In this document: positions 1 through 64,000 of the stretch, one piece after another | How the letters are laid out: every line of letters starts with the position of its first letter | Position numbering within the stretch: position 1 is the stretch's first letter | NCBI GenBank assembly: GCA_028867735.1 | Contig: JAGWFW010000002.1 | Span: 1 to 64,000 of the forward strand | Direction: 5' to 3' | Length of the DNA stretch: 64,000 nucleotides | Source: Nitrososphaerota archaeon | GTDB taxonomy: Archaea > Thermoproteota > Nitrososphaeria > Nitrososphaerales > Nitrosopumilaceae | Made by a program: the position numbers and the translations under genes | Notes under the pieces: generated by a model | Seen by the model: only the letters and a program-made list of their open reading frames with translations | Database searches by the model: none | Told to the model about the DNA's origin: nothing

Positions 1-822
1 CACTCCGAGCCCTGACCCTACTCCTGCCATGCCTCCTGGATTTTTGGCAGCGTCAGTCAGTGCTTGGCCTGCCTGGTACTGGAGGTAGTTGACTCCTAGA
101 ACGGACATTTGGGATTTTGTATCAATTGCCTTTTGAACCTCTTCTGGGAGGCTTATTGTAAGTCCTGATATCTTGTTAATCTCAACTCCATACTGGCCAA
201 AATTAGTTGATGCGTTGGCAAGTACGACCTGTTCGATATTTTGAAGGTTGGCGGCAAGTTCTGTCACCTTCAGGCCATTGTCCTTCATCTTTCCTACCGC
301 ATTGAATACCAGCAGAATCATCTGTTCTTTGAGCCTTGATTCAATGTCATCCGATGTCTGGGCAGCAAAAGTACCGACAAACTGGTTGACAAAGTTTTCC
401 GGTTGGGATATCTTCCACCTGTACTCTCCAAAGATTCGAAGATTTACTATGCCAAAGACGGGGTCGACAAACTGGTATGGCTGGGCCGAGCCAAATTTCC
501 CGTCAATGTATCTGTTCTGTAGATAGTATACCTCTGCAGCTTGCTGGACACCTGTAAAGAATTTTAAAAGACCGCCAACTATTGGCGCGTTAAAATCGGT
601 CAGGGCATATCTGTTTGGCTTGTCAAAATACGTCAGTACTTTTCCGTCCCTGAAAAACGCTGCAATCTCGTCTTCTCTTACTACAATGTTGTCGTTTAGT
701 CTTATCAGTCGCGGAACCTTCCACATGATGTTTCCCTCCTTGTACTGGGAATCCCATTCTATTGTGGTGGAACCAACGACACTTCCTCCGCCAAAGTCTG
801 GATCTTTTTTATGTCCGAACAT
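1..822 (-). CDS. SPFH/band-7 domain (virion core protein-like) protein, partial, runs off window start
   Basis: Reverse complement from ATG at 822 reads MFGHKKDPDFGGGSVVSTTIEWDSQYKEGNIMWKVPRLIRLNDNIVVREDE...FFRDGKVLTYFDKPNRYALTDFN... open to position 1; not in the supplied ORF track. Confidence 0.75.
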   Translation of the reverse strand, partial: MFGHKKDPDFGGGSVVGSTTIEWDSQYKEGNIMWKVPRLIRLNDNIVVREDEIAAFFRDGKVLTYFDKPNRYALTDFNAPIVGGLLKFFTGVQQAAEVYYLQNRYIDGKFGSAQPYQFVDPVFGIVNLRIFGEYRWKISQPENFVNQFVGTFAAQTSDDIESRLKEQMILLVFNAVGKMKDNGLKVTELAANLQNIEQVVLANASTNFGQYGVEINKISGLTISLPEEVQKAIDTKSQMSVLGVNYLQYQAGQALTDAAKNPGGMAGVGSGLGV

Positions 823-871
823 CTATGCTTCACTTTTTGTCTTTCGTGTTATTATCATTTTCATTTATCAT

Positions 872-1429
872 CTATTTTGTTACCAGTATGTTTTCAACCG
901 ATTCAAGTCTTTGTTTCCAAGCGTGCTTAAAGTCTTCGAGCATTGGGCCAATCTTTGCGACAATTGCCTGCGCTGTTGCTGTTCCTGATGTATAGTCTCC
1001 AAGCGAACTTGTAATTGTGGAAAAGATCTGCTCTGCACTGTTTACAAAATTATAATCATATTCATACAACTTGTTTAGCGTACTCTCGTCTATCCTGATA
1101 TTTGGTGAAATTCCTGCAGATCCTTGCTGAGAGTGAAACACCTCGCCAGATATCTGCTGCAACTGTGAAATGGTTGAACCTATCGAAGTAAGACTGTTAA
1201 AATCCCCCTTGTCTGCCATTGCTTTTCTTATCATCTCAAGCTTGCTTTTTGCACCATCTAGCCTGTCAAATACCTGCTTTCTGAGAAGTTCATCTGCAGC
1301 TCTAATGTCCTCAAGCTTACGGTATTCTTTGAGCCCTGGTATGACAAGCTGCAGTTTTTTCAAAAAGCCTCGGCTTTCAGCTACCTTGTCTCTTAGGTCT
1401 GGACTATTTCCTGACATGTGTGACACCAT
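872..1429 (-). CDS. Hypothetical helical protein upstream of the SPFH gene
   Basis: 185 aa ORF, same strand and adjacent to SPFH gene. Confidence 0.7.
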   Translation of the reverse strand: MVSHMSGNSPDLRDKVAESRGFLKKLQLVIPGLKEYRKLEDIRAADELLRKQVFDRLDGAKSKLEMIRKAMADKGDFNSLTSIGSTISQLQQISGEVFHSQQGSAGISPNIRIDESTLNKLYEYDYNFVNSAEQIFSTITSSLGDYTSGTATAQAIVAKIGPMLEDFKHAWKQRLESVENILVTK

Positions 1430-1501
1430 ATGATATAATATTGCTTAAGTATTGCGTAACAAAATTAGTGTTAGGCTCTTTGAAAGGATTTGTCATTGAC
1501 A

Positions 1502-2275
1502 TCAAACTATGATTATGCCATTTGAGACAAGCCACTGTATTCCCTTGACAAAGTCCTGGTCCCCGACTTGTCCGTCTGACCACCACTTGGCAGTGTTCTT
1601 CACCCATGATGGAATCTGATGTGCCCCGTTTGTTGCAGAAGAGTTTGACTGTGTTGGTATCTGCATTATTCCCTGTTGTATTAGATACTGTATTCCCTTG
1701 ACAAAATCTTGGTCTCCGACCTGACCGCTAGCCCACCATCCGGCAGTTTTTTTCACCCATGAGGGAATCATTATGTTCTGAGTGCTGTTTTGTGGAGATG
1801 TTGTATTGGAATTTGGCGGTGGATTTGAGTTTGATGAACTGCCACTAAGATCAACAGTAAACGTTGCTGTTTCCGGTGGAATTGGATTGAATAATATTCC
1901 GTCAACCTCTACAATTACCTGGTATTTTGCAGCGTCTGGGAATTGACACTCGAAGTTGGTGATTGCTGCTGGATCTCCAATATGTTTGGCTCCGGTTCCA
2001 CATATCTGATTGTCTCCCTCCATTACAGACACTTTGTAATCTATGTGCTTCAGAAGCTGGTGAGTTGATTTATCAATAAAATTTATCATAAGATACGTGT
2101 CGCTATTAAGGGTTGGATTGGCAGGGTTGGTTGAAAATCCAATATCTAAAGTACCTCCGCTGGTGGGTTGTACGACCTGATCCGCATGAGCGGGAATCAT
2201 AACGACTACAACTAGCGCCAAAAGTCCAAGATAGATTGTTAGTTTACTCTTGGATGGAAAATTGCTGCCTTTCAT
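1502..2275 (-). CDS. Secreted protein with two C-terminal SWVK..WW..GQVGDQDFVKGIQ repeats
   Basis: 257 aa, N-terminal signal-like hydrophobic segment, two tandem ~40-aa repeats. Confidence 0.8.
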   Translation of the reverse strand: MKGSNFPSKSKLTIYLGLLALVVVVMIPAHADQVVQPTSGGTLDIGFSTNPANPTLNSDTYLMINFIDKSTHQLLKHIDYKVSVMEGDNQICGTGAKHIGDPAAITNFECQFPDAAKYQVIVEVDGILFNPIPPETATFTVDLSGSSSNSNPPPNSNTTSPQNSTQNIMIPSWVKKTAGWWASGQVGDQDFVKGIQYLIQQGIMQIPTQSNSSATNGAHQIPSWVKNTAKWWSDGQVGDQDFVKGIQWLVSNGIIIV

Positions 2276-2409
2276 ATCTTATCTTGTTTCAGACTGTATA
2301 TAAAAAAACTGTAACAAGGGTACGCATCACTTTTAAACTCAGATCAGGCAGTTTGCTAAAAAGATTCAAAAATTCATCCGATCATTTCTATTTGTACAAA
2401 GGACAAGAG

Positions 2410-3690
2410 ATGATAATTCGAAATTTCAAGCAACTCGCATCGGATAGTGATAAAAAACTGGCATTGAAAATTATTGAACGGGGTCTTGCAGCTGCTATGC
2501 CAAAAGATTCGCTTGACAGAATTGTCAGATTCTCGCACCTGCAAATAGGACGCAAAAGGTTGTCTCTCGGAGAATATGGCCGTATCCATGTAGTTGCCAT
2601 TGGCAAGTCGGCAGATCTGATGACAAAAGTAGTGGATTCTCGTACCAGACTACACGGCGGAATTGTGGTGATCCCCCGCAGCACACATTCCATGGTTAGC
2701 GGGAAAAAATTCACAGTATTACAGTCAAGCCATCCGATTCCAACTGCAAAAAGCGTCATTGCAGCAAGGAAGATTGTTGGCTTTCTCAAGTCACTTGACA
2801 CGACAGATCTTGTCATCTTTCTGATCTCTGGCGGTGCATCATCACTTGTCACGCTTCCTGATGGGATATCGCTAAAAGACAAACGACTGGTAACTGATCT
2901 CTTGTTAAAGTCTGGGGCAAACATACGTGAGGTTAACTGCGTAAGAAAGCATCTCTCTCAGGTAAAAGGAGGAAGACTAGTCGAATCACTTCGATGCAGC
3001 GCAGTATCCCTTGTAATGTCTGACGTGGTAGGGGACGATCTCTCCGTGATTGCCTCTGGAATCACGTATTGTGACAGGTCGACTTTTTCAGACGCAAAAA
3101 AAGTCCTGTTAAAATATGATCGCAAAAATCTTGTCCCAAAACCTGTCTGGAAAAGGATTGTTCTTGGAACCAGGGGTGCAATACCAGAGACGCCAAAAAA
3201 ACCAAGGATCGAAAATTATGTGATATCTACAAACAAGACGTGCATTCATACGATGGAAAAATATGCAAAAAAACTCGGGTTTACCACAAAAACAGTCTGG
3301 CCCTTGGAAGGGAATGTGAAATCGGCTGCGTCAAAACTCTTGCGACATTTTCCAAGCCCGAATTCATGCATTGTTTTTGGAGGGGAGACTACTGTCGCAG
3401 TTGAGGGAAAAGGAAAGGGGGGAAGAAATCAAGAACTTGTCCTGAATCTGATGAAAAAACTAAAAGATCGAAAAGAAAAAGTGATTGTTGTATCTGTTGG
3501 CACCGACGGAATTGATGGAAATACGTGCGCGGCAGGCGCAATTGCAGATTCTGCAGTGCAACCAAAATCTGCAGATGCATATCTGGACCAGAATAACTCG
3601 CATTGTTATTTTAAAAAATACGGAGGAGTAATTTTCACGGGTCCTACCCACACCAACCTGATGGATATTGGCCTGATCCTACGCAAGTAA
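2410..3690 (+). CDS. Glycerate 2-kinase (MOFRL family)
   Basis: ISGGASSL, GGETTV, GGRNQE and GTDGIDG motifs; internal ATG at 2410 preferred over 2236, which overlaps the divergent gene. Confidence 0.85.
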   Translation: MIIRNFKQLASDSDKKLALKIIERGLAAAMPKDSLDRIVRFSHLQIGRKRLSLGEYGRIHVVAIGKSADLMTKVVDSRTRLHGGIVVIPRSTHSMVSGKKFTVLQSSHPIPTAKSVIAARKIVGFLKSLDTTDLVIFLISGGASSLVTLPDGISLKDKRLVTDLLLKSGANIREVNCVRKHLSQVKGGRLVESLRCSAVSLVMSDVVGDDLSVIASGITYCDRSTFSDAKKVLLKYDRKNLVPKPVWKRIVLGTRGAIPETPKKPRIENYVISTNKTCIHTMEKYAKKLGFTTKTVWPLEGNVKSAASKLLRHFPSPNSCIVFGGETTVAVEGKGKGGRNQELVLNLMKKLKDRKEKVIVVSVGTDGIDGNTCAAGAIADSAVQPKSADAYLDQNNSHCYFKKYGGVIFTGPTHTNLMDIGLILRK

Positions 3691-4062
3691 AGCAGACGCC
3701 TTGTTGTTTTTCTGATCAATTGTCTGGTATTTGATCACAAGCCTTCGCTGATCTATTAATTGCCGAATGAATCCAACCCGAGCACTCACAAATGGATCGA
3801 TGATCGTCTTATTTTTTGCAAGATGTTCGAACATTGACTTGAGATCAAGCATGACATTTACTATATCCCCATTTTTTATTATGAACCTTCCAATGCTCCA
3901 AAAAATACCCACATGCAGTGCAACGTATTTTGATTGTTCAACTGATATCTTTTCATAATAATCTTCAATGTGAATCCTGGTTTGATCTGATCTTGTTTCA
4001 TTGTTCTCAATTGTCCACGAGATCTTTTTTGTGTCTCCGTCAAAATAATATGTGTGCTCCAT
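3679..4062 (-). CDS. Hypothetical protein
   Basis: 127 aa ORF between convergent/divergent neighbours. Confidence 0.6.
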   Translation of the reverse strand: MEHTYYFDGDTKKISWTIENNETRSDQTRIHIEDYYEKISVEQSKYVALHVGIFWSIGRFIIKNGDIVNVMLDLKSMFEHLAKNKTIIDPFVSARVGFIRQLIDQRRLVIKYQTIDQKNNKASALLA

Positions 4063-4138
4063 ATGTCAATCAAAAAGGTGTTGATTGTCTATATATTTTG
4101 AATATACAACTGAATAACAAAAATAAAAACTTGTTTTC

Positions 4139-4345
4139 GTGCTAGAAGCCAATTCATTCTTCACAAATATGGTGGATGAGTTGGTCGAGTTCTCGGCGTA
4201 CGATCCTGAACTTGCAGAAGGTCTCAAATGGATTGACAGCGAGGCTCAAAAACGAGGAATAACTTTTTACGAGATGGTCTTTCACGTTCTGCATAGGTAT
4301 GATGTAGACACTCGTGCAAAGGACTGGCTTGCTAAAAGAAATTAA
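4139..4345 (+). CDS. Small hypothetical protein, paralogous to 7854..8087
   Basis: 68 aa; shares E-x-x-x-x-GI[ST]FY[ED]M motif with the downstream paralog. Confidence 0.6.
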   Translation: MLEANSFFTNMVDELVEFSAYDPELAEGLKWIDSEAQKRGITFYEMVFHVLHRYDVDTRAKDWLAKRN

Positions 4346-4414
4346 ATCAGACTTTTCCAAATACGTAAATCGATCGCAAAATAATCTTTAAAATTATCTG
4401 AACAATAGGCCTAT

Positions 4415-4870
4415 GTGACGAAGAGATTTAACAAAGCCCCGAAAAAACTGTTTGACAAATTTTCATCATATTTTCCGCACTCTACGGTAGACGTCGTGAT
4501 ACGAAAGAACACCTCTTTCATCCTAGCTAAAAGGACCATTCTGCCGTACAAAAACAAATGGAACCTGCCTGGCGGGATTGTATTCAAGACAGAAAAACTA
4601 TCTGATGCGGCAAAAAAAGTGGCAAAAGAAGAGCTCAATCTTGCAGTCAAATTAGGGGGTTTCTTGGAGTCTATGAGAATCCAATACGCTCAAGACACGA
4701 TATATCGCATGTATTTCTTGCATCTGTTGTAGTGGGAACCATAGTTGCGAGATTTTCAGAGCAGCGACGTCAGGTTATTCAAGAATCCACCTCGTGACAT
4801 GGTGCCATACCAGAAAAAGATACTGCACGATGCAGATTCTGTTCTCAGGAAAAGATCAATGAAGAGCTGA
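4415..4870 (+). pseudogene. NUDIX hydrolase, frameshifted
   Basis: First frame has Nudix-box-like GGIVFKTEKLSDAAKKVAKEELNL and stops at 4732; continuation appears in two other frames (DISHVFLASVVVGTIVARF; FQSSDVRLFKNPPRDMVPYQKKILHDADSVLRKRSMKS*). Confidence 0.65.
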
Positions 4871-5038
4871 GCAAATGTCACCAAATATGTCTGGGTTATA
4901 CTGCCCTGCATACTGTTTGATGCTGGTACTGGGGGGAATTATCTTGCAGATTACATGCGGGATGAGAAAATCCGCCATGACAAAAACACCTATGAGCAAA
5001 CCACCGACCAAAATTATGATGCCAAAAGGTACCTTCAT
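4856..5038 (-). CDS. Small membrane protein
   Basis: MKVPFGIIILVGGLLIGVFVMADFLIPHVICKIIPPSTSIKQYAGQYNPDIFGDICSALH; ATG internal to the 121 aa ORF, avoids the overlap with citrate synthase. Confidence 0.4.
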   Translation of the reverse strand: MKVPFGIIILVGGLLIGVFVMADFLIPHVICKIIPPSTSIKQYAGQYNPDIFGDICSALH

Positions 5039-5090
5039 AGCTTGGCAGTGTATCCGGCCTGTATAATAATCATTTAACTGATTTTTAATT

Positions 5091-6263
5091 TCAAGTCGGC
5101 ACCAGTCTTTTCTCAATTGGTATGTATTCGCAGCCTGACGGGCCGCAATATTTTCCAACGTAGACTGCTTTTGGCCTGTATAGCATTGGTTTTGGCTGTG
5201 CCTCTGCAAATTTTTCTTCAATCACATGGGCTGTCCATCCTGCAGTTCGTGAAATTGCAAAGATTGGCGTGTTAAGGTCCATCGGTATGCCGAGCATGTA
5301 ATATGTTGAGGCACTGTACAAGTCAACATTTGGAAAAATGTCAGAGCCCTTTACTTTTTTCATCTCCTCTTCTGTAACGTCTTCGACCTTTTTTGTAATT
5401 TTATACCATGGCTGCCCTGTCTTCTCTGATAACCTGCGCGACAGCTCCCTTAGAACCTCGGCCCTTGGGTCAAATGTCTTGTATACTGCATGACCCATTC
5501 CCATTATTCTTCCGCCTTTTGCAAGCTTTTCTTTTATTACCGACTCGACCCTGTCCTCTGTATGTATCTCTAAAAGCATCTTCATTACCTGAAAGTTTGC
5601 CCCGCCGTGAAGCTCTCCACTTAGCGCACCAATTGCAGCGCTCACTGCTGCATACATGTGGGCTCGAGTAGAGGCAACCTCCCTTGCGGCAAACGTAGAT
5701 GCGTTGAAGCTATGCTCTGCATGCAAAATCAAACATATGTCAAAGATCCTGGCAATTTCCGAATCAGGCTCTTTTCCTGTAAGCATGTAAAGAAAGTTTC
5801 CTGCATGCCCAAGCTTGGTTGATGGATGAATGACCTCTTTTCCATTTCTGATTCGGTCCCAATATGCTATGACTATTGGAATCTTTGAGATTAGATCAAT
5901 TGCCCTGTTGTAGTTTGCATGTCTGTAGTCCCCTTTTTCCTTGTCATATGCTGCCAGCTCTGATATGCGGGACTGGATGACATCCATTGGGTTGGCAGTT
6001 TTTGGAAGGTGCTGCAGGTTTTTTTCCACGTCGTCTGGTATATTTCGAACCTCGACTAGCCTGCTTGCAAAATCCGATAAAATTTTTTCAGTAGGCAGGT
6101 CGTCGTTGAGAAGAAGACAGGCAGTCTCCTCAAAATTTGATTTTTTTACAAGATCCAAGATATCGTATCCCCTATAGATCAGCTTGCCATTGATCCCGTC
6201 TATTGCACAAATCTTTGTATCGGCAACCTCGATATTGCGAAGTCCGATGTTCTTTGTCTCCAC
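5091..6263 (-). CDS. Citrate synthase
   Basis: GKLIYRGYDI, LILHAEHSFNASTF, GALHGG-like GELHGGAN, MGMGHAVYKTFDPRA, TAGWTAHVIEE motifs; GTG start at 6263 preferred, ORF extends to 6332. Confidence 0.92.
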   Translation of the reverse strand: METKNIGLRNIEVADTKICAIDGINGKLIYRGYDILDLVKKSNFEETACLLLNDDLPTEKILSDFASRLVEVRNIPDDVEKNLQHLPKTANPMDVIQSRISELAAYDKEKGDYRHANYNRAIDLISKIPIVIAYWDRIRNGKEVIHPSTKLGHAGNFLYMLTGKEPDSEIARIFDICLILHAEHSFNASTFAAREVASTRAHMYAAVSAAIGALSGELHGGANFQVMKMLLEIHTEDRVESVIKEKLAKGGRIMGMGHAVYKTFDPRAEVLRELSRRLSEKTGQPWYKITKKVEDVTEEEMKKVKGSDIFPNVDLYSASTYYMLGIPMDLNTPIFAISRTAGWTAHVIEEKFAEAQPKPMLYRPKAVYVGKYCGPSGCEYIPIEKRLVPT

Positions 6264-6403
6264 CTGTGTAATATTGAGAAAAATGTGTATTAAATTATTA
6301 CTACAAATGGAAAACTTTGATTCCGAGGGCAAATCAATGATTGCTCTTAAGGGTATTTTTTGTATAAAATGGCACCAGAACGGAGAAAAAAGCTGATTTG
6401 AAT

Positions 6404-7519
6404 CTACTTTATTATGTGGTTTTGTGACAGATACTGCATGATATCAGCAAACTCTTCTTTTGATATCTCTCCATTCAAAACCCACAGAGCTGGTTTTTGA
6501 ACCCATGGTGGTATGTTGCTGCCTTTGGCATCAAAATCATCCAGTAGTTCTTCAGTCCCGTTTTGATCTGCTGGGTACATGAGCCAGTTTGCCAAATCGT
6601 CTGAAATAGCTGCGGGGTCATCTTTTTGCAGCAAACCCAGCATGACACTGCTCGTAAGAAGTTTGTATTCTGGATAACAGTTTAGCATGATGAAGTGTTT
6701 TTTATGATAAAAATCCCAGTCAGCACATGCTACGTCATATTCATACTCTGAGTTGTCACCTTTCCAGTCAAACCCATTTTTGATCGAGGTGTTCGGATAT
6801 CCATGGCCCCGTACCAGAGTTATTGTGTTATTGTCATAGTTTGCCGATACCTGTGCATAGAGTGCATTTGGATAGAGAAAGATAACGTTCTGGTGGGAGG
6901 TTATGGCGTCAAATTCTTTTTTTGTGACATATTCGTTGTGTAACACTATGACTCGTTTGTACTGCTTCAAGATATCTGGATTCTTGTCAACATCCTCGTC
7001 TTTAACATAGGGGTAATCAAGTAATTTTAGTATCCATGCTCCGGCGATGCTTGACGCTTGTAATCCATTCACCTTATCTGGTATTGGAACGGTAAGGCAG
7101 CTAGAGTCGCATTGTTTTCTGTAATAATCGTAGAAACCATGTGTGCCATATGCGGCCTGCGTAAAGCTTGGATAAATGAATACTGTATCCTTTGGTTTGT
7201 CATACAGTCCTATACTGTGATAAAACGCATCAAGTTCTGGTTTGAGTGATAGTGAAAATGAGACTTGATTTCCTTGGTTGTCATAGGTTGGTACTACATT
7301 GAAGAGCATCTGGCTTGAAGGAATTTCCAATTTCTGCATATGACCTTCCGAGTTTGAAATTATTTCAAGACTGTCAGAGGAATTCTGCAAATTTGTAATT
7401 GAGGAAGTTCCACCAGAATCATTGCTGTCTTGTGCTTGGGCAACATGAGACGTTGCCAAATACATTACCGCAAGGAAAAGAACTAGAGAAATCCCTATTT
7501 TGCTCTCGTACAACCCCAT
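6404..7519 (-). CDS. Secreted protein with a C-terminal SWVK-type repeat (IPPWVQKPALWVLNGEISKEEFADIMQYL)
   Basis: 371 aa, N-terminal hydrophobic signal, repeat-like C-terminus. Confidence 0.75.
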   Translation of the reverse strand: MGLYESKIGISLVLFLAVMYLATSHVAQAQDSNDSGGTSSITNLQNSSDSLEIISNSEGHMQKLEIPSSQMLFNVVPTYDNQGNQVSFSLSLKPELDAFYHSIGLYDKPKDTVFIYPSFTQAAYGTHGFYDYYRKQCDSSCLTVPIPDKVNGLQASSIAGAWILKLLDYPYVKDEDVDKNPDILKQYKRVIVLHNEYVTKKEFDAITSHQNVIFLYPNALYAQVSANYDNNTITLVRGHGYPNTSIKNGFDWKGDNSEYEYDVACADWDFYHKKHFIMLNCYPEYKLLTSSVMLGLLQKDDPAAISDDLANWLMYPADQNGTEELLDDFDAKGSNIPPWVQKPALWVLNGEISKEEFADIMQYLSQNHIIK

Positions 7520-7853
7520 TCACGTTTAGATATGAGATGATTTTATATGTTGTTGAGGATTGGGCATAATTCAAACCTCTTTTACTACAATGACAAGTCT
7601 GTTTAATAGAATGATCTAAGTTTTGTATTGATTTTCTCTGACAAAGCTTCAAATCAGAACACTCTGGTTAGGCAAGCCCTCGGTCCAACACTATCCAAAA
7701 GTGTGTATCAGGTGAAAAAACAACCACACAACTGTAAAAGTTTTACATAAGAACATAACTATCGCTAAGAGCTGAAAATGGTAAAAAATTAAGCAGTTGG
7801 TCTAATCTAACAACTATGATGTATATAGCAAAATTTTCAATGAATTGTTTAAA

Positions 7854-8087
7854 ATGGTTCAACTGGAAGAAGATTTCATAAAGCTAGTAGACAGTTTCGT
7901 GGTGGAAACAAAGGATCCGAAAATCTTGGCCGAGATATCACAGCTTGACGAGGAATCAAGACTGCTTGGAATCTCGTTTTATGACATGTATTGTGTGATA
8001 GTCCAAGACGGGACAAAACACAAATCTCTTGTCTCAGAGTTTAAGACCTACATGAACCTCAAAAAACCTGCGACTTTTGCAGTCTAG
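7854..8087 (+). CDS. Small hypothetical protein, paralog of 4139..4345
   Basis: ATG at 7854; ESRLLGISFYDMY motif. Confidence 0.65.
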   Translation: MVQLEEDFIKLVDSFVVETKDPKILAEISQLDEESRLLGISFYDMYCVIVQDGTKHKSLVSEFKTYMNLKKPATFAV

Positions 8088-8148
8088 ATCAAAATTGAAA
8101 ACATTGCCGTTTTTGGTTTAAATGAGGGTGTTTCCGCCTTGTTAATTC

Positions 8149-9129
8149 TTGGCAAGAACAAAAGTTGTCTGTATTTCTCACAAGGAAGATGCCGATGGCA
8201 TAGGCGCGGCATCGCTGATAAGACAGGCCTTTGGCGGGGATACAAGACTTGTCGATTACCCTGGACTCATGACAGAGCTTGAGCAGCTACGAAATGACGA
8301 CTCGATAAAAACAGTATACATATGCGACCTGGGATTGAGCAAGACAAACCAAGACCAATTCGTTGATCTCTTAAAAGATTTGAGGAAAAAACACGTTGCC
8401 GTGACCTACATTGACCATCACGACTTGGAAGACAACATAAAGAAAAAAATCCAATCCCTAAAGGTCAAACTGATTCATACTATAAACGAGTGTACCACAG
8501 TCCAAGTCTACGATGCATTCAAGTCAAAACTAAACGATCACAGTTCTCTGATTGCTGCATGTTCTGCAGTTACAGATTACATGGAAGACAGGCCAATCGG
8601 CTCAAAACTATTACAAAGATTTGACAGGCAATTCATTCTGCTAGAGGCAACAGTTCTCACCTTTACCATCGTGAGCCATCAAAAGGATAGCGAATACCTG
8701 CTGTATCTTGTAGAGGAGCTCAGCCAACTAAAATATCCGCATGACATTCCAAATACTTTTGAATTTGCCCGCATACAGGCTGAAAGAATTTCCGGGGTCA
8801 TTCAAAAAGTCAAGGATAACATGAAGAAGATGAAAAATCTGGCATACATGGAGGTCACAGATTCCGGAGCAAGCATGGTTGTGAATTTTGTACTGGGTCT
8901 TTCAGGAAAAGACGTCGGAGTGTCATACAAGTTCAGAGAGGAAAAGGGAATCTATGCGGTGTCGATAAGGGGCTCAAAATCCTGCAAACTGCATCTTGGA
9001 AGGATTGTCAACCAGCTTGCGACAGATCTTGGCGGTTCAGGGGGAGGACACGACAAGGCATGCGGTGCGGTCATACCAAAAGAGAAAATCTCCCAGTTTA
9101 TAAAAAAATTCAATTCTAAGATTGACTGA
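8149..9129 (+). CDS. DHH family phosphoesterase
   Basis: SHKEDADGIGAA, TYIDHHD and C-terminal GGSGGGHDKACGA motifs. Confidence 0.88.
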   Translation: MARTKVVCISHKEDADGIGAASLIRQAFGGDTRLVDYPGLMTELEQLRNDDSIKTVYICDLGLSKTNQDQFVDLLKDLRKKHVAVTYIDHHDLEDNIKKKIQSLKVKLIHTINECTTVQVYDAFKSKLNDHSSLIAACSAVTDYMEDRPIGSKLLQRFDRQFILLEATVLTFTIVSHQKDSEYLLYLVEELSQLKYPHDIPNTFEFARIQAERISGVIQKVKDNMKKMKNLAYMEVTDSGASMVVNFVLGLSGKDVGVSYKFREEKGIYAVSIRGSKSCKLHLGRIVNQLATDLGGSGGGHDKACGAVIPKEKISQFIKKFNSKID

Positions 9130-9601
9130 TCTCGGCTACCAAGTCTATCTCTACTGTGGAATTTAGGGGAAGACTTGCAGCTCCTACTGCAATTCTTGAA
9201 TGTCTTCCCTTTTCTCCAAATATCTCAAACAACAGGTCTGATGCCGCGTTGATAATTTTTGGCTGCTCAAAAAAGTCACCTGCACTGTTTACAAAGCCTG
9301 ACATTCTGACAATCCTTGAGACCCTGTCCAGGTTTCCAACCTCTGTCTTGAGCTGGGACAGCACGTTTATGATACAGAGCTTGGCTGCCTGCTGTGCGAT
9401 ATCTATTGAAACGTCAGTCGGAACTTTTCCCTGAAACTCTACTTTGCCCTCTCTGACTGGAATCTGTCCTGAGACAAACACCAGGTTTCCTGTTCGCACA
9501 ACCGGTATGTAAGAGCCCGCGGGCTTTGGAGGGGTGGGAAGCGAGATGTTCAGCAAGGCAAGTTTCTCGTCAATCATGATTTTGCTTATTTTGTGAATCA
9601 T
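9116..9601 (-). CDS. RidA/YjgF family protein
   Basis: GNLVFVSGQIPV ... SRIAVGAASLPLNSTVEIDLVAE. Confidence 0.85.
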   Translation of the reverse strand: MIHKISKIMIDEKLALLNISLPTPPKPAGSYIPVVRTGNLVFVSGQIPVREGKVEFQGKVPTDVSIDIAQQAAKLCIINVLSQLKTEVGNLDRVSRIVRMSGFVNSAGDFFEQPKIINAASDLLFEIFGEKGRHSRIAVGAASLPLNSTVEIDLVAEISQS

Positions 9602-9641
9602 TTAACTTTATGTTGATATATGGTACGAGGAAAATCTGACT

Positions 9642-9878
9642 GTGGAAATATCGCATGGCAAGAAGATGAAAAAAGATCTGGATGTCATGGAGTCAAGACT
9701 TGATGCACTGGAGGCCTCGTCTGACGACAGGTACCAAAAGTCTATGATAAGCGTCCTCAAAGGTCTGACCGAAAACCAAAAGCATCTTGTAGACGAATTT
9801 GAGCACTTGAAAAAGGCAATAGACCTACTCACACTTGAGATATTCAAAGTAGAAAAAAGACTTGATTTGGAACAGTAA
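9642..9878 (+). CDS. Small coiled-coil hypothetical protein
   Basis: 79 aa charged helical ORF in intergenic space. Confidence 0.55.
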   Translation: MEISHGKKMKKDLDVMESRLDALEASSDDRYQKSMISVLKGLTENQKHLVDEFEHLKKAIDLLTLEIFKVEKRLDLEQ

Positions 9879-9958
9879 AACCAAAAAACTCGTCCAAGTC
9901 TAGGGCTTGGTGGTTTATTAATAAAGATTAAATTCAGCCGCTATTTTTTGGACAACAA

Positions 9959-11248
9959 ATGTCAGCCCCGCCAGAGCCTGCAAATAATCCAAAACCAGTT
10001 GTAAAAGAGAAGAATCCTCATAACTATAGAAAGGTGGGCTTTGCGATGATTGTAATTTCAGTATCTCTTGTAGTAATTGCTTTACTTGTGTGGTCAATAG
10101 GCGACGATTGGCACTTTTCTACTAATATCATGGGAGCGCAAGAAGTGGACGCCATGACCCCTAAGGCAGGATACAACATCGTCATGCTTGACGTTTCGCA
10201 ACCTGTTGGCTCAAAACTAAAGCTGCTCGATCATGCTGACACGCTTGACGCAGCACAAGCTTTGAGAGATCAAGACGCAAAGCAAAATGTAGGAAACACG
10301 ACTCCGGTATTGGTCTTCAACTCTACACGCAGTTATGATCTAGACCTAATGGCTAATGCAGAGGTGTTTGTCAAGGTTCCTCCACTGGGATACAACGTAA
10401 TCTTGTATGATGCATCCATGCCAGTTGGACACAAGCTTACAATGGGAATACATGAGGACTTGCTTGTCAATGCCACTGCATATCAAAAGCAACAGGAAGA
10501 CAATCTGCAAGGACAGACTATACAGGTTTTAATTTTTACCAACTCTTTCAAAGATGATCTGAAAATGATTACCAGTTCTGTCCCGCCTATAGATTATTTT
10601 GAGGCCTTGGCAAACAACCAGACAAGCATGGCGCAAGTCGCTGCTGCACAGGCGGTTCAAAATCAAACCGCATCGATTGCAAACAGCACAAATGCTACTG
10701 CAGTTATTCCGCAGGTAATATCTAATCAAACTGTTATTGTAAACAACCAAACAATGGTAATTGGCACCAAGACTGTGTCTGCAACAAATATGACTGTAAA
10801 CACAGCAAGCACAAACAAAACCAGTGTATCGCCAAAAACAAGTCTGAATGCAACAACTACAAATACCTCGTCTGGTACAACAGTAACAATTGCCAAGGGC
10901 GCAAGTACCACAAGTGGAAAATGTACTGATACAAACTGTTTTGTTCCTAACGTGATAAATGTCAAAGTCGGAGATTCTGTGACATGGGTTAATTCTGACA
11001 ATGTTCCGCACACTGCAACATATTATGACGGAAACGAGTCAGATACTTCAGTAGGATCTATCTGGGACAGCAGTATGATAAAAGCTGGTGCCACATACAC
11101 ATCGCCTGCATTCACTAAATCTGGAACCTATCAGTACTTCTGCCAAGTCCATCCATGGATGACTGCGCAGATAGTTGTTGGTGCTCCAAGTAAAACCATT
11201 CAGCCAAGTAGCAGTAACGAGACGGGCGCTCAAAATCTGTTAACCTGA
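9959..11248 (+). CDS. Membrane-anchored cupredoxin (type 1 copper) protein
   Basis: N-terminal TM, Asn/Thr-rich linker, VTWVNSDNVPHTATY...GTYQYFCQVHPWM copper ligand set. Confidence 0.88.
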   Translation: MSAPPEPANNPKPVVKEKNPHNYRKVGFAMIVISVSLVVIALLVWSIGDDWHFSTNIMGAQEVDAMTPKAGYNIVMLDVSQPVGSKLKLLDHADTLDAAQALRDQDAKQNVGNTTPVLVFNSTRSYDLDLMANAEVFVKVPPLGYNVILYDASMPVGHKLTMGIHEDLLVNATAYQKQQEDNLQGQTIQVLIFTNSFKDDLKMITSSVPPIDYFEALANNQTSMAQVAAAQAVQNQTASIANSTNATAVIPQVISNQTVIVNNQTMVIGTKTVSATNMTVNTASTNKTSVSPKTSLNATTTNTSSGTTVTIAKGASTTSGKCTDTNCFVPNVINVKVGDSVTWVNSDNVPHTATYYDGNESDTSVGSIWDSSMIKAGATYTSPAFTKSGTYQYFCQVHPWMTAQIVVGAPSKTIQPSSSNETGAQNLLT

Positions 11249-11285
11249 CGAAACAATAGGAATTACAGCTGCAAGCAAGTAAATT

Positions 11286-11438
11286 CTAGACTAGTTCCTC
11301 GTCAATCTCGTCTATCGGGTCAATGTACTGCCTGCACGAACAATTCGGTATGAGACACCTGCCAGCTTTTATGACCGAGTGGCTTTTGCTTGAAGGCTCA
11401 TGCGCGGCATCTGTGTGATGACAGCGTTTGCAGTTCAT
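11286..11438 (-). CDS. Small Cys/His-rich protein (50 aa)
   Basis: MNCKRCHHTDAAHEPSSKSHSVIKAGRCLIPNCSCRQYIDPIDEIDEELV*; below the ORF-track length cut-off. Confidence 0.65.
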   Translation of the reverse strand: MNCKRCHHTDAAHEPSSKSHSVIKAGRCLIPNCSCRQYIDPIDEIDEELV

Positions 11439-11535
11439 ATCTGAAGGGATTTTTGCTGCTATTTAATATTTGAAAAAGTTCTAAAACAAAATGATCATGG
11501 AACAATACAAATAGTCATTTTCAGCTCTGGACACT

Positions 11536-13566
11536 GTGGAGCCAAACCATCTAGTTCACGAATCAAGCCCGTATCTTTTGCAGCATGCCTACAACCCTGT
11601 AAAGTGGTACGCATGGTGCGACGAGGCGCTAAAAAAGGCAAAAGATGAGAACAAGCCGATATTTCTCAGCGTGGGCTATAGTGCATGTCACTGGTGTCAC
11701 GTCATGGCTCACGAGTCTTTTGAAAATGAAGAGATTGCACAGGCAATGAACGAAAATTTTGTCAATATCAAAGTGGACAGGGAGGAAAGGCCTGACATTG
11801 ATGACATTTATCAAAAGGTGTGCCAGCTAAACACCGGAAACGGGGGGTGGCCGCTTAGCGTTTTTCTTACCCCGGACCAGAGGCCGTTTTACGTCGGCAC
11901 GTATTTTCCTCCACTTGACGGCTATGGGAGACCTGGATTTGGAAGCATTGTCAGACAGCTTGCACAGGCCTGGAGGGAAAAGCCACATGATGTAGGGGCC
12001 GCCGCTGAAAATTTTGTCAACGCACTGCAAAAGACAGAGTCCATCTCGCAACCCTCAAAACTGGAAAAATCCATACTTGATGAAGCTGCAATGAATCTCC
12101 TCTCGCTTGGCGATCCGACAAATGGAGGATTTGGACATGCTCCAAAATTTCCAAATGCCGCAAATCTTTCATTTATGCTGAGATACTCCAAGCTCTCCGG
12201 AATATCCAAGTTTCAGGAATTTGTATTGCGAACCCTGACCAAGATGGCAAACGGAGGAATATGTGATCAGATTGGAGGGGGATTTCATAGATATTCCACT
12301 GACTCGAGATGGCTTGTACCGCATTTTGAAAAGATGCTCTACGACAATGCGCTGCTTCCAGTGGTATACGCGGAGGCATATCAGATAACAAAAGACCCGC
12401 GGTACATTGAGGTGATAAACAGAACGCTTGGCTATGTCCTAAACGAAATGACCTCGCCTGATGGAGGGTTTTATTCTGCACAGGATGCAGACTCGGAAGG
12501 AGAAGAAGGCAAATACTATGTGTGGAAAAAAAGCGAGGTGCAAAAAATACTTGGAGCCGATTCCGACCTGTTTTGCCTGTACTATGACGTCACGGACGGG
12601 GGAAATTTTGAGGGAAGTACAATACTGTATAACGGGATGAATCTCTCATCAGTGGCGTTTCAGTTCGGCAAGACCGCGTCTGAGGCCAAAGAGATCATCG
12701 AAAGAAGCAAGACAAAACTTTTGGAAGAACGAAACAAACGTGTCAGGCCTGGAAGGGATGATAAGATCCTTGTCGGATGGAGTGCTCTGATGATAACAGG
12801 ATTCCTGCGTGGATATCGCGTCACAAGGGATGAAAGATTCCTTGATGCTGCAGAAAACTGCATCAAGTTCATAGAACAAAAAATGACCCAAGACGGAGAG
12901 TTGCTGCATACGTACAAGGATGGACGAGCAAAGCTCAGGGCGTATCTTGACGATTATGCCTATTTTGTAAATGCACTTGTTGACCATTTCGAGATCAGGC
13001 CGACCCGAAAATATCTCGATCTTGCAGTGCATTATGCACACTATCTGCTTGAACACTTCTGGGACGAATCAGAAAAAAGCTTCTACTTTACCGCGGACAA
13101 TCACGAAAAGCTGATTGTTCGAACAAAAAACATCTACGATCTGTCCATGCCATCTGGAAACTCTGTTGCTGCAGGGGCACTACTAAGGCTGTACCATGTC
13201 ACACAAGACAATAGGTATCTTGACACGTCTCTGAAGATAATGGGGTCTCTTTCCACCATGGCTGCAGAAAACCCATTTGGTTTTGGCCAATTGCTAAACG
13301 TCATCTACATGTATCTGAAAAAACCAACTGAGATAACAATGATAAATCATTCAAACAAGGAATTGTGCTCATATCTTGAAAAAAAATTCCTTCCAGAATC
13401 AATACTTGTAAGTGTTGAAACCAAGACAAGCCTCAAGGAACTACAGACACTGCCGTTTTTCTCAGGAAAGGGATTTGATGAAACCAAGACCCAAGTCTAT
13501 GTGTGCAAGGATTTTACATGCTCTTTGCCTCTTGAAACAATCGAAGATGTGGAAAAACTAGTCTAG
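11536..13566 (+). CDS. Thioredoxin domain-containing protein, YyaL/SSP411 (DUF255) family
   Basis: [51 protein letters not shown] motifs; GTG start. Confidence 0.92.
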
Positions 13567-13883
13567 ACTTTCTTGATGTTAATCTCAAGCCTCTGTCCTA
13601 CTTGCGGGCTGCCCATCCTCTCATACCTGCGCTTTGGCATGGTTATTGTTATTGCAGTCTGAGCGTAGCTCTTGATTGCAATGGTCGGCTGGGCCTGGAG
13701 TATGGCCTCTAAGAATGGAAGAATCTGGTCCTTGAGCTCGGGGTCTAGCTTTTTATTGATTGCCTCAAGCATGAGCTGCTTTTGTGAGACAGGCTCTGTC
13801 TGCACGTCCTCAACTAGAGTAAGCTGCACCGTTTGGCCATTATCGACTAGCTGCTGAACCTGATATTGTACAATCTCAGACAT
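13563..13883 (-). CDS. Hypothetical protein
   Basis: 106 aa ORF convergent with preceding gene. Confidence 0.65.
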
Positions 13884-13972
13884 GCATTATGATTCAATAT
13901 GTTGGGATTTATCTGTATGCTGCAAGAATCATTGTAAAACAACCAGTCTCTGGAAAATGCATGTATCTGCTA

Positions 13973-14818
13973 TCATGACATGGTGAGTTTTGATCTTTCT
14001 GTGACGTTAAACTTGTCAGCAAACCCTGCAGTAACCTCAAGAACGTATCTTGTGTTCTGCCTGTCTCCATCATATACGGGACATGGCTGGTTGTTGTTGC
14101 AAGGGGGCAAGTCTTTTTCAATGTGTACGACGTTTCCGTTGTTGTCAAACCAGATCATGTCAAGCGGGAACTGCATGTCTTTCATCCACATTGCAACTAT
14201 CTGTGGCTGCGGAAACACAAAGATCATCCCTTGACTGTATGATAGTTGTTTTTGAAATTGCAATCCTTCAGTCATCCTGTCTGGGGTGTCAGCAATCTGA
14301 ACATCAAGTGTGGTACCGTCTACCTTTATCTTGCCTCTTGAAAAATTATTTAATAATATGTCCGAGTCTTGGCCTGCAGTCTTGCTTTCATCAGGTTTGA
14401 GCTTGATCTCTTCGCCGCCTATGAGATATTGTATGTCTGACAGGAAATCATAATCTGAAACGTCACCGTTTACCCACCATGTGGCAACGCCTTTTACCCA
14501 TGAGGGAATGGGCTTTTGCAAATCCGAGTCGACATATTGGGGAGGGAGATACATGACGTTGTTTGCAACAAGATATCTCATGCCCAGCATAAACTGGGAA
14601 TCATCAATCTTTCCTTTTGTCCACAGGCCTGTATCGGTTTTGATCCAGTCTGGAACTGGCAGGGCATTTTCAAAGGATTGTGTATCTGCGGTATTGTTTC
14701 CAGAAGGTTGTGCAAATGCATCGTAACTGTGCACCTGCTTTTGTATTGCAGATCCACTCACGCACGATAATGCAACTATGAGTACAAGGCATACAAACAA
14801 TATTTTCACATTCAACAT
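13973..14818 (-). CDS. Secreted SWVK-repeat + DUF192 domain protein
   Basis: Signal peptide, two SWVK/DWIK..W repeats, then DUF192-like GLQFQKQLSYSQGMIFVFPQPQIVAMWMKDMQFPLDMIWFD. Confidence 0.82.
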   Translation of the reverse strand: MLNVKILFVCLVLIVALSCVSGSAIQKQVHSYDAFAQPSGNNTADTQSFENALPVPDWIKTDTGLWTKGKIDDSQFMLGMRYLVANNVMYLPPQYVDSDLQKPIPSWVKGVATWWVNGDVSDYDFLSDIQYLIGGEEIKLKPDESKTAGQDSDILLNNFSRGKIKVDGTTLDVQIADTPDRMTEGLQFQKQLSYSQGMIFVFPQPQIVAMWMKDMQFPLDMIWFDNNGNVVHIEKDLPPCNNNQPCPVYDGDRQNTRYVLEVTAGFADKFNVTERSKLTMS

Positions 14819-14881
14819 GTTTTGGTATTTTCTTGCCAGTGTATTAAAAAGCTCGAAATATTTGTCCGCATCACTTGAAAT

Positions 14882-15211
14882 CTAGACTTTGGCGTCAAGC
14901 ACGCTGCGCTTTATCTGGGCGGCTCTTTTTTTAACAAGCTGCGTAAACTCTTGAATGTCCTCCAGAGACGGCTTTTGCTGCTGGTTTGTATATGACTGGA
15001 TAAATGCCGAATATATGGAACCAAGTATGATCCCAAAGGCCGCCGACGGTATGTCTCCTACTTCCTCTGAATATGACTTTGCCATCTGCCTGTATGACCC
15101 AGCCTCGCTTATGTAATAGTCGACAAGACTGTCGATGAAGCTCCGGGTTGATTCGGAAATCACAAACTTGAATTGCTTTCTATTCTTTATAATGTTTGAT
15201 TTTAGAGACAT
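14882..15211 (-). CDS. Hypothetical protein
   Basis: 109 aa ORF. Confidence 0.6.
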   Translation of the reverse strand: MSLKSNIIKNRKQFKFVISESTRSFIDSLVDYYISEAGSYRQMAKSYSEEVGDIPSAAFGIILGSIYSAFIQSYTNQQQKPSLEDIQEFTQLVKKRAAQIKRSVLDAKV

Positions 15212-15264
15212 TGCAAATATTATTTGACCTTGTTTCTTTTGTAGAAAAACAATAATGGATACCT

Positions 15265-15384
15265 ATGCCTATTGAAATTAACCGAATCAGCAGGGAATGC
15301 CCGCAATGTAAAAACTCTACCGTTTTCGATACCGGGAAGGGATATTTTTGCGGCAAATGCCTCAATTCTATTTCCATATCCTAA
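15265..15384 (+). CDS. Micro zinc-ribbon protein (39 aa)
   Basis: MPIEINRISRECPQCKNSTVFDTGKGYFCGKCLNSISIS*; CPQC...CGKC pair; below track cut-off. Confidence 0.6.
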   Translation: MPIEINRISRECPQCKNSTVFDTGKGYFCGKCLNSISIS

Positions 15385-15412
15385 TCAACAAGTTGTTTTC
15401 AAGTAAGATGTA

Positions 15413-15865
15413 ATGTGGAAGATAGAGCGAGATGGTCACTATTTTAAAATATATGACAAGAAAAAGAACCTAGTTGGGTATTTTGCCCCAGAATACGGCA
15501 ACATCTATCCTGAAGAAAAAGCAGACGAGATAATTGAGCAGATGCACAAAAGGCGCGACAAGATAACAAGCGGATATCTCATGATTCCAATGTTGAAATT
15601 TGGAATCTTTGACGGGCGGGATATGCATCTGGAATATCTGGCAAGACAGCTAGACGACGTAAAAACGCGACTGGATTACTGGATAGATTTTATCTCAGGC
15701 AGAGGTATGAATCAGTATAAAATCACTGTATCTCATACGGATAGCGACATGCTAAGCATCACACTGCGAATTGCGTTTTCTCCTCCTGTCGAGCTTGAAA
15801 AAAACGCGGTGCAGAACGAGGTTGGAAAAATACTCAATCCGCTTCATGCACTCGGTCTGCTATGA
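15413..15865 (+). CDS. Hypothetical protein
   Basis: 150 aa ORF, GTG start. Confidence 0.65.
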   Translation: MWKIERDGHYFKIYDKKKNLVGYFAPEYGNIYPEEKADEIIEQMHKRRDKITSGYLMIPMLKFGIFDGRDMHLEYLARQLDDVKTRLDYWIDFISGRGMNQYKITVSHTDSDMLSITLRIAFSPPVELEKNAVQNEVGKILNPLHALGLL

Positions 15866-16375
15866 ACTGCCTGTTTTGGCCTTGCTGTATGATTGCAATG
15901 CGTTCATCTCGTATTGAAAAGACTCTTGCAATAGCTGGTCTGATTTTGCCCTTGTTGCATTGTCGCCTGTCTGCACCCATTCTTTTAATGCCTCGTCGCT
16001 TTCTATCTGTACCTGTGTTGACAATCTGAAAAGCTGCAATGATGCAACAAACGGTTCCGGCGGACTGAGACTGTCATATCTTGTCAGAATGTTTTGCATT
16101 TTTGCAATGTGCATGTCCGTCATGTTTAACATCTGGTCCGTTGGTATCTGGCCCTTTTCATACATTGTAAGTTTGGCGTCAAAACTCGAAGTCTCGTTGC
16201 CAAGGTCTGCCTGAATGGCAGACAGGTTATTTCCAAATCTTTGTCCCTTCAGATTTGACTGGTCAAGGTTGTAATCAACCGCAATGACTGCAACAACTAT
16301 TGCAACGCCAATTATGATTGCAATCCGCAGGTTCCTCTTTGGGTTGGGAGCTGTCTGCGGCTTTTTCTTCTTCAC
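15860..16375 (-). CDS. Membrane-anchored hypothetical protein
   Basis: N-terminal TM (IAIIIGVAIVVAVIAV) and helical extracytoplasmic region. Confidence 0.65.
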   Translation of the reverse strand: MKKKKPQTAPNPKRNLRIAIIIGVAIVVAVIAVDYNLDQSNLKGQRFGNNLSAIQADLGNETSSFDAKLTMYEKGQIPTDQMLNMTDMHIAKMQNILTRYDSLSPPEPFVASLQLFRLSTQVQIESDEALKEWVQTGDNATRAKSDQLLQESFQYEMNALQSYSKAKTGSS

Positions 16376-16455
16376 AAACCGACTAGATTGTATTCTGGAA
16401 TAAATTGTTTATTGAAGATGTATCTGTTCATACAAGGCAGACACACCAGGACGTT

Positions 16456-16743
16456 CTAATCTATGTAATTTCCATCCGGATCTGTTTTTAATTCTATTGT
16501 CATGACGCTGCCGCTGATGTAAGAGTCGTTTCTTACTGTTCTGACACGCCCTACATCCAAGTGATATGGCCATACGTTTACCACCACAGTCCCAATCTTC
16601 ACGTTGCTTGGGGCATCTGTCATCTCAATGTCTTCCTTTCTTACTCCATAATCCGTTAGTTTTTTGATACAGTGATCAAGCAGCTGTTGGGGAAGCCCAT
16701 GGTTTATGGCCCAGACGGTTCCTTCATAATCGATTTTTTCCAA
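16456..16743 (-). CDS. Hypothetical protein
   Basis: 95 aa ORF. Confidence 0.6.
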   Translation of the reverse strand: MEKIDYEGTVWAINHGLPQQLLDHCIKKLTDYGVRKEDIEMTDAPSNVKIGTVVVNVWPYHLDVGRVRTVRNDSYISGSVMTIELKTDPDGNYID

Positions 16744-16791
16744 CTGTTTATCAGCAAATCAGCGTTTTTTTAAAGCTATCTGAAGCAAAAA

Positions 16792-17028
16792 TTATTGCGC
16801 GCCAGTTACCTTGAGTGTCATGGTACTCTCAACTCTTGATATGTTTCTGATCTTGCGAGATACTGTCTGATCAAATTCTTCTGAGGTGGGCGTCTGTACC
16901 TCGGCTACTACGTCGTAGGCACCAAATGTTATGTATGCGCCTTTCACCTGCGGCAAAAGCTTTAGCTCCTCAACCACGTATTCCTCCGCACCTATATCGC
17001 AGTTGATTAGAACAAACCCCTTTTCCAT
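16792..17028 (-). CDS. Stand-alone Lrp/AsnC ligand-binding (RAM) domain protein
   Basis: GFVLINCDIGAEEYVVEELKLLPQVKGAYITFGAYDVVAEVQ; no HTH. Confidence 0.8.
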   Translation of the reverse strand: MEKGFVLINCDIGAEEYVVEELKLLPQVKGAYITFGAYDVVAEVQTPTSEEFDQTVSRKIRNISRVESTMTLKVTGAQ

Positions 17029-17152
17029 ATTTTTCTCAAATCCCCAACTTACTTAACTTTGTCTGTCATTTTGCAAGCCTCAAAACCCCATCCGACTTGA
17101 TTTGAAACACTTCCAACCTCATACTAGGTCAGCTCTATAGTTATAAAATAAA

Positions 17153-17227
17153 AGCCAATGAGGGGATTTGGACCCCCGACCTTCTGATTACAAGTCAGAT
17201 GCTCTAGCCAGGCTGAGCTACATTGGC
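17153..17227 (-). tRNA. tRNA-Thr(TGT)
   Basis: Reverse complement GCCAATGTAGCTCAGCCTGGCTAGAGCATCTGACTTGTAATCAGAAGGTCGGGGGTCCAAATCCCCTCATTGGC; 7-bp acceptor, anticodon TGT, U discriminator. Confidence 0.93.
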
Positions 17228-17385
17228 ATCAGGTATTGGCATTTGGAGGGTGGTTTAAAATGTTATTACGCAACAACTCGATTGAAAATTAACGCCTATG
17301 CATAATTTTATTGGCTCTTGCAGATCTTGCAAAAATTTCGCTGACTGAAAGTATTTGACTCAAAAAAGAAACGGCTAATTACAAT

Positions 17386-17865
17386 GTGAATGCAAACCCA
17401 AAGATGCAAAAAGAAAATTTTTACAAGATCAAAGTTGACAAATCACTTCTAGCTCAAAAAAGGAATTATTTCCTAGGCAGCGTCATACTGCATGATATTT
17501 CAAAAAACATTGGGATTAAAGACCAAATGGTCTACTATGCCGAGTTTAAAAACGGGGCAAAGACAAAACTCCATCATCACGAGGGAAGCCAGGTGCTGAT
17601 GGTCACACGGGGCACGGGAACGCTTGTCTTGTACGAAAAAGTCAAGGTAGACGGTAAAATCACCCAGATAAAGCAAGAAACAAGGATGGCACTAAAGGTA
17701 GGCGACATGGTATGCATACCACAAAATACGCTTCATTGGCATGGTGCCACTAGAGGTAAAATCTTTGCACACGTTGCATTTAACGGGTTTTCAGCACAAA
17801 GAAAAGAAGCGCGAACAATTTGGTATGACTCTAACTTCAAGTCCGTCGCAGTAAAGATACCGTGA
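17386..17865 (+). CDS. Cupin domain protein
   Basis: KLHHHEGSQVLMVTRGTG ... GDMVCIPQNTLHWHGA. Confidence 0.8.
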   Translation: MNANPKMQKENFYKIKVDKSLLAQKRNYFLGSVILHDISKNIGIKDQMVYYAEFKNGAKTKLHHHEGSQVLMVTRGTGTLVLYEKVKVDGKITQIKQETRMALKVGDMVCIPQNTLHWHGATRGKIFAHVAFNGFSAQRKEARTIWYDSNFKSVAVKIP

Positions 17866-17876
17866 CGCTTCAGGCA

Positions 17877-18707
17877 TTAAGATGCCGATACCACAACAAC
17901 AGTCCACGGAAAAACTATCCTGTCTTCTTTTGTGTAGACCGATACATTCTGTCTTGCTTCTTCTTTTATCGACTGTACTATTTTATTTCCAATGCCTTCA
18001 ATTTTTGATCTAATCGAGTTGGCAGTGGAATGCATATAGTCGTGCCAATATTCGTCAAAGCCTCCGGCTTCGTAGCTGAAAACATATCTTGCGACTGTAA
18101 CATCTGTAAAACCTGCACCTTCAAGTTCCTTTTGCAAGTCTGTCGCATTTCCAAACCTGTGCACGTTAGGTGCGCCTTCTGGCCTGATATCTGGAATGTA
18201 TCTCAGTATGGGCTTCATTATGGCACTAAAATATGGCACCTCTTCTGCTGTACCATGAACAGCTATGACAATCTTGCCTCTGAGCATCTTTCTTGCATTT
18301 TGTAATACCTTGCTGACATTTGGGAAGAACATGATTCCATACTGGCACAGTATCTTGTCAAATGTAGCCCGGAATGCCATGTTTTCTGCATCCATTTCAA
18401 AAAAGTTGGCGTTATTTTTATTTAGAGACTTTCTTGCAATGGACAGGGCAGTCCTTGACATGTCAACCCCTACCAACAAGCCGTTTTTGTCAAGATGACG
18501 TGATGCCTCCTTTGATACTGCGCCAGTACCGCATGCAATATCGAGCACCGTGTCCTGTGGATTTATCTCTGCCAATCGTACCACCTCTAAAGTTGACTTG
18601 AATGGTCCGGCATGTTCATTTGCCCAGTTATAGTGATAGTCTGGTGCAACAGTATTCCAGTTTGCCCTGGAGTTTATCTTGTATTCTATGGGATCAAAAA
18701 CTGGCAT
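17877..18707 (-). CDS. SAM-dependent class I methyltransferase
   Basis: VLDIACGTGAVSKEASR...LVGVDMS. Confidence 0.85.
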   Translation of the reverse strand: MPVFDPIEYKINSRANWNTVAPDYHYNWANEHAGPFKSTLEVVRLAEINPQDTVLDIACGTGAVSKEASRHLDKNGLLVGVDMSRTALSIARKSLNKNNANFFEMDAENMAFRATFDKILCQYGIMFFPNVSKVLQNARKMLRGKIVIAVHGTAEEVPYFSAIMKPILRYIPDIRPEGAPNVHRFGNATDLQKELEGAGFTDVTVARYVFSYEAGGFDEYWHDYMHSTANSIRSKIEGIGNKIVQSIKEEARQNVSVYTKEDRIVFPWTVVVVSAS

Positions 18708-18758
18708 CAGTACTTTTCTTGCTCAAGGCTTAAATTATTTATTTCCTGTACCGATTCC

Positions 18759-19019
18759 ATGCCTTCTTTTCTGGTTAACGTGACAATTGAAAACAAGCCG
18801 GAGATAGTCGACCCGGAGGGCAATACAATTCTAAACGATCTTGTACTAAAAGACAAAAGGACTCCTGTCAAGAAGATACGCTCTGCCAAGATGCTGAAAT
18901 TTCAGATAGAGGCAAAGAACAAAGAATCTGCAGAAAAAACAGTCGTTGACCTGTGCAATGAATTTAGGATATACAATCCACTAGTAAGCAAGGTATCAGT
19001 AGAGACACTGAGCATCTAG
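18759..19019 (+). CDS. purS: Phosphoribosylformylglycinamidine synthase subunit PurS
   Basis: MPSFLVNVTIENKPEIVDPEGNTI...CNEFRIYNPLVSKVSVE; shortened from the longer track ORF. Confidence 0.8.
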   Translation: MPSFLVNVTIENKPEIVDPEGNTILNDLVLKDKRTPVKKIRSAKMLKFQIEAKNKESAEKTVVDLCNEFRIYNPLVSKVSVETLSI

Positions 19020-19468
19020 CCATTTTTTACTACTTTTCTGTTCAATGCCGAGACATCGTCCAGAGCGCCGTCTATGAGAAGTTTGCTGCGAAGGTATTTT
19101 GCCAAGTCTGTTTCGGTTATGATGCCTACCAGCTTGCCATTGTCAAGCACCAAGAGCCTTCGTATGTTCTTGTTTGTCATTCTCTGTACTGCATTCTCGA
19201 TTGGAGTCATGGGCTCCACCCACCTAAAGTTTACAGACATTATCTCTGATAATGGCACTTCGGAGCTCTTCTTGTCAGTGGTTGAAACCTTGCGTGCAAG
19301 ATCTCTCTCCGTAACAAGCCCTATTGGTGTTCCATCTTTTACTACGACAAGTGAGCTGATGCTCTTTTCTGTCATGAGTATTGCAACATCTTTTGCAGTC
19401 TTGTCGTGTTCAATGGTGATTACGTTATTTACCATAATGTCGCGAACCAGGCCCATAGCCAGTACCAA
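19016..19468 (-). CDS. CBS domain-containing protein
   Basis: Two CBS repeats (GLVTERDLARKV; GIITETDLAKYL). Confidence 0.87.
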   Translation of the reverse strand: MVLAMGLVRDIMVNNVITIEHDKTAKDVAILMTEKSISSLVVVKDGTPIGLVTERDLARKVSTTDKKSSEVPLSEIMSVNFRWVEPMTPIENAVQRMTNKNIRRLLVLDNGKLVGIITETDLAKYLRSKLLIDGALDDVSALNRKVVKNG

Positions 19469-19699
19469 CGGGTATTGGAATAAAAACGATTTGCTCCATT
19501 GATACCAAACCGAAAATATTGTTGCAAAAATTTCACAATCTTGTTCTGGTTGATAAAAAAATACAAGTTTGCAATTACTTGCTCAGTATACACCCTTCTT
19601 AATTATGTGGCATTGTTACTCTTGGACAAGAGGCTGCGGGACTGCTTCCTACCAGAAAACAAAGTTCCGCAGTTTCCTACTTTACAAAACCTCTTTGAT

Positions 19700-20332
19700 C
19701 TAAGTGGAAAATGTATTGGAGCGCCAGTCTCTCTTCCTGCGTTCTATCTCTATCAGCACCTTTGTCAGGAGCAGACCTGTAACAAATCCGCCAACATGTG
19801 CCATGAAAGCTATTGAAAGCGATGTAACAGATCCGATAAAGACGTACAAAACTTGGATTCCAAGCCAATAATATCCACGTATGTCGCCAAGAGCTGCCGA
19901 GACTCCAAGGATGCCTGAAATTGCGCCAGACGCGCCAATCAGGATGCTGTCACCGCTTGACAGTATGTATGATGCAACAACACCATGCAACAGTCCGCCG
20001 CCAAGGCCTGCAACTATGTACAGCAAGACAAATCTTGGAACACCAATTGACCTCTCGGCAAAACCGCCCATGTAAATTAATGCAAAGAGATTGAATGCAA
20101 TGTGCGCAATGTTTGCATGGACAAACATTGAGGTGAAAAGACGCAAAAGGCTGTCTGGCAGCAACGAGTTGTTGGCTCGAAACAGCTCATCTGGGATGAA
20201 ACCGTAATGAGCAATTATCTGGCTCTGTGTCTGGCTTAGCATCCCGTATGCAAAGATTACGGCATTGGCGGCTACCAAAATAATGGTAACAGGAGGGGGA
20301 TGGCCAAAAAGTCTCATCATTTGCTGTTCCAA
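19700..20332 (-). CDS. Rhomboid family intramembrane serine protease
   Basis: GASGAISGILG, HIAFNLFALIYMGG and MAHVGGFVTGLLL motifs. Confidence 0.88.
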   Translation of the reverse strand: MEQQMMRLFGHPPPVTIILVAANAVIFAYGMLSQTQSQIIAHYGFIPDELFRANNSLLPDSLLRLFTSMFVHANIAHIAFNLFALIYMGGFAERSIGVPRFVLLYIVAGLGGGLLHGVVASYILSSGDSILIGASGAISGILGVSAALGDIRGYYWLGIQVLYVFIGSVTSLSIAFMAHVGGFVTGLLLTKVLIEIERRKRDWRSNTFST

Positions 20333-20524
20333 AACTTCTTTACATAATAAATTATGATGTGTTGCGGCAAGAGTTCTTTGGTATTTTGTACCGTAAAGGA
20401 GTTTTCAATGCGTCACACTGCTATGACAAACCTGATCGCAGTTTTGATAAAGCCTTCTGTAATGTTTTCTGCAGTCTGAAAGCTCTGCGATTCGATTTAA
20501 TATTGCTGGCAGGTAAGGGTATCT

Positions 20525-21205
20525 GTGAGGGTTGCGGTAATCGTTTTTCCTGGGAGCAATTGCGATCGAGACATGCACCATGTCTTGACAGACGTGTTCA
20601 AGCTGCAATCGCAGCTTGTATGGCACGCTGATGACCTACCAAAGAACGTTGATGCCATTGTGCTGCCTGGGGGGTTTTCCTATGGCGATAGACTGAGGGC
20701 AGGTGTCATTGCAGCTCACAGTCCGATTATTGCACAGGTAAAAAAGATGGCAGAGAAAGGAATGCCAATACTTGGTGTCTGCAACGGCTTTCAGATATTG
20801 ACCGAGGCAGGCCTTTTGCCTGGAGCGCTTTTGAAGAACACCTCGCTCAGTTACATCTGCAGGTGGACTGAAATCATTGTAAAGAACAACAAGACGCCGT
20901 TTACAAACAAATTCAAGCTAAACCAGAGGATACCGATTGCAATTGCAAACGGCGAGGGGAGGTATTATGCAGACAAGGAAACACTGCACATGCTAAAGAA
21001 AAACAACCAAATCGTCTTCACCTATGGAGAGGACGTCAACGGAGCAACAATGAAGATTGCAAGCATATGCAACAAAGAAGGAAACGTTGTAGGCATGATG
21101 CCGCATCCTGAAAGATCTGCTGAACAAATTCTCAATCCGAAAGATGCCAAACCGGCATCCATGATCTTCGAGTCTCTGATAAAGACTCTGGGTGTCACTG
21201 CATGA
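20525..21205 (+). CDS. purQ: Phosphoribosylformylglycinamidine synthase subunit PurQ
   Basis: VIVFPGSNCDRD, GVCNGFQIL, MMPHPERS. Confidence 0.93.
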   Translation: MRVAVIVFPGSNCDRDMHHVLTDVFKLQSQLVWHADDLPKNVDAIVLPGGFSYGDRLRAGVIAAHSPIIAQVKKMAEKGMPILGVCNGFQILTEAGLLPGALLKNTSLSYICRWTEIIVKNNKTPFTNKFKLNQRIPIAIANGEGRYYADKETLHMLKKNNQIVFTYGEDVNGATMKIASICNKEGNVVGMMPHPERSAEQILNPKDAKPASMIFESLIKTLGVTA

Positions 21206-23364
21206 GCCTAACTCCGCAGGAATCTGCTTATCTTGAAAAAAAAATAGGAAGAAAGCCAAATCCTGTGGAACTACAAATAGTCGCAGCCGAATGGTCGGAG
21301 CACTGCTCCTACAAGTCATCAAAGAAGCATCTCAAAACCCTTCCACGAAAGGGAAGAAGGGTCATCTCAGGTCCTGGATATGATTCAGGGGTGCTAGATG
21401 TTGGCGACGGATATGTTGTCACTGTACACATTGAGAGCCACAACCACCCATCTGCAGTAGAGCCATACGGCGGGGCTGCAACTGGAGTGGGCGGGGTTAT
21501 ACGAGACATCCTGTCTGCTGGTACAAGACCGATTGCAATTTTGGATGGCCTCAGGTTTGGCGATATTGAAAAAGATACCCATGCAAGATGGCTATTCAAA
21601 AATGCCGTGCGAGGAATTGCCGATTATGGCAACTGCCTTGGAATTCCAACAATTGGAGGCGAAATAGAGTTTGACCGATGCTTTACAAATTATGCATTGG
21701 TAGATGTCGCCTCCGTAGGATTTGGAAAAAAAGAGAGGCTCATACAAAACAGGGCAGACAGAGGAGATTATGTAGTGTTGATTGGAGGCTCAACTGGAAG
21801 GGACGGAATAGGGGGTTCGCAGTTTGCATCTGACAAACTAGAATCTGAGAACCGCTCTGCAGTGCAAATTCCAGACCCGTTCATTGAAAAGCTGGTAATA
21901 GAGGCAATCCTAGAGGCCAGAAACCAGAAATGCATCAAGGCAATGAAAGATCTCGGGGGAGGCGGACTGTCATGCGCAGTCTCGGAAACATCAGATGCGC
22001 TGTCAGTTGGCATTGAGCTTGACGTTGCTCTGGTACACAAAAGAGAGCAGAACATGTCGCCTACCGAACTCATGGTATCTGAATCACAAGAAAGAATGCT
22101 TGTGATAACATCTCCTGAAAAACTGCAGACATTAAAAGAGATTTGTGAAAAGTTGCGCGTATCGTATTCTATTGTAGGAAGGGTGACCGAAGGCAATACG
22201 ATGCAGATAAAATATGACAAAGATACTGTGGCAAAACTGCCAAGCGACGTGGTTGTAAATGCGCCACTTCTTGACAGGCCTGCAAGCGTGCCAAAATATC
22301 TGGCAAGGATCTCATCCATTAAAAAACCAAAAGCTCCAAACCTGTCGCAAACATTATTGAGAATGCTTTCAAACCCAAACATTGCAAGCAAGCACTGGGT
22401 GTACACCCAATATGATCATGAAGTGGGAATTCGAACAGTAATCAAGCCTGGACAAGACGCCTCTGTTTTAAGGCTTGATAATGGAAAATTCCTATCGGTA
22501 AAGATAGACGGCAACTCAAAGCATTGTTATGTAAACCCAAGACAGGGAGTTATTGGATGCTTTGATGAGGCATGCAGAAACATAGTGTGCACTGGGGCCA
22601 CGCCTATCGGGATGGTAGACCATCTACAGTTTGGAAATCCAGAAGACCCTGAAATCTTCTGGACGTTCAAAGAGTCAGTTGAAGGCATAACCGAGTATGC
22701 CAAGTATTTTGAGATTCCATGTGTGGGGGGGAAAGTGAGCCTGTACAACGAGACTGATGATGGACCAATCAAGCCGACCCCGCTCATAGGCGTACTGGGT
22801 CTAATTGAGGGCAAGCCACTGATTCCAAAGAAAGCAAAAAAAGGCGACCTGCTTGTAATGGTGGGGCTTACAAAGGACGAGCTTGGCGGTTCTGAATATT
22901 ATGAATACGTACATGATGTGGTGGGCGGGGCATGCCCTGCGGTTGATATGGTTTCTTCAAGATCAAACCAAGAGGCAGTACTGGAAATAATAGGCCAAGG
23001 CATGACCAAGGCCGTGCATGACTGCTCAAAGGGCGGGCTTGGCGTGGCAATATCTGAACTTTGCATAACGCATGAAATAGGGTGCATGGTGTCACTTGAC
23101 AAGGTGCCATCTGAGCAACTCGCGGAAGACGAACTGCTCTTTTCAGAATCTCATTCCAGATTCCTGTTAATTGTAGAGCCTTCAAAGATAAAGGCAGTAA
23201 GGGCATTGCTTGAAAAGCATAAAGTCAAGCATGATGCCATAGGCAAGTTTTCAGGAAAAAACATCGCGTTTAAGAACAAGTCAAAGGTGGTTGCAAGTGT
23301 AATGGTTGATAAAGCACAAGAAAAATGGTTAAACTCGTTGGGGTCATTGGTTAGTCATGGTTAA
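21202..23364 (+). CDS. purL: Phosphoribosylformylglycinamidine synthase subunit PurL
   Basis: EWSEHCSYKSSK, HIESHNHPSAVEPYGGAATGVGG, GGEIEF, KAMKDLGGGGLSCA. Confidence 0.95.
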   Translation: MSLTPQESAYLEKKIGRKPNPVELQIVAAEWSEHCSYKSSKKHLKTLPRKGRRVISGPGYDSGVLDVGDGYVVTVHIESHNHPSAVEPYGGAATGVGGVIRDILSAGTRPIAILDGLRFGDIEKDTHARWLFKNAVRGIADYGNCLGIPTIGGEIEFDRCFTNYALVDVASVGFGKKERLIQNRADRGDYVVLIGGSTGRDGIGGSQFASDKLESENRSAVQIPDPFIEKLVIEAILEARNQKCIKAMKDLGGGGLSCAVSETSDALSVGIELDVALVHKREQNMSPTELMVSESQERMLVITSPEKLQTLKEICEKLRVSYSIVGRVTEGNTMQIKYDKDTVAKLPSDVVVNAPLLDRPASVPKYLARISSIKKPKAPNLSQTLLRMLSNPNIASKHWVYTQYDHEVGIRTVIKPGQDASVLRLDNGKFLSVKIDGNSKHCYVNPRQGVIGCFDEACRNIVCTGATPIGMVDHLQFGNPEDPEIFWTFKESVEGITEYAKYFEIPCVGGKVSLYNETDDGPIKPTPLIGVLGLIEGKPLIPKKAKKGDLLVMVGLTKDELGGSEYYEYVHDVVGGACPAVDMVSSRSNQEAVLEIIGQGMTKAVHDCSKGGLGVAISELCITHEIGCMVSLDKVPSEQLAEDELLFSESHSRFLLIVEPSKIKAVRALLEKHKVKHDAIGKFSGKNIAFKNKSKVVASVMVDKAQEKWLNSLGSLVSHG

Positions 23365-24793
23365 GGAAAACTGCGGTGTAGTCGGAGTTTTCAGCCTAGA
23401 CGGCGCAAACGTCATTCCAATGGTAATTGACGCACTGCGTGCACTGCAGCATCGAGGACAGGAAGCATGGGGAGTGGCAGTCCCAAAAAAACAACCCCAC
23501 AAACAACTTGGACTGGTGTCATCTGCGGTATCTGAATTTGACAAGATTACGCGTGACTATGCATCGCCTTCCGCTATTGGTCATGTAAGATATTCAACAA
23601 TTGGAAAAAGCAACTTGGAAAACGCCCAGCCACTAAAGGTCAAGGACCTGTGCATCGCACACAACGGAACGATATCTAACGTGGAAGAGCTGGCAGGGAT
23701 GGTTGGCGGGTGCACCTTTACGCCGCAAAATGCAAGCGATACGCTTGTTGCAGCGCAAAGGCTGGTCTCGCTCATGTCGGAGAACGCGAAACTTGGGAGC
23801 GCACTTTCGATTTTAAAAAATGAGATGATTGGCTCTTTTTGCTTTACGTTTGTTTCAGACGACAATGCGGTATATGCCGCCCGGGACCCAAGAGGGTTCA
23901 GGCCAATGGTAATAGGATACAGAAAAGACAACAACTCTTACATCGTGGCGTCAGAATCTGTAGCACTTTCTGCGGTGGGCGCGCAGCTTGTAAGGGATGT
24001 AAAACCAGGCGAGCTTGTAAAAATAAGCAATGCCGGACTCGAATCTGAAATGTTCTCAGACGAGAAAAAGCCCGCACATTGCTCTTTTGAATTTACCTAT
24101 TTTGCGCACCCGTCAAGCGTCATGGAAGGCTCTAACATCTATGTCGCAAGAAAAAGGATTGGGCAGTTTCTGGCAAAAAAATACCCGATCAAGGATGCCG
24201 ACATTGTCGTGCCTGTCCCAGACTCTGCAAGACCTGCCGCGCTTGGGTATGCACAAGAGCTTGGGGTTCCATTTGAAGAAGGGCTGCTCAAGGACAGATA
24301 CAGCAGAAAAGGGCCACTCCGAAGTTTCATCGAACCACATCAAAGCGACAGAGTAGAGATAAACCGATGGATAATTCCAATAACACAGGTCATCAGCGGA
24401 AAGCATGTTGTTGTAGTTGACGACAGTCTCGTGCGTGGTACAAGCTCAAAAGCAATCATCAAGGCACTGCGAAGGGCGGGTGCAAGAAAGATCAGCATGG
24501 TGATAACTTTTCCTCCAATCAAGTTTCCATGCTATGCAGGAATTGACTTTCCATCGCAGGACGAGCTTGTGACATATCTTGGAGACGGGAGGGACTACAC
24601 CGAAGAAGAGGTTACAGAAAAAGTAAGACAGTTGATTGGTGCTGACTTTCTTGGATATAATGACGCCAAAAATCTTGCAGATGCAGTGGGGATGGATAGC
24701 AATTCCATGTGCTTTACCTGCTACACCGGGGACTATTCCAGTCTGGGAATAAAGCCTACGTTTAAGAGCAGAGCTGAAATCAAGGGCGAGTAA
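23357..24793 (+). CDS. purF: Amidophosphoribosyltransferase
   Basis: CGVVGVF, LQHRGQEAWG, GHVRYST, VVVDDSLVRGTSSK. Confidence 0.95.
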   Translation: MVKENCGVVGVFSLDGANVIPMVIDALRALQHRGQEAWGVAVPKKQPHKQLGLVSSAVSEFDKITRDYASPSAIGHVRYSTIGKSNLENAQPLKVKDLCIAHNGTISNVEELAGMVGGCTFTPQNASDTLVAAQRLVSLMSENAKLGSALSILKNEMIGSFCFTFVSDDNAVYAARDPRGFRPMVIGYRKDNNSYIVASESVALSAVGAQLVRDVKPGELVKISNAGLESEMFSDEKKPAHCSFEFTYFAHPSSVMEGSNIYVARKRIGQFLAKKYPIKDADIVVPVPDSARPAALGYAQELGVPFEEGLLKDRYSRKGPLRSFIEPHQSDRVEINRWIIPITQVISGKHVVVVDDSLVRGTSSKAIIKALRRAGARKISMVITFPPIKFPCYAGIDFPSQDELVTYLGDGRDYTEEEVTEKVRQLIGADFLGYNDAKNLADAVGMDSNSMCFTCYTGDYSSLGIKPTFKSRAEIKGE

Positions 24794-24794
24794 A

Positions 24795-25040
24795 TTGGAA
24801 CTGGCATTTGTTCTTGTAAAAAGCAAGATGGGACATGAAATGGAAGTGATGAATAGCATACTCAAGATAGACGGAATAAAGGAAGTCATGGGAACATATG
24901 GCCAGTATGATATCTTCGTCAAGATCCAAGTCCCAAGTCGATCTCAGGTTGAAAAAATAATTACAAAAGAGCTGCGCAAAATATCAAACGTGGTATCTAC
25001 CACTACACTGCCAGTTATTCCAGGACAAGGCGAAAAATAA
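24795..25040 (+). CDS. Stand-alone Lrp/AsnC ligand-binding (RAM) domain protein within pur cluster
   Basis: AFVLVKSKMGHEMEVMNSILKIDGIKEVMGTYGQYDIFVKIQVPS. Confidence 0.8.
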   Translation: MELAFVLVKSKMGHEMEVMNSILKIDGIKEVMGTYGQYDIFVKIQVPSRSQVEKIITKELRKISNVVSTTTLPVIPGQGEK

Positions 25041-25110
25041 CTTTCATCAGAACAGAAAAACCGGCAGATCTTCTATCAACTTAAATTCTAGGCAGCCATA
25101 TGACGCCTGA

Positions 25111-25938
25111 TTGAGGTTTTTACGCTCAGGCAAGGTCAAGGACATATACGAAGTAGACAAGGAGCATGTCTTGTTCCACTTTTCAGACCGGGTCTCCGCC
25201 TTTGACGTAAAATTTCCAAACCAGATACCTAGAAAAGGTGAGGTCCTGTGCAGCTTTGCAGAGTTTTGGTTCAAAAAACTACCAGTTAGGAATCACTATG
25301 TCAGGACCGAGGCAAAAGACAAGATAGTGGTCAAGAAGATGGATATGGTCCCAATAGAATGTGTCGTACGTGGATATTTCTATGGAAGCCTGATTCAGAG
25401 GTGGAAAGAAGGAGAAGTCAGGATTCCGGAGGGTACAGACACTCGTATGGCAGCAAGGCTTCCAATGCCAATCTTTGATCCTACAACAAAATCAGAAACA
25501 CACGACATACCTATCACAAGAGACGACGCACTGAAGATGAATCTTGCAAGCCCTGAAGAATACGACTGGCTTGAAAAGACCTCACTTGAAATCTATCGCC
25601 AAATGTACAAAATCGCCGACAAGGCTGGATTCATACTTGCAGACTTGAAGATGGAGTTTGGAAAGATAGGAAACGAAATTGTTCTGGGTGACTCGATTGG
25701 ACCTGACGAATACAGGATGTGGCCCAAAGAATCCTATGCAGTAGGCAAGATTCAGGAAAGCTATGACAAGCAGTTGTTGCGTGACTGGCTTGCAGCTCAG
25801 GGCCTACAAAAAAAGTTTGAAGATGAGCGAAAGCAGGGAAAAGACCCGGTTGCACCATCACTTCCATCTGTACTTTGCAACGAACTGTCTTCAAGATACG
25901 TCTCTTCCTATGAGCGCATCACAGGTACTCGCCTTTAA
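25111..25938 (+). CDS. purC: SAICAR synthase
   Basis: SGKVKDIYEV, DRVSAFDV, MDMVPIECVVRGY, LADLKMEFG; C-terminal SSRYVSSYERITG. Confidence 0.93.
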   Translation: MRFLRSGKVKDIYEVDKEHVLFHFSDRVSAFDVKFPNQIPRKGEVLCSFAEFWFKKLPVRNHYVRTEAKDKIVVKKMDMVPIECVVRGYFYGSLIQRWKEGEVRIPEGTDTRMAARLPMPIFDPTTKSETHDIPITRDDALKMNLASPEEYDWLEKTSLEIYRQMYKIADKAGFILADLKMEFGKIGNEIVLGDSIGPDEYRMWPKESYAVGKIQESYDKQLLRDWLAAQGLQKKFEDERKQGKDPVAPSLPSVLCNELSSRYVSSYERITGTRL

Positions 25939-26254
25939 CTCGAATTCTGTTTTGAGCCGCTAGTGCAAACTGCCTCTTCGCGTACCCATTTTGCCCTGTC
26001 AGGGAATCCTTTTCCAAAAAATTCAAAAATTTCTAAATTTTTAATTTTATCATAATGTTATAATGTATATGGTAATAATACTTATTGCATGATAATGATA
26101 CAATTTGTTTAGTTTTGCAATCATACTAATTGTAGCAAAAAGACCAAACTAGGAGCTTTTTTACGATAATCGTAGCGTGAAAAAAAATTATGTATTGAAC
26201 GAAAAAATTATGATCCCTTGATCTTTTAGGCTGCATTAAAACTCAAATCAGGAA

Positions 26255-26788
26255 ATGTCAACTTTACTGCAAAAAGAAATAAAGATAAACAAAATCCTTG
26301 CCACAAACATCGAACAAGCCAAAGCCCTTGACGATTATGCCAGAATTCGAATTCTGCAAATATTGTATCACAAGCAACTTTCAACGGAGCAAATTGTTGG
26401 GGAGTTACACCAGGAGGGATACAAAAAAGCAACCACTACAATAAGGCATCATCTCGACGTTCTAAAAGATGCAGGGCTTGTAGAGATTGTAAAGATGGAG
26501 GAAGTCAGGGGCGCCGTTCTAAAGTACTATGGAACCACAGTCAAAGTCCTTGGACACAAGCTGCCACCAAACTTTGAAACCGAATTCTCTAAAACAATAA
26601 CTGAAGCGTCAGTAAGGCTGGAAAAGATACTGAAAAACATTGCTCAAAGCACGGGAACAAAAATGAAGAAAAAATCTTCTGCAAAAAATAACCACGAGCC
26701 ACACTATGAGGAATATCTTTTGGTGGAAATAATGAATCGTGCAATGACCCGCGTGTTCGAGGAAAATAATTCCATGCTGCAAAAATAA
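26255..26788 (+). CDS. Winged-helix (ArsR-like) transcriptional regulator
   Basis: DYARIRILQILYHKQLSTEQIV...TIRHHLDVLKDAGLVEIV. Confidence 0.82.
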   Translation: MSTLLQKEIKINKILATNIEQAKALDDYARIRILQILYHKQLSTEQIVGELHQEGYKKATTTIRHHLDVLKDAGLVEIVKMEEVRGAVLKYYGTTVKVLGHKLPPNFETEFSKTITEASVRLEKILKNIAQSTGTKMKKKSSAKNNHEPHYEEYLLVEIMNRAMTRVFEENNSMLQK

Positions 26789-27214
26789 TCAGGTTACATC
26801 TATTGCAAAAGTTCCTCTTGCGTCGGGATTTTGCAAGATCTTTACCATTTGCCTTGGAAGCAAATCTGCTGCGGCATCGCAATTGGTGGCCAAAGTTCTT
26901 GGACACACAAAAGCGCTCTTTCTAATTACAACGTCGTGAGGATTTGTAAGCGGCAACTTGTCGTTTCCCATCCCCTTTACTTTGAACATAAAATCTTTCA
27001 CTGAAATCGTACAGGTGATACTTGATTTTGAATTTTGCAAAAGCGCTTTCATTTTTTCTGGCAAGTCATTGCAACCAGAGCTTGCTCTTACTCCGATAAT
27101 GCAGTCCCCATTTGTAGTAAGACACGACTCGGTTGTTATCTCGATTGTTTTTGGATGCAATGATCTGATGTTTTCATGACCATGGAAAGGGATCTCAAAA
27201 CGCATGATTTTCAA
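26789..27214 (-). CDS. DUF371 family protein
   Basis: FHGHENIRSLHPKTIEITTE ... GDCIIGVRAS ... AADLLPRQMVKILQNP. Confidence 0.75.
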   Translation of the reverse strand: MKIMRFEIPFHGHENIRSLHPKTIEITTESCLTTNGDCIIGVRASSGCNDLPEKMKALLQNSKSSITCTISVKDFMFKVKGMGNDKLPLTNPHDVVIRKSAFVCPRTLATNCDAAADLLPRQMVKILQNPDARGTFAIDVT

Positions 27215-27258
27215 CTTGTATAAACTTAAATTAAACCTTCAAAGGTAGGAATTTTGAA

Positions 27259-27999
27259 ATGCTTCCAGCAGCAGCAGGTTATGATAGGGCAATTACTGTC
27301 TTTTCTCCTGATGGCAGACTTTACCAAGTTGAATATGCTATTGAAACAGTAAGGCGCGGTACACTTGCAATAGGTGTCAAAAGCAAGGATGGCATTGTCT
27401 TGGCAGTGGAAGAAAAGCCAAGAAAACTACAAAACTCTGATATCACTCAAAAAATATTCCAAGTAGACGATCACATTGGAGTGGCAGCAGCAGGATACAT
27501 TCCAGATGCAAGATCGCAGGTAGACAACGCGCGATTTTTCTCGCAAAGTAACAGGATGATATACGATGAACCAATCGAGGTAGAGTCTGTTGCAAAACAT
27601 CTTGCTGACCAGTGTCAGCAATTTACCCAGTATGCAGGAGTTCGCCCGTTTGGTGTCGCGCTAATCATCGCAGGAATAGACAAGAGCGGAAGCACAATTT
27701 ATCTGACCGATCCTAGCGGCACATACATTTCATATGATGCGGTGGCAATTGGAGCAGGCTCAGATCAAGTGACGGAATATCTGGAAAAATACTACAAAAA
27801 AGATCTCTCGCTTGACGATGCGGCGGCACTGGCAATAGAATCAATCTATCTTGTAAGCGAAGAAAAAGAAGGAGTAAAGCACATCAAGATGGCCCAAATT
27901 CTAAATGATTCCAAGGTCATGACAAAAACTGCGGAAAAAGACATTGAAAAATACGCAGTCAAGGCAAAAGAAAACATCTCAAAGAGACAGCAAAAGTAA
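27259..27999 (+). CDS. psmA: Proteasome alpha subunit
   Basis: YDRAITVFSPDGRLYQVEYAIETVRRGTLAIGV. Confidence 0.96.
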   Translation: MLPAAAGYDRAITVFSPDGRLYQVEYAIETVRRGTLAIGVKSKDGIVLAVEEKPRKLQNSDITQKIFQVDDHIGVAAAGYIPDARSQVDNARFFSQSNRMIYDEPIEVESVAKHLADQCQQFTQYAGVRPFGVALIIAGIDKSGSTIYLTDPSGTYISYDAVAIGAGSDQVTEYLEKYYKKDLSLDDAAALAIESIYLVSEEKEGVKHIKMAQILNDSKVMTKTAEKDIEKYAVKAKENISKRQQK

Positions 28000-28034
28000 C
28001 TAGTATTTTATAACGCGGTCAAGCACCTGCAATA

Positions 28035-28850
28035 TTGAAAGTTTCAGTTGCCATTCCTGATTCATCGTTAATGGAAGAGCCCACTCCGCTTGACAAATCG
28101 ATGAAGATATCCCAGATTGCAAGGGCATGTTCCATATTCAGGGTAAATACAATCTATGTCTACCACGAGGCCGACGGTAGAGATAGGGACAGATCACTCT
28201 TGCGCCTAATACTGCGCTTTCTTGAAACTCCTCAATATCTGCGCCGAACGCTTTTTAGGAAGACAGACGATCTAAGGTTTGCAGGAAGTCTCAGTCCTCT
28301 TAAAATTCCATCACATGTACAGACACCAGATCCAAAAAAAGTAAGACGGGGAGACATTCGTGATGGTGTTGTCGTCTTTGCAAGAGGACAAAAATATGTA
28401 GATGTCGGATTTGAACAGTTCATACCATACCATGGACCTGACGAAGTTGGAAAAAGAATAATCGTGCAATTCAAAGAAGGATTCCCAAATTTTTCAGTAA
28501 AGCAGATCAGACGCGATGAGATCAAGCAATACTGGGGATATGAAGTCAAAGAGTCTTCCAGTCTTGCCAACCTGCTTTCAGCGTGGAATGCCCCTGTGAT
28601 ATTTACTTCAAGAAAAGGCAAGTCTGTGAATAAAACACAAAAATATTTTCAGGAGATTGCTGACTCGGAAGTGTTGGTAGTTTTTGGTTCTCCAAAAAGA
28701 GGAGTCCATGAAATTCTTGGCAAGGCTTTGGGAAACGTACCGCGATCTCAGATCCTGAACTTTTTCCCCGATCAGGCCACGGAAACAGTCCGACTGGAGG
28801 AAGCAATACTTGGAACACTTGCGATCTTAAACGTATTATCGCACAACTAG
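28035..28850 (+). CDS. Putative RNA (uridine) methyltransferase, SPOUT superfamily, upstream of rpl3
   Basis: ETPQYLRRTLF, LVVFGSPKRGVHEIL; typical archaeal position upstream of the uL3 gene. Confidence 0.8.
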   Translation: MKVSVAIPDSSLMEEPTPLDKSMKISQIARACSIFRVNTIYVYHEADGRDRDRSLLRLILRFLETPQYLRRTLFRKTDDLRFAGSLSPLKIPSHVQTPDPKKVRRGDIRDGVVVFARGQKYVDVGFEQFIPYHGPDEVGKRIIVQFKEGFPNFSVKQIRRDEIKQYWGYEVKESSSLANLLSAWNAPVIFTSRKGKSVNKTQKYFQEIADSEVLVVFGSPKRGVHEILGKALGNVPRSQILNFFPDQATETVRLEEAILGTLAILNVLSHN

Positions 28851-28880
28851 TTTAATATTGAAATACTTGGCACGTTTTGG

Positions 28881-28985
28881 TTGTTGAAAGACAAAAGATT
28901 TCTTATGGTTGCAGTTATGGCTGGAATTGCGGGAATTGTCATTGGAAGTCTAATTATTGTAACACGTCTTGTGCATTTTTTATAA
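28881..28985 (+). CDS. Possible small single-TM protein (34 aa)
   Basis: LLKDKRFLMVAVMAGIAGIVIGSLIIVTRLVHFL*; TTG start, between SPOUT gene and rpl3. Confidence 0.4.
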   Translation: MLKDKRFLMVAVMAGIAGIVIGSLIIVTRLVHFL

Positions 28986-29073
28986 AAGTGACAAGTTTTA
29001 CAAAAAAATAATCACAAGTTGTCTTTTCTACTTATAGACTTATAATGGGGTACTCGACTTTTAGCGTTTATCA

Positions 29074-30066
29074 ATGGGCCATAGGAAGCATAGTCAGCCA
29101 AGGAGGGGAAGCCTTGCATATTTGCCAAGGTCTCGAGCGAAGAGCATGGAGGCCAGAATTCGTACTTGGCCTGATCTTAAAACCGACGAGCCAAAACTGC
29201 AGGGACACGCAGGATTCAAGGCTGCATGCATGCGCATTGCCAGCATCGATGACAGAGAAAAGACCCCGAACTTTGGCAAGCAGCTTGTAAGTCTTGGAAC
29301 AGTTGTTGTTACCCCGCCAATGACAATTATCGGAATTAGAGGATACTCAAAGGACAGATACGGGCTTGATTCAATTTATGATGTTTATGCAAAGGACCTG
29401 CCAAAAGAACTCTCAAGGCTTTTCAGGACAAAGCACGACGAGAAAAGCGTCGAAAAAGCAGAAAAGGCGCTTGGCAGAACCGAAGAGCTCTATGCAATTA
29501 CATGCGTGATGCCAGGGCGCGCAGGACTTGAGCAAAAAAAACCATTTGTGTTTGAAATTGCTGTCAAAGGCGGAGACACTCAAAAACAGTTTGCCTTTCT
29601 CAAGGAACTCTTGGGAAAGGAAGTGAAGATTGATCAGGTATTCCAAAAGGGCGCTGAAGTGGACGTTGCCGCAATCACAAAAGGAAAAGGATTCGAAGGT
29701 CCTATTGCAAGATGGGGAGTAAAAAAGAAGCAACACAAGTCAAGAAAAAGCGTAAGAGCGCTTGGTACTCTGGGTCCTATCAGTCCTGCAACAATCATGT
29801 ATACTGTACCAAGGGCGGGTCAGAGAGGTTTTCATCAAAGAACGCAATACAACAACAGAATCATGATAATGGGAAATTCTGAAAATGAAGAATACAAAAT
29901 CAATCGTTCCGGCGGATTCAAACATTTTGGAGTAGTAAAAGGAGATTACGTTATTTTGCGCGGCTCGATTCCTGGAACTTATAGCAGGATGGTAAAACTT
30001 CGCGCACCTACCCGACCCAAAATATCCAAGGTCAACCAGCCAAAAATTCTGGAGATAATGATATGA
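29074..30066 (+). CDS. rpl3: Ribosomal protein uL3
   Basis: MGHRKHSQPRRGSLAYLPR ... GQRGFHQRTQYNNRI. Confidence 0.96.
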   Translation: MGHRKHSQPRRGSLAYLPRSRAKSMEARIRTWPDLKTDEPKLQGHAGFKAACMRIASIDDREKTPNFGKQLVSLGTVVVTPPMTIIGIRGYSKDRYGLDSIYDVYAKDLPKELSRLFRTKHDEKSVEKAEKALGRTEELYAITCVMPGRAGLEQKKPFVFEIAVKGGDTQKQFAFLKELLGKEVKIDQVFQKGAEVDVAAITKGKGFEGPIARWGVKKKQHKSRKSVRALGTLGPISPATIMYTVPRAGQRGFHQRTQYNNRIMIMGNSENEEYKINRSGGFKHFGVVKGDYVILRGSIPGTYSRMVKLRAPTRPKISKVNQPKILEIMI

Positions 30067-30878
30067 AAGTTCCAGTAATGTCAACTTCTGGAGCAAAAGA
30101 CGGGGAAGTAGAACTACCGCTGGTCTTTTCAACGCCGGTCAGAAATGATCTGATTCACAAAGCATACGTGCATCTAGAGTCTCACGGTTTTCAAAGACAA
30201 GGAAGGTATCCAAACGCAGGTATGGATGTGGTAGCGGAATCAAACAGCCCTCCAACAGGACATCACGCAGCAAGAGTTGCTCGTATGCGCGGAGGTGGAG
30301 GCGGAAGACAAGGTCAAGGTGGTGGTGTTGCAATGGTAAGAAAGGGAAGACAAGCGCATCCTCCTACTTCAGACAAAGTCATATACAAATTATTGAATAA
30401 AAAAGAAAACAGGCTAGCGCTGTGCTCTGCAATAGCAGCCACATCGTCTGCCTTTTTTGTAAAACTCAGGGGTCACAAGGTTGACAAGATAGAGTCATTT
30501 CCAATCATACTGTCTGATCAGGTGGAATCAATATCCAAGTCAAAAGAGCTCTCAAAAGTCTTGGATTCTCTGCACGTATCTGATGACATTGCCAGACTTG
30601 AAGGCAGACTCAAACGTCGTTCAGGCAAGCCACAGTTGCGTGGAAGAAGTACCAAGGTAGGAAAGAGCATCTTGCTTGTGGTAAAAGACGCAAAGAAACT
30701 TTCCAAGGCATGCGGCTCTATAATCGGAGTAGACGTTGTCGAGGCAAAAAACCTGAGCGTAGTTGATTTGGCACCTGGCGCAAAACCAATACGATTAACC
30801 GCATATTCTAAAGGTGCGCTGGAAGAGATTGGAAAACTCAAGTCTTCGCATCTTGAATTAATGGTGGCATTGAAATGA
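30063..30878 (+). CDS. rpl4: Ribosomal protein uL4
   Basis: ARVARMRGGGGGRQGQGG ... order uL3-uL4-uL23. Confidence 0.94.
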   Translation: MKVPVMSTSGAKDGEVELPLVFSTPVRNDLIHKAYVHLESHGFQRQGRYPNAGMDVVAESNSPPTGHHAARVARMRGGGGGRQGQGGGVAMVRKGRQAHPPTSDKVIYKLLNKKENRLALCSAIAATSSAFFVKLRGHKVDKIESFPIILSDQVESISKSKELSKVLDSLHVSDDIARLEGRLKRRSGKPQLRGRSTKVGKSILLVVKDAKKLSKACGSIIGVDVVEAKNLSVVDLAPGAKPIRLTAYSKGALEEIGKLKSSHLELMVALK

Positions 30879-31141
30879 ATGTAGACGAAGCTACCCACAT
30901 CATACTCAAACCGTATGTAACTGAAAAGACATTTGCGCTAGTTGAAAATGAAAGCAGAATATGCTTTTTGGTACATGAAAACACGACCAAACCAAAGATA
31001 GCCGAAGCTATCAAAGTACTATACAACGAAACCCCGTTGGGAGTAAACGTGTGCAGAACAGTATATGGCAAAAAGGCTTTTGTAAAGTTCGAGACAATCG
31101 AAAAGGCAAGAGACCTTGCAACTAAGATAGGAATGCTATAA
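30875..31141 (+). CDS. rpl23: Ribosomal protein uL23
   Basis: ILKPYVTEKTFALVENESRICFLVHENTTKPKIAEAIKVLY. Confidence 0.94.
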   Translation: MNVDEATHIILKPYVTEKTFALVENESRICFLVHENTTKPKIAEAIKVLYNETPLGVNVCRTVYGKKAFVKFETIEKARDLATKIGML

Positions 31142-31182
31142 TATGGTCCTTCGAGAACGAATTCAGATAAAGGTGGAAATAA

Positions 31183-31578
31183 TTGGTTAAAGAATTCAAG
31201 TATCGCGGCATGTCAGTAGAAGAACTGCAGGGACTCTCGCTTGAAAAGTTATTTACGCTGCTGCCCGCGCGTGCAAGAAGATCGTTGACAAGGGGAATCA
31301 CAGACGGCAAAAGAAAATTGCTTGAGGAGACAAAACTTGCCAAGGCAGGAAAACTGAAGACTCCAATCAAAACCCATCTTAGAGATGTGATAATTTTGCC
31401 ATACATGGTTGGCATAAACATTAGCGTATTTTCCGGTAAAGAGTTTCTAGCAGTTGATATCAAACCAGAGATGGTGGGACACTATCTTGGAGAGTTTGCC
31501 ATGACAAACAAAAGAGTCGTTCACGGAGCACCTGGTGTGGGAGCATCAAGGTCCAGTCTGTACGTCCCGTTAAAGTGA
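31183..31578 (+). CDS. rps19: Ribosomal protein uS19
   Basis: LPARARRSLTRGI...HLRDVIILPYMVG...GHYLGEFAMTNKRVVHGAPGVGASRSS. Confidence 0.94.
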   Translation: MVKEFKYRGMSVEELQGLSLEKLFTLLPARARRSLTRGITDGKRKLLEETKLAKAGKLKTPIKTHLRDVIILPYMVGINISVFSGKEFLAVDIKPEMVGHYLGEFAMTNKRVVHGAPGVGASRSSLYVPLK

Positions 31579-31583
31579 TTTTC

Positions 31584-32039
31584 ATGCATTTTGAATATTC
31601 CTTTCAAAATTATGACAAGACGCGACATGTTAGGGCCTCTTTGAGGGAAAAGACAATATCCCACAAGCATGCACGCGAAATTGCAGTTTCAATAAAGGGA
31701 ATGTCAATTGAAAAGGCAAGAAACTATCTGCAGGCAGTTGTCAATCTAGAGCGAGCAGTGCCATTTCGAAGGTACAACAACGAGGTAGGCCACAAGTCAG
31801 ACACCGGCGTCATGTCTGGAAGATACCCAAAAAAAGCAGCCACAGAATTTTCACGCTTACTTGACAACTTGGAATCAAATGCAGAATACAAAGGAATGGA
31901 TCTTGACAGATTAAAGATAATCAATGCGACAGTTCACAAGGGCAGAAAGATTGAAAGATTTACTCCTCGTGCACAAGGTAGGGCAACACCAAAGATTGAC
32001 ATTTTGACACACGTCGAGCTTGTAGCTCAGGAGCTTTGA
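31584..32039 (+). CDS. rpl22: Ribosomal protein uL22
   Basis: [24 protein letters not shown] ... [12 protein letters not shown]. Confidence 0.93.
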
Positions 32040-32040
32040 C

Positions 32041-32826
32041 ATGTCATCAGTAAAAAACGTGATTAAAGACAGCTACAAACTGATGCTTTTGAAAGATTAT
32101 CTCAGAGTTGCAATAAAAGAAGCAGGATTTTCAGGTGTCGACATTCAGAAAACACCAACAGGTACCAGAGTGGGACTGCATGTTACAAGACCCGGCATTG
32201 TAATCGGAAGAAAAGGGAGCGGAATCCGAGACCTTACCAAAGTTTTGGAAAAAGACTTTGGCCTCAAGAGCCCACAAATTTCTGTAATTGAAATCCCTCG
32301 TCCAGAACTTGAACCAAGTGTCATGTGTAACAGAATGTCACAGCACCTTGCACGTGGAACTGCATTCAGGCGAGCAGTCATGTGGACCCTGCAGACAATA
32401 ATGGAGGCAGGCGCCATGGGTGTGCAAATCACAATATCTGGAAAGCTCAGAGGAGAACGTTCATCATTTGAAAAACACAGCAAAGGCATCTTGCCACGAG
32501 CTGGATATCAGGCAGGAATAATAGTATCAGAAGACATTGTACATGTAGAGACCAAGATGGGTCTAATCGGCATTAGAATCAGAATTGCACGAAAAGAGAA
32601 ATTCGTACCAGAATTTGAAATGAAGGCACGAAAAGAGGTTGTAGCAAAGAAAATCGTAGAACCTCTACTGGAAGAGAAGGAAGGGAAGGAAGACGAGGTA
32701 GAAGTGCTAGACGAATCCAAAATTGATCCCAGTAAACCACGTACGGAAAGTGAAGCAGTAGCGATTGAAGAGAAACTCATCGAGACAGTTGAAACATTTG
32801 AGGAAGTAGAGGAGGAACTCAAGTAA
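32041..32826 (+). CDS. rps3: Ribosomal protein uS3
   Basis: KH domain [16 protein letters not shown]; acidic C-terminal extension. Confidence 0.95.
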
Positions 32827-33029
32827 TGACAAGACTGAAGATGAAGACTTTGCGTGAGCTTAATGAAACCGACCTAAAAGACAGACTTGACCAGCTGCGC
32901 TCTGAACTTACAAAGCTTAGAATCGAGTCATCAAAAGGAACCCTTCGAAAGGACAGCGGAAAGGTAAAACCAACGCGAAGAGACATTGCAAGAGTGCTGA
33001 CAAGACTAAACGAGTTGAAGAAAAAATGA
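32826..33029 (+). CDS. rpl29: Ribosomal protein uL29
   Basis: LRELNETDLKDRLDQLRSELTKLRIES ... RRDIARVLTRLNE. Confidence 0.92.
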   Translation: MTRLKMKTLRELNETDLKDRLDQLRSELTKLRIESSKGTLRKDSGKVKPTRRDIARVLTRLNELKKK

Positions 33030-33292
33030 TGACACAAGACAACATTGCATCACATGAATTAATTGGACTATACACAGAAATCATCCAGTCTGAAAACACA
33101 CAGATTGTTGGCGTATCTGGAAAAATTGTAGACGAAACAAAATTCATGTTTACACTTGACACCAAAAAAGGGTTCAAAAAGTTCCCAAAAGAGTCTACGC
33201 AGTGGAAGTTTGTCTTTAATGGCGATACGGCTCAAATAGATGGAACTAAATTAACCAAGAGATCATACGAAAGAATGGGAGTAAAGGCATGA
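33026..33292 (+). CDS. rnp1: RNase P protein component 1 (Rpp29/Pop4)
   Basis: HELIGLYTEIIQSENTQIVGVSGKIVDETKFMFTL; located between uL29 and uS17 as in many archaea. Confidence 0.88.
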   Translation: MMTQDNIASHELIGLYTEIIQSENTQIVGVSGKIVDETKFMFTLDTKKGFKKFPKESTQWKFVFNGDTAQIDGTKLTKRSYERMGVKA

Positions 33293-33612
33293 CTAGAAAC
33301 ATTGGACTTCAGGTAACCGCACCTAAATCGGAATGCAAAGACGATGATTGCCCGTTCCACGGTACTCTGAGCATAAGGGGAAAACTAATTCAAGGCAAAG
33401 TAGTCAGCGCCAAGGCTCCAAAAATGGTCGTAGTGCAACAAGAGGCTCCAAAATTTGTTCCAAAATACAAAAGATATGCACGTAGCCAAAGCAAGATTCA
33501 TGCTCACAGACCTCTTTGCATCGATCTCAAAGAGGGAGACATAGTATTGACAGCAGAGTGCAGACCTCTATCAAAGAGTGTATCATTTGTGGTAGTGGAG
33601 GTTGTGTCATAA
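33289..33612 (+). CDS. rps17: Ribosomal protein uS17
   Basis: CPFHGTLSIRGKL ... RYARSQSKIHAHRP ... CRPLSKSVSFVVVE. Confidence 0.92.
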   Translation: MTRNIGLQVTAPKSECKDDDCPFHGTLSIRGKLIQGKVVSAKAPKMVVVQQEAPKFVPKYKRYARSQSKIHAHRPLCIDLKEGDIVLTAECRPLSKSVSFVVVEVVS

Positions 33613-34049
33613 TGGCGGCAACAAAAAGTCGTGCAGTATCTGCAAAGGGTGTACAAGAATTTAGGCCATATGTTACAAGGCCTCTTCCACTTGGAGCCCA
33701 AGTCGTATGTGCAGACAATACTGGAGCCAAGATACTGGAAATTGTAATGGTGCAAAAGACAAAGACCAGAGTGGCAAGATATCCTTCTGCAGCAGTAGGA
33801 GATTTTGTGAACGTTGTAGTTAAGAAAGGTCCGGGTGAGCTTAGAGGACAAATATTTGGCGCAGTGGTGATTCGACAAAAATATGCAATTCGAAGATTAA
33901 GCGGTGTTAGAGTAACATTTGAGGATAATGCGGCAGTGCTTGTCACCCCAGAAGGTGAAATCAAGGGAACCGAGATCAAAGGTCCGGTTGCAGTAGAGGC
34001 ATCAGAAAAGTGGCCAAGGATAGCAAACCTGGCGTCCATGGTGGTATAA
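33612..34049 (+). CDS. rpl14: Ribosomal protein uL14
   Basis: ATG at 33612; LPLGAQVVCADNTGAKILEIV. Confidence 0.93.
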   Translation: MAATKSRAVSAKGVQEFRPYVTRPLPLGAQVVCADNTGAKILEIVMVQKTKTRVARYPSAAVGDFVNVVVKKGPGELRGQIFGAVVIRQKYAIRRLSGVRVTFEDNAAVLVTPEGEIKGTEIKGPVAVEASEKWPRIANLASMVV

Positions 34050-34050
34050 A

Positions 34051-34602
34051 ATGAAGCCAACAACTGTACGACACCGAATGATATACATCGCACCGCTGCA
34101 TCTTGCAAGCAAGCAACTGGCAGCTCCTCTGTCTGACGAACTACAGGAAAAATATCATCAAAACAGTGCACGCGTAATTGAAGGCGACAGCGTCAAGGTG
34201 CTAAGAGGTGAGTTCAAAGGAATTGAAGGCAAGGTTACCAGTGTATCAACATTAAAACGCGGGGTTGCAATAGAGGGAATAAAACGTGAAAAACTCAAGG
34301 GAGGAAACGTGGACATTTACATTCATCCATCAAAAGTAATGATTACTACATTAAATCTTGAAGACAAGTGGAGGCAGGGCAGGCTTGAGGGACAAAAACC
34401 AAAGACTGTAAAACAAAAGCCTGCAGAAGAACCAAAAGAGGCCGCAAAACCAAAAGAGCAACCAAAGGAAAGTACACCCAAAGAAAGTACGCCAAAGGAG
34501 AGCGCACCAAAGGAAAAGCCAAAACAAAAAGAAACAAAAGCAGCTAAAAAAACCGAAAAGACAGAGAAAAAATCTCCAAAAACAAAAAAGAGTGATAAAT
34601 AA
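34051..34602 (+). CDS. rpl24: Ribosomal protein uL24 with Lys/Pro-rich C-terminal tail
   Basis: KOW motif EGDSVKVLRGEFKGIEGKV; low-complexity KESTPKESTPKESAPKEKPK tail. Confidence 0.93.
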   Translation: MKPTTVRHRMIYIAPLHLASKQLAAPLSDELQEKYHQNSARVIEGDSVKVLRGEFKGIEGKVTSVSTLKRGVAIEGIKREKLKGGNVDIYIHPSKVMITTLNLEDKWRQGRLEGQKPKTVKQKPAEEPKEAAKPKEQPKESTPKESTPKESAPKEKPKQKETKAAKKTEKTEKKSPKTKKSDK

Positions 34603-35318
34603 TGGTAAGCATAGCAGGAAGTAAGAAACTAAAAAGACAGATGGCCCCGCTTTTCTGGGGAATAACAAGAAAGGACAAGAGATTTGTTGTCACAGTAAAG
34701 CCAGGCGGTCACAAAAAAAGTATCTCCATACCTACTGCCGTCTTTGTGCGTGATACGCTAAAGCTTGCAACCACGCTTAGGGAAACCAAGTCTGTCATAT
34801 ATGGCGGAAAGATAAAAGTGGACGGCATTGTTCGCAAGTCCCTTCACCATGGAATAGGGCTCATGGATGTGGTAGAGCTAGAGGGAGTGCCGGAAGTTTA
34901 CAGGCTTGTTCCAAAAGACCTTACCGTTCTGCAACCAATAACAATTAACGCATCTGAAAAGGCAAAGAAACTGCTCAAGGTGACAAGAAAGGTAACAATC
35001 AAGGGCAAGAAAACACAGCTTGGCTTCCACGACGGAAGAATTCTAATATCTGACGCCAAAGTCAGCGTGGGGGATACATGCCTGGTCCAGGTTCCAGAAA
35101 CAAAGATAGTTGACATTATAAAACTCGAGAAAGGTGTGCAGGTAATCGTAACAAGCGGAGTTAACGCGGGAAAGATGGGGCGAGTGGCAGAGATGGAGGC
35201 AGGAACATTCGTTCTTCCAAAAAGAGCATTAGTTGATATTGATGATAGGCAAATTGAAATTCCGTCCGAGTCTATAATGGCAGTCGGAAAGGACAAACCA
35301 GTAATACAAATCCAGTGA
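34602..35318 (+). CDS. rps4e: Ribosomal protein eS4
   Basis: KKLKRQMAPLFWGITRKDKRFVVTVKPGGHKK. Confidence 0.94.
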   Translation: MVSIAGSKKLKRQMAPLFWGITRKDKRFVVTVKPGGHKKSISIPTAVFVRDTLKLATTLRETKSVIYGGKIKVDGIVRKSLHHGIGLMDVVELEGVPEVYRLVPKDLTVLQPITINASEKAKKLLKVTRKVTIKGKKTQLGFHDGRILISDAKVSVGDTCLVQVPETKIVDIIKLEKGVQVIVTSGVNAGKMGRVAEMEAGTFVLPKRALVDIDDRQIEIPSESIMAVGKDKPVIQIQ

Positions 35319-35848
35319 TAGTAAACATGTCTCAAAAAATAGAATCTCCAATGAAAAAGATAACGGTGGCAAAGGTAGTGCTAAACATGGGCGTAGGCAA
35401 ATCAGGAGAACCAATCGAGCGGGCCAAGCGCGCACTAGAACAAATATCAGGACAAAAGCCATCCCCTAGAGCAGCCAAAGCAACACAACGAGACTGGGGA
35501 GTGCACAAGGGCGAACCAATTGGTGTTGCAGTAACCCTAAGAAAAGAGCCTGCAATTGCGTTGATAAAAAGACTGTTTACTGCCAAGGGAAGCCAGATCA
35601 AGGGCTCTTCATTTGACAATTTTGGAAATATTTCTTTTGGAATACGCGAACACATTGATATTCCAGGCGTAAAGTATGACCCAAACATTGGAATTGTAGG
35701 ACTGAATATCTCGATATCTTTGACAAGGCCGGGATTTAACATTAGAATAAGAAGCAAGCACAAGGCAAGCGTTGGACATGGCCACACCATAACTGCCGAT
35801 GACGCCAAGGCATACCTGTCGCAGACGTTTGGCATCCAGGTGGTATAA
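35315..35848 (+). CDS. rpl5: Ribosomal protein uL5
   Basis: SPMKKITVAKVVLNMGVGKSGEP. Confidence 0.94.
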   Translation: MIVNMSQKIESPMKKITVAKVVLNMGVGKSGEPIERAKRALEQISGQKPSPRAAKATQRDWGVHKGEPIGVAVTLRKEPAIALIKRLFTAKGSQIKGSSFDNFGNISFGIREHIDIPGVKYDPNIGIVGLNISISLTRPGFNIRIRSKHKASVGHGHTITADDAKAYLSQTFGIQVV

Positions 35849-35850
35849 AC

Positions 35851-36030
35851 ATGGCAAAGAACCGCGATTACAAGATTACGGGAAGAAAAGAGCACAAGTT
35901 TGGCAAGGGTTCTAGATGGTGCAAAAGATGCGGTGATTACAATGCTGTCATTCAAAAATATGATTTAATACTGTGCAGACGATGCTTCAGAGAAGTGGCA
36001 AATTCATTGGGGTTTAACAAATTTAGGTGA
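35851..36030 (+). CDS. rps14: Ribosomal protein uS14 (59 aa)
   Basis: MAKNRDYKITGRKEHKFGKGSRWCKRCGDYNAVIQKYDLILCRRCFREVANSLGFNKFR*; not in ORF track. Confidence 0.93.
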   Translation: MAKNRDYKITGRKEHKFGKGSRWCKRCGDYNAVIQKYDLILCRRCFREVANSLGFNKFR

Positions 36031-36034
36031 TAGT

Positions 36035-36427
36035 ATGCCGGCAACCAATATCCTAGCAAACATGTTTGTTACGCTGTACAACAGTGAGGCCAGAAGGAAG
36101 GGAGACTGTGTGGTGCTACCAACGTCAAAACTTGCAACCGAGGTACTCAAGACTCTGCAAAACCACAACTACATTGGAGAGTTTGAACACGTAGACGACA
36201 AAAAGGGCGGCAAGTTCAAAATACAACTGCTGGCGAAGATAAACAAGTGCGGTGCAATCACGCCAAGATTCAAGGTAAGCAAGGACGGATATGCAAAATG
36301 GGAGCAGCAGTATCTGCCATCATATTCTAGGGGAATGCTGATTGTTACAACAAACCAGGGTGTAATGTCGCACCATGATGCCATGAACAAGGGAATAGGA
36401 GGATTGTTGGTGGGATATGTCTACTGA
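36035..36427 (+). CDS. rps8: Ribosomal protein uS8
   Basis: MPATNILANMFVTLYNSEAR ... SRGMLIVTTNQGVMSHHDA. Confidence 0.94.
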   Translation: MPATNILANMFVTLYNSEARRKGDCVVLPTSKLATEVLKTLQNHNYIGEFEHVDDKKGGKFKIQLLAKINKCGAITPRFKVSKDGYAKWEQQYLPSYSRGMLIVTTNQGVMSHHDAMNKGIGGLLVGYVY

Positions 36428-36974
36428 GCAAGTCGAGATACACGAGACAACAATTGAGATACCGGACAAGGTAAAGGTATCTGAAAGCCACAAGATCTTG
36501 CACGTGGAAGGCCCTCTTGGAAAGACAAGAAAGAATTTCAAGAAAATCCCAATCGACCTCAAGATTGAGGGCAAAAACATTGTTCTAAAATCCCTTGGTA
36601 CGCGCAAGAGGGACTATGCAATATTCAAGACTGCGGAATCTCTTGTCAGAACCATAATCAAGGGAGTCCAGACGGGATACACATTCAAGATGAAGATAGT
36701 CTATGCACACTTTCCAATCACAGTCAAGGTAAAGGACGGGCACGTGCATGTGGAGAATTTCCAGGGAGAGCGTGCTGCCAGAGTCTCAAAAATATTTGGA
36801 GATACCAAAGTTGTGGCAAAGGGAGATGACGTTCTGATCACGGGCTCTGTCCTGACAGATGTCTCTCAAACAGCTGCCAGTCTCCAGCAAAACACCAAAG
36901 TCAAAAACAAAGACTCGCGAGTTTTTCTTGACGGAATTTATCTTTTTGAAAAACATGACGGAATAGAAAAATAA
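36417..36974 (+). CDS. rpl6: Ribosomal protein uL6
   Basis: VEGPLGKTRKNF ... FPITVKVKDGHVHVENFQGER. Confidence 0.93.
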   Translation: MSTEQVEIHETTIEIPDKVKVSESHKILHVEGPLGKTRKNFKKIPIDLKIEGKNIVLKSLGTRKRDYAIFKTAESLVRTIIKGVQTGYTFKMKIVYAHFPITVKVKDGHVHVENFQGERAARVSKIFGDTKVVAKGDDVLITGSVLTDVSQTAASLQQNTKVKNKDSRVFLDGIYLFEKHDGIEK

Positions 36975-37019
36975 CATCAGCAAGAATTAAATCGGCTTAT
37001 CCTACGAACAAAGTCTGTT

Positions 37020-37093
37020 GCCGCCCTAGCTCAGCGTGGTAGAGCAGCTGACTGTTAATCAGCGGGTCGTCAGTTCAAGTCTGACGGGTGGCG
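37020..37093 (+). tRNA. tRNA-Asn(GTT)
   Basis: GCCGCCCTAGCTCAGCGTGGTAGAGCAGCTGACTGTTAATCAGCGGGTCGTCAGTTCAAGTCTGACGGGTGGCG; acceptor GCCGCCC/GGGTGGC, anticodon GTT. Confidence 0.94.
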
Positions 37094-37100
37094 CTTTAAT

Positions 37101-37126
37101 ATTTCTAAATTCGAGTTTTGAAACAT
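37101..37126. repeat. Palindromic element copy A
   Basis: ATTTCTAAATTCGAGTTTTGAAACAT. Confidence 0.7.
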
Positions 37127-37180
37127 TGTTTTTCTTACCTGCAGTGCAGTTATGGTTGATTCGTATCATTACAATAATAT

Positions 37181-37206
37181 ATTTCTAAATTCGAATTGTG
37201 AAAGAT
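37181..37206. repeat. Palindromic element copy B
   Basis: ATTTCTAAATTCGAATTGTGAAAGAT, about 90 bp upstream of 37295 gene. Confidence 0.75.
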
Positions 37207-37294
37207 TATGATACGATCACAGTTTGGTTCATTCTATTAGACTGTATAGATCTAATACTGATCGCTACATACTCACATATGCAGGAGGTCCGCA

Positions 37295-37570
37295 TTGGCC
37301 AGAACAAGACGCGCAAATAGGTATTGCGTGGATTGTGGGGGAAGGCTAGTTTACTATCCCCGCCTTTCAAACCCAAAAGCTCCAAACGAGTACAGGGTGC
37401 TGGTTTATGCATGTCCCGACTGCACTAAAGATTTTGATAAACCAAAGATGTTCTCAATAAGACGAAACGTGGTAGAAGAGCCGATAGAGACTGTAGAAAT
37501 AGAGATAGTCCAGGCAAGGGAAAAGGTTCCTCAACCAATAAAAACAGTCAAGGTGCTTCTTGCAGACTAG
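37295..37570 (+). CDS. Zinc-ribbon protein
   Basis: MARTRRANRYCVDCGGRLVYY...LVYACPDCTKDF. Confidence 0.75.
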   Translation: MARTRRANRYCVDCGGRLVYYPRLSNPKAPNEYRVLVYACPDCTKDFDKPKMFSIRRNVVEEPIETVEIEIVQAREKVPQPIKTVKVLLAD

Positions 37571-37609
37571 CAAAAAGCCCCAGTATTGCCATGTTAAACT
37601 AAATCCAGC

Positions 37610-37933
37610 ATGCGTGTCTTTTTTACTCCAAAACTTGAAAATCTGCTTGAAAAAATAGAGCTGAGTGATTGGAGGCAAAGACTGCGCGAGCCACTGACAC
37701 ACAGCGAGCAATCCTTGTCTGACAACTGGAAATATTGTGCACTCGGGGAGAGAATACGAAAAGAGGGCAAAGGCCTTGATAAAGTAAAGGACCTGACCCC
37801 AGAGGCCATAAAATTGGGATTTAGTTTTTCTACTGCGGTAAAAAGAAGGGACAGTACTGCGGCTTTGGAGATTTTGGAGCAAATTGAAAAATTGCCATCA
37901 ATCTGGCGCAGCTCGTCTGAACCTACTCCATAG
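37610..37933 (+). CDS. Hypothetical protein
   Basis: 107 aa ORF. Confidence 0.5.
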   Translation: MRVFFTPKLENLLEKIELSDWRQRLREPLTHSEQSLSDNWKYCALGERIRKEGKGLDKVKDLTPEAIKLGFSFSTAVKRRDSTAALEILEQIEKLPSIWRSSSEPTP

Positions 37934-38346
37934 GCCGTTTTTTCACATCTTTTTGATATTTGGGGAGAGGGACTTGAACACAAGTATCTTTCAAAATGGG
38001 TAATTTTTGAAAATATTGGGGCACAGTAAAGTGGATCAAAAAAGGGTATTTTTCACGCAAAAATCTTGCCAAAAACAGGGGTTTAGCTTTTGTTCGCGAC
38101 CAAATGAGAGATTCAAACTCTTGCTGGGCAATGGGGGTGTTTTGGCCCTTGGCTGCCATATGCACGCACAAATGTTAAACCCCCCCTGAAAATCGTGTTT
38201 TTTGAAAAAATCACGTTCTTCGTGGCACGTGGAAAATAAGCAGGGGTTTAACCTTCAAGCATGAATTTTAAAAAACGGGATTTTGTGAAAAAAGTCCATT
38301 TAAAACCATTTTATTTTGATCGCAGGCCTGATTCTGGCCTGGTTTT

Positions 38347-38499
38347 GTGCCAAATAGGGGGGTAAAAATAACCCCAAAACATGCCAAAGAACTGAAAATG
38401 GTTCTATGCCACAAATGCTCTGACGAAAAGCACGGGGAGTGCATGGGAAAGGCAGGCATGTTTGACTGCGACTGTGAACTATGCAAGGTACAAAACTAG
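38347..38499 (+). CDS. Small Cys-rich protein (50 aa)
   Basis: VPNRGVKITPKHAKELKMVLCHKCSDEKHGECMGKAGMFDCDCELCKVQN*; GTG start, or ATG at 38398. Confidence 0.5.
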   Translation: MPNRGVKITPKHAKELKMVLCHKCSDEKHGECMGKAGMFDCDCELCKVQN

Positions 38500-38552
38500 G
38501 ACAAGTCTTGCTCCAAACCTACACTGAACTGCTTATATCAAATATTTGGTAG

Positions 38553-38921
38553 ATGAAATCCGTGCCAGATATTGATGATGTGACAAAGGCAAAGATAGTG
38601 CAGATGATTCTGGATGGTACCACAGAAGATGCCCTTGAAAAGCTAAGCGAGATTTACCGGGTAGAAGCGCCGGAAATAACAGTTGGCACAATCAAACGGA
38701 AAAGAAGGACTGTCTATGCGGTATATGTTCCAGCCGAAAAGAAGATTTATGCACTAAACTCTGACATTTTTCGCAACCCGTTTGTCATACTGCACGAGTA
38801 TTATCACCACATCCGCTCAAAGCTTGGGGTGCACAGGGGCTCGGAAAGACACGCCAACATGTATGCTCAAGAGTTCATAGAATCCTATGCCAGAATGGCA
38901 AAGTCCAGAACGGAAACATAG
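38553..38921 (+). CDS. HExxH-containing (zincin-like) hypothetical protein
   Basis: FVILHEYYHHIRSKLG contains H-E-Y-Y-H. Confidence 0.7.
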   Translation: MKSVPDIDDVTKAKIVQMILDGTTEDALEKLSEIYRVEAPEITVGTIKRKRRTVYAVYVPAEKKIYALNSDIFRNPFVILHEYYHHIRSKLGVHRGSERHANMYAQEFIESYARMAKSRTET

Positions 38922-38992
38922 GTTAGGATTTTTTGGATCTTTGCTATTTGGGTATTGAATCTGGCGATTGTCTCAAGTTTCAGGGGTTGGAA

Positions 38993-39175
38993 TCATGCTA
39001 TTGCTTCTGCCTCTATTTCCACAAGTATTTCGGGATCTATGAACTGATTTACCTCTACCATTGTACAAGTGGGTCTTATCTTATCAAAAAATTCTGAATG
39101 TGCTTTTGCAATCTTCTTCCAATCTTTGATATTGGCTGAAATCCTCACCTGCACCACATTTTCCAAACTCGTTCT
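38993..39175 (-). pseudogene. RidA family C-terminal remnant
   Basis: Reverse complement reads IYDRTSLENVVQVRISANIKDWKKIAKAHSEFFDKIRPTCTMVEVNQFIDPEILVEIEAEAIA*; stop codon upstream, no N-terminal half. Confidence 0.7.
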
Positions 39176-39330
39176 ATCATAAATCTAGTCTAATTCCTAC
39201 TTCTGGTGGTGTCTTTTTGCTGTTAATGTACTCTCGGGAAATTATCGTGAATCATAGTACAATGAATTCATGATACGAATTTTAAACTAAAACAACGCAT
39301 GTTTTTACCCTTACACTAATTAGGAACAAT

Positions 39331-39356
39331 ATTTCAAAATTCGAATATGGAAAGGT
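39331..39356. repeat. Palindromic element copy C
   Basis: ATTTCAAAATTCGAATATGGAAAGGT; overlaps ATG of 39347 gene. Confidence 0.6.
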
Positions 39357-39688
39357 ATGAAATCAAGATCTTGGTGTCAAAAAAGCCCACCGATTCACAG
39401 TCTAGGAAAATCCAGGAACACTTTATGGAAATGCCACTTGAAGAGATACTGGCAGGACTAAACTTTGCAAAAAACAGGTGGAAGGCAAAGGACGCCGGAG
39501 TCCTAAAGGTAGGAAGAAAAAGCATAATCAAAAAAGAGATCCATTCTATTACGTCCGAGCAGGCGCAGTGGAGGCTCAAAAACTGGAAGATGATGATAGC
39601 AAATTACAGAAGACTGGGGTACAGTTATCCTACAATATCTCGAATCAAGAAAATACTGGTTGACCTGAGCAAGAAAAAGTCTAGATAG
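39347..39688 (+). CDS. Hypothetical basic protein
   Basis: 113 aa ORF, convergent with cdvB. Confidence 0.65.
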   Translation: MERYEIKILVSKKPTDSQSRKIQEHFMEMPLEEILAGLNFAKNRWKAKDAGVLKVGRKSIIKKEIHSITSEQAQWRLKNWKMMIANYRRLGYSYPTISRIKKILVDLSKKKSR

Positions 39689-40355
39689 TCTCTTGCTTTT
39701 TCACAGTAGAGGGAAGAGTTGAGGGCAGGTCTGGGATGGACTGTCTCACTTGACCTTCCAAGACCGCATGTGCCTCCTCTAATATCTGGTTTGTCTCCGA
39801 GCTTGTCGTCTCTACAGCAAATGTGTTTTCTGAGTTCATCGATGCTCCTGCCATGATATCTCCTAGTATGCTTGACAGGTCCTGCATTGAGGAATTTGCC
39901 TCTGGCATAAGCCCGCTCAGTCCGGCACCCAATCCCTTGATGATTGACATGCACGGGCTCAATGTAACCACGACGTCTCCAAGCTCGGATATTGTATTCA
40001 ACCTGAGCTGAATCTGCTCCATGGCTAGCTTGGCCCCAACTACCATGTTGGTCATCTTTCTGATTTCGTGTAGCTCAGTTGCGTATGCTTGAGAATACGG
40101 TTTATTGTGAGAGCGTACTGACTCTACTACCTTTTTGAAAATATAATCGTCTTTTTCCTTTAACTTTCTTGAAATTCCATCAAGCTTTGCAATCTGAAGC
40201 TGCAGCCTTTTTTGTGCCTCGTCAATCTTTGGCCTAAGAGGGGCATCGGGCTTTACCTTGTCTATTACCTTCTGTGATATACTGTCCTTTTGCATGTTCC
40301 ATCTTGCTGCAAAGTTCATGGTTGTGCCTTTGATCTGAATTGGTGTTTTAAACAC
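39681..40355 (-). CDS. cdvB: CdvB / ESCRT-III-like (Snf7-family) cell division protein
   Basis: Helical Snf7-like architecture, MTNMVVGAKLAMEQIQLRLNTISELGDVVVTLSPCMSIIKGL; alternative ATG at 40319. Confidence 0.82.
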   Translation of the reverse strand: MFKTPIQIKGTTMNFAARWNMQKDSISQKVIDKVKPDAPLRPKIDEAQKRLQLQIAKLDGISRKLKEKDDYIFKKVVESVRSHNKPYSQAYATELHEIRKMTNMVVGAKLAMEQIQLRLNTISELGDVVVTLSPCMSIIKGLGAGLSGLMPEANSSMQDLSSILGDIMAGASMNSENTFAVETTSSETNQILEEAHAVLEGQVRQSIPDLPSTLPSTVKKQETI

Positions 40356-40434
40356 TCTTGTTCTGCAATTGGATGTGACTGCAGTGACACTCTGCTGCGG
40401 TTACAGTTTTTGAATCATACCTTTGACAAATGAT

Positions 40435-40460
40435 GTTTCTAAATTCGAATTCTGAAATAT
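40435..40460. repeat. Palindromic element copy D, upstream of cdvB
   Basis: GTTTCTAAATTCGAATTCTGAAATAT. Confidence 0.75.
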
Positions 40461-40475
40461 TGATAATCCAACATA

Positions 40476-41582
40476 TCAGCCAAACGTAAATGTATAGATC
40501 TGAAATCCTGGCTTTGCTATCAGGGTAAGAGTGTGCGGACCTGCCTGCGGAGATGAGATTACGTTGTACAGTCTGTTCTCTGACACGTGGACTGTGCCGT
40601 TTTGGGTATCCAGTCCTGCGTCACTGCTTCCAACTGGTTTTCCGTCAAGTAATACTTGCACGTCGACTCCTGGGCCTGCTGCCACAATGTGTACGTCTTT
40701 TGCGTAATACGACAAAACAATCTTTCCTGTATCAGATGACAGCTTCATGCTGTCTGACAGGTTCTGCCAGTCTCCGTCAAGATAGAAATGATCCTGTTGC
40801 AAGTTTGATGGAAGCGCGTATATTACCGTCAGGTTTGGGTGGAACCCCTCTTGGTTTCCAATGAAGCTTCGTCCAAGTGCAAAGTCATATCCAAAATAAA
40901 GCTCCGGTGTCTGCTGGTCTGAAAACTCGTGCTGCTGCAGATCAACAAGCGACATGTTGGCGTTTATGTCAAGTCCAAGTGCTTGTGCGCGCTGGTTAAG
41001 TAACTCTTGTATTGTTTTCTCTGTCAAGTCATAATCCCCTTCTCCAAAATGCGTATGTCGTATGTGTCCTGTATAGTCTGTAATGTATTCTGCAGGCCAG
41101 TATCTGTTACCAAATGCATCCCATGTGGCATGATCACTGTCTAGTACAACAGGATACGTTATGTTGTATTTTTGTACTGCCATCTTTACATTGTCAATGT
41201 TTTTTTCAAATTCAAATTCTGGAGAATGAACTCCTACGATGAGCAATCCCCTGTCTGCATATTTTGCATTCCAGTCTTCAAGATATGGTAGTGTTCGCAA
41301 ACAGTTGATGCAGCTATAAGTCCAAAAATCATACAACACAACCTTGTTTTTCATTGCACTCTTTAGCTCGTCAGGCGTGGTATTGATGTATCCCGATATT
41401 CCAACAAGATCTGGTGCTACAGGATACTGACTTTCAGATACATTGCCTGAAACTGGTTGTGTTAAAATGGAATTGTCTGAAGCTCCCAGCTTGTCAAGTG
41501 ATTCAAAATACATTGCAACTCCGGCTATTGCACCTATTACGACTATTCCTGCGATGATTGCGTTTTTGATCTCTTTTTTCAT
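40476..41582 (-). CDS. Thioredoxin-like (TlpA/DipZ C-terminal-like) membrane-anchored protein
   Basis: LYDFWTYSCINCLRTLPYLEDWNAKY. Confidence 0.88.
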   Translation of the reverse strand: MKKEIKNAIIAGIVVIGAIAGVAMYFESLDKLGASDNSILTQPVSGNVSESQYPVAPDLVGISGYINTTPDELKSAMKNKVVLYDFWTYSCINCLRTLPYLEDWNAKYADRGLLIVGVHSPEFEFEKNIDNVKMAVQKYNITYPVVLDSDHATWDAFGNRYWPAEYITDYTGHIRHTHFGEGDYDLTEKTIQELLNQRAQALGLDINANMSLVDLQQHEFSDQQTPELYFGYDFALGRSFIGNQEGFHPNLTVIYALPSNLQQDHFYLDGDWQNLSDSMKLSSDTGKIVLSYYAKDVHIVAAGPGVDVQVLLDGKPVGSSDAGLDTQNGTVHVSENRLYNVISSPQAGPHTLTLIAKPGFQIYTFTFG

Positions 41583-41592
41583 GGGGTATATC

Positions 41593-42324
41593 TCAACCTA
41601 ACAGTGCGTTATTTAGCAGAGGAAAGCTTGCTATTGCCGCCAACTGGTTTGTGTAAACCAAGACTCCAAGCGCTATGATGAACGCTCCCATTATTACAGA
41701 ATAATACTTGAGATGTTTGCTCATTGATTTTATGAATCTTGTAAACCTTGAGAAGAATATTCCCATCAGTATGAAAGGTATGCCCAGTCCAAGCGAGTAG
41801 GAAAGTAGTAAGACAAACGCATGGCCTGGTGAGGTTGCAGCAAGCGTGAGAATGCTTCCCAAAATTGGCCCAATGCATGGAGTCCAGCCAGTGGCAAAGG
41901 CAAGTCCGAAAACAAAAGAGAGAGGATAGCTTGCGCTTTTTCTGTCCGGAAGTATCTTTTTTTCAAAGTTTAGCTTGGATATCTTTGAAGATAGCAGCAT
42001 AAACGACCCGAATGCAATTATTATGATGCCACCTATGTGATTAAAATCTACCAAAGCCTTTCCTGCCGTACTTGACAAGACGCTGTTGAGTACCACGCCC
42101 AATATTGAAAATACCACTGTAAACCCTGCAACAAAAAATACTGTATTTAGCAAAATGTTTAGCCTGCTTGCAACAAGGTTGACAGTACCGTTGTTTCTTT
42201 GAAGCTCAGACAGTGTAGTTCCGGAAATATATGCAAGAAACGCAGGAATCATCGGTAAGATGCATGGGGCAAGAAAAGAACCCAATCCTGCTACTGCTGC
42301 AACGCCAATGTCTAGTTCGACCAC
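41593..42324 (-). CDS. Cytochrome c biogenesis transmembrane (CcdA/DsbD-like) protein
   Basis: AGLGSFLAPCILPMIPAFLAYISG ... FATGWTPCIGPILGSIL. Confidence 0.9.
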   Translation of the reverse strand: MVELDIGVAAVAGLGSFLAPCILPMIPAFLAYISGTTLSELQRNNGTVNLVASRLNILLNTVFFVAGFTVVFSILGVVLNSVLSSTAGKALVDFNHIGGIIIIAFGSFMLLSSKISKLNFEKKILPDRKSASYPLSFVFGLAFATGWTPCIGPILGSILTLAATSPGHAFVLLLSYSLGLGIPFILMGIFFSRFTRFIKSMSKHLKYYSVIMGAFIIALGVLVYTNQLAAIASFPLLNNALLG

Positions 42325-42384
42325 AGGTAAATTGTTGCTCTTTTTTATTAATACCTTGTTCCAAATCTAATCCAAATCGCTTCC

Positions 42385-43515
42385 CTATGCGATGCCAAAT
42401 TTTTTCCCTGCTTTTTCAAATACGTCAAGTGATCTTGCAATGTTGTTGTCTGTGAGCCAGGCAGTAACTGATATTCTGATTCTTGCCAGGCCAATCTTTA
42501 CTGTGGGATATCTTATTGGTTGCGCAAATATTCCGTTGTCAAAAAGATACCTGCCAAAATCTACTGTCTTTTTTTCTCCTCCGATTATGACAGGGATTAT
42601 CTGACTCTGCGAGTCTATACTGTATCCGCAAGATTCCAAGCCTTTTTTCATCTGTTCAATGTTCTTCCATATCTTGATCCTCTTTTGTTCCCTGTCTGAC
42701 GATATCTTTTCCAATGCATCCCGGACCAAAAAATTTGGCAGGGCAGAGGTGTAGATAAATGGCCTTGATGTGTTTACTGTAAGATCTATCACTTCTTTTT
42801 TTGAGGCAGCATAGCCACCAAACGCGCCCAATCCCTTGCTCAAACTGCTGATGTACACGTCAATCTTGCTTGCAACACCAAGATGGGCCCCAGAACCACG
42901 GCCGTCAGGGCCTGCAACAAAATCACCATGCGCATCGTCCAAAATCAGGATCGCCCCGTATCTTTTGCATATTTCTGTAATCTCTTTTAATTTCGAGAAA
43001 TCCCCGTTCATGGAAAATATTCCCTCTGTGATCACAAATTTACGGTGACTGTTTCTTTTCATCTTTTTTTCTAAATCTGACATGTCATTGTGTTTGTACA
43101 CTGTTTTTTTTGCATGTGACAGCCTGCAGGAATCTATTATACTTGCGTGGTTGAGCTCATCGCTTAGGATGAGGTCTCCTTTCTGTGGTAGAACTGAGAT
43201 AATTCCCAAGTTTGCCATGTATCCTGTTGGGAAGACAAGCGATGCCTGCTGTGATTTGTGGCGCGCAAGCCTGGACTCTAGTTTTTCAAACACGTTATCA
43301 TTTCCCGCGACAAGCCTTGAGCTTGACTGTGTCTGGGCTTGAGAAACTCGCACAACTCCCAATCCCAAATAGTCGTTAGAAGATAGATTGACAAGTCTTT
43401 TTTTTCCTACCCGGATGTATGGTCCAGAAACTTTGTTATCGACCAGACTGCGGTACAAGTTTGCCTTTCTGATCTTGTCTAGCCTGTTACGCACAAAATT
43501 GAATCTAGGCTTCAA
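42385..43515 (-). CDS. bioF: 8-amino-7-oxononanoate synthase
   Basis: SSNDYLGL, ILDDAHGDF, SLSKGLGAFGGYAA PLP-enzyme motifs; adjacent to bioB. Confidence 0.9.
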   Translation of the reverse strand: MKPRFNFVRNRLDKIRKANLYRSLVDNKVSGPYIRVGKKRLVNLSSNDYLGLGVVRVSQAQTQSSSRLVAGNDNVFEKLESRLARHKSQQASLVFPTGYMANLGIISVLPQKGDLILSDELNHASIIDSCRLSHAKKTVYKHNDMSDLEKKMKRNSHRKFVITEGIFSMNGDFSKLKEITEICKRYGAILILDDAHGDFVAGPDGRGSGAHLGVASKIDVYISSLSKGLGAFGGYAASKKEVIDLTVNTSRPFIYTSALPNFLVRDALEKISSDREQKRIKIWKNIEQMKKGLESCGYSIDSQSQIIPVIIGGEKKTVDFGRYLFDNGIFAQPIRYPTVKIGLARIRISVTAWLTDNNIARSLDVFEKAGKKFGIA

Positions 43516-44485
43516 GCCCTATCCTTGATATCATCTCAAAATCTTTGTCAGGGGAGTTTCCACCTATTGTGAGGTACCCGCCTGTGATGATGCCGTTTGC
43601 ACCGCCCAAAAGCGCCTTTTCCTGTTCACTTGAAAGATAGACCTCGCGGCCTCCTGCTATCTTCAGGATGGTCTTTGGCATGAGGAATCTGAACACGGCT
43701 ATCGTTCGCAGAATCTCTGACAGGGAAATTCTCGGTTGCATTTCAAGCGGGGTTCCCTTTTGCGGCACAAGTATGTTGATTGGGCATTCCTCGGGGACAA
43801 GTTTTGCCAAGTCAAGTCCAAGCTCAAGTCTCTGCATTCTTGTTTCTCCCATGCCTATGATTCCACCGCAGCACAGCTCAAGGCCAGTCTTTTTCACTAT
43901 CATGTTGGTGTTCATCCTCTCATCATATGTGTGAGTGCTGCATATCTTTGAAAAGAAACTTCGAGACGCTTCCAGGTTGTGGTTGTATCGCTTTACCTTT
44001 AATTCCTTGAGCCGACGCGCCATTGATTCGTCTATGAATCCAAGCGAGCAGTTAACCTCGATTCCAACCTTGTCGTTAATCTGACTGATAATCTCGCAGA
44101 TCTGTTCAAAGTCGTTCTGTGTAGGGCCTCGCCATGCGCAAACAAGACAAAAACTCTTGACGCCGTCTTCTTTTGAGAGCCTTGCATTTTGTACAATGGT
44201 ATCAGCTGGCAACAATTTGTAAGTATCAATTCCGCTTTTGTAAAATGCAGACTGGGAACAAAACGAGCAGTCTTCCTGGCATTTGCCTTTCTTTGCATTG
44301 ATTAGAGATTCCACGTCAACTAGATTGCCGCTTATCTTGCGGGTTATCTCGTTTGCAGCGTCTGATAAAATCTGCAATGATTCATCTGAAACATTGATAA
44401 TCTTTTCCGCCTCTTGTGGAGTTATGCTTTGGTTAGACAGTATCTTCCCCTTGCATAAAGTAATAAATTCAATCTCAGAATTCAT
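43505..44485 (-). CDS. bioB: Biotin synthase
   Basis: INAKKGKCQEDCSFCSQS radical-SAM motif. Confidence 0.95.
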   Translation of the reverse strand: MNSEIEFITLCKGKILSNQSITPQEAEKIINVSDESLQILSDAANEITRKISGNLVDVESLINAKKGKCQEDCSFCSQSAFYKSGIDTYKLLPADTIVQNARLSKEDGVKSFCLVCAWRGPTQNDFEQICEIISQINDKVGIEVNCSLGFIDESMARRLKELKVKRYNHNLEASRSFFSKICSTHTYDERMNTNMIVKKTGLELCCGGIIGMGETRMQRLELGLDLAKLVPEECPINILVPQKGTPLEMQPRISLSEILRTIAVFRFLMPKTILKIAGGREVYLSSEQEKALLGGANGIITGGYLTIGGNSPDKDFEMISRIGLEA

Positions 44486-44577
44486 TGCTTGACTCTCTTT
44501 GTATTCTATTAATTAACATTATTATGGTAAACCATGAATGTTTGACTGGTTTACAAATGTTGTAGCCTGATTTTAAA

Positions 44578-45894
44578 TCACGTTATTTTCTCAGAAATTT
44601 TTTTAATGGCGTCTATGGTACCGTCCATTAAAAATTCGAGTTCTCTCTCTGAGATTGCAAGGGGAGGGACTATCATTACTACATGACCTAGTGTTCTCAG
44701 GTAGATTTTGTGCTTTTTTGCCTCGTTGAAAATTCTCTGGTGGATGCGTTTTTCGAGCGGAATTGGAGATTTTTTCATCTTGTTGCTGACAAGCTCTATT
44801 CCCATGAGCATTCCTTTGTGTCTTACATCTCCAACAAGATCAAGGTCTGATATCTCATCAATTCTGCTTTGTAGGTATGTGGAGTTTTTTTTAATTTTTG
44901 GGATAATATTGTATTTTTTGTATAATGCAAGATTTGTGATTGCAGTTGCACATGCTAGGGGGTTGCCTGTAAACGTATGTCCGTGGAAAAAGTGTCGCAT
45001 CTCATGGTGCTGACCCAAAAACGCATCATAGATCTTTTTGCTTGCCAGTGTGACTGCAAGAGGCAAGTATCCTGCAGTTAGCATCTTACCAAAGGAGACA
45101 ATGTCAGGCGTGCTTTTCTGGTTCTGGTACTCTATCATGGACCCAAGTCTACCAAAACCTGTGGCAATCTCGTCTAGTATGAATAAAATTCCGTGTTTTT
45201 TGCACAGGTTACTTATCTTTCTCTGGAATCCGCCCGGGTATACTGTAACGCCGCCTGCTATCTGGGCTCCGCTTTCCATCACAAAGGCTGCAATGTTGTT
45301 GTTTTGCGAAAATGTTTTTTCTACCTCGTCCAAACAATGATCCACATAGTCTTCAAAGGTAAATCCATTGGGGGTTCTGTACTTGTTTGGAGACGGAATC
45401 TTGATTGTGGGAAACAGAACCGACTTGTATCGTGAAAAAAAAGCGGGGACATATCCCAAAGACATTGTGCCTGTTGTATCACCGTGGTATCCGTTTTCAA
45501 GTGTGACAAATTTTGTTTTTTTCTTCTCGCCCTTGTTGTACCAGTACTGTAAGGCCATCTTCGCAGAAACTTCCATGGCAGTAGAACCGTCGTCTGAATA
45601 GAACACCTTGTACATGTTGGGCGCAAGCCTCACAAGCTTGGTTGCAAGCTCTTCTGCCTTGTCGTTTGTAAGGTTGAAAAGAGACGAATGCTGCAGCTTT
45701 TTTGCCTGTATTGTAATGGATTTGACCAATTCATCTTTAGAATGGCCCCATACGTTGCACCACATGCTTGCAACACCATCAAGAAATAGATTTCCTTTGG
45801 TATCTTGAAGCCACATTCCTTTACCTTTCACGATGACGTCAAAACGCGTCCATTCTCTCATCTGAGTATATGGATGCCATACGCGACTCTGCAT
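44578..45894 (-). CDS. bioA: Adenosylmethionine-8-amino-7-oxononanoate aminotransferase
   Basis: VWHPYTQM, GYHGDTTGTMSLG, DEIATGFGR. Confidence 0.93.
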   Translation of the reverse strand: MQSRVWHPYTQMREWTRFDVIVKGKGMWLQDTKGNLFLDGVASMWCNVWGHSKDELVKSITIQAKKLQHSSLFNLTNDKAEELATKLVRLAPNMYKVFYSDDGSTAMEVSAKMALQYWYNKGEKKKTKFVTLENGYHGDTTGTMSLGYVPAFFSRYKSVLFPTIKIPSPNKYRTPNGFTFEDYVDHCLDEVEKTFSQNNNIAAFVMESGAQIAGGVTVYPGGFQRKISNLCKKHGILFILDEIATGFGRLGSMIEYQNQKSTPDIVSFGKMLTAGYLPLAVTLASKKIYDAFLGQHHEMRHFFHGHTFTGNPLACATAITNLALYKKYNIIPKIKKNSTYLQSRIDEISDLDLVGDVRHKGMLMGIELVSNKMKKSPIPLEKRIHQRIFNEAKKHKIYLRTLGHVVMIVPPLAISERELEFLMDGTIDAIKKISEKIT

Positions 45895-46115
45895 GTGTGA
45901 TTCTTTACCTGGTCATGTTAAAAATGGTGCTGTTGCTTGAGATTGGAAGTACGTTGTTTGTAACTCAGATTCCTCATGATGTGGCGGCAGGCAAAATCTT
46001 GGTAGTTAACACGGCTAAACAGTTCTGCCTCCGTCATCCTAAAACATCTCCTTCATATGTAAAAAAATTCTTATGTGTATGTGAAAACGGTCCAGATGAT
46101 CCCAAGTTCAGATCA

Positions 46116-46381
46116 ATGAGAGTTTCACAAAGAGATATAGTTCTACTATCGTTTCCATTCTCAGATTTGAAAATCTCTAAGGTCAGACCTGCCCTAGTCC
46201 TGCTAATAATGAATGTAATAAGAAATTTGAGGATTTCATAGCAGTTACTCTCACAACTAACCTAAAATCAGGAGGTTATTCTGTTCTTGTCTCAAACAAG
46301 GATTTGGAACGGGAAAAACTGATAATGCTTCCTCATCTTTACAACGTAAATTTAGGCAGCATGTTACAGAAAAAAAATTGA
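46116..46381 (+). pseudogene. PemK/MazF-like toxin, frameshifted
   Basis: MRVSQRDIVLLSFPFSDLKISKVRPALVL then continuation in another frame ...NNECNKKFEDFIAVTLTTNLKSGGYSVLVSNKDLEREKLIMLPHLYNVNLGSMLQKKN*. Confidence 0.72.
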
Positions 46382-46415
46382 TCATTTTTATATAGTGATT
46401 TTAGCATTTTAAAAC

Positions 46416-46604
46416 ATGGCAACTACATCTACATTAAACACTTACCGTAAGGTGCGAGTTGAACCGAAAAATGAAGCAAAAATGATCGGCGCATTATTGA
46501 AAACTGGTGAACAATTCAAGGCAATATCGAGAACAGACTATTACATAACCAGAAAACAATGTGTCACGCTAAGTAAAAATAAGATACCTTATCAAAAACT
46601 GTAA
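46416..46604 (+). CDS. Small hypothetical protein, first gene of two-gene cassette
   Basis: 62 aa ORF immediately upstream of 46606. Confidence 0.5.
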   Translation: MATTSTLNTYRKVRVEPKNEAKMIGALLKTGEQFKAISRTDYYITRKQCVTLSKNKIPYQKL

Positions 46605-46605
46605 A

Positions 46606-46935
46606 TTGCAAAAACTCCAAAAGAAGGTAAAGTTACATTTTAAATTGCCAATTTTCTATAATGATGGAAAACCAGTTGAACCGCAAAAATTAGCTAACGC
46701 CAAAAATTATTTTATTGATACTTATGGTGGTCTTACAGTGGATGGTGAATCCGAAGGATATTGGCAAGATCAAGGTGCATTGTTTAAAGATCAGATGCTA
46801 GAATATTCTGTTTTCATACCGCGGACTAAATTTAGTAAAATAAAGAATACGATTCCAAAACAGATTGATAAATTCAGAAATCAGTTTAAACAGATTGAAA
46901 TTTTCTGTTATTATCATAATGTAGTGTCTACTTAA
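46606..46935 (+). CDS. Hypothetical protein (LPIFYNDGKPVEP...GGLTVDGESEGYW)
   Basis: 109 aa, TTG start 2 nt after previous stop. Confidence 0.6.
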   Translation: MQKLQKKVKLHFKLPIFYNDGKPVEPQKLANAKNYFIDTYGGLTVDGESEGYWQDQGALFKDQMLEYSVFIPRTKFSKIKNTIPKQIDKFRNQFKQIEIFCYYHNVVST

Positions 46936-47024
46936 TGATCTTTTCATATTTTTATAATATCTGACTCTTTTTACACGTATAAGATCAAAACGTTGATGCT
47001 AAACTAAAGTCAGAAAAGAACGTG

Positions 47025-47885
47025 TTAGTAACAGGATTGAGCATTCTCCCACGAATATTCGAATAGCTTGCGCAGAGGCTCGTTCAAAGATCTAGAGTTT
47101 GACCACATTGCAAAGACACTATGTGACGGATGTGTGGCATTTCTCAAAAACAGCATTATCTCATCACTGTCTTTAATCACAAAGCACTGGTTGTTGCTTT
47201 CCTCCTCTGGTATCAGCCTTATGTTTTTCTTGTCAATGTCGTTTAGAAAATCAGGCAGTCTCAGGGCGGGAGAAATGATTATCCTGGCATCAATCAGTGA
47301 ATTGAACATCATCTCAATGATTTCAGAGTGGTAAAATCTTGATATGTCCTTTTCGCTTCCAAAAATGATTACCTGCTCTCTTGCAGTTCTTATCATGTCT
47401 TTTATCTTGGAGTGAATCTGGCCTGTCCCTTCCATTGTCTGCAACTTGTCTTGTTTTATCTCTGTAGTTTCAACTGCAAACGTGGGTATCTCTTTCCAGA
47501 GATCTGCTACCTCCTTTTCCTGTCTTGCAAGAATGTTGAGATTTTCTTTCTCGGTATTGATTAGAGTGGACATGGCCTGTTCTATTGGCAGTGCCGCATA
47601 TCTTGTTGGCGAAGAAAATTCTGCAGTCACAATCCCCTTGTTTTGTAACGTGTTGAGAATAAAATATGTCTCAGTTCTTGGCATTCCAAGAGATTTTACT
47701 ACCTCTGGTGCAGTCTTTGCACCATACTTGCCCAGGTAAATGTATATCTTGGCTTGGTTCTGGGTCAGTCCGAACTTTACAATCTCGCTTTTTATTTTTT
47801 CTAGTTTCATCTTGTAGTCGTATAGGCTCGAGTCTTCGCCTGCGGCAAAAATCCCAACCTGAAACTCTGTATCTATCTGCTCCAT
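47025..47885 (-). CDS. TrmB-like transcriptional regulator (copy 1)
   Basis: FGLTQNQAKIYIYLGKYGAKTAPEVVKSLGMPRTETYFILNTLQNKGIV. Confidence 0.85.
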   Translation of the reverse strand: MEQIDTEFQVGIFAAGEDSSLYDYKMKLEKIKSEIVKFGLTQNQAKIYIYLGKYGAKTAPEVVKSLGMPRTETYFILNTLQNKGIVTAEFSSPTRYAALPIEQAMSTLINTEKENLNILARQEKEVADLWKEIPTFAVETTEIKQDKLQTMEGTGQIHSKIKDMIRTAREQVIIFGSEKDISRFYHSEIIEMMFNSLIDARIIISPALRLPDFLNDIDKKNIRLIPEEESNNQCFVIKDSDEIMLFLRNATHPSHSVFAMWSNSRSLNEPLRKLFEYSWENAQSCY

Positions 47886-48032
47886 TTTCCCAACTGCTTG
47901 ATATCAGATCTTGTCCAGATTATTATGAGTTTTGACTCAAACTGCGTCAAGTGGTGCCAATTATTCTGTTCAATGGAAAAATCTGATACGCTATTGCGCT
48001 TGGTTCTTAAATGAGACGTCCAATTGTTCTTC

Positions 48033-48728
48033 GTGAAGTCATATTTTGTCACGGGGACAGACACGGGCGTAGGCAAGACTGCGATAACTGCCGCAATTGC
48101 TTACTCTCTTAGAAAACGTGGCATTGATTTAGGGGTGATGAAGCCCATTGCTACAGGCGTTGCACAAAAAACCGGGCCGTTCAAGTCTGAAGACGTTGCA
48201 TTACTGCATGATTCGTCACAGGTAAAAGACGATGAAAAAACCATAAACCCTGTATTTTTGCCCCTGCCTGTGTCCCCATACGACGCTTCAAAAATACTGG
48301 GCCTGAAAATCGACATGGGAATTGTATTTGAAAGATACGGATATCTTGTAAAATCGCACCAAATGGTGCTTGTGGAAGGAATCGGCGGGATAATGACTCC
48401 AATTGCAAAAGATTTCTTTGTTGCAGACATGATAAAACAGATGAGCATTGAAACAATAGTGGTGACACGCTCAACTCTTGGTACGATAAACCATACCGTC
48501 ATGACAATTGAGATGTGCAGGAAATACGAGATTCCAGTCAAGGGGTTGATAATTAATTACTTTGACGAGAACGGAACCCATGCTGAAAGAAACGCACCTT
48601 CTACCCTACACGAAGTCACAGGCCTGCCAATACTTGGCATAATTCCTTTTGTGAAGGACTATCAAAAACCTGAAGTAATGGCAAACATTGTAGAAAAAAA
48701 CATAGACCTGAATGCGCTCATATCCTAA
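48033..48728 (+). CDS. bioD: Dethiobiotin synthase
   Basis: YFVTGTDTGVGKTAITAAIAY ... VLVEGIGGIMTPI; GTG start at 48033. Confidence 0.92.
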   Translation: MKSYFVTGTDTGVGKTAITAAIAYSLRKRGIDLGVMKPIATGVAQKTGPFKSEDVALLHDSSQVKDDEKTINPVFLPLPVSPYDASKILGLKIDMGIVFERYGYLVKSHQMVLVEGIGGIMTPIAKDFFVADMIKQMSIETIVVTRSTLGTINHTVMTIEMCRKYEIPVKGLIINYFDENGTHAERNAPSTLHEVTGLPILGIIPFVKDYQKPEVMANIVEKNIDLNALIS

Positions 48729-49263
48729 AGATCTTAAGTTTTGACTGTTTCTTGCCGGCTGTAAAGCTTATCAGGTCATTGATTATTTTTGCAAAGCTGA
48801 ATTGTTCCTTGTCAAGCGTATACACCTTGGCATCCACCTGGATTGGCCCATCAGCTACAACCCATATGTTGTCAGATTTTGGCTGGATTTTTTTTAGCCT
48901 GTCTATGTTTTCCTTTATTGCCTTCAGCTCGCCAGTCTTTGGGAAGTACATGATGACTGCATCTTCCGGGTTTGTGGAAAGCGCTCTGGAGTCAGGTATG
49001 GCAATATCGATATCCACTGACTGGAAAGAGGTCTTTCTCTGACTTGGGATCATTGCTATGGTTAACAGGTAATGGGTCAGCCCCTCTGCAAGAGTGCCTA
49101 GCGCGGACTGTCTGTTTCCTTCAACCCCGTCTAGGTGGGATAAGCAATGTCTGAAAATCGTGCTTATCGCATCTGTGCTTTCGCCTTGGGCTATGTCTGA
49201 AAGTATTCTTTTTTCCTGATACTCGGAAATTGCCTGATATAAAATGTCTTTAATTTCCAACAT
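48718..49263 (-). CDS. Hypothetical protein
   Basis: 181 aa ORF. Confidence 0.65.
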   Translation of the reverse strand: MLEIKDILYQAISEYQEKRILSDIAQGESTDAISTIFRHCLSHLDGVEGNRQSALGTLAEGLTHYLLTIAMIPSQRKTSFQSVDIDIAIPDSRALSTNPEDAVIMYFPKTGELKAIKENIDRLKKIQPKSDNIWVVADGPIQVDAKVYTLDKEQFSFAKIINDLISFTAGKKQSKLKIFRI

Positions 49264-49433
49264 TTCTTCCTGATTTTTCGTATAATTAAAACCAGTCGCA
49301 AAAAACCATGTTGATCAGGTTGCATATACCGAAATTGAAGTATCTGTTTGAACAGAGTTTATACGACATTAAATTCTCTTAAACTTCGTCTGCTTGCCTT
49401 AATCTTTAATTATAAAACCTTAACGTAAAAAGC

Positions 49434-49845
49434 ATGACTGATCTTACTGAAGAACTAATAATTGAAATTAACAAGGGCATAATACAAGAATGGTTAGAAC
49501 AAAATCCAACCGCATTTGAAGCAGTAAATGTTAATCACGACAAACTAAAGGAGATTTTAACAACAGTAAACAAACAAGAAAATCTCATTATGAAAGCAGC
49601 ATACTTGCTTGGTGGCATATATCGTGGTCACAACCATTTAGTGGTGGTAATAAGAGAACTGCATTTGTATGTGCAGATACACCATTCTACGCCTAAACGG
49701 GTTTAGACTTTCTATCGAGAGCAAAAATGAGCAAGAATATCTTCGAAAGTTACTCTTAGAGATTCAGGATGAGAGGTCCAAGTTAAACGAGGATGTAATG
49801 GCTAAAATAATTTTATATGTATCGAAGAGGATTAGAAAGACATGA
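49434..49845 (+). pseudogene. Fic/Doc-family protein, frameshifted
   Basis: Removing 2 nt (AA in CACAACCATTT) restores AAYLLGGIYRGHPFSGGNKRTAFVCADT; a second shift continues ILRLNGFRLSIESKNEQEYLRKLLLEIQDERSKLNEDVMAKIILYVSKRIRKT*. Confidence 0.75.
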
Positions 49846-50069
49846 TGAGCCAAGAGATATCCCAGGTAGTGAAGAAGAGCATGAAAGATAATCATGATTT
49901 ACTTACTGCTCTTGGTAATGAAAAACCAGTTCAACTAAGTCTTACCCCAAAAGAAGAAACAATCTTATCATCAATATTGGACTTGCTCCCAAAATCAACA
50001 GAAGGTAAATTAATTTTAGCAGGCTTGGTTGCTTTAGTTGCGTGGGATTTACTTCGTAGAAGAGATTAG
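49842..50069 (+). CDS. Small single-TM protein coupled to the Doc-like gene
   Basis: 75 aa; ATG overlaps the stop of the Doc-like reading frame (ATGATG); hydrophobic GKLILAGLVALVAWDLL. Confidence 0.6.
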   Translation: MMSQEISQVVKKSMKDNHDLLTALGNEKPVQLSLTPKEETILSSILDLLPKSTEGKLILAGLVALVAWDLLRRRD

Positions 50070-50119
50070 ATCAGGAAAAAAAGTTTTCAGAATATACTCT
50101 TCATTCAAAATTCAAACCA

Positions 50120-50557
50120 TAAATAACAGACGAGCGATCCCACGATGCACAACATCTGCCATCGCTTGTAGACCGGGCGTCGCGTCATGGCAGGGTGACA
50201 AAGGCCCTTGCCGATCCCGCATACGATTCCAAGAACAACTTCTCCTATCTGTATAACAATGATATCGTTCCAGCAATCAAGGTGCGAAAGAACTCGTCTG
50301 GCAGGTCGTGTGGGTGCTATCCAAGGAAGGTATCTGTGATATCGCAGATTGGAAACTACGATTACTGGAAAGGTAGCGTAAGCTATGGAAAACGGTGGAT
50401 TGTAGAATCTGTCTTTTCTGTACTAAGGAGAATATTTGGAGAGCATGTGATGGCGCACAAACGGCAGAACATGGTAAAGGAACTGGAATTGAAGATGGTA
50501 CTGTATACCAATTTGTGTCAGCGTAGGAGGAAATTATCGTATGCACGTAACATGTAA
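50120..50557 (+). mobile_element. Transposase C-terminal remnant (IS5-like DDE), 5' truncated
   Basis: DERSHDAQHLPSLVDRASRHGRVTKALADPAYDSKNNFSYLYNNDIVPAIKVRKNSSGR...YGKRWIVESVFSVLRRIFGEHVMA; stop immediately upstream, no N-terminal half. Confidence 0.82.
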
Positions 50558-50620
50558 TCTAGTTGTGCGACAGAGCATGGAACACTAAAACATTATTAGA
50601 CCTAAAACCCAACCATAACT

Positions 50621-50848
50621 ATGGCAATAAAGGGCATAGTCAAAGAACTTGAAACCTTCCTTTTGCCACAACTCAACGAGATTAAGGGCGAGATTAAAGC
50701 CCTGCGTGGTGAGTTCGCCGGCGAACTCAAAGCCATCAACACACGGATAGACAGCATAGAACGGGAACTCAAAGACCTCAAAGAAAGCCTAAACGTCATT
50801 CAAAGACTTACCATAGTAGAACAAAAATTAAAAGACCTTAAAGGTTAA
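50621..50848 (+). CDS. Small coiled-coil protein
   Basis: 75 aa; heptad-like IKGEIKALRGEFAGELKAINTRIDSIERELKDLKESL. Confidence 0.6.
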   Translation: MAIKGIVKELETFLLPQLNEIKGEIKALRGEFAGELKAINTRIDSIERELKDLKESLNVIQRLTIVEQKLKDLKG

Positions 50849-50937
50849 GCGAGCCTCCACCTTACACTCCCTCGCTCTCGCTACCGCTCGTGGCTTACGC
50901 CACCGCTCAGTCGCTAATCGGCTACGGCTCACCTTTT
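50841..50937. other. GC-rich structured intergenic element
   Basis: AAGGT...GAGCC pairs with GGCTCACCTT; internal GTGGC-TTAC-GCCAC hairpin at 50890-50903. Confidence 0.45.
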
Positions 50938-50977
50938 GGGATTGCAAGAAGCAGATGCTAAAGCGTTGGGTAATGTT

Positions 50978-51127
50978 TTAGTGCAGGATCGTGGGTCTAC
51001 TTCCTCTCAATCTCTTTAATTTTTCATCTGCATCTTCATCGTTATCATTTGTACCATCAACCAGCCCAAAAAAGAAATTCAACAATCTATCAATCATCAT
51101 TTCACCCTGTGCTTGAAGAATGTCCAT
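50978..51127 (-). CDS. Possible small acidic protein (49 aa)
   Basis: MDILQAQGEMMIDRLLNFFFGLVDGTNDNDEDADEKLKRLRGSRPTILH*. Confidence 0.35.
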   Translation of the reverse strand: MDILQAQGEMMIDRLLNFFFGLVDGTNDNDEDADEKLKRLRGSRPTILH

Positions 51128-51407
51128 AAAAGACCTTCAAAGAATGTAATTACGCTTATTCACTCCCATGTGGTCGCAATAGCGAGATACTCCACAACTT
51201 CGGATATGCTAAGTTCTCCTGCCAAGAAAAGAACCATGGCGACCCCACCAAAAAAGAAAAGCCCCAGTAATAACCACGATCTGAATTACCACAAGGGCAT
51301 ACTTTACACGCTTTACGTATCGCATCGCTCATTTTTCTACTTCTTTTTCTGCATCTGAGCAAAATCTACAATTCTTCCAGATACGCCAACAACGGCAGAA
51401 GTGTGGT

Positions 51408-52259
51408 TTAGTATACGTTCTCTGAATTTGTCCAGCACAGCTCAAACAGCATGTGCATGGAGGCAATCAGTGAAGGTGAATCTGCCCACATGGCAAAAAC
51501 GTTGTGCGAAGGGTGATCGGAATTTCTGAGGAAGAACAGGACCTCGTCAGAGTCGCGAATCAGAAAACACAGGTTTCCCCATCTATTGCCTGGCATTATC
51601 CTTATCTTGTTTCTGTCTATTTGTTTTGCATGCTCTGGCATTCTCTGGGTGGGAGAAATTATCACCTTGAAATCTGCAGCCGAGCTTGATAATAATTCAA
51701 GAAAATCCGCATAATAAAATCTTGCGAAGTCCTTTTCAGTGCAAAAAAGAAATATTTCCTCCCGCGTCTGGCCTATCATGTTTTTGATCTTGCTGTTGAT
51801 TTGCGGTGTACCCTGAAGCATCTGCATCTTTTCTTTTCTTGTCTCGCTTGTCTCCACTATGAAAGCTGGAATGCCGTTCCATAATTCGGTCAGTTCCTGC
51901 TCCTGCATTGCCAGGATCTTAACTTTTTCCTGCTCGGATTTTACAAGCGTCACAATTGCATCACCAATTGGCAGTGTAGAATATCGTACGGGCGTGGAAA
52001 ATTCCGCAGTTACAATCCCCTTGTTTTGTAACGTATTGATGATAAAATATGTCTCAGTCCTTGGTATGTCAAGCGCCTTTGATGTCTCAGGCGCGCTCTT
52101 TGGGCCGTATTTGCCAAGATAGATGAATACCTTGGCCTGGTTCTGGCTCAGGCCAAACTTTAGAAGCTCTCCCTTCACCTGCTCCATCTTTGCTTTGTAC
52201 GGGTATAGTTTGGATTCCGAATCGGAGAGAAAGACTGATGTTATTTCTTGGTCCTGCAA
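51408..52259 (-). CDS. TrmB-like transcriptional regulator (copy 2)
   Basis: FGLSQNQAKVFIYLGKYGPKSAPETSKALDIPRTETYFIINTLQNKGIVTAEFSTPVRY; clearly paralogous to 47025..47885. Confidence 0.85.
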   Translation of the reverse strand: MQDQEITSVFLSDSESKLYPYKAKMEQVKGELLKFGLSQNQAKVFIYLGKYGPKSAPETSKALDIPRTETYFIINTLQNKGIVTAEFSTPVRYSTLPIGDAIVTLVKSEQEKVKILAMQEQELTELWNGIPAFIVETSETRKEKMQMLQGTPQINSKIKNMIGQTREEIFLFCTEKDFARFYYADFLELLSSSAADFKVIISPTQRMPEHAKQIDRNKIRIMPGNRWGNLCFLIRDSDEVLFFLRNSDHPSHNVFAMWADSPSLIASMHMLFELCWTNSENVY

Positions 52260-52458
52260 CTAGTAAGTGGATCTGATACTGTAATATAACAAGCAGGATG
52301 GATTCATCAGTAAGCGTTCTCAGAAAAACTTAAAACAAATGAACAGTGTTTGCCTGTGTTTGTGTCTTGCTTGTGGAAATTCCACTGCATCTAAGATTAG
52401 TGCTTTTACAAAAAACATGAAAAGTATGTTGAGTTTTTGCAGTGGAGGTATTCTGTCT

Positions 52459-52683
52459 TTAATCCGAGGTGCGATTGATTCTTTCAGCCAGCGTCAGCTT
52501 TGCGTTGGCAATGTCCCATAACGTGTTTTCAATTCTGGCCAGGTGCTCGTTTATCCCTTTTATGTCGCTTTTCAGAGAACGCAGCTTGATTGCCTCGACT
52601 TCAAGTGTTATGTCTGAAAGATATTCTGTAAATGCTTCAGAAAATGAGATGCCTTTTTGATTGAGTGCAAGTTCGCGAACCAT
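52459..52683 (-). CDS. Small helical hypothetical protein
   Basis: 74 aa ORF. Confidence 0.5.
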   Translation of the reverse strand: MVRELALNQKGISFSEAFTEYLSDITLEVEAIKLRSLKSDIKGINEHLARIENTLWDIANAKLTLAERINRTSD

Positions 52684-52834
52684 TTCTCTACTGGTGTATA
52701 CGTTCTGTGATGTATAAAAATACCATCTGCCACTAGTGGAAATGAGAATGGCATCTGATCCACTTTTGATGGCAAATTCTCCTTTTTTGGAAAACGGTTA
52801 TGGATTTTGTTAACCTAAAATTTTTCTAAAACCT

Positions 52835-53626
52835 TCAATCTAAGAATCTTCTGAAACTATCGTACTCGTTTTGAGTAAGATCACTTTTTCCCTTGGAGCC
52901 TAACGTCTCTTTCATCTTTTCAAATTTTTCTGCAAGCAGTGACAGGTCTATCGGATGTCCTGTCTCATCGTTTTTCAAATCGATGTAATGTTTTACTCTC
53001 TCTTCGAATCTGTCCGGGGTGATCTCTTTGATCAAGACCTCGCCGGTAGTTATGATTTTTGCCATGCGTTCTCTTTCTTTTTGTTCCAAGTTCTTTTTTT
53101 CATCCTCGATTGTCTGTCTGTGGTTTTCATAACCAGTCTTGATGTCTTTAAGCTGGGTCTCTAGTTTTGTAAGAACATCCTTTACCATTTCAGAAGACAC
53201 CTGTTTGCCATCTTGAACCGTTTCTGTATTTTTCATCTCTGTGTTTTTCTGGTGTGAGCCTGATTCATCAGATGATTGGTCTGCAACCACTTTTAAGATA
53301 ACTGGTTTTGAAACCTTTTTTGCCACCAGTCCAAATCCTACAAAACCGATTCCAGCCAAGGTCAGTCCTATTAACAAATACTGGCTGGCAGATATTATGA
53401 CGCTGAGATGCGGGTATCCCATCTGGTGTAGCATTGTCACACTACTTAGAGAATTGCCTCCCGTTATAGAGGCAACAAAACTGTGTGCCGTTTGAGACAG
53501 AAAACTCGGTGCATAAAAATATGATATGATTGAAAAAATCACAAGTATGGTGCCTCCAATTGTCCACCAGAGTCTCATTATATGATCGACTGGAAGAAAA
53601 TTAATATCAACTTGTTTGTAACACAA
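52835..53626 (-). CDS. Two-TM membrane protein with cytoplasmic coiled coil
   Basis: Two hydrophobic segments then charged coiled-coil region. Confidence 0.7.
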   Translation of the reverse strand: MCYKQVDINFLPVDHIMRLWWTIGGTILVIFSIISYFYAPSFLSQTAHSFVASITGGNSLSSVTMLHQMGYPHLSVIISASQYLLIGLTLAGIGFVGFGLVAKKVSKPVILKVVADQSSDESGSHQKNTEMKNTETVQDGKQVSSEMVKDVLTKLETQLKDIKTGYENHRQTIEDEKKNLEQKERERMAKIITTGEVLIKEITPDRFEERVKHYIDLKNDETGHPIDLSLLAEKFEKMKETLGSKGKSDLTQNEYDSFRRFLD

Positions 53627-53784
53627 AGTGACATATTGTTCTACAAATGAAACCTCTTTTCATACTGGCATGCCAGGTCTCCACAAGGTGTCTTTTCATC
53701 GCACAAATATCTTGGATGCTATTGTGTGTCTTGATAGGAGAAAACTAGCTTATAATGCAGCCATAAAACGATTTGCATGCAAAA

Positions 53785-54321
53785 TCAAATTTGGATTTCA
53801 CTTGGATGTTCTATGCCAATTTTGAACACAGACCTGTATGCGAACTTGGTGTGTGGGGACGATGGTTTTGTAAATGCCATGTCTAGGAGCAAGTCGCGGC
53901 CAAGAAAAGCCGTGCAGCCAAGGTCTTTTTTTACTCCCCTTGAAACAAGACCGTCTACTGATTCTTTGATTTTTCCAAGTTTTTCCATTCGTGATTTTGC
54001 GTCTTCGAGGGCCTTGAAGCAAATCTCGAGTTCTCCCCTCAGCCCTATTCCGTCATAGATGAAGACTCCGCCCATGTCATGCCAGCTGCCTTTCTGGTCC
54101 TTCTTTTTTACCTGCTTTTTTTTCTTGGGGTCTGCAGGCTCGGCAATCTTTTCCCTGAGGTCGGAAAGATCTGATTCGTTGGACGAATCGTTTATTCTCA
54201 GTTTTTCTCCGATTGTCTTGGAATACTCCTCTAATCTGCGCTTTAGCTCCTCCAGATCCTTTTCTAGCGACGACTTGAACGCCATGATGTTGCGAAATGA
54301 CACTAGTTTTCCTTCTTCCAT
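53785..54321 (-). CDS. Hypothetical protein next to pilus locus
   Basis: 178 aa ORF immediately downstream of 54324..54824. Confidence 0.7.
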   Translation of the reverse strand: MEEGKLVSFRNIMAFKSSLEKDLEELKRRLEEYSKTIGEKLRINDSSNESDLSDLREKIAEPADPKKKKQVKKKDQKGSWHDMGGVFIYDGIGLRGELEICFKALEDAKSRMEKLGKIKESVDGLVSRGVKKDLGCTAFLGRDLLLDMAFTKPSSPHTKFAYRSVFKIGIEHPSEIQI

Positions 54322-54323
54322 GT

Positions 54324-54824
54324 CTAGCTGCCTGCCTTTTCAAAGTGTAGAGACTCGTTTCCTATCAGCATCTCCTCTGCGTTGGTTCCGGGAAGTCGCT
54401 TTAGTGCCTTGGTGCTTTCCCGCAGGAATGATATCTTCTTGCTCTTTGAGATTCTGTCTGACCTTGTCAGGCCTATTACCTGGGGAATCGCATACTGTAG
54501 GACTTTGGATGCTTCGTCCAGTGTGAGCTGATCAAATCTCTTTTGCTCTGATTTGTAATCGGGTTTTATTATTACGATGTCAAGGACGGGGGTTAGCGTG
54601 GCCCTTGAGTTTTCTGGAAGGTTTAGGATTCTTGGATCTAAATCAATGGAAAAACCGAGATACGCGGTGATTATCTTGAGTGAGTTGTACAGGTCGTCTG
54701 TCACGTTGGACTTTTCCTTTTCCAGCTCGTATACCTGTACTGCCTCGTCGACTAGCTCCTCCATGGACTTTACTGCAGACGCTAGGTCGTCATCGCTTAC
54801 ATTAGCTTCCGTTGACATTATCAA
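54324..54824 (-). CDS. Hypothetical protein next to pilus locus
   Basis: 166 aa ORF. Confidence 0.7.
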   Translation of the reverse strand: MIMSTEANVSDDDLASAVKSMEELVDEAVQVYELEKEKSNVTDDLYNSLKIITAYLGFSIDLDPRILNLPENSRATLTPVLDIVIIKPDYKSEQKRFDQLTLDEASKVLQYAIPQVIGLTRSDRISKSKKISFLRESTKALKRLPGTNAEEMLIGNESLHFEKAGS

Positions 54825-55087
54825 AAAATGGGCTTTTTTGAATAAAGAAGATGTGTATGTAACTTGGAATTACAATCAAATTGACATAATTCTGATATCA
54901 ATCTGAAAAATTTGCTACAAAAGGAAGATTTTGTCCATGTGGAAGATCGAATCTAGTGTTAGAATTGTGAGATTTACCAAAAAGCAGTGTGAAAGCAGAA
55001 CTGGTCTTCCAAGCTGTAAAAAAGAATAGTGTGAATTAGTACTTGCCGAACGGTCATGGTGACGCAGTACAACACTGGCCGATTAAT

Positions 55088-56425
55088 CTAAGGCGTTGTA
55101 ATTCCTATGAACGGGATCGTCTGGGCGTAACCTGTTCCTCCCACGCCGTATTTGTTGTTAGAAAAACTGCCAGTTATGACTACAAAACCAATGTAATCGC
55201 TACCAGAAGCTAACTGGTTAAAATTAGAATTGTTCGGACCTGTAGCAGCGAAGAAAACCGTAGTCGTCTTATTATATGGAAGTGATAGGCAGTAGTCTCC
55301 ATTACTACAACTACTTCCATATGATGTATCTGACAGGCTGGGTGAAGGACCTGGTTTAATAGTCCCAACTATCGAGAATGGTTGATTGTTTTTCTGAGCG
55401 TTTCCTGGATATTCTACAACAAAAAAGAAGATCTCACTATGTTGAGAAAGCCATAATGTAGTACCTCCGCCAGTTGAGTTGTTATTAGTCATATTGAGGT
55501 AAAAACCTGTGTTTGTGTTCCCATTCAAGGTCCAACCACTTTGCCAGTTGTTTCCTTGCGTCCACCTGAATGATTCGTATTCTAGCGTAACTAATCCGGC
55601 TGCGGAAGCAATAGCGCTATTAATGGAGTTCTGACTGACAGATACAGCTGCTACCGCCACAGTGGCCTGAACGGACTGTCCTGGATATCCATTTTTGAGC
55701 TGTGCCTGATATGCGCAATTCGTATTTGTCGCACCCGTGATGGTTATTGGCCATGAAAATACTACGCTTCCTCCAGGGGACAAGGTACCAATTTTTGCGG
55801 GTGATACCGTGCCTAGATTGCAGCTAGTGGCATTACTTGATACAAGGGAGGGCGTCTGCGGACTAACGTTGATCAACGTCCCAGTACTGTTGTTTGTCAC
55901 AATCAAAACCAATTGAGACTTGAAGCCACTTGGAACCGTTGGAGGCATAGCCATAAGCTGCAGGTTTAGAGGTGCGGTATTCGGGGAGTTGACAAAGAAT
56001 TGTTGAAAATTTCCTCTTGATGTTACCAATTTGACATTGTAGGAATTTGATTGATTAACAAACACGGGTATGTTCTGTCCTATGTTTGTCAGCACCCCGC
56101 CTGGTGCGACAAAATTGTTTGTTGGAACATAACTGTTCACCCAATCAGTTGTCGTTGTATTTTGAATCCACATTTTTGTAAACTGGATTGGAAGGCTGCC
56201 TGTATTTGCAACTGTTACGTCGAGCTTCCCATTAGGAACCGTCACGCTTGAGATCTGGAATTTTTCCTTGTCCACATCGGTCAGCTGCTGGTTTTTTACA
56301 AGAACAGACTGGTTAAAGTTGTTTAGGATTCCCATGCTGTATGAGATGTATGCTATGGTGGTTGTCAGCGCAATTATGGCAAAAACCATTCCAACTACGC
56401 TAGCAATTCCTCGTCTTGTTCTCAT
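55088..56425 (-). CDS. Large type IV pilin/archaellin-like secreted protein
   Basis: N-term MRTRRGIASVVGMVFAIIALTTTIAYISYSMGIL resembles a class III signal peptide; Asn/Thr-rich extracellular part. Confidence 0.8.
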   Translation of the reverse strand: MRTRRGIASVVGMVFAIIALTTTIAYISYSMGILNNFNQSVLVKNQQLTDVDKEKFQISSVTVPNGKLDVTVANTGSLPIQFTKMWIQNTTTTDWVNSYVPTNNFVAPGGVLTNIGQNIPVFVNQSNSYNVKLVTSRGNFQQFFVNSPNTAPLNLQLMAMPPTVPSGFKSQLVLIVTNNSTGTLINVSPQTPSLVSSNATSCNLGTVSPAKIGTLSPGGSVVFSWPITITGATNTNCAYQAQLKNGYPGQSVQATVAVAAVSVSQNSINSAIASAAGLVTLEYESFRWTQGNNWQSGWTLNGNTNTGFYLNMTNNNSTGGGTTLWLSQHSEIFFFVVEYPGNAQKNNQPFSIVGTIKPGPSPSLSDTSYGSSCSNGDYCLSLPYNKTTTVFFAATGPNNSNFNQLASGSDYIGFVVITGSFSNNKYGVGGTGYAQTIPFIGITTP

Positions 56426-56946
56426 GGAGGCGCCCCCTGTGTCGTGTATATGGAACCTCGTGCGGTAGTGACTGTAATGGTGTCAGGGCTCTTGCTCTTC
56501 CAAATTGTACCGGTTGGAAGTTCAGCCGAGATGGTATATGACTTTTGTGACAAAATACTGGCAGGAAGAGATGCTCGACTTGGAGAATAGTGATTTATGA
56601 CTGTACCATTGACCTGAATCTGGTTTACTGTAACCCCAACGGTTCCTGTATTTGTCAGAGTCACGTTTATGACGTTATTTCCATTTGTAGTGTTGCAGCT
56701 ATGGCAAAATATGATGTTTTCTATGGACAAACTCTCGGTGATTTTGTTTGTGTCGTTTGATGCCGTAGTGGATAATGCAGTTTCAAAAACCTTGAGATTG
56801 CCGTTTGACCACGCAACTAGAGCACTGCCAAGAACTGCAACCGTTGTCAGCATTAACGCTGTTGTTATAATCGTAGCCAGACCCCTTCTGCAGGAAACTC
56901 TGAACCCAGTTGGATTCTTTTTGTTGAATCTGGTAATGTCAGACAT
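56422..56946 (-). CDS. Type IV pilin-like protein
   Basis: CRRGLATIITTALMLTTVAVLGSALVAW; overlaps next gene by 4 bp. Confidence 0.78.
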   Translation of the reverse strand: MSDITRFNKKNPTGFRVSCRRGLATIITTALMLTTVAVLGSALVAWSNGNLKVFETALSTTASNDTNKITESLSIENIIFCHSCNTTNGNNVINVTLTNTGTVGVTVNQIQVNGTVINHYSPSRASLPASILSQKSYTISAELPTGTIWKSKSPDTITVTTARGSIYTTQGAPP

Positions 56947-56950
56947 GCTG

Positions 56951-57493
56951 CTAAACCGTACGTATTTTCTGTTCCTGGATTAGAGACTGGGAAGACTCAA
57001 TCTCTCTATCAGTCTGTTTTTCAGTATCTGAAACGTCATCGATTAATTTTACATCATCCAATAATTCCGTCTCGGCATGTCTTTCTTCATCCTTCTCCAA
57101 GGGTGATGTCAGGTTGCGCTGACCTGCTTTTGCAATGTCTGCCAATTTGTAGGCAGGACATGGTATCTGCATGGTCTTTGATGTTATGTATATGAATGGA
57201 AAGATCTCCTGGTAGAGAGTGTTTACCACACGCGGTATGTTTTTCTCATCATTGCCAAGACGGTCTGACATTTCCTGCGCGTTTCCATAAATCGTTGCAA
57301 ACCCATCCATGCTTATTTTTACATTTGTCGGGTTTGAGAGCAGGACAAACTTGTATTTCAGCCTGACATACCCCTCCTCGTTTTCCACCTCGTCAATTGA
57401 GGCTTCAATGTCGTATTTTGTAAAAGAACAATCATCCTTCAGCTTTGTTACCAAAAACGAGTTTATCTCTATCTTCTGATGCATTTTATACAT
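56951..57493 (-). CDS. Hypothetical protein in pilus locus
   Basis: 180 aa, upstream of pilin genes on the same strand. Confidence 0.7.
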   Translation of the reverse strand: MYKMHQKIEINSFLVTKLKDDCSFTKYDIEASIDEVENEEGYVRLKYKFVLLSNPTNVKISMDGFATIYGNAQEMSDRLGNDEKNIPRVVNTLYQEIFPFIYITSKTMQIPCPAYKLADIAKAGQRNLTSPLEKDEERHAETELLDDVKLIDDVSDTEKQTDREIESSQSLIQEQKIRTV

Positions 57494-57567
57494 GTCTAGA
57501 AAGAGTTCTGAAAACTTAACCCCCTGTCTGTAGTTTGATGGTACACATCACACATGATTAGACGCAG

Positions 57568-58593
57568 TTGCACACGAATCCTGTGAACGGCAGGGATCTT
57601 GAACCAGGACACCAAATGAAGGAGGTCAGCACATCAAAGGTAAGCAACGAGAATTTTTCGCTAAACATACAGGTATCAAAATTCAAGAAAAGCAACAGCG
57701 AGCTTTCAAAAAACTATGACATCAAAAAATATCTGGACCCGTACAGGTTCTCATTTTCATCAGATATCTCAGAGCTTATACCAAGGGATACTCCGCCGTA
57801 CCTTGACAACGGAGAGCGCTATGTGGAAAGGATTGCAAGGTCGCTTGCCTTCTTCAAGCAGTGCGCCCTTATCGGTCCGAGCGGAACTGGCAAAACCCAC
57901 ATTGTGTATCTCGTGGCAGAGCTTGGCGGACTGCCGTTATGGGAGATAAACTGCGGCCTGCAGACGTCTGTCTTTGACCTCTTTGGAAGATATGTCGGCC
58001 TTGGAAAGGAAAACTGGATAGACGGATTGATAACGTCGTGGTGCAGACATGGCGGAATACTGTATCTTGATGAGGCCAACATGATGAAGCAGGATATCGC
58101 AACAAGGCTTAACCCAATACTTGACCAGAGGGGTCACATGGTTCTGACCGAAAAAGACAACGAGGTAATCTCGCGTCACAATGATGCATTTTTGATAATA
58201 AGCATGAATCCTGTCTCGTCGGAATTTGCCGGAACAAAGCCAATCAATGCCGCAATGAGGCGAAGAATGAGTGTCTGGCTGAATTTTGATTATATGAGCG
58301 TAGGCCAGAAAATTGACGAAAAGGAGATTGATCTTGTGGAAAAAAAGGCAGAGGTAAGTAGAGATGACGCCGAAAAAATAGTAAGGGTTGGTGCTGAGCT
58401 TAGAACCCAGTACAAGTCAGGTGAGATCCCATATGGTCCTTCTGTCGGGGATTTGATAAACTGGGCCAGACTGATACATGATGGTACGCCTCTAAAAGAT
58501 GCAGCAGAAGAAACCATTGTTGCACTCACAAGCGATGACCTTGATGTTCAGGACATGGTTCGAAAGATAATACGCAAAGTAGCTGGACCTTGA
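57568..58593 (+). CDS. MoxR-type AAA+ ATPase (CbbQ/NorQ-like)
   Basis: Walker A GPSGTGKT, Walker B GGILYLDEAN, AAMRRRMSVWLNF. Confidence 0.88.
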   Translation: MHTNPVNGRDLEPGHQMKEVSTSKVSNENFSLNIQVSKFKKSNSELSKNYDIKKYLDPYRFSFSSDISELIPRDTPPYLDNGERYVERIARSLAFFKQCALIGPSGTGKTHIVYLVAELGGLPLWEINCGLQTSVFDLFGRYVGLGKENWIDGLITSWCRHGGILYLDEANMMKQDIATRLNPILDQRGHMVLTEKDNEVISRHNDAFLIISMNPVSSEFAGTKPINAAMRRRMSVWLNFDYMSVGQKIDEKEIDLVEKKAEVSRDDAEKIVRVGAELRTQYKSGEIPYGPSVGDLINWARLIHDGTPLKDAAEETIVALTSDDLDVQDMVRKIIRKVAGP

Positions 58594-60176
58594 ATCTGGA
58601 AAAGGATAATGATTTTTTTGCGTACGTGTATGATGCATTCAGCAAGTTTGCACAGAAAAAACCCGAACTGACAAATCTCAGATTCTCAAGAAAAATAGAC
58701 TATCCTCTGATAAACCGTTTACCAGAAGTGTCAATTATTATGCCTTTACCCAGATTCAAAAACGAACTATTTTTTTTCGAAGGCTTTACATTTGAAAATA
58801 CTTTGGAGCAAAGACATGTTCTCTGGTCGCTTTTTCTTGCATCACTTTACCATCTTGCCGCACATGCCGCAGTTTCCAGATATGGAATATATGAAAAATG
58901 GATGAAAAACAAGACACGTGACATTTGCATCAGGGTGATAGATTTCATTGAAGATCTGGCAGTTGAAAAATACACCATGTCGACATATCCAGAAATCTGG
59001 AAGAGCATGCTGGAAATGAACAAAAAATTTGCTGAACTGGAAAAGCATGCACCTAAAACTGGTAATTATTACAAAGCAATTATTCCAAAATCATGCAATA
59101 TCAAGAACCAAAACATGTTAAACAAAATAACGGCGTCTATAAACCAGATGGACGCAGGTGGTATCCATTATGGGGAAAAAGTATTGGAGATCGCAGATTT
59201 GCTCTACAAAAACCGCCAATTACTGCCTAAAACAAGGCTTCCGTATTGTGAATCTGATGACAACAATGCCGATATCGTGCTGCCTAAAAAAATAAACTTG
59301 AAATTTGAATTTGACGATGAATTTAGCGAAATGGCATACAAGTTGGATGATCTGTGGGAAGTAAACGAACAGTCAAGAATCAGACTCGTCAAACAATATG
59401 GACGTCATATGAAAGGTCTTCATTTTGATTCCATAGTGACATCGCAGGAAGACCTTCCAGAATTTATTCGAGTTAGGGAGAAAATACTTCCGATGCTACG
59501 ACGGATTCGCCAGCAGATACGTATGATCGTAAACCTGACAGATTCGCCAAAGATGGATGAGGTTGGGATTGTAGATATGCAAATGGCAATTCAAGCCATT
59601 GCATCAAAAGGAAGATTGACTGAAGTTTTTGAACACAATGAAGACAGGAGGGCAGAAGAGGCCTGGGTGATTTTGATAGACAAGAGTGCAAGCATGCGCC
59701 TGCGGTTTGATCATATCAAGGAATTTGCAGTATGCGTTGCAGAGGCAGCAAACGAACTTGCAGGAAGGCCTGATGCGTGGGCCATGTACAGCTTTGACAA
59801 CAACTTTCAGATCCTAAAGGATTTCAGGGAAAAGTATGGACAGAGGGTTCAGGCTAGGCTTGGAGGTCTGCAAAACAGCGGACTCTCGTTGCTGCCCGAT
59901 GCAATCGAGCTTTCATACAAAATGCTTGCTGCAGACCAGAGGGAAAAAAAGTATCTCTTTGTAATTACCGACGGACACGCTTCTGGCTATGAAAGAATTC
60001 AGGAGCATTTTTCAAAAATTGCAAAAAAAGTGGAAATATCAGGAATAACTCTGGTGGCGATAGGCGTTTCAAAAGCCACATCCAAGAGATTTCGAAACAG
60101 TGCGCGTGGAACAGACCTGAAACAACTTGTAGCCAAATTCATCACTGCTTATAGGACTGCGTCCTCTGATATGTAA
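58590..60176 (+). CDS. VWA-domain protein (NorD/CobT-like) coupled to the MoxR ATPase
   Basis: MIDAS DKSAS in AWVILIDKSASMRLRFDHIKEFAVCVAEAANEL; 4-nt overlap with AAA+ gene. Confidence 0.87.
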   Translation: MNLEKDNDFFAYVYDAFSKFAQKKPELTNLRFSRKIDYPLINRLPEVSIIMPLPRFKNELFFFEGFTFENTLEQRHVLWSLFLASLYHLAAHAAVSRYGIYEKWMKNKTRDICIRVIDFIEDLAVEKYTMSTYPEIWKSMLEMNKKFAELEKHAPKTGNYYKAIIPKSCNIKNQNMLNKITASINQMDAGGIHYGEKVLEIADLLYKNRQLLPKTRLPYCESDDNNADIVLPKKINLKFEFDDEFSEMAYKLDDLWEVNEQSRIRLVKQYGRHMKGLHFDSIVTSQEDLPEFIRVREKILPMLRRIRQQIRMIVNLTDSPKMDEVGIVDMQMAIQAIASKGRLTEVFEHNEDRRAEEAWVILIDKSASMRLRFDHIKEFAVCVAEAANELAGRPDAWAMYSFDNNFQILKDFREKYGQRVQARLGGLQNSGLSLLPDAIELSYKMLAADQREKKYLFVITDGHASGYERIQEHFSKIAKKVEISGITLVAIGVSKATSKRFRNSARGTDLKQLVAKFITAYRTASSDM

Positions 60177-60228
60177 GTGAAAAATACATACTAGATCAGA
60201 TAACCCGGTTGTTACCAATTCTGGTAAG

Positions 60229-60897
60229 ATGTTCCTTAAGACAAAGAACAGAAAGGCAATCAGTGCAGTGCTGGCAACCCTGATCATCTTGGTGGCAACA
60301 GTTGTTCTTGGAACGGGAGTTATACTGTTTGGTACAAGCCTCTTCCAGACAAACGCCCAGAGTTCGGGCCTTGCCGTACAAGGTGTTCACGTGTGGATAA
60401 ACTCGAATAGTCCTACGACATACGCTTGGGGAGCTGCAGAGATAAGAAATAGTGGAGACAAGATACTATCTGTAGATCAGATTAGTGTACGAGGTACTCA
60501 AATACCGTTTTCAAGTTGGTATTTTGACAACAACTCTACAAGAGTCACTGCTGGAAATTTCCAGTCTCAACTGATCTATTCGTCAACATCTGGTACTACA
60601 CCGGGAATGATGGAATCATACTACAGTGGGAAGGCACAAACTAGCCCGCCTCCTACTTGTCCTACGACAACAACAGCATTTGGTATCAATGAATCCACTA
60701 CGCTTGCACCAATAGTTTGCTTTTCACAAGCATCAGGCCCAATCTCATTGAAGCCGGGTGACATGGCAATCACGTACTTCAAAATTCCTAACGGAGTTTT
60801 GAGCACAGTAGATTCAGGTTCTGCAAGTAGTGTTGCATTGTATGCTGGCAACGTAGGCGCACCACAATCTATTACTGTGCAAAGCCAACAAAATTAG
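60229..60897 (+). CDS. Archaellin/type IV pilin-like protein
   Basis: MFLKTKNRKAISAVLATLIILVATVVLGTGVILFGTSLFQ. Confidence 0.85.
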   Translation: MFLKTKNRKAISAVLATLIILVATVVLGTGVILFGTSLFQTNAQSSGLAVQGVHVWINSNSPTTYAWGAAEIRNSGDKILSVDQISVRGTQIPFSSWYFDNNSTRVTAGNFQSQLIYSSTSGTTPGMMESYYSGKAQTSPPPTCPTTTTAFGINESTTLAPIVCFSQASGPISLKPGDMAITYFKIPNGVLSTVDSGSASSVALYAGNVGAPQSITVQSQQN

Positions 60898-60948
60898 GGG
60901 CCAAAAAATGGCCAAATCCCTTTCTTTTTTATTTTTGGAGGATAACAA

Positions 60949-62490
60949 ATGAAAGACAAGACAAGACAAACAAACGAGACCGAGAGCTTTCTTGCAAGTC
61001 AAGTCATTGATGAGGACCAGACAAGAATTCCTCTTGGATATGAAATCATAAAAAACTATCCATTACAGCCGCCATTTAGCTATGTCAATATACTATACAA
61101 TACCGAAAAATCAACATATCTCTATTTTGTTGATGAGTCAAAACTCAATCCAGAGGAAACAATAATTTTTCAAAAGCTGCACCGCCTCATTGAGGAAAGC
61201 CTCGAATCCATCTCTGAACTGAAGAACAGCCACAGTTTTGACGACCAGCTAGGCATGGTTCTCAAGGAAAACGAGAGGATCTTTTCAGGCAAATCAAGCG
61301 CCGGCATGGAAAAGGTAAAGTACTATCTCAGGCGCGATGTCAACGGGTTTGGCATCATAGACCCGCTAATGCATGATGTAAACATAGAGGACGTCAGCTG
61401 CAGCGGAATTGACAAGCCCATATTTATCTGGCATCGAAACTATGACAGCATTCCAACCAATATTCGATATTCATCCCATGAAAACCTAAACGCATTCGTA
61501 TCAAGAATAGTCTTTCGGGCAGGAAAGCACATCAGCTCTGCATTCCCAATCTCAGATCTTGCACTGCAGGGGAACCACAGAATATCGGTTCTTTATCAAA
61601 AGGAGGTGACCCCAAAGGGCACAAGCTTTACTATACGAAAATTCAAGGAAGACCCGTATACTGTAATTGATCTGATAAAATTTGGCACAATAAGCCTCCA
61701 GATTGCAGCCTATCTCTGGATGCTGATAGAATCAAAAATGTCATTTATAATAATAGGCGCTACCGGCAGCGGCAAGACCACAATACTGAACGCAATCACA
61801 GGACTTGTCCACCCAGATTACAAAATTTTTTCAGTAGAGGATGTGGCAGAAATTAACATAAACCACGAGAACTGGTTTACACTTGTCTCAAGAAGCGGCT
61901 TTGGTCTTGGAGGAGAGGGAGAGATTGGCATGTATGATCTTATCAAAGCCGGTGTAAGACACAGACCTGACTATATTGTAGTGGGAGAAATCAGGGGTTC
62001 TGAAGCCTATGTCATGTTCCAGGCCATGGCTACAGGACACGGTGGACTGTGTACAATGCACGCAGACAGCCTTGAATCAGCAGTAAAGAGATTGCAGCAA
62101 AAACCAATGGATATCCCACCGGCATACATATCCCTGATGAACTGCGCCGTTGTAATCAAGAGGGTAAAGGAAAATACAACAGGCCAGAGCAGCAGGCGGG
62201 CCATAACCGTATCTGAAATTGTCTCGTCAGAGTCATCACACGCGGCTTTTTCGTGGAATCCCAAGACCGATTACTTTGACGATGACCTCAAAGACAGCGT
62301 CATGTTCAAAAGAATGACAGATGCAACAGGGCGCGATCTTAAAGAAATAACAGACGAATACCAAAAACGAATCTCTATTCTAAAATGGATGCTTGAAAAT
62401 GATATTCGCAATTACAAAAAAGTGGCCGAGATAGTGGGAAAATACTATAGGGACCCAGACTCACTGATGCAGAAAATGGAAGGAGTCTGA
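60949..62490 (+). CDS. FlaI/type II-IV secretion system ATPase
   Basis: GATGSGKTTILNAI Walker A, VEDVAEI, VGEIRGSEAYVMFQAMATGHGGLCTMHAD. Confidence 0.94.
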   Translation: MKDKTRQTNETESFLASQVIDEDQTRIPLGYEIIKNYPLQPPFSYVNILYNTEKSTYLYFVDESKLNPEETIIFQKLHRLIEESLESISELKNSHSFDDQLGMVLKENERIFSGKSSAGMEKVKYYLRRDVNGFGIIDPLMHDVNIEDVSCSGIDKPIFIWHRNYDSIPTNIRYSSHENLNAFVSRIVFRAGKHISSAFPISDLALQGNHRISVLYQKEVTPKGTSFTIRKFKEDPYTVIDLIKFGTISLQIAAYLWMLIESKMSFIIIGATGSGKTTILNAITGLVHPDYKIFSVEDVAEININHENWFTLVSRSGFGLGGEGEIGMYDLIKAGVRHRPDYIVVGEIRGSEAYVMFQAMATGHGGLCTMHADSLESAVKRLQQKPMDIPPAYISLMNCAVVIKRVKENTTGQSSRRAITVSEIVSSESSHAAFSWNPKTDYFDDDLKDSVMFKRMTDATGRDLKEITDEYQKRISILKWMLENDIRNYKKVAEIVGKYYRDPDSLMQKMEGV

Positions 62491-62494
62491 TGGC

Positions 62495-63961
62495 TTGCTT
62501 TCTTTAAAGAAACTTGACCAGGCAGAATACGAAAAAAAACAGAACAAAAAGATAGAAAGGGAACTACCATATTTTATAACAATTATATCGCTTCTTGCCT
62601 CCAGCGGGTTTGGGCCATATACAATTTTACAAAAAATAAGGGAACTTAATCTTTTACCGATAATCCAAATAGAAACAATCAAGATTCTCAAACGGATTGA
62701 CCTGCTCGGAATAGACCCACTCACTGCATTAAGCGAGGCAAAAGACAAGCCGTCCTCCCGCGGTCTTGGAGAGTTTCTTGGCGGATACGTCTCTGCCATC
62801 CAAAGCGGGGGAAACGTAATCAACTATCTGAAAAGCAAGATGTCAAGCTCCTATGAAAGGCTTGAGAGTTCGGAAAAACAGTCTGTCGAGAAGCTGAGCG
62901 GAGTTGTTCACGCCTGGCTGACAATGCAGATCGTAATACTTGCAGTATTCATCCTGGTTGCAGCAATTGGTTCAAACCCAATGACAGGCTCTGGAGGAAC
63001 AAACAGCTCGCAGCCACCATATCTTCTCCTGATCTTCTCGCCTGTAATCTCTATTGCGTTTATGAAGATGGTGCAAAACATGAACCGCTCAAACATACAC
63101 GAAATTGAGATGAAAAAGTTGCTAAAGTTTCTGCTGCCTCCGTTTCTGGCAGGACTGACACTAATTGCAAGCAACGCGTTCTCAGGTCTGAGCATAAACG
63201 CCTACATCCTTGGATGCTCACTTGCTGCAGGCTCTATATGGCCTGCACTGCGATTCCAAAAGATATACGTGGCAAACCTTCACGCCGAAGCAGCGACGCC
63301 GCAGATTCTCAGGGATATCACAGAGGCAAGAAAGGCTGGCATGGGGCCTGAAAAATGCATAATACACGCATGCAAGCGTAAAGACTTCAAATCATTTAAC
63401 ATTACGGCAAATACAATTGCAAACAAGCTGGAATGGGGAATCCCACTTTCTAACATTTTCGAGTCGCTTTACAAGGAAGTCAAAAACTTTCAGGTGCTGA
63501 TTACGTTTAGGATACTGTTTGAGATAATATCTTCCGGAGGAGGCAACGTCAATACCCTTGATTCGCTTGCAGACGCCAGTGAAAAGATTCACAATATTAC
63601 CAAGACCAAGCGCGAGATGCTCCAGCCATACGTGATGGTAGGTTTTATGCTGATTATAATTACCGGATTTACCACGTTGCTGACAATAGACTCTTTTACA
63701 GATATCAATGTGGCAAAAAACCTGGTTCACAACAACAATACCCAAACATCTGGCGCGTCAGACGACCTGCTTGACGTGGTTTCAATTGCCATAATTGCCC
63801 AGGCCTGGCTTGCCGGACTCTTTATAGGAAAAATAACAAAAGGCGCGTATTCAGGCGGATTCATGTATTCGATGCTGCTTACCATGATCAGCATGGCAGC
63901 AATTGCAATGATCCAGCTTCACGTGATAAACATAGGAGCAATTTTGCAGCCTTCCAAGTGA
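62495..63961 (+). CDS. FlaJ/TadC-like type II secretion system F membrane protein
   Basis: Multi-TM, position directly after FlaI, cytoplasmic T2SSF-like helices. Confidence 0.87.
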   Translation: MLSLKKLDQAEYEKKQNKKIERELPYFITIISLLASSGFGPYTILQKIRELNLLPIIQIETIKILKRIDLLGIDPLTALSEAKDKPSSRGLGEFLGGYVSAIQSGGNVINYLKSKMSSSYERLESSEKQSVEKLSGVVHAWLTMQIVILAVFILVAAIGSNPMTGSGGTNSSQPPYLLLIFSPVISIAFMKMVQNMNRSNIHEIEMKKLLKFLLPPFLAGLTLIASNAFSGLSINAYILGCSLAAGSIWPALRFQKIYVANLHAEAATPQILRDITEARKAGMGPEKCIIHACKRKDFKSFNITANTIANKLEWGIPLSNIFESLYKEVKNFQVLITFRILFEIISSGGGNVNTLDSLADASEKIHNITKTKREMLQPYVMVGFMLIIITGFTTLLTIDSFTDINVAKNLVHNNNTQTSGASDDLLDVVSIAIIAQAWLAGLFIGKITKGAYSGGFMYSMLLTMISMAAIAMIQLHVINIGAILQPSK

Positions 63962-63963
63962 GT

Positions 63964-64000
63964 ATGTCACTTGCAAAGTCATACCGCCTCTTATATCGAC
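63964..64000 (+). CDS. Start of a further pilus-locus ORF, truncated by window end
   Basis: MSLAKSYRLLYR... open at 64000. Confidence 0.35.
   Translation, partial: MSLAKSYRLLYR

Follow-up and report, generated by a model that had tools for sequence, protein, structure and literature searches.

A five-protein module with a CbbQ/NorQ-type AAA+ ATPase, a VWA protein and a predicted SecB-fold protein at a type IV pilus locus of Nitrososphaerota

AAA+/VWA pairs and the pilus locus

Archaeal type IV pili (T4P) are abundant in ammonia oxidisers, and we know of no account of the role and construction of most of them. The closest described system is a gene pair comprising arCOG02900 (vWA) and arCOG00441 (MoxR/GvpN), described as 'strongly linked' to the thaumarchaeal subclade 4A T4P (Makarova, Koonin and Albers 2016, PMC4858521). 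Adjacent genes for a CbbQ_C-type AAA+ protein and a VWA protein with a MIDAS also occur as NorQ/NorD and CbbQ/CbbO, and remodelling by NorQ/NorD proceeds through a finger of the VWA protein in the pore (PMC13036017).

We analysed 64,000 nt of a Nitrososphaerota archaeon (assembly GCA_028867735.1, contig JAGWFW010000002.1, positions 1 to 64,000), hereafter the window. Matched by its description in the 2016 paper, the pair in the window is the same pair, at the same kind of pilus locus and in the same lineage. The author of an earlier note on this DNA did not know such pairs as a standard part of archaeal T4P. That view is out of date; the link has been published, and the surprise expressed in the note is therefore not new. 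The words SecB and chaperone do not occur in the main text of the 2016 paper (PMC4858521), and the set of five proteins, its presence in Bathyarchaeia and the genome-wide co-occurrence are added here. The AAA/VWA–pilus link is known, and we found no description of the module membership of the 56951, 54324 and 53785 proteins. The features of the locus are as follows.

51408..52259, − strand: TrmB-family transcription regulator, at the far end of the divergent arm; kept in 24/24 comparable loci
53785..54321, − strand: module protein h178; structure prediction gives a coiled coil and beta hairpins
54324..54824, − strand: module protein h166; same genomes as AAA/VWA; no Pfam or PDB match
55088..56425, − strand: large type IV pilin-like protein; class III signal peptide; weak UpsA match
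56422..56946, − strand: type IV pilin-like protein; signal RRG/LATII; weak UpsA match
56951..57493, − strand: chaperone-like protein of predicted SecB fold (AlphaFold2 and Foldseek); co-occurs with AAA/VWA
57568..58593, + strand: CbbQ/NorQ-type (MoxR superfamily) AAA+ ATPase; Pfam AAA_5 5e-20, CbbQ_C (PF08406) 1.7e-15
57976..58026, + strand: H2-insert segment of the AAA+ protein, residues 137-153; invariant pore-insert GRxxGLGKENWxDG
58590..60176, + strand: VWA protein with MIDAS (D364-x-S-x-S...D461); Pfam VWA 1.8e-10
60229..60897, + strand: type IV pilin-like protein; class III signal NRKA/ISAVL; relatives adjoin FlaI in Nitrosopumilales loci
60949..62490, + strand: FlaI/PilB-family pilus assembly ATPase; T2SSE 1.5e-36; in the clade of module-linked FlaI
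62495..63961, + strand: FlaJ/TadC-family membrane platform; T2SSF 2e-13; BasF/UpsF-like, under cut-offs

All ORF positions given in the earlier note were confirmed, as was its placement of the AAA+/VWA pair beside pilin-FlaI-FlaJ and the divergent pilins. The AAA and VWA genes share 4 bp. The VWA gene is separated from the pilin gene by 52 bp (about 50 in the note), the pilin gene from FlaI by 51 bp and FlaI from FlaJ by 4 bp. The other two pilins lie on the arm divergent from AAA-VWA-pilin-FlaI-FlaJ.

The locus possesses the components of an archaeal type IV pilus: a PilB/FlaI-type ATPase, a TadC/FlaJ-type platform and class III pilins. All three pilins of the window have a K/R-G/A motif with a hydrophobic stretch after it, as do 47/54, 54/59 and 51/52 of their respective relatives. 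The large pilin-like protein, whose relatives reach 1092 aa and in one case carry a laminin-G domain, is a probable adhesin. The label 'archaellum-like' given to the locus earlier fails: FlaI reached 364 bits, where the cut-off for an archaellum motor is 550, FlaJ was nearer to BasF/UpsF, and no archaellum accessory genes were seen among the window ORFs examined around FlaI. We annotated the locus as one type IV pilus system, probably of the Aap/'subclade 4A' type, archaellum excluded. It shares FlaI, FlaJ and class III pilins with the Aap/Ups pili and the bindosome of Sulfolobus, and differs from Ups and Bas in that the window proteins score well under the curated cut-offs. Further, for these Sulfolobus loci the text of Makarova et al. 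(2016, PMC4858521) describes no AAA/VWA/SecB module.

The proteins of the module

The AAA+ protein carries the AAA_5 and CbbQ_C domains and the Walker A (GPSGTGKT) and Walker B (LYLDEAN) motifs expected of the CbbQ/NirQ/NorQ family, together with an RRR arginine-finger region. Its gene may start at ATG 57616 instead of TTG 57568. In an alignment of 19 sequences, the orthologues were 57-81% identical to the window protein. The nearest solved single-domain relatives were CbbQ and NorQ. The H2-insert motif of NorQ is GRXLL/IXXXXT (PMC13036017); the window protein reads GRYVGLGKENW, in which GR is kept and LL and T are absent. We also considered Midasin as a special relative. This relationship was rejected because the score of 178-192 bits is a sum over six AAA domains, of which the best single one reached 49.5 bits, below the 84.7 of CbbQ, and because the Midasin score was equally inflated in a NorQ control.

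The VWA protein is the partner of the AAA+ protein. Its MIDAS residues D364, S366, S368 and D461 (motif DKSAS...D) were invariant in the 19 aligned sequences, and its profile matches in the PDB included NorD and CobT. The N-terminal region is helical, with no NorD-like N-terminal domain, and comparison with the NorD of ammonia-oxidising archaea (AOA) using hhalign aligned residues 351-492 only. Ahead of the MIDAS strand lies a conserved segment, G326...Q335; in its position it resembles the finger of NorD (residues 403-448), and it is a candidate for an insertion into the AAA+ pore. Overall, the pair resembles NorQ/NorD and CbbQ/CbbO in gene adjacency and in a VWA domain that aligns with NorD, but differs in the H2-insert motif, in the N-terminal half of the VWA protein (compared with AOA NorD) and in having pilus genes as partners.

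The 56951-57493 protein is predicted to have a SecB fold. In the AlphaFold2 model, a core of residues 1-125 has a pLDDT above 90 and the tail is disordered and acidic. In a Foldseek search with this model, the first 22 PDB matches were all SecB, Rv1957 or SP1558-like, with a probability of 1.00 to SecB chains and a TM to target of up to 0.57. As in SecB, Rv1957 and M. jannaschii MJ0357, the predicted fold comprises four strands, a short helix and a long helix. By contrast with those proteins, the window protein is pilus-linked, occurs in archaea lacking SecA and does not match the Pfam SecB model PF02556; a profile search with PF02556 across the phylum likewise yielded zero genomes above the cut-off. 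Pfam, NCBIfam, PADLOC and PDB-sequence searches with the SecB-like protein, h166 and h178 returned nothing useful. A structure search with the h178 model gave no confident match (prefoldin only, E 0.7). Distant relatives of h178 adjoin other archaeal T4P loci.

Linkage to the pilus genes and co-occurrence with a single FlaI clade

Among Nitrosopumilales-type loci with at least 5 kb on each side (n = 24), the locus was kept in all 24. More specifically, VWA, SecB-like, h166, h178, pilA, pilB and TrmB genes were found in 24/24, FlaI in 23/24 and FlaJ in 22/24. Across 200 genomes, AAA matches above 440 bits occurred in 22, and VWA in the same 22, plus one weak VWA match. The SecB-like protein, h166 and h178 were present in these 22 genomes and in one more (23 genomes), G106, whose contig ends at the SecB gene. 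Apart from one genome truncated at the end of a contig, the genomes with the AAA+/VWA pair were exactly the carriers of one FlaI clade; all 22 AAA+ genomes carry module-clade FlaI, by tree or near-identical score. Because the pair is kept in 24/24 loci and tracks one FlaI clade in 200 genomes, its link to the pilus is beyond chance.

The co-conservation with FlaI/FlaJ anticipated in the earlier note was thus borne out, and no unlinking was found in the neighbourhood comparison. Its three unassigned candidates for partners, the 56951, 54324 and 53785 proteins, gain support from co-occurrence and belong to the same module as AAA/VWA. The recurrent neighbours in 100 loci were module proteins, pilins, TrmB, FlaI, FlaJ and KaiC. 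The module extends to Bathyarchaeia, and in some loci of that group a chemotaxis operon lies directly beside it.

Proposed function and alternative explanations

In ammonia-oxidising archaea, module and pilus are inherited and lost jointly, which suggests that building or controlling the pilus requires a machine of its own. From the gene identities, the predicted SecB fold, the linkage and the co-inheritance, we infer, at slightly better than even confidence, that this pilus has its own cytoplasmic module of five proteins (a CbbQ/NorQ-type AAA+ ring, the VWA partner, the SecB-fold holdase, h166 and h178) acting in assembly or quality control. By analogy to NorD and NorQ, the VWA protein would plug the AAA+ ring and pass ATP-driven movement to a client at the base of the pilus or to a pilin or adhesin precursor. 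The SecB-like protein would hold unfolded pilin or adhesin chains ahead of membrane insertion. The earlier note had proposed a role for the pair in assembly, retraction or quality control of this structure: a dedicated role with the pilus is strongly supported, whichever of the three it may be. Several observations count against our reading. According to the literature, FlaI/FlaJ homologues of Sulfolobales build the Aap and Ups pili without such a module, and profile comparison shows no relationship to NorD for the N-terminal half of the VWA protein. To our knowledge, SecA is absent from archaea, and a SecB-like protein would therefore need another delivery route.

That the five-protein set always accompanies one pilus type, and that it includes a SecB-like protein in cells lacking SecA, points to a step of chaperoning or remodelling that is specific to the pilus. 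A pilus client would be the first non-enzyme client of AAA+/VWA machines, and three anonymous families become testable as a unit. Tentatively, and with considerable doubt, we extend the assembly and quality-control reading to a relay from SecB holdase to AAA+/VWA remodelase which, with two new helper families, would be an obligate part of the pilus, wired to chemotaxis in Bathyarchaeia; the biogenesis or dynamics of the pilus would then be under an ATP-driven control for which no counterpart in bacteria has been described.

That the pair is instead a metalloenzyme activase like NorQ/NorD or CbbQ/CbbO, beside the pilus locus by accident, would fit the solved relatives of the AAA protein and the NorD and CobT matches of the VWA protein. 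We consider this very improbable: no enzyme gene recurred beside the pair in 100 loci, AAA/VWA presence follows one FlaI clade, and AOA NorQ/NorD is a distinct, paralogous pair elsewhere, found in every family genome sampled, with or without the module. The linkage to a metalloenzyme operon raised in the earlier note was not found, and no module-bearing genome was seen that lacked all pilus genes and had the pair linked to an enzyme. Passive hitch-hiking, in which descent in one island alone ties the five genes to the pilus without functional interaction, is improbable. In its favour, part of the Bathyarchaeal loci have their pilus genes at a distance above 10 kb or on a different contig. Against it, clades differ in the order and strand of the genes and yet retain the set (for example in L072, L118 and L125). 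Moreover, 17 genomes of the same family lack all module genes, and about six state changes on a NorQ/NorD tree indicate that the genes appear and vanish jointly.

The main rival to a role in assembly or quality control is regulation of the pilus. Here the module would be a signalling or regulatory device and would switch either the activity of the pilus or the expression of its genes, the VWA protein relaying an input and the AAA+ ring resetting it. We regard this as possible, if unlikely. Pfam searches with the AAA and VWA proteins revealed no domain of the kinase, FHA or DNA-binding kind, and a SecB-fold partner better suits protein handling. ArnA and ArnB are regulators of archaella. The pilus locus includes the TrmB regulator and frequently also an ATPase of the KaiC family. 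By analogy to ArnB, the AAA/VWA pair has been placed among potential regulators (Makarova et al. 2016, PMC4858521). Chemotaxis genes are absent from the Nitrosopumilales loci, which speaks against regulation. In Bathyarchaeia, CheY, CheD and CheC genes adjoin the AAA gene in L115/L203, L119, L045 and L046, and these neighbours fit regulation at least as well as an assembly role.

Gene layout and pilus type

The window is the initial 64 kb of an 82-kb contig in a 1.65-Mb draft genome. Every ORF claimed in the earlier note was found in it. The genes lie in two divergent arms:

57568-58593, rightward arm, AAA+ gene (Pfam AAA_5 and CbbQ_C)
58590-60176, rightward arm, VWA gene (Pfam VWA), overlapping the AAA+ gene by 4 bp
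60229-60897, rightward arm, pilin
60949-62490, rightward arm, FlaI (Pfam T2SSE)
62495-63961, rightward arm, FlaJ (Pfam T2SSF)
56951-57493, leftward arm, SecB-like gene
56422-56946, leftward arm, pilin
55088-56425, leftward arm, pilin
54324-54824, leftward arm, h166
53785-54321, leftward arm, h178
51408-52259, leftward arm, TrmB regulator

Because FlaI and FlaJ scored under the NCBIfam cut-offs for proteins of the archaellum and of the Ups and Bas systems, the locus encodes a type IV pilus of a different type, not an archaellum, and the label 'archaellum-like' in the earlier note was dropped.

Just beyond the window, FlaJ is followed by a gene whose 897-aa product is secreted and carries a weak bacterial Ig-like domain (2003-4696 of fetched locus L027; contig ~64002-66695). 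This protein has relatives in 28 loci and is probably a surface or adhesin component of the pilus. A second, distant FlaI-like ATPase lies 13 kb downstream of FlaJ (L027:14882-16552; contig ~76900), with no FlaJ homologue found within the L027 stretch. Upstream of the TrmB gene, an ORF at 50195-50557 resembles, by eye, a truncated DDE transposase remnant. The KaiC ATPase that is beside TrmB in many relatives was absent from the window and the next 18 kb. Finally, contig C235 of the same draft genome carries a second, near-identical divergent-arm copy, with matches to the AAA start (3-113), SecB-like gene (194-715), h166 (2804-3292) and h178 (3304-3813), representing either a strain mixture or a second copy of the locus.

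Linkage and co-inheritance with the pilus

The comparison covered 20-kb stretches surrounding VWA homologues in 12 further genomes of the family and in nine from other families, together with 80 organism-named loci from Nitrosotalea, Nitrosarchaeum, Nitrosopumilus, Nitrososphaera, other Nitrososphaerales and many Bathyarchaeota. Loci were scanned with one profile per window protein. Among the Nitrosopumilales-type loci, counted where at least 5 kb was available on each side, VWA, SecB-like protein, h166, h178, both divergent-arm pilins and TrmB were present in 24 of 24, FlaI in 23 and FlaJ in 22; in one of the 24 (G075), FlaI lay 18 kb off and inverted. Thus, in the neighbourhood comparison that the earlier note had proposed, linkage of the AAA+/VWA pair to FlaI/FlaJ was kept in most such loci. 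In loci of other groups (n = 25), VWA was present in all, h166 in 22, h178 in 20 and SecB-like protein in 16, and FlaI lay within ~10 kb in eight. Gene order also varied. In the group of L072, L075, L080 and L082, the AAA gene was parted from the VWA gene, one arm reading SecB-like-VWA-pilin-FlaI-FlaJ; L118 and L125 had the order AAA-VWA-...-h178-...-TrmB-pilin-pilin-FlaI. Because the linkage of module to pilus outlasted this shuffling, the data argue against mere descent. When the remaining neighbours in the fetched loci were all clustered, no recurrent enzyme gene emerged, and hence no sign of the metalloenzyme operon that the earlier note had named as refuting its proposal. The recurrent families after the module were pilins, TrmB, FlaI, FlaJ and the KaiC ATPase.

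Of 200 genomes from the phylum, 22 (13 belonging to the window's family) had an AAA homologue scoring above 440 bits. The VWA protein was found in these 22 as well, and there was one additional weak match. Strong matches to SecB-like protein, h166 and h178 were found in these 22 and in G106, with one extra weak h166 match in G019 (59 bits). G106 also has the pilus FlaI, and since the contig breaks off at the SecB-like gene, its AAA/VWA genes may lie within an assembly gap. All tested members were missing from 17 genomes of the window's family. FlaI above 740 bits was found in exactly the 13 AAA-bearing genomes of the family. The nine AAA-bearing genomes outside it each had a FlaI that grouped in a tree with that of the window (clade of 23 rows, SH-aLRT 99); in genomes lacking the module, FlaI was the sister paralogue. 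G075, G186 and G073 were placed by score and not by tree. In Nitrososphaerales loci L089, L092 and L113, and also in L120, the adjoining FlaI came from a different clade, and the tie between module and FlaI lineage therefore has exceptions. Mapped onto a 31-genome NorQ+NorD tree, module presence required six changes (bootstrap range 6-8), at least three of them forced by well-supported branches, and the gains and losses were common to all module members.

The association of a MoxR/VWA pair with the pilus, the headline of the earlier note, is thus real but not new, as a vWA-MoxR link to pili is already published (Makarova et al., PMC4858521). In the searchable literature we found no description of a SecB-fold partner, of the five-gene module (AAA+, VWA, SecB-like, h166, h178) or its strict co-inheritance, nor of its Bathyarchaeia extension or chemotaxis neighbours, although the supplement of Makarova et al. 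may name some of the families as T4P-linked.

Module proteins and their relatives

The C-terminal pattern of the 56951-57493 protein looked SecB-like by eye before any structure prediction. Sequence searches with this protein gave no match, nor did the Pfam SecB model run over the phylum. An AlphaFold2 model based on 49 relatives had a core pLDDT >90 and the order E-E-E-E-H-H. In a Foldseek search of the PDB, the top 22 places were all SecB, Rv1957 or related SP1558-type proteins (probabilities 0.96-1.00, best E 7e-4, TM to target ≤0.57). Judging from the model, a SecB fold is likely, short of proof. More distant relatives of ~140 aa, unrecognised by Pfam SecB, are widespread in the phylum independently of pili; the pilus-linked protein looks like a specialised paralogue of this family. 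In Bathyarchaeia these relatives adjoin genes named by eye as ribosomal proteins S24e and S27ae (L157:2835-3266, L158:2744-3178, L159:2854-3285). A SecB homologue, MJ0357, is known in Methanocaldococcus jannaschii (cited in PMC4361572).

The h178 model comprised a coiled coil and hairpins, with no confident match in a structure search. Six genomes from other groups carry distant h178 relatives of ~140 aa at a distance of 1.5-4.2 kb from other FlaI genes, and in a seventh genome such a relative adjoins a pilin. Because of this independent evidence, h178 is assigned, by gene context, to type IV pili. Such relatives include L145:2274-2699, which is followed by a Roadblock/LC7-like protein, L162:3005-3430, L163:3168-3581, L164:2893-3327 and L165:3290-3700. 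For h166, Pfam and PDB-sequence searches gave no match. Bathyarchaeia have fusions of an h166-related domain with a long coiled coil (L203:1887-3473, L204:2190-3881, L205:1117-2727, L206:2722-4446).

According to Pfam and profile comparison, the AAA protein groups with CbbQ/NorQ. Midasin was dropped as a relative, its high score being a sum over six domains. In NorQ, the H2-insert motif GRXLL/IXXXXT grips the NorD finger (PMC13036017); by contrast, the insert of the module protein reads GRxxGLGKENW and is nearly invariant in 19 orthologues. The VWA domain aligns with that of NorD, including the KDF/KGF...RIGGL segment, whereas the N-terminal half fails to align with NorD of ammonia-oxidising archaea. 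The NorQ/NorD pair of these archaea has a locus of its own, found in every family genome sampled. The module pair thus probably acts in the manner of NorQ/NorD, on a different client.

Role of the module

We lean, by a little, towards a remodelling and holding system dedicated to the pilus, serving its assembly or quality control, as the most likely reading. The main rival, which we consider less likely, is that the module controls pilus activity or expression. Makarova et al. (PMC4858521) drew on the analogy with ArnB to propose a regulatory role, and chemotaxis genes are found beside the AAA gene in four Bathyarchaeal loci (L115/L203, L119, L045 and L046).

The genes directly adjoining AAA in L203 (7893-19258), L115, L119, L045 and L046 are CheY, CheD and CheC; L203/L115 have CheR, CheA, CheW, CheB and MCPs in addition.
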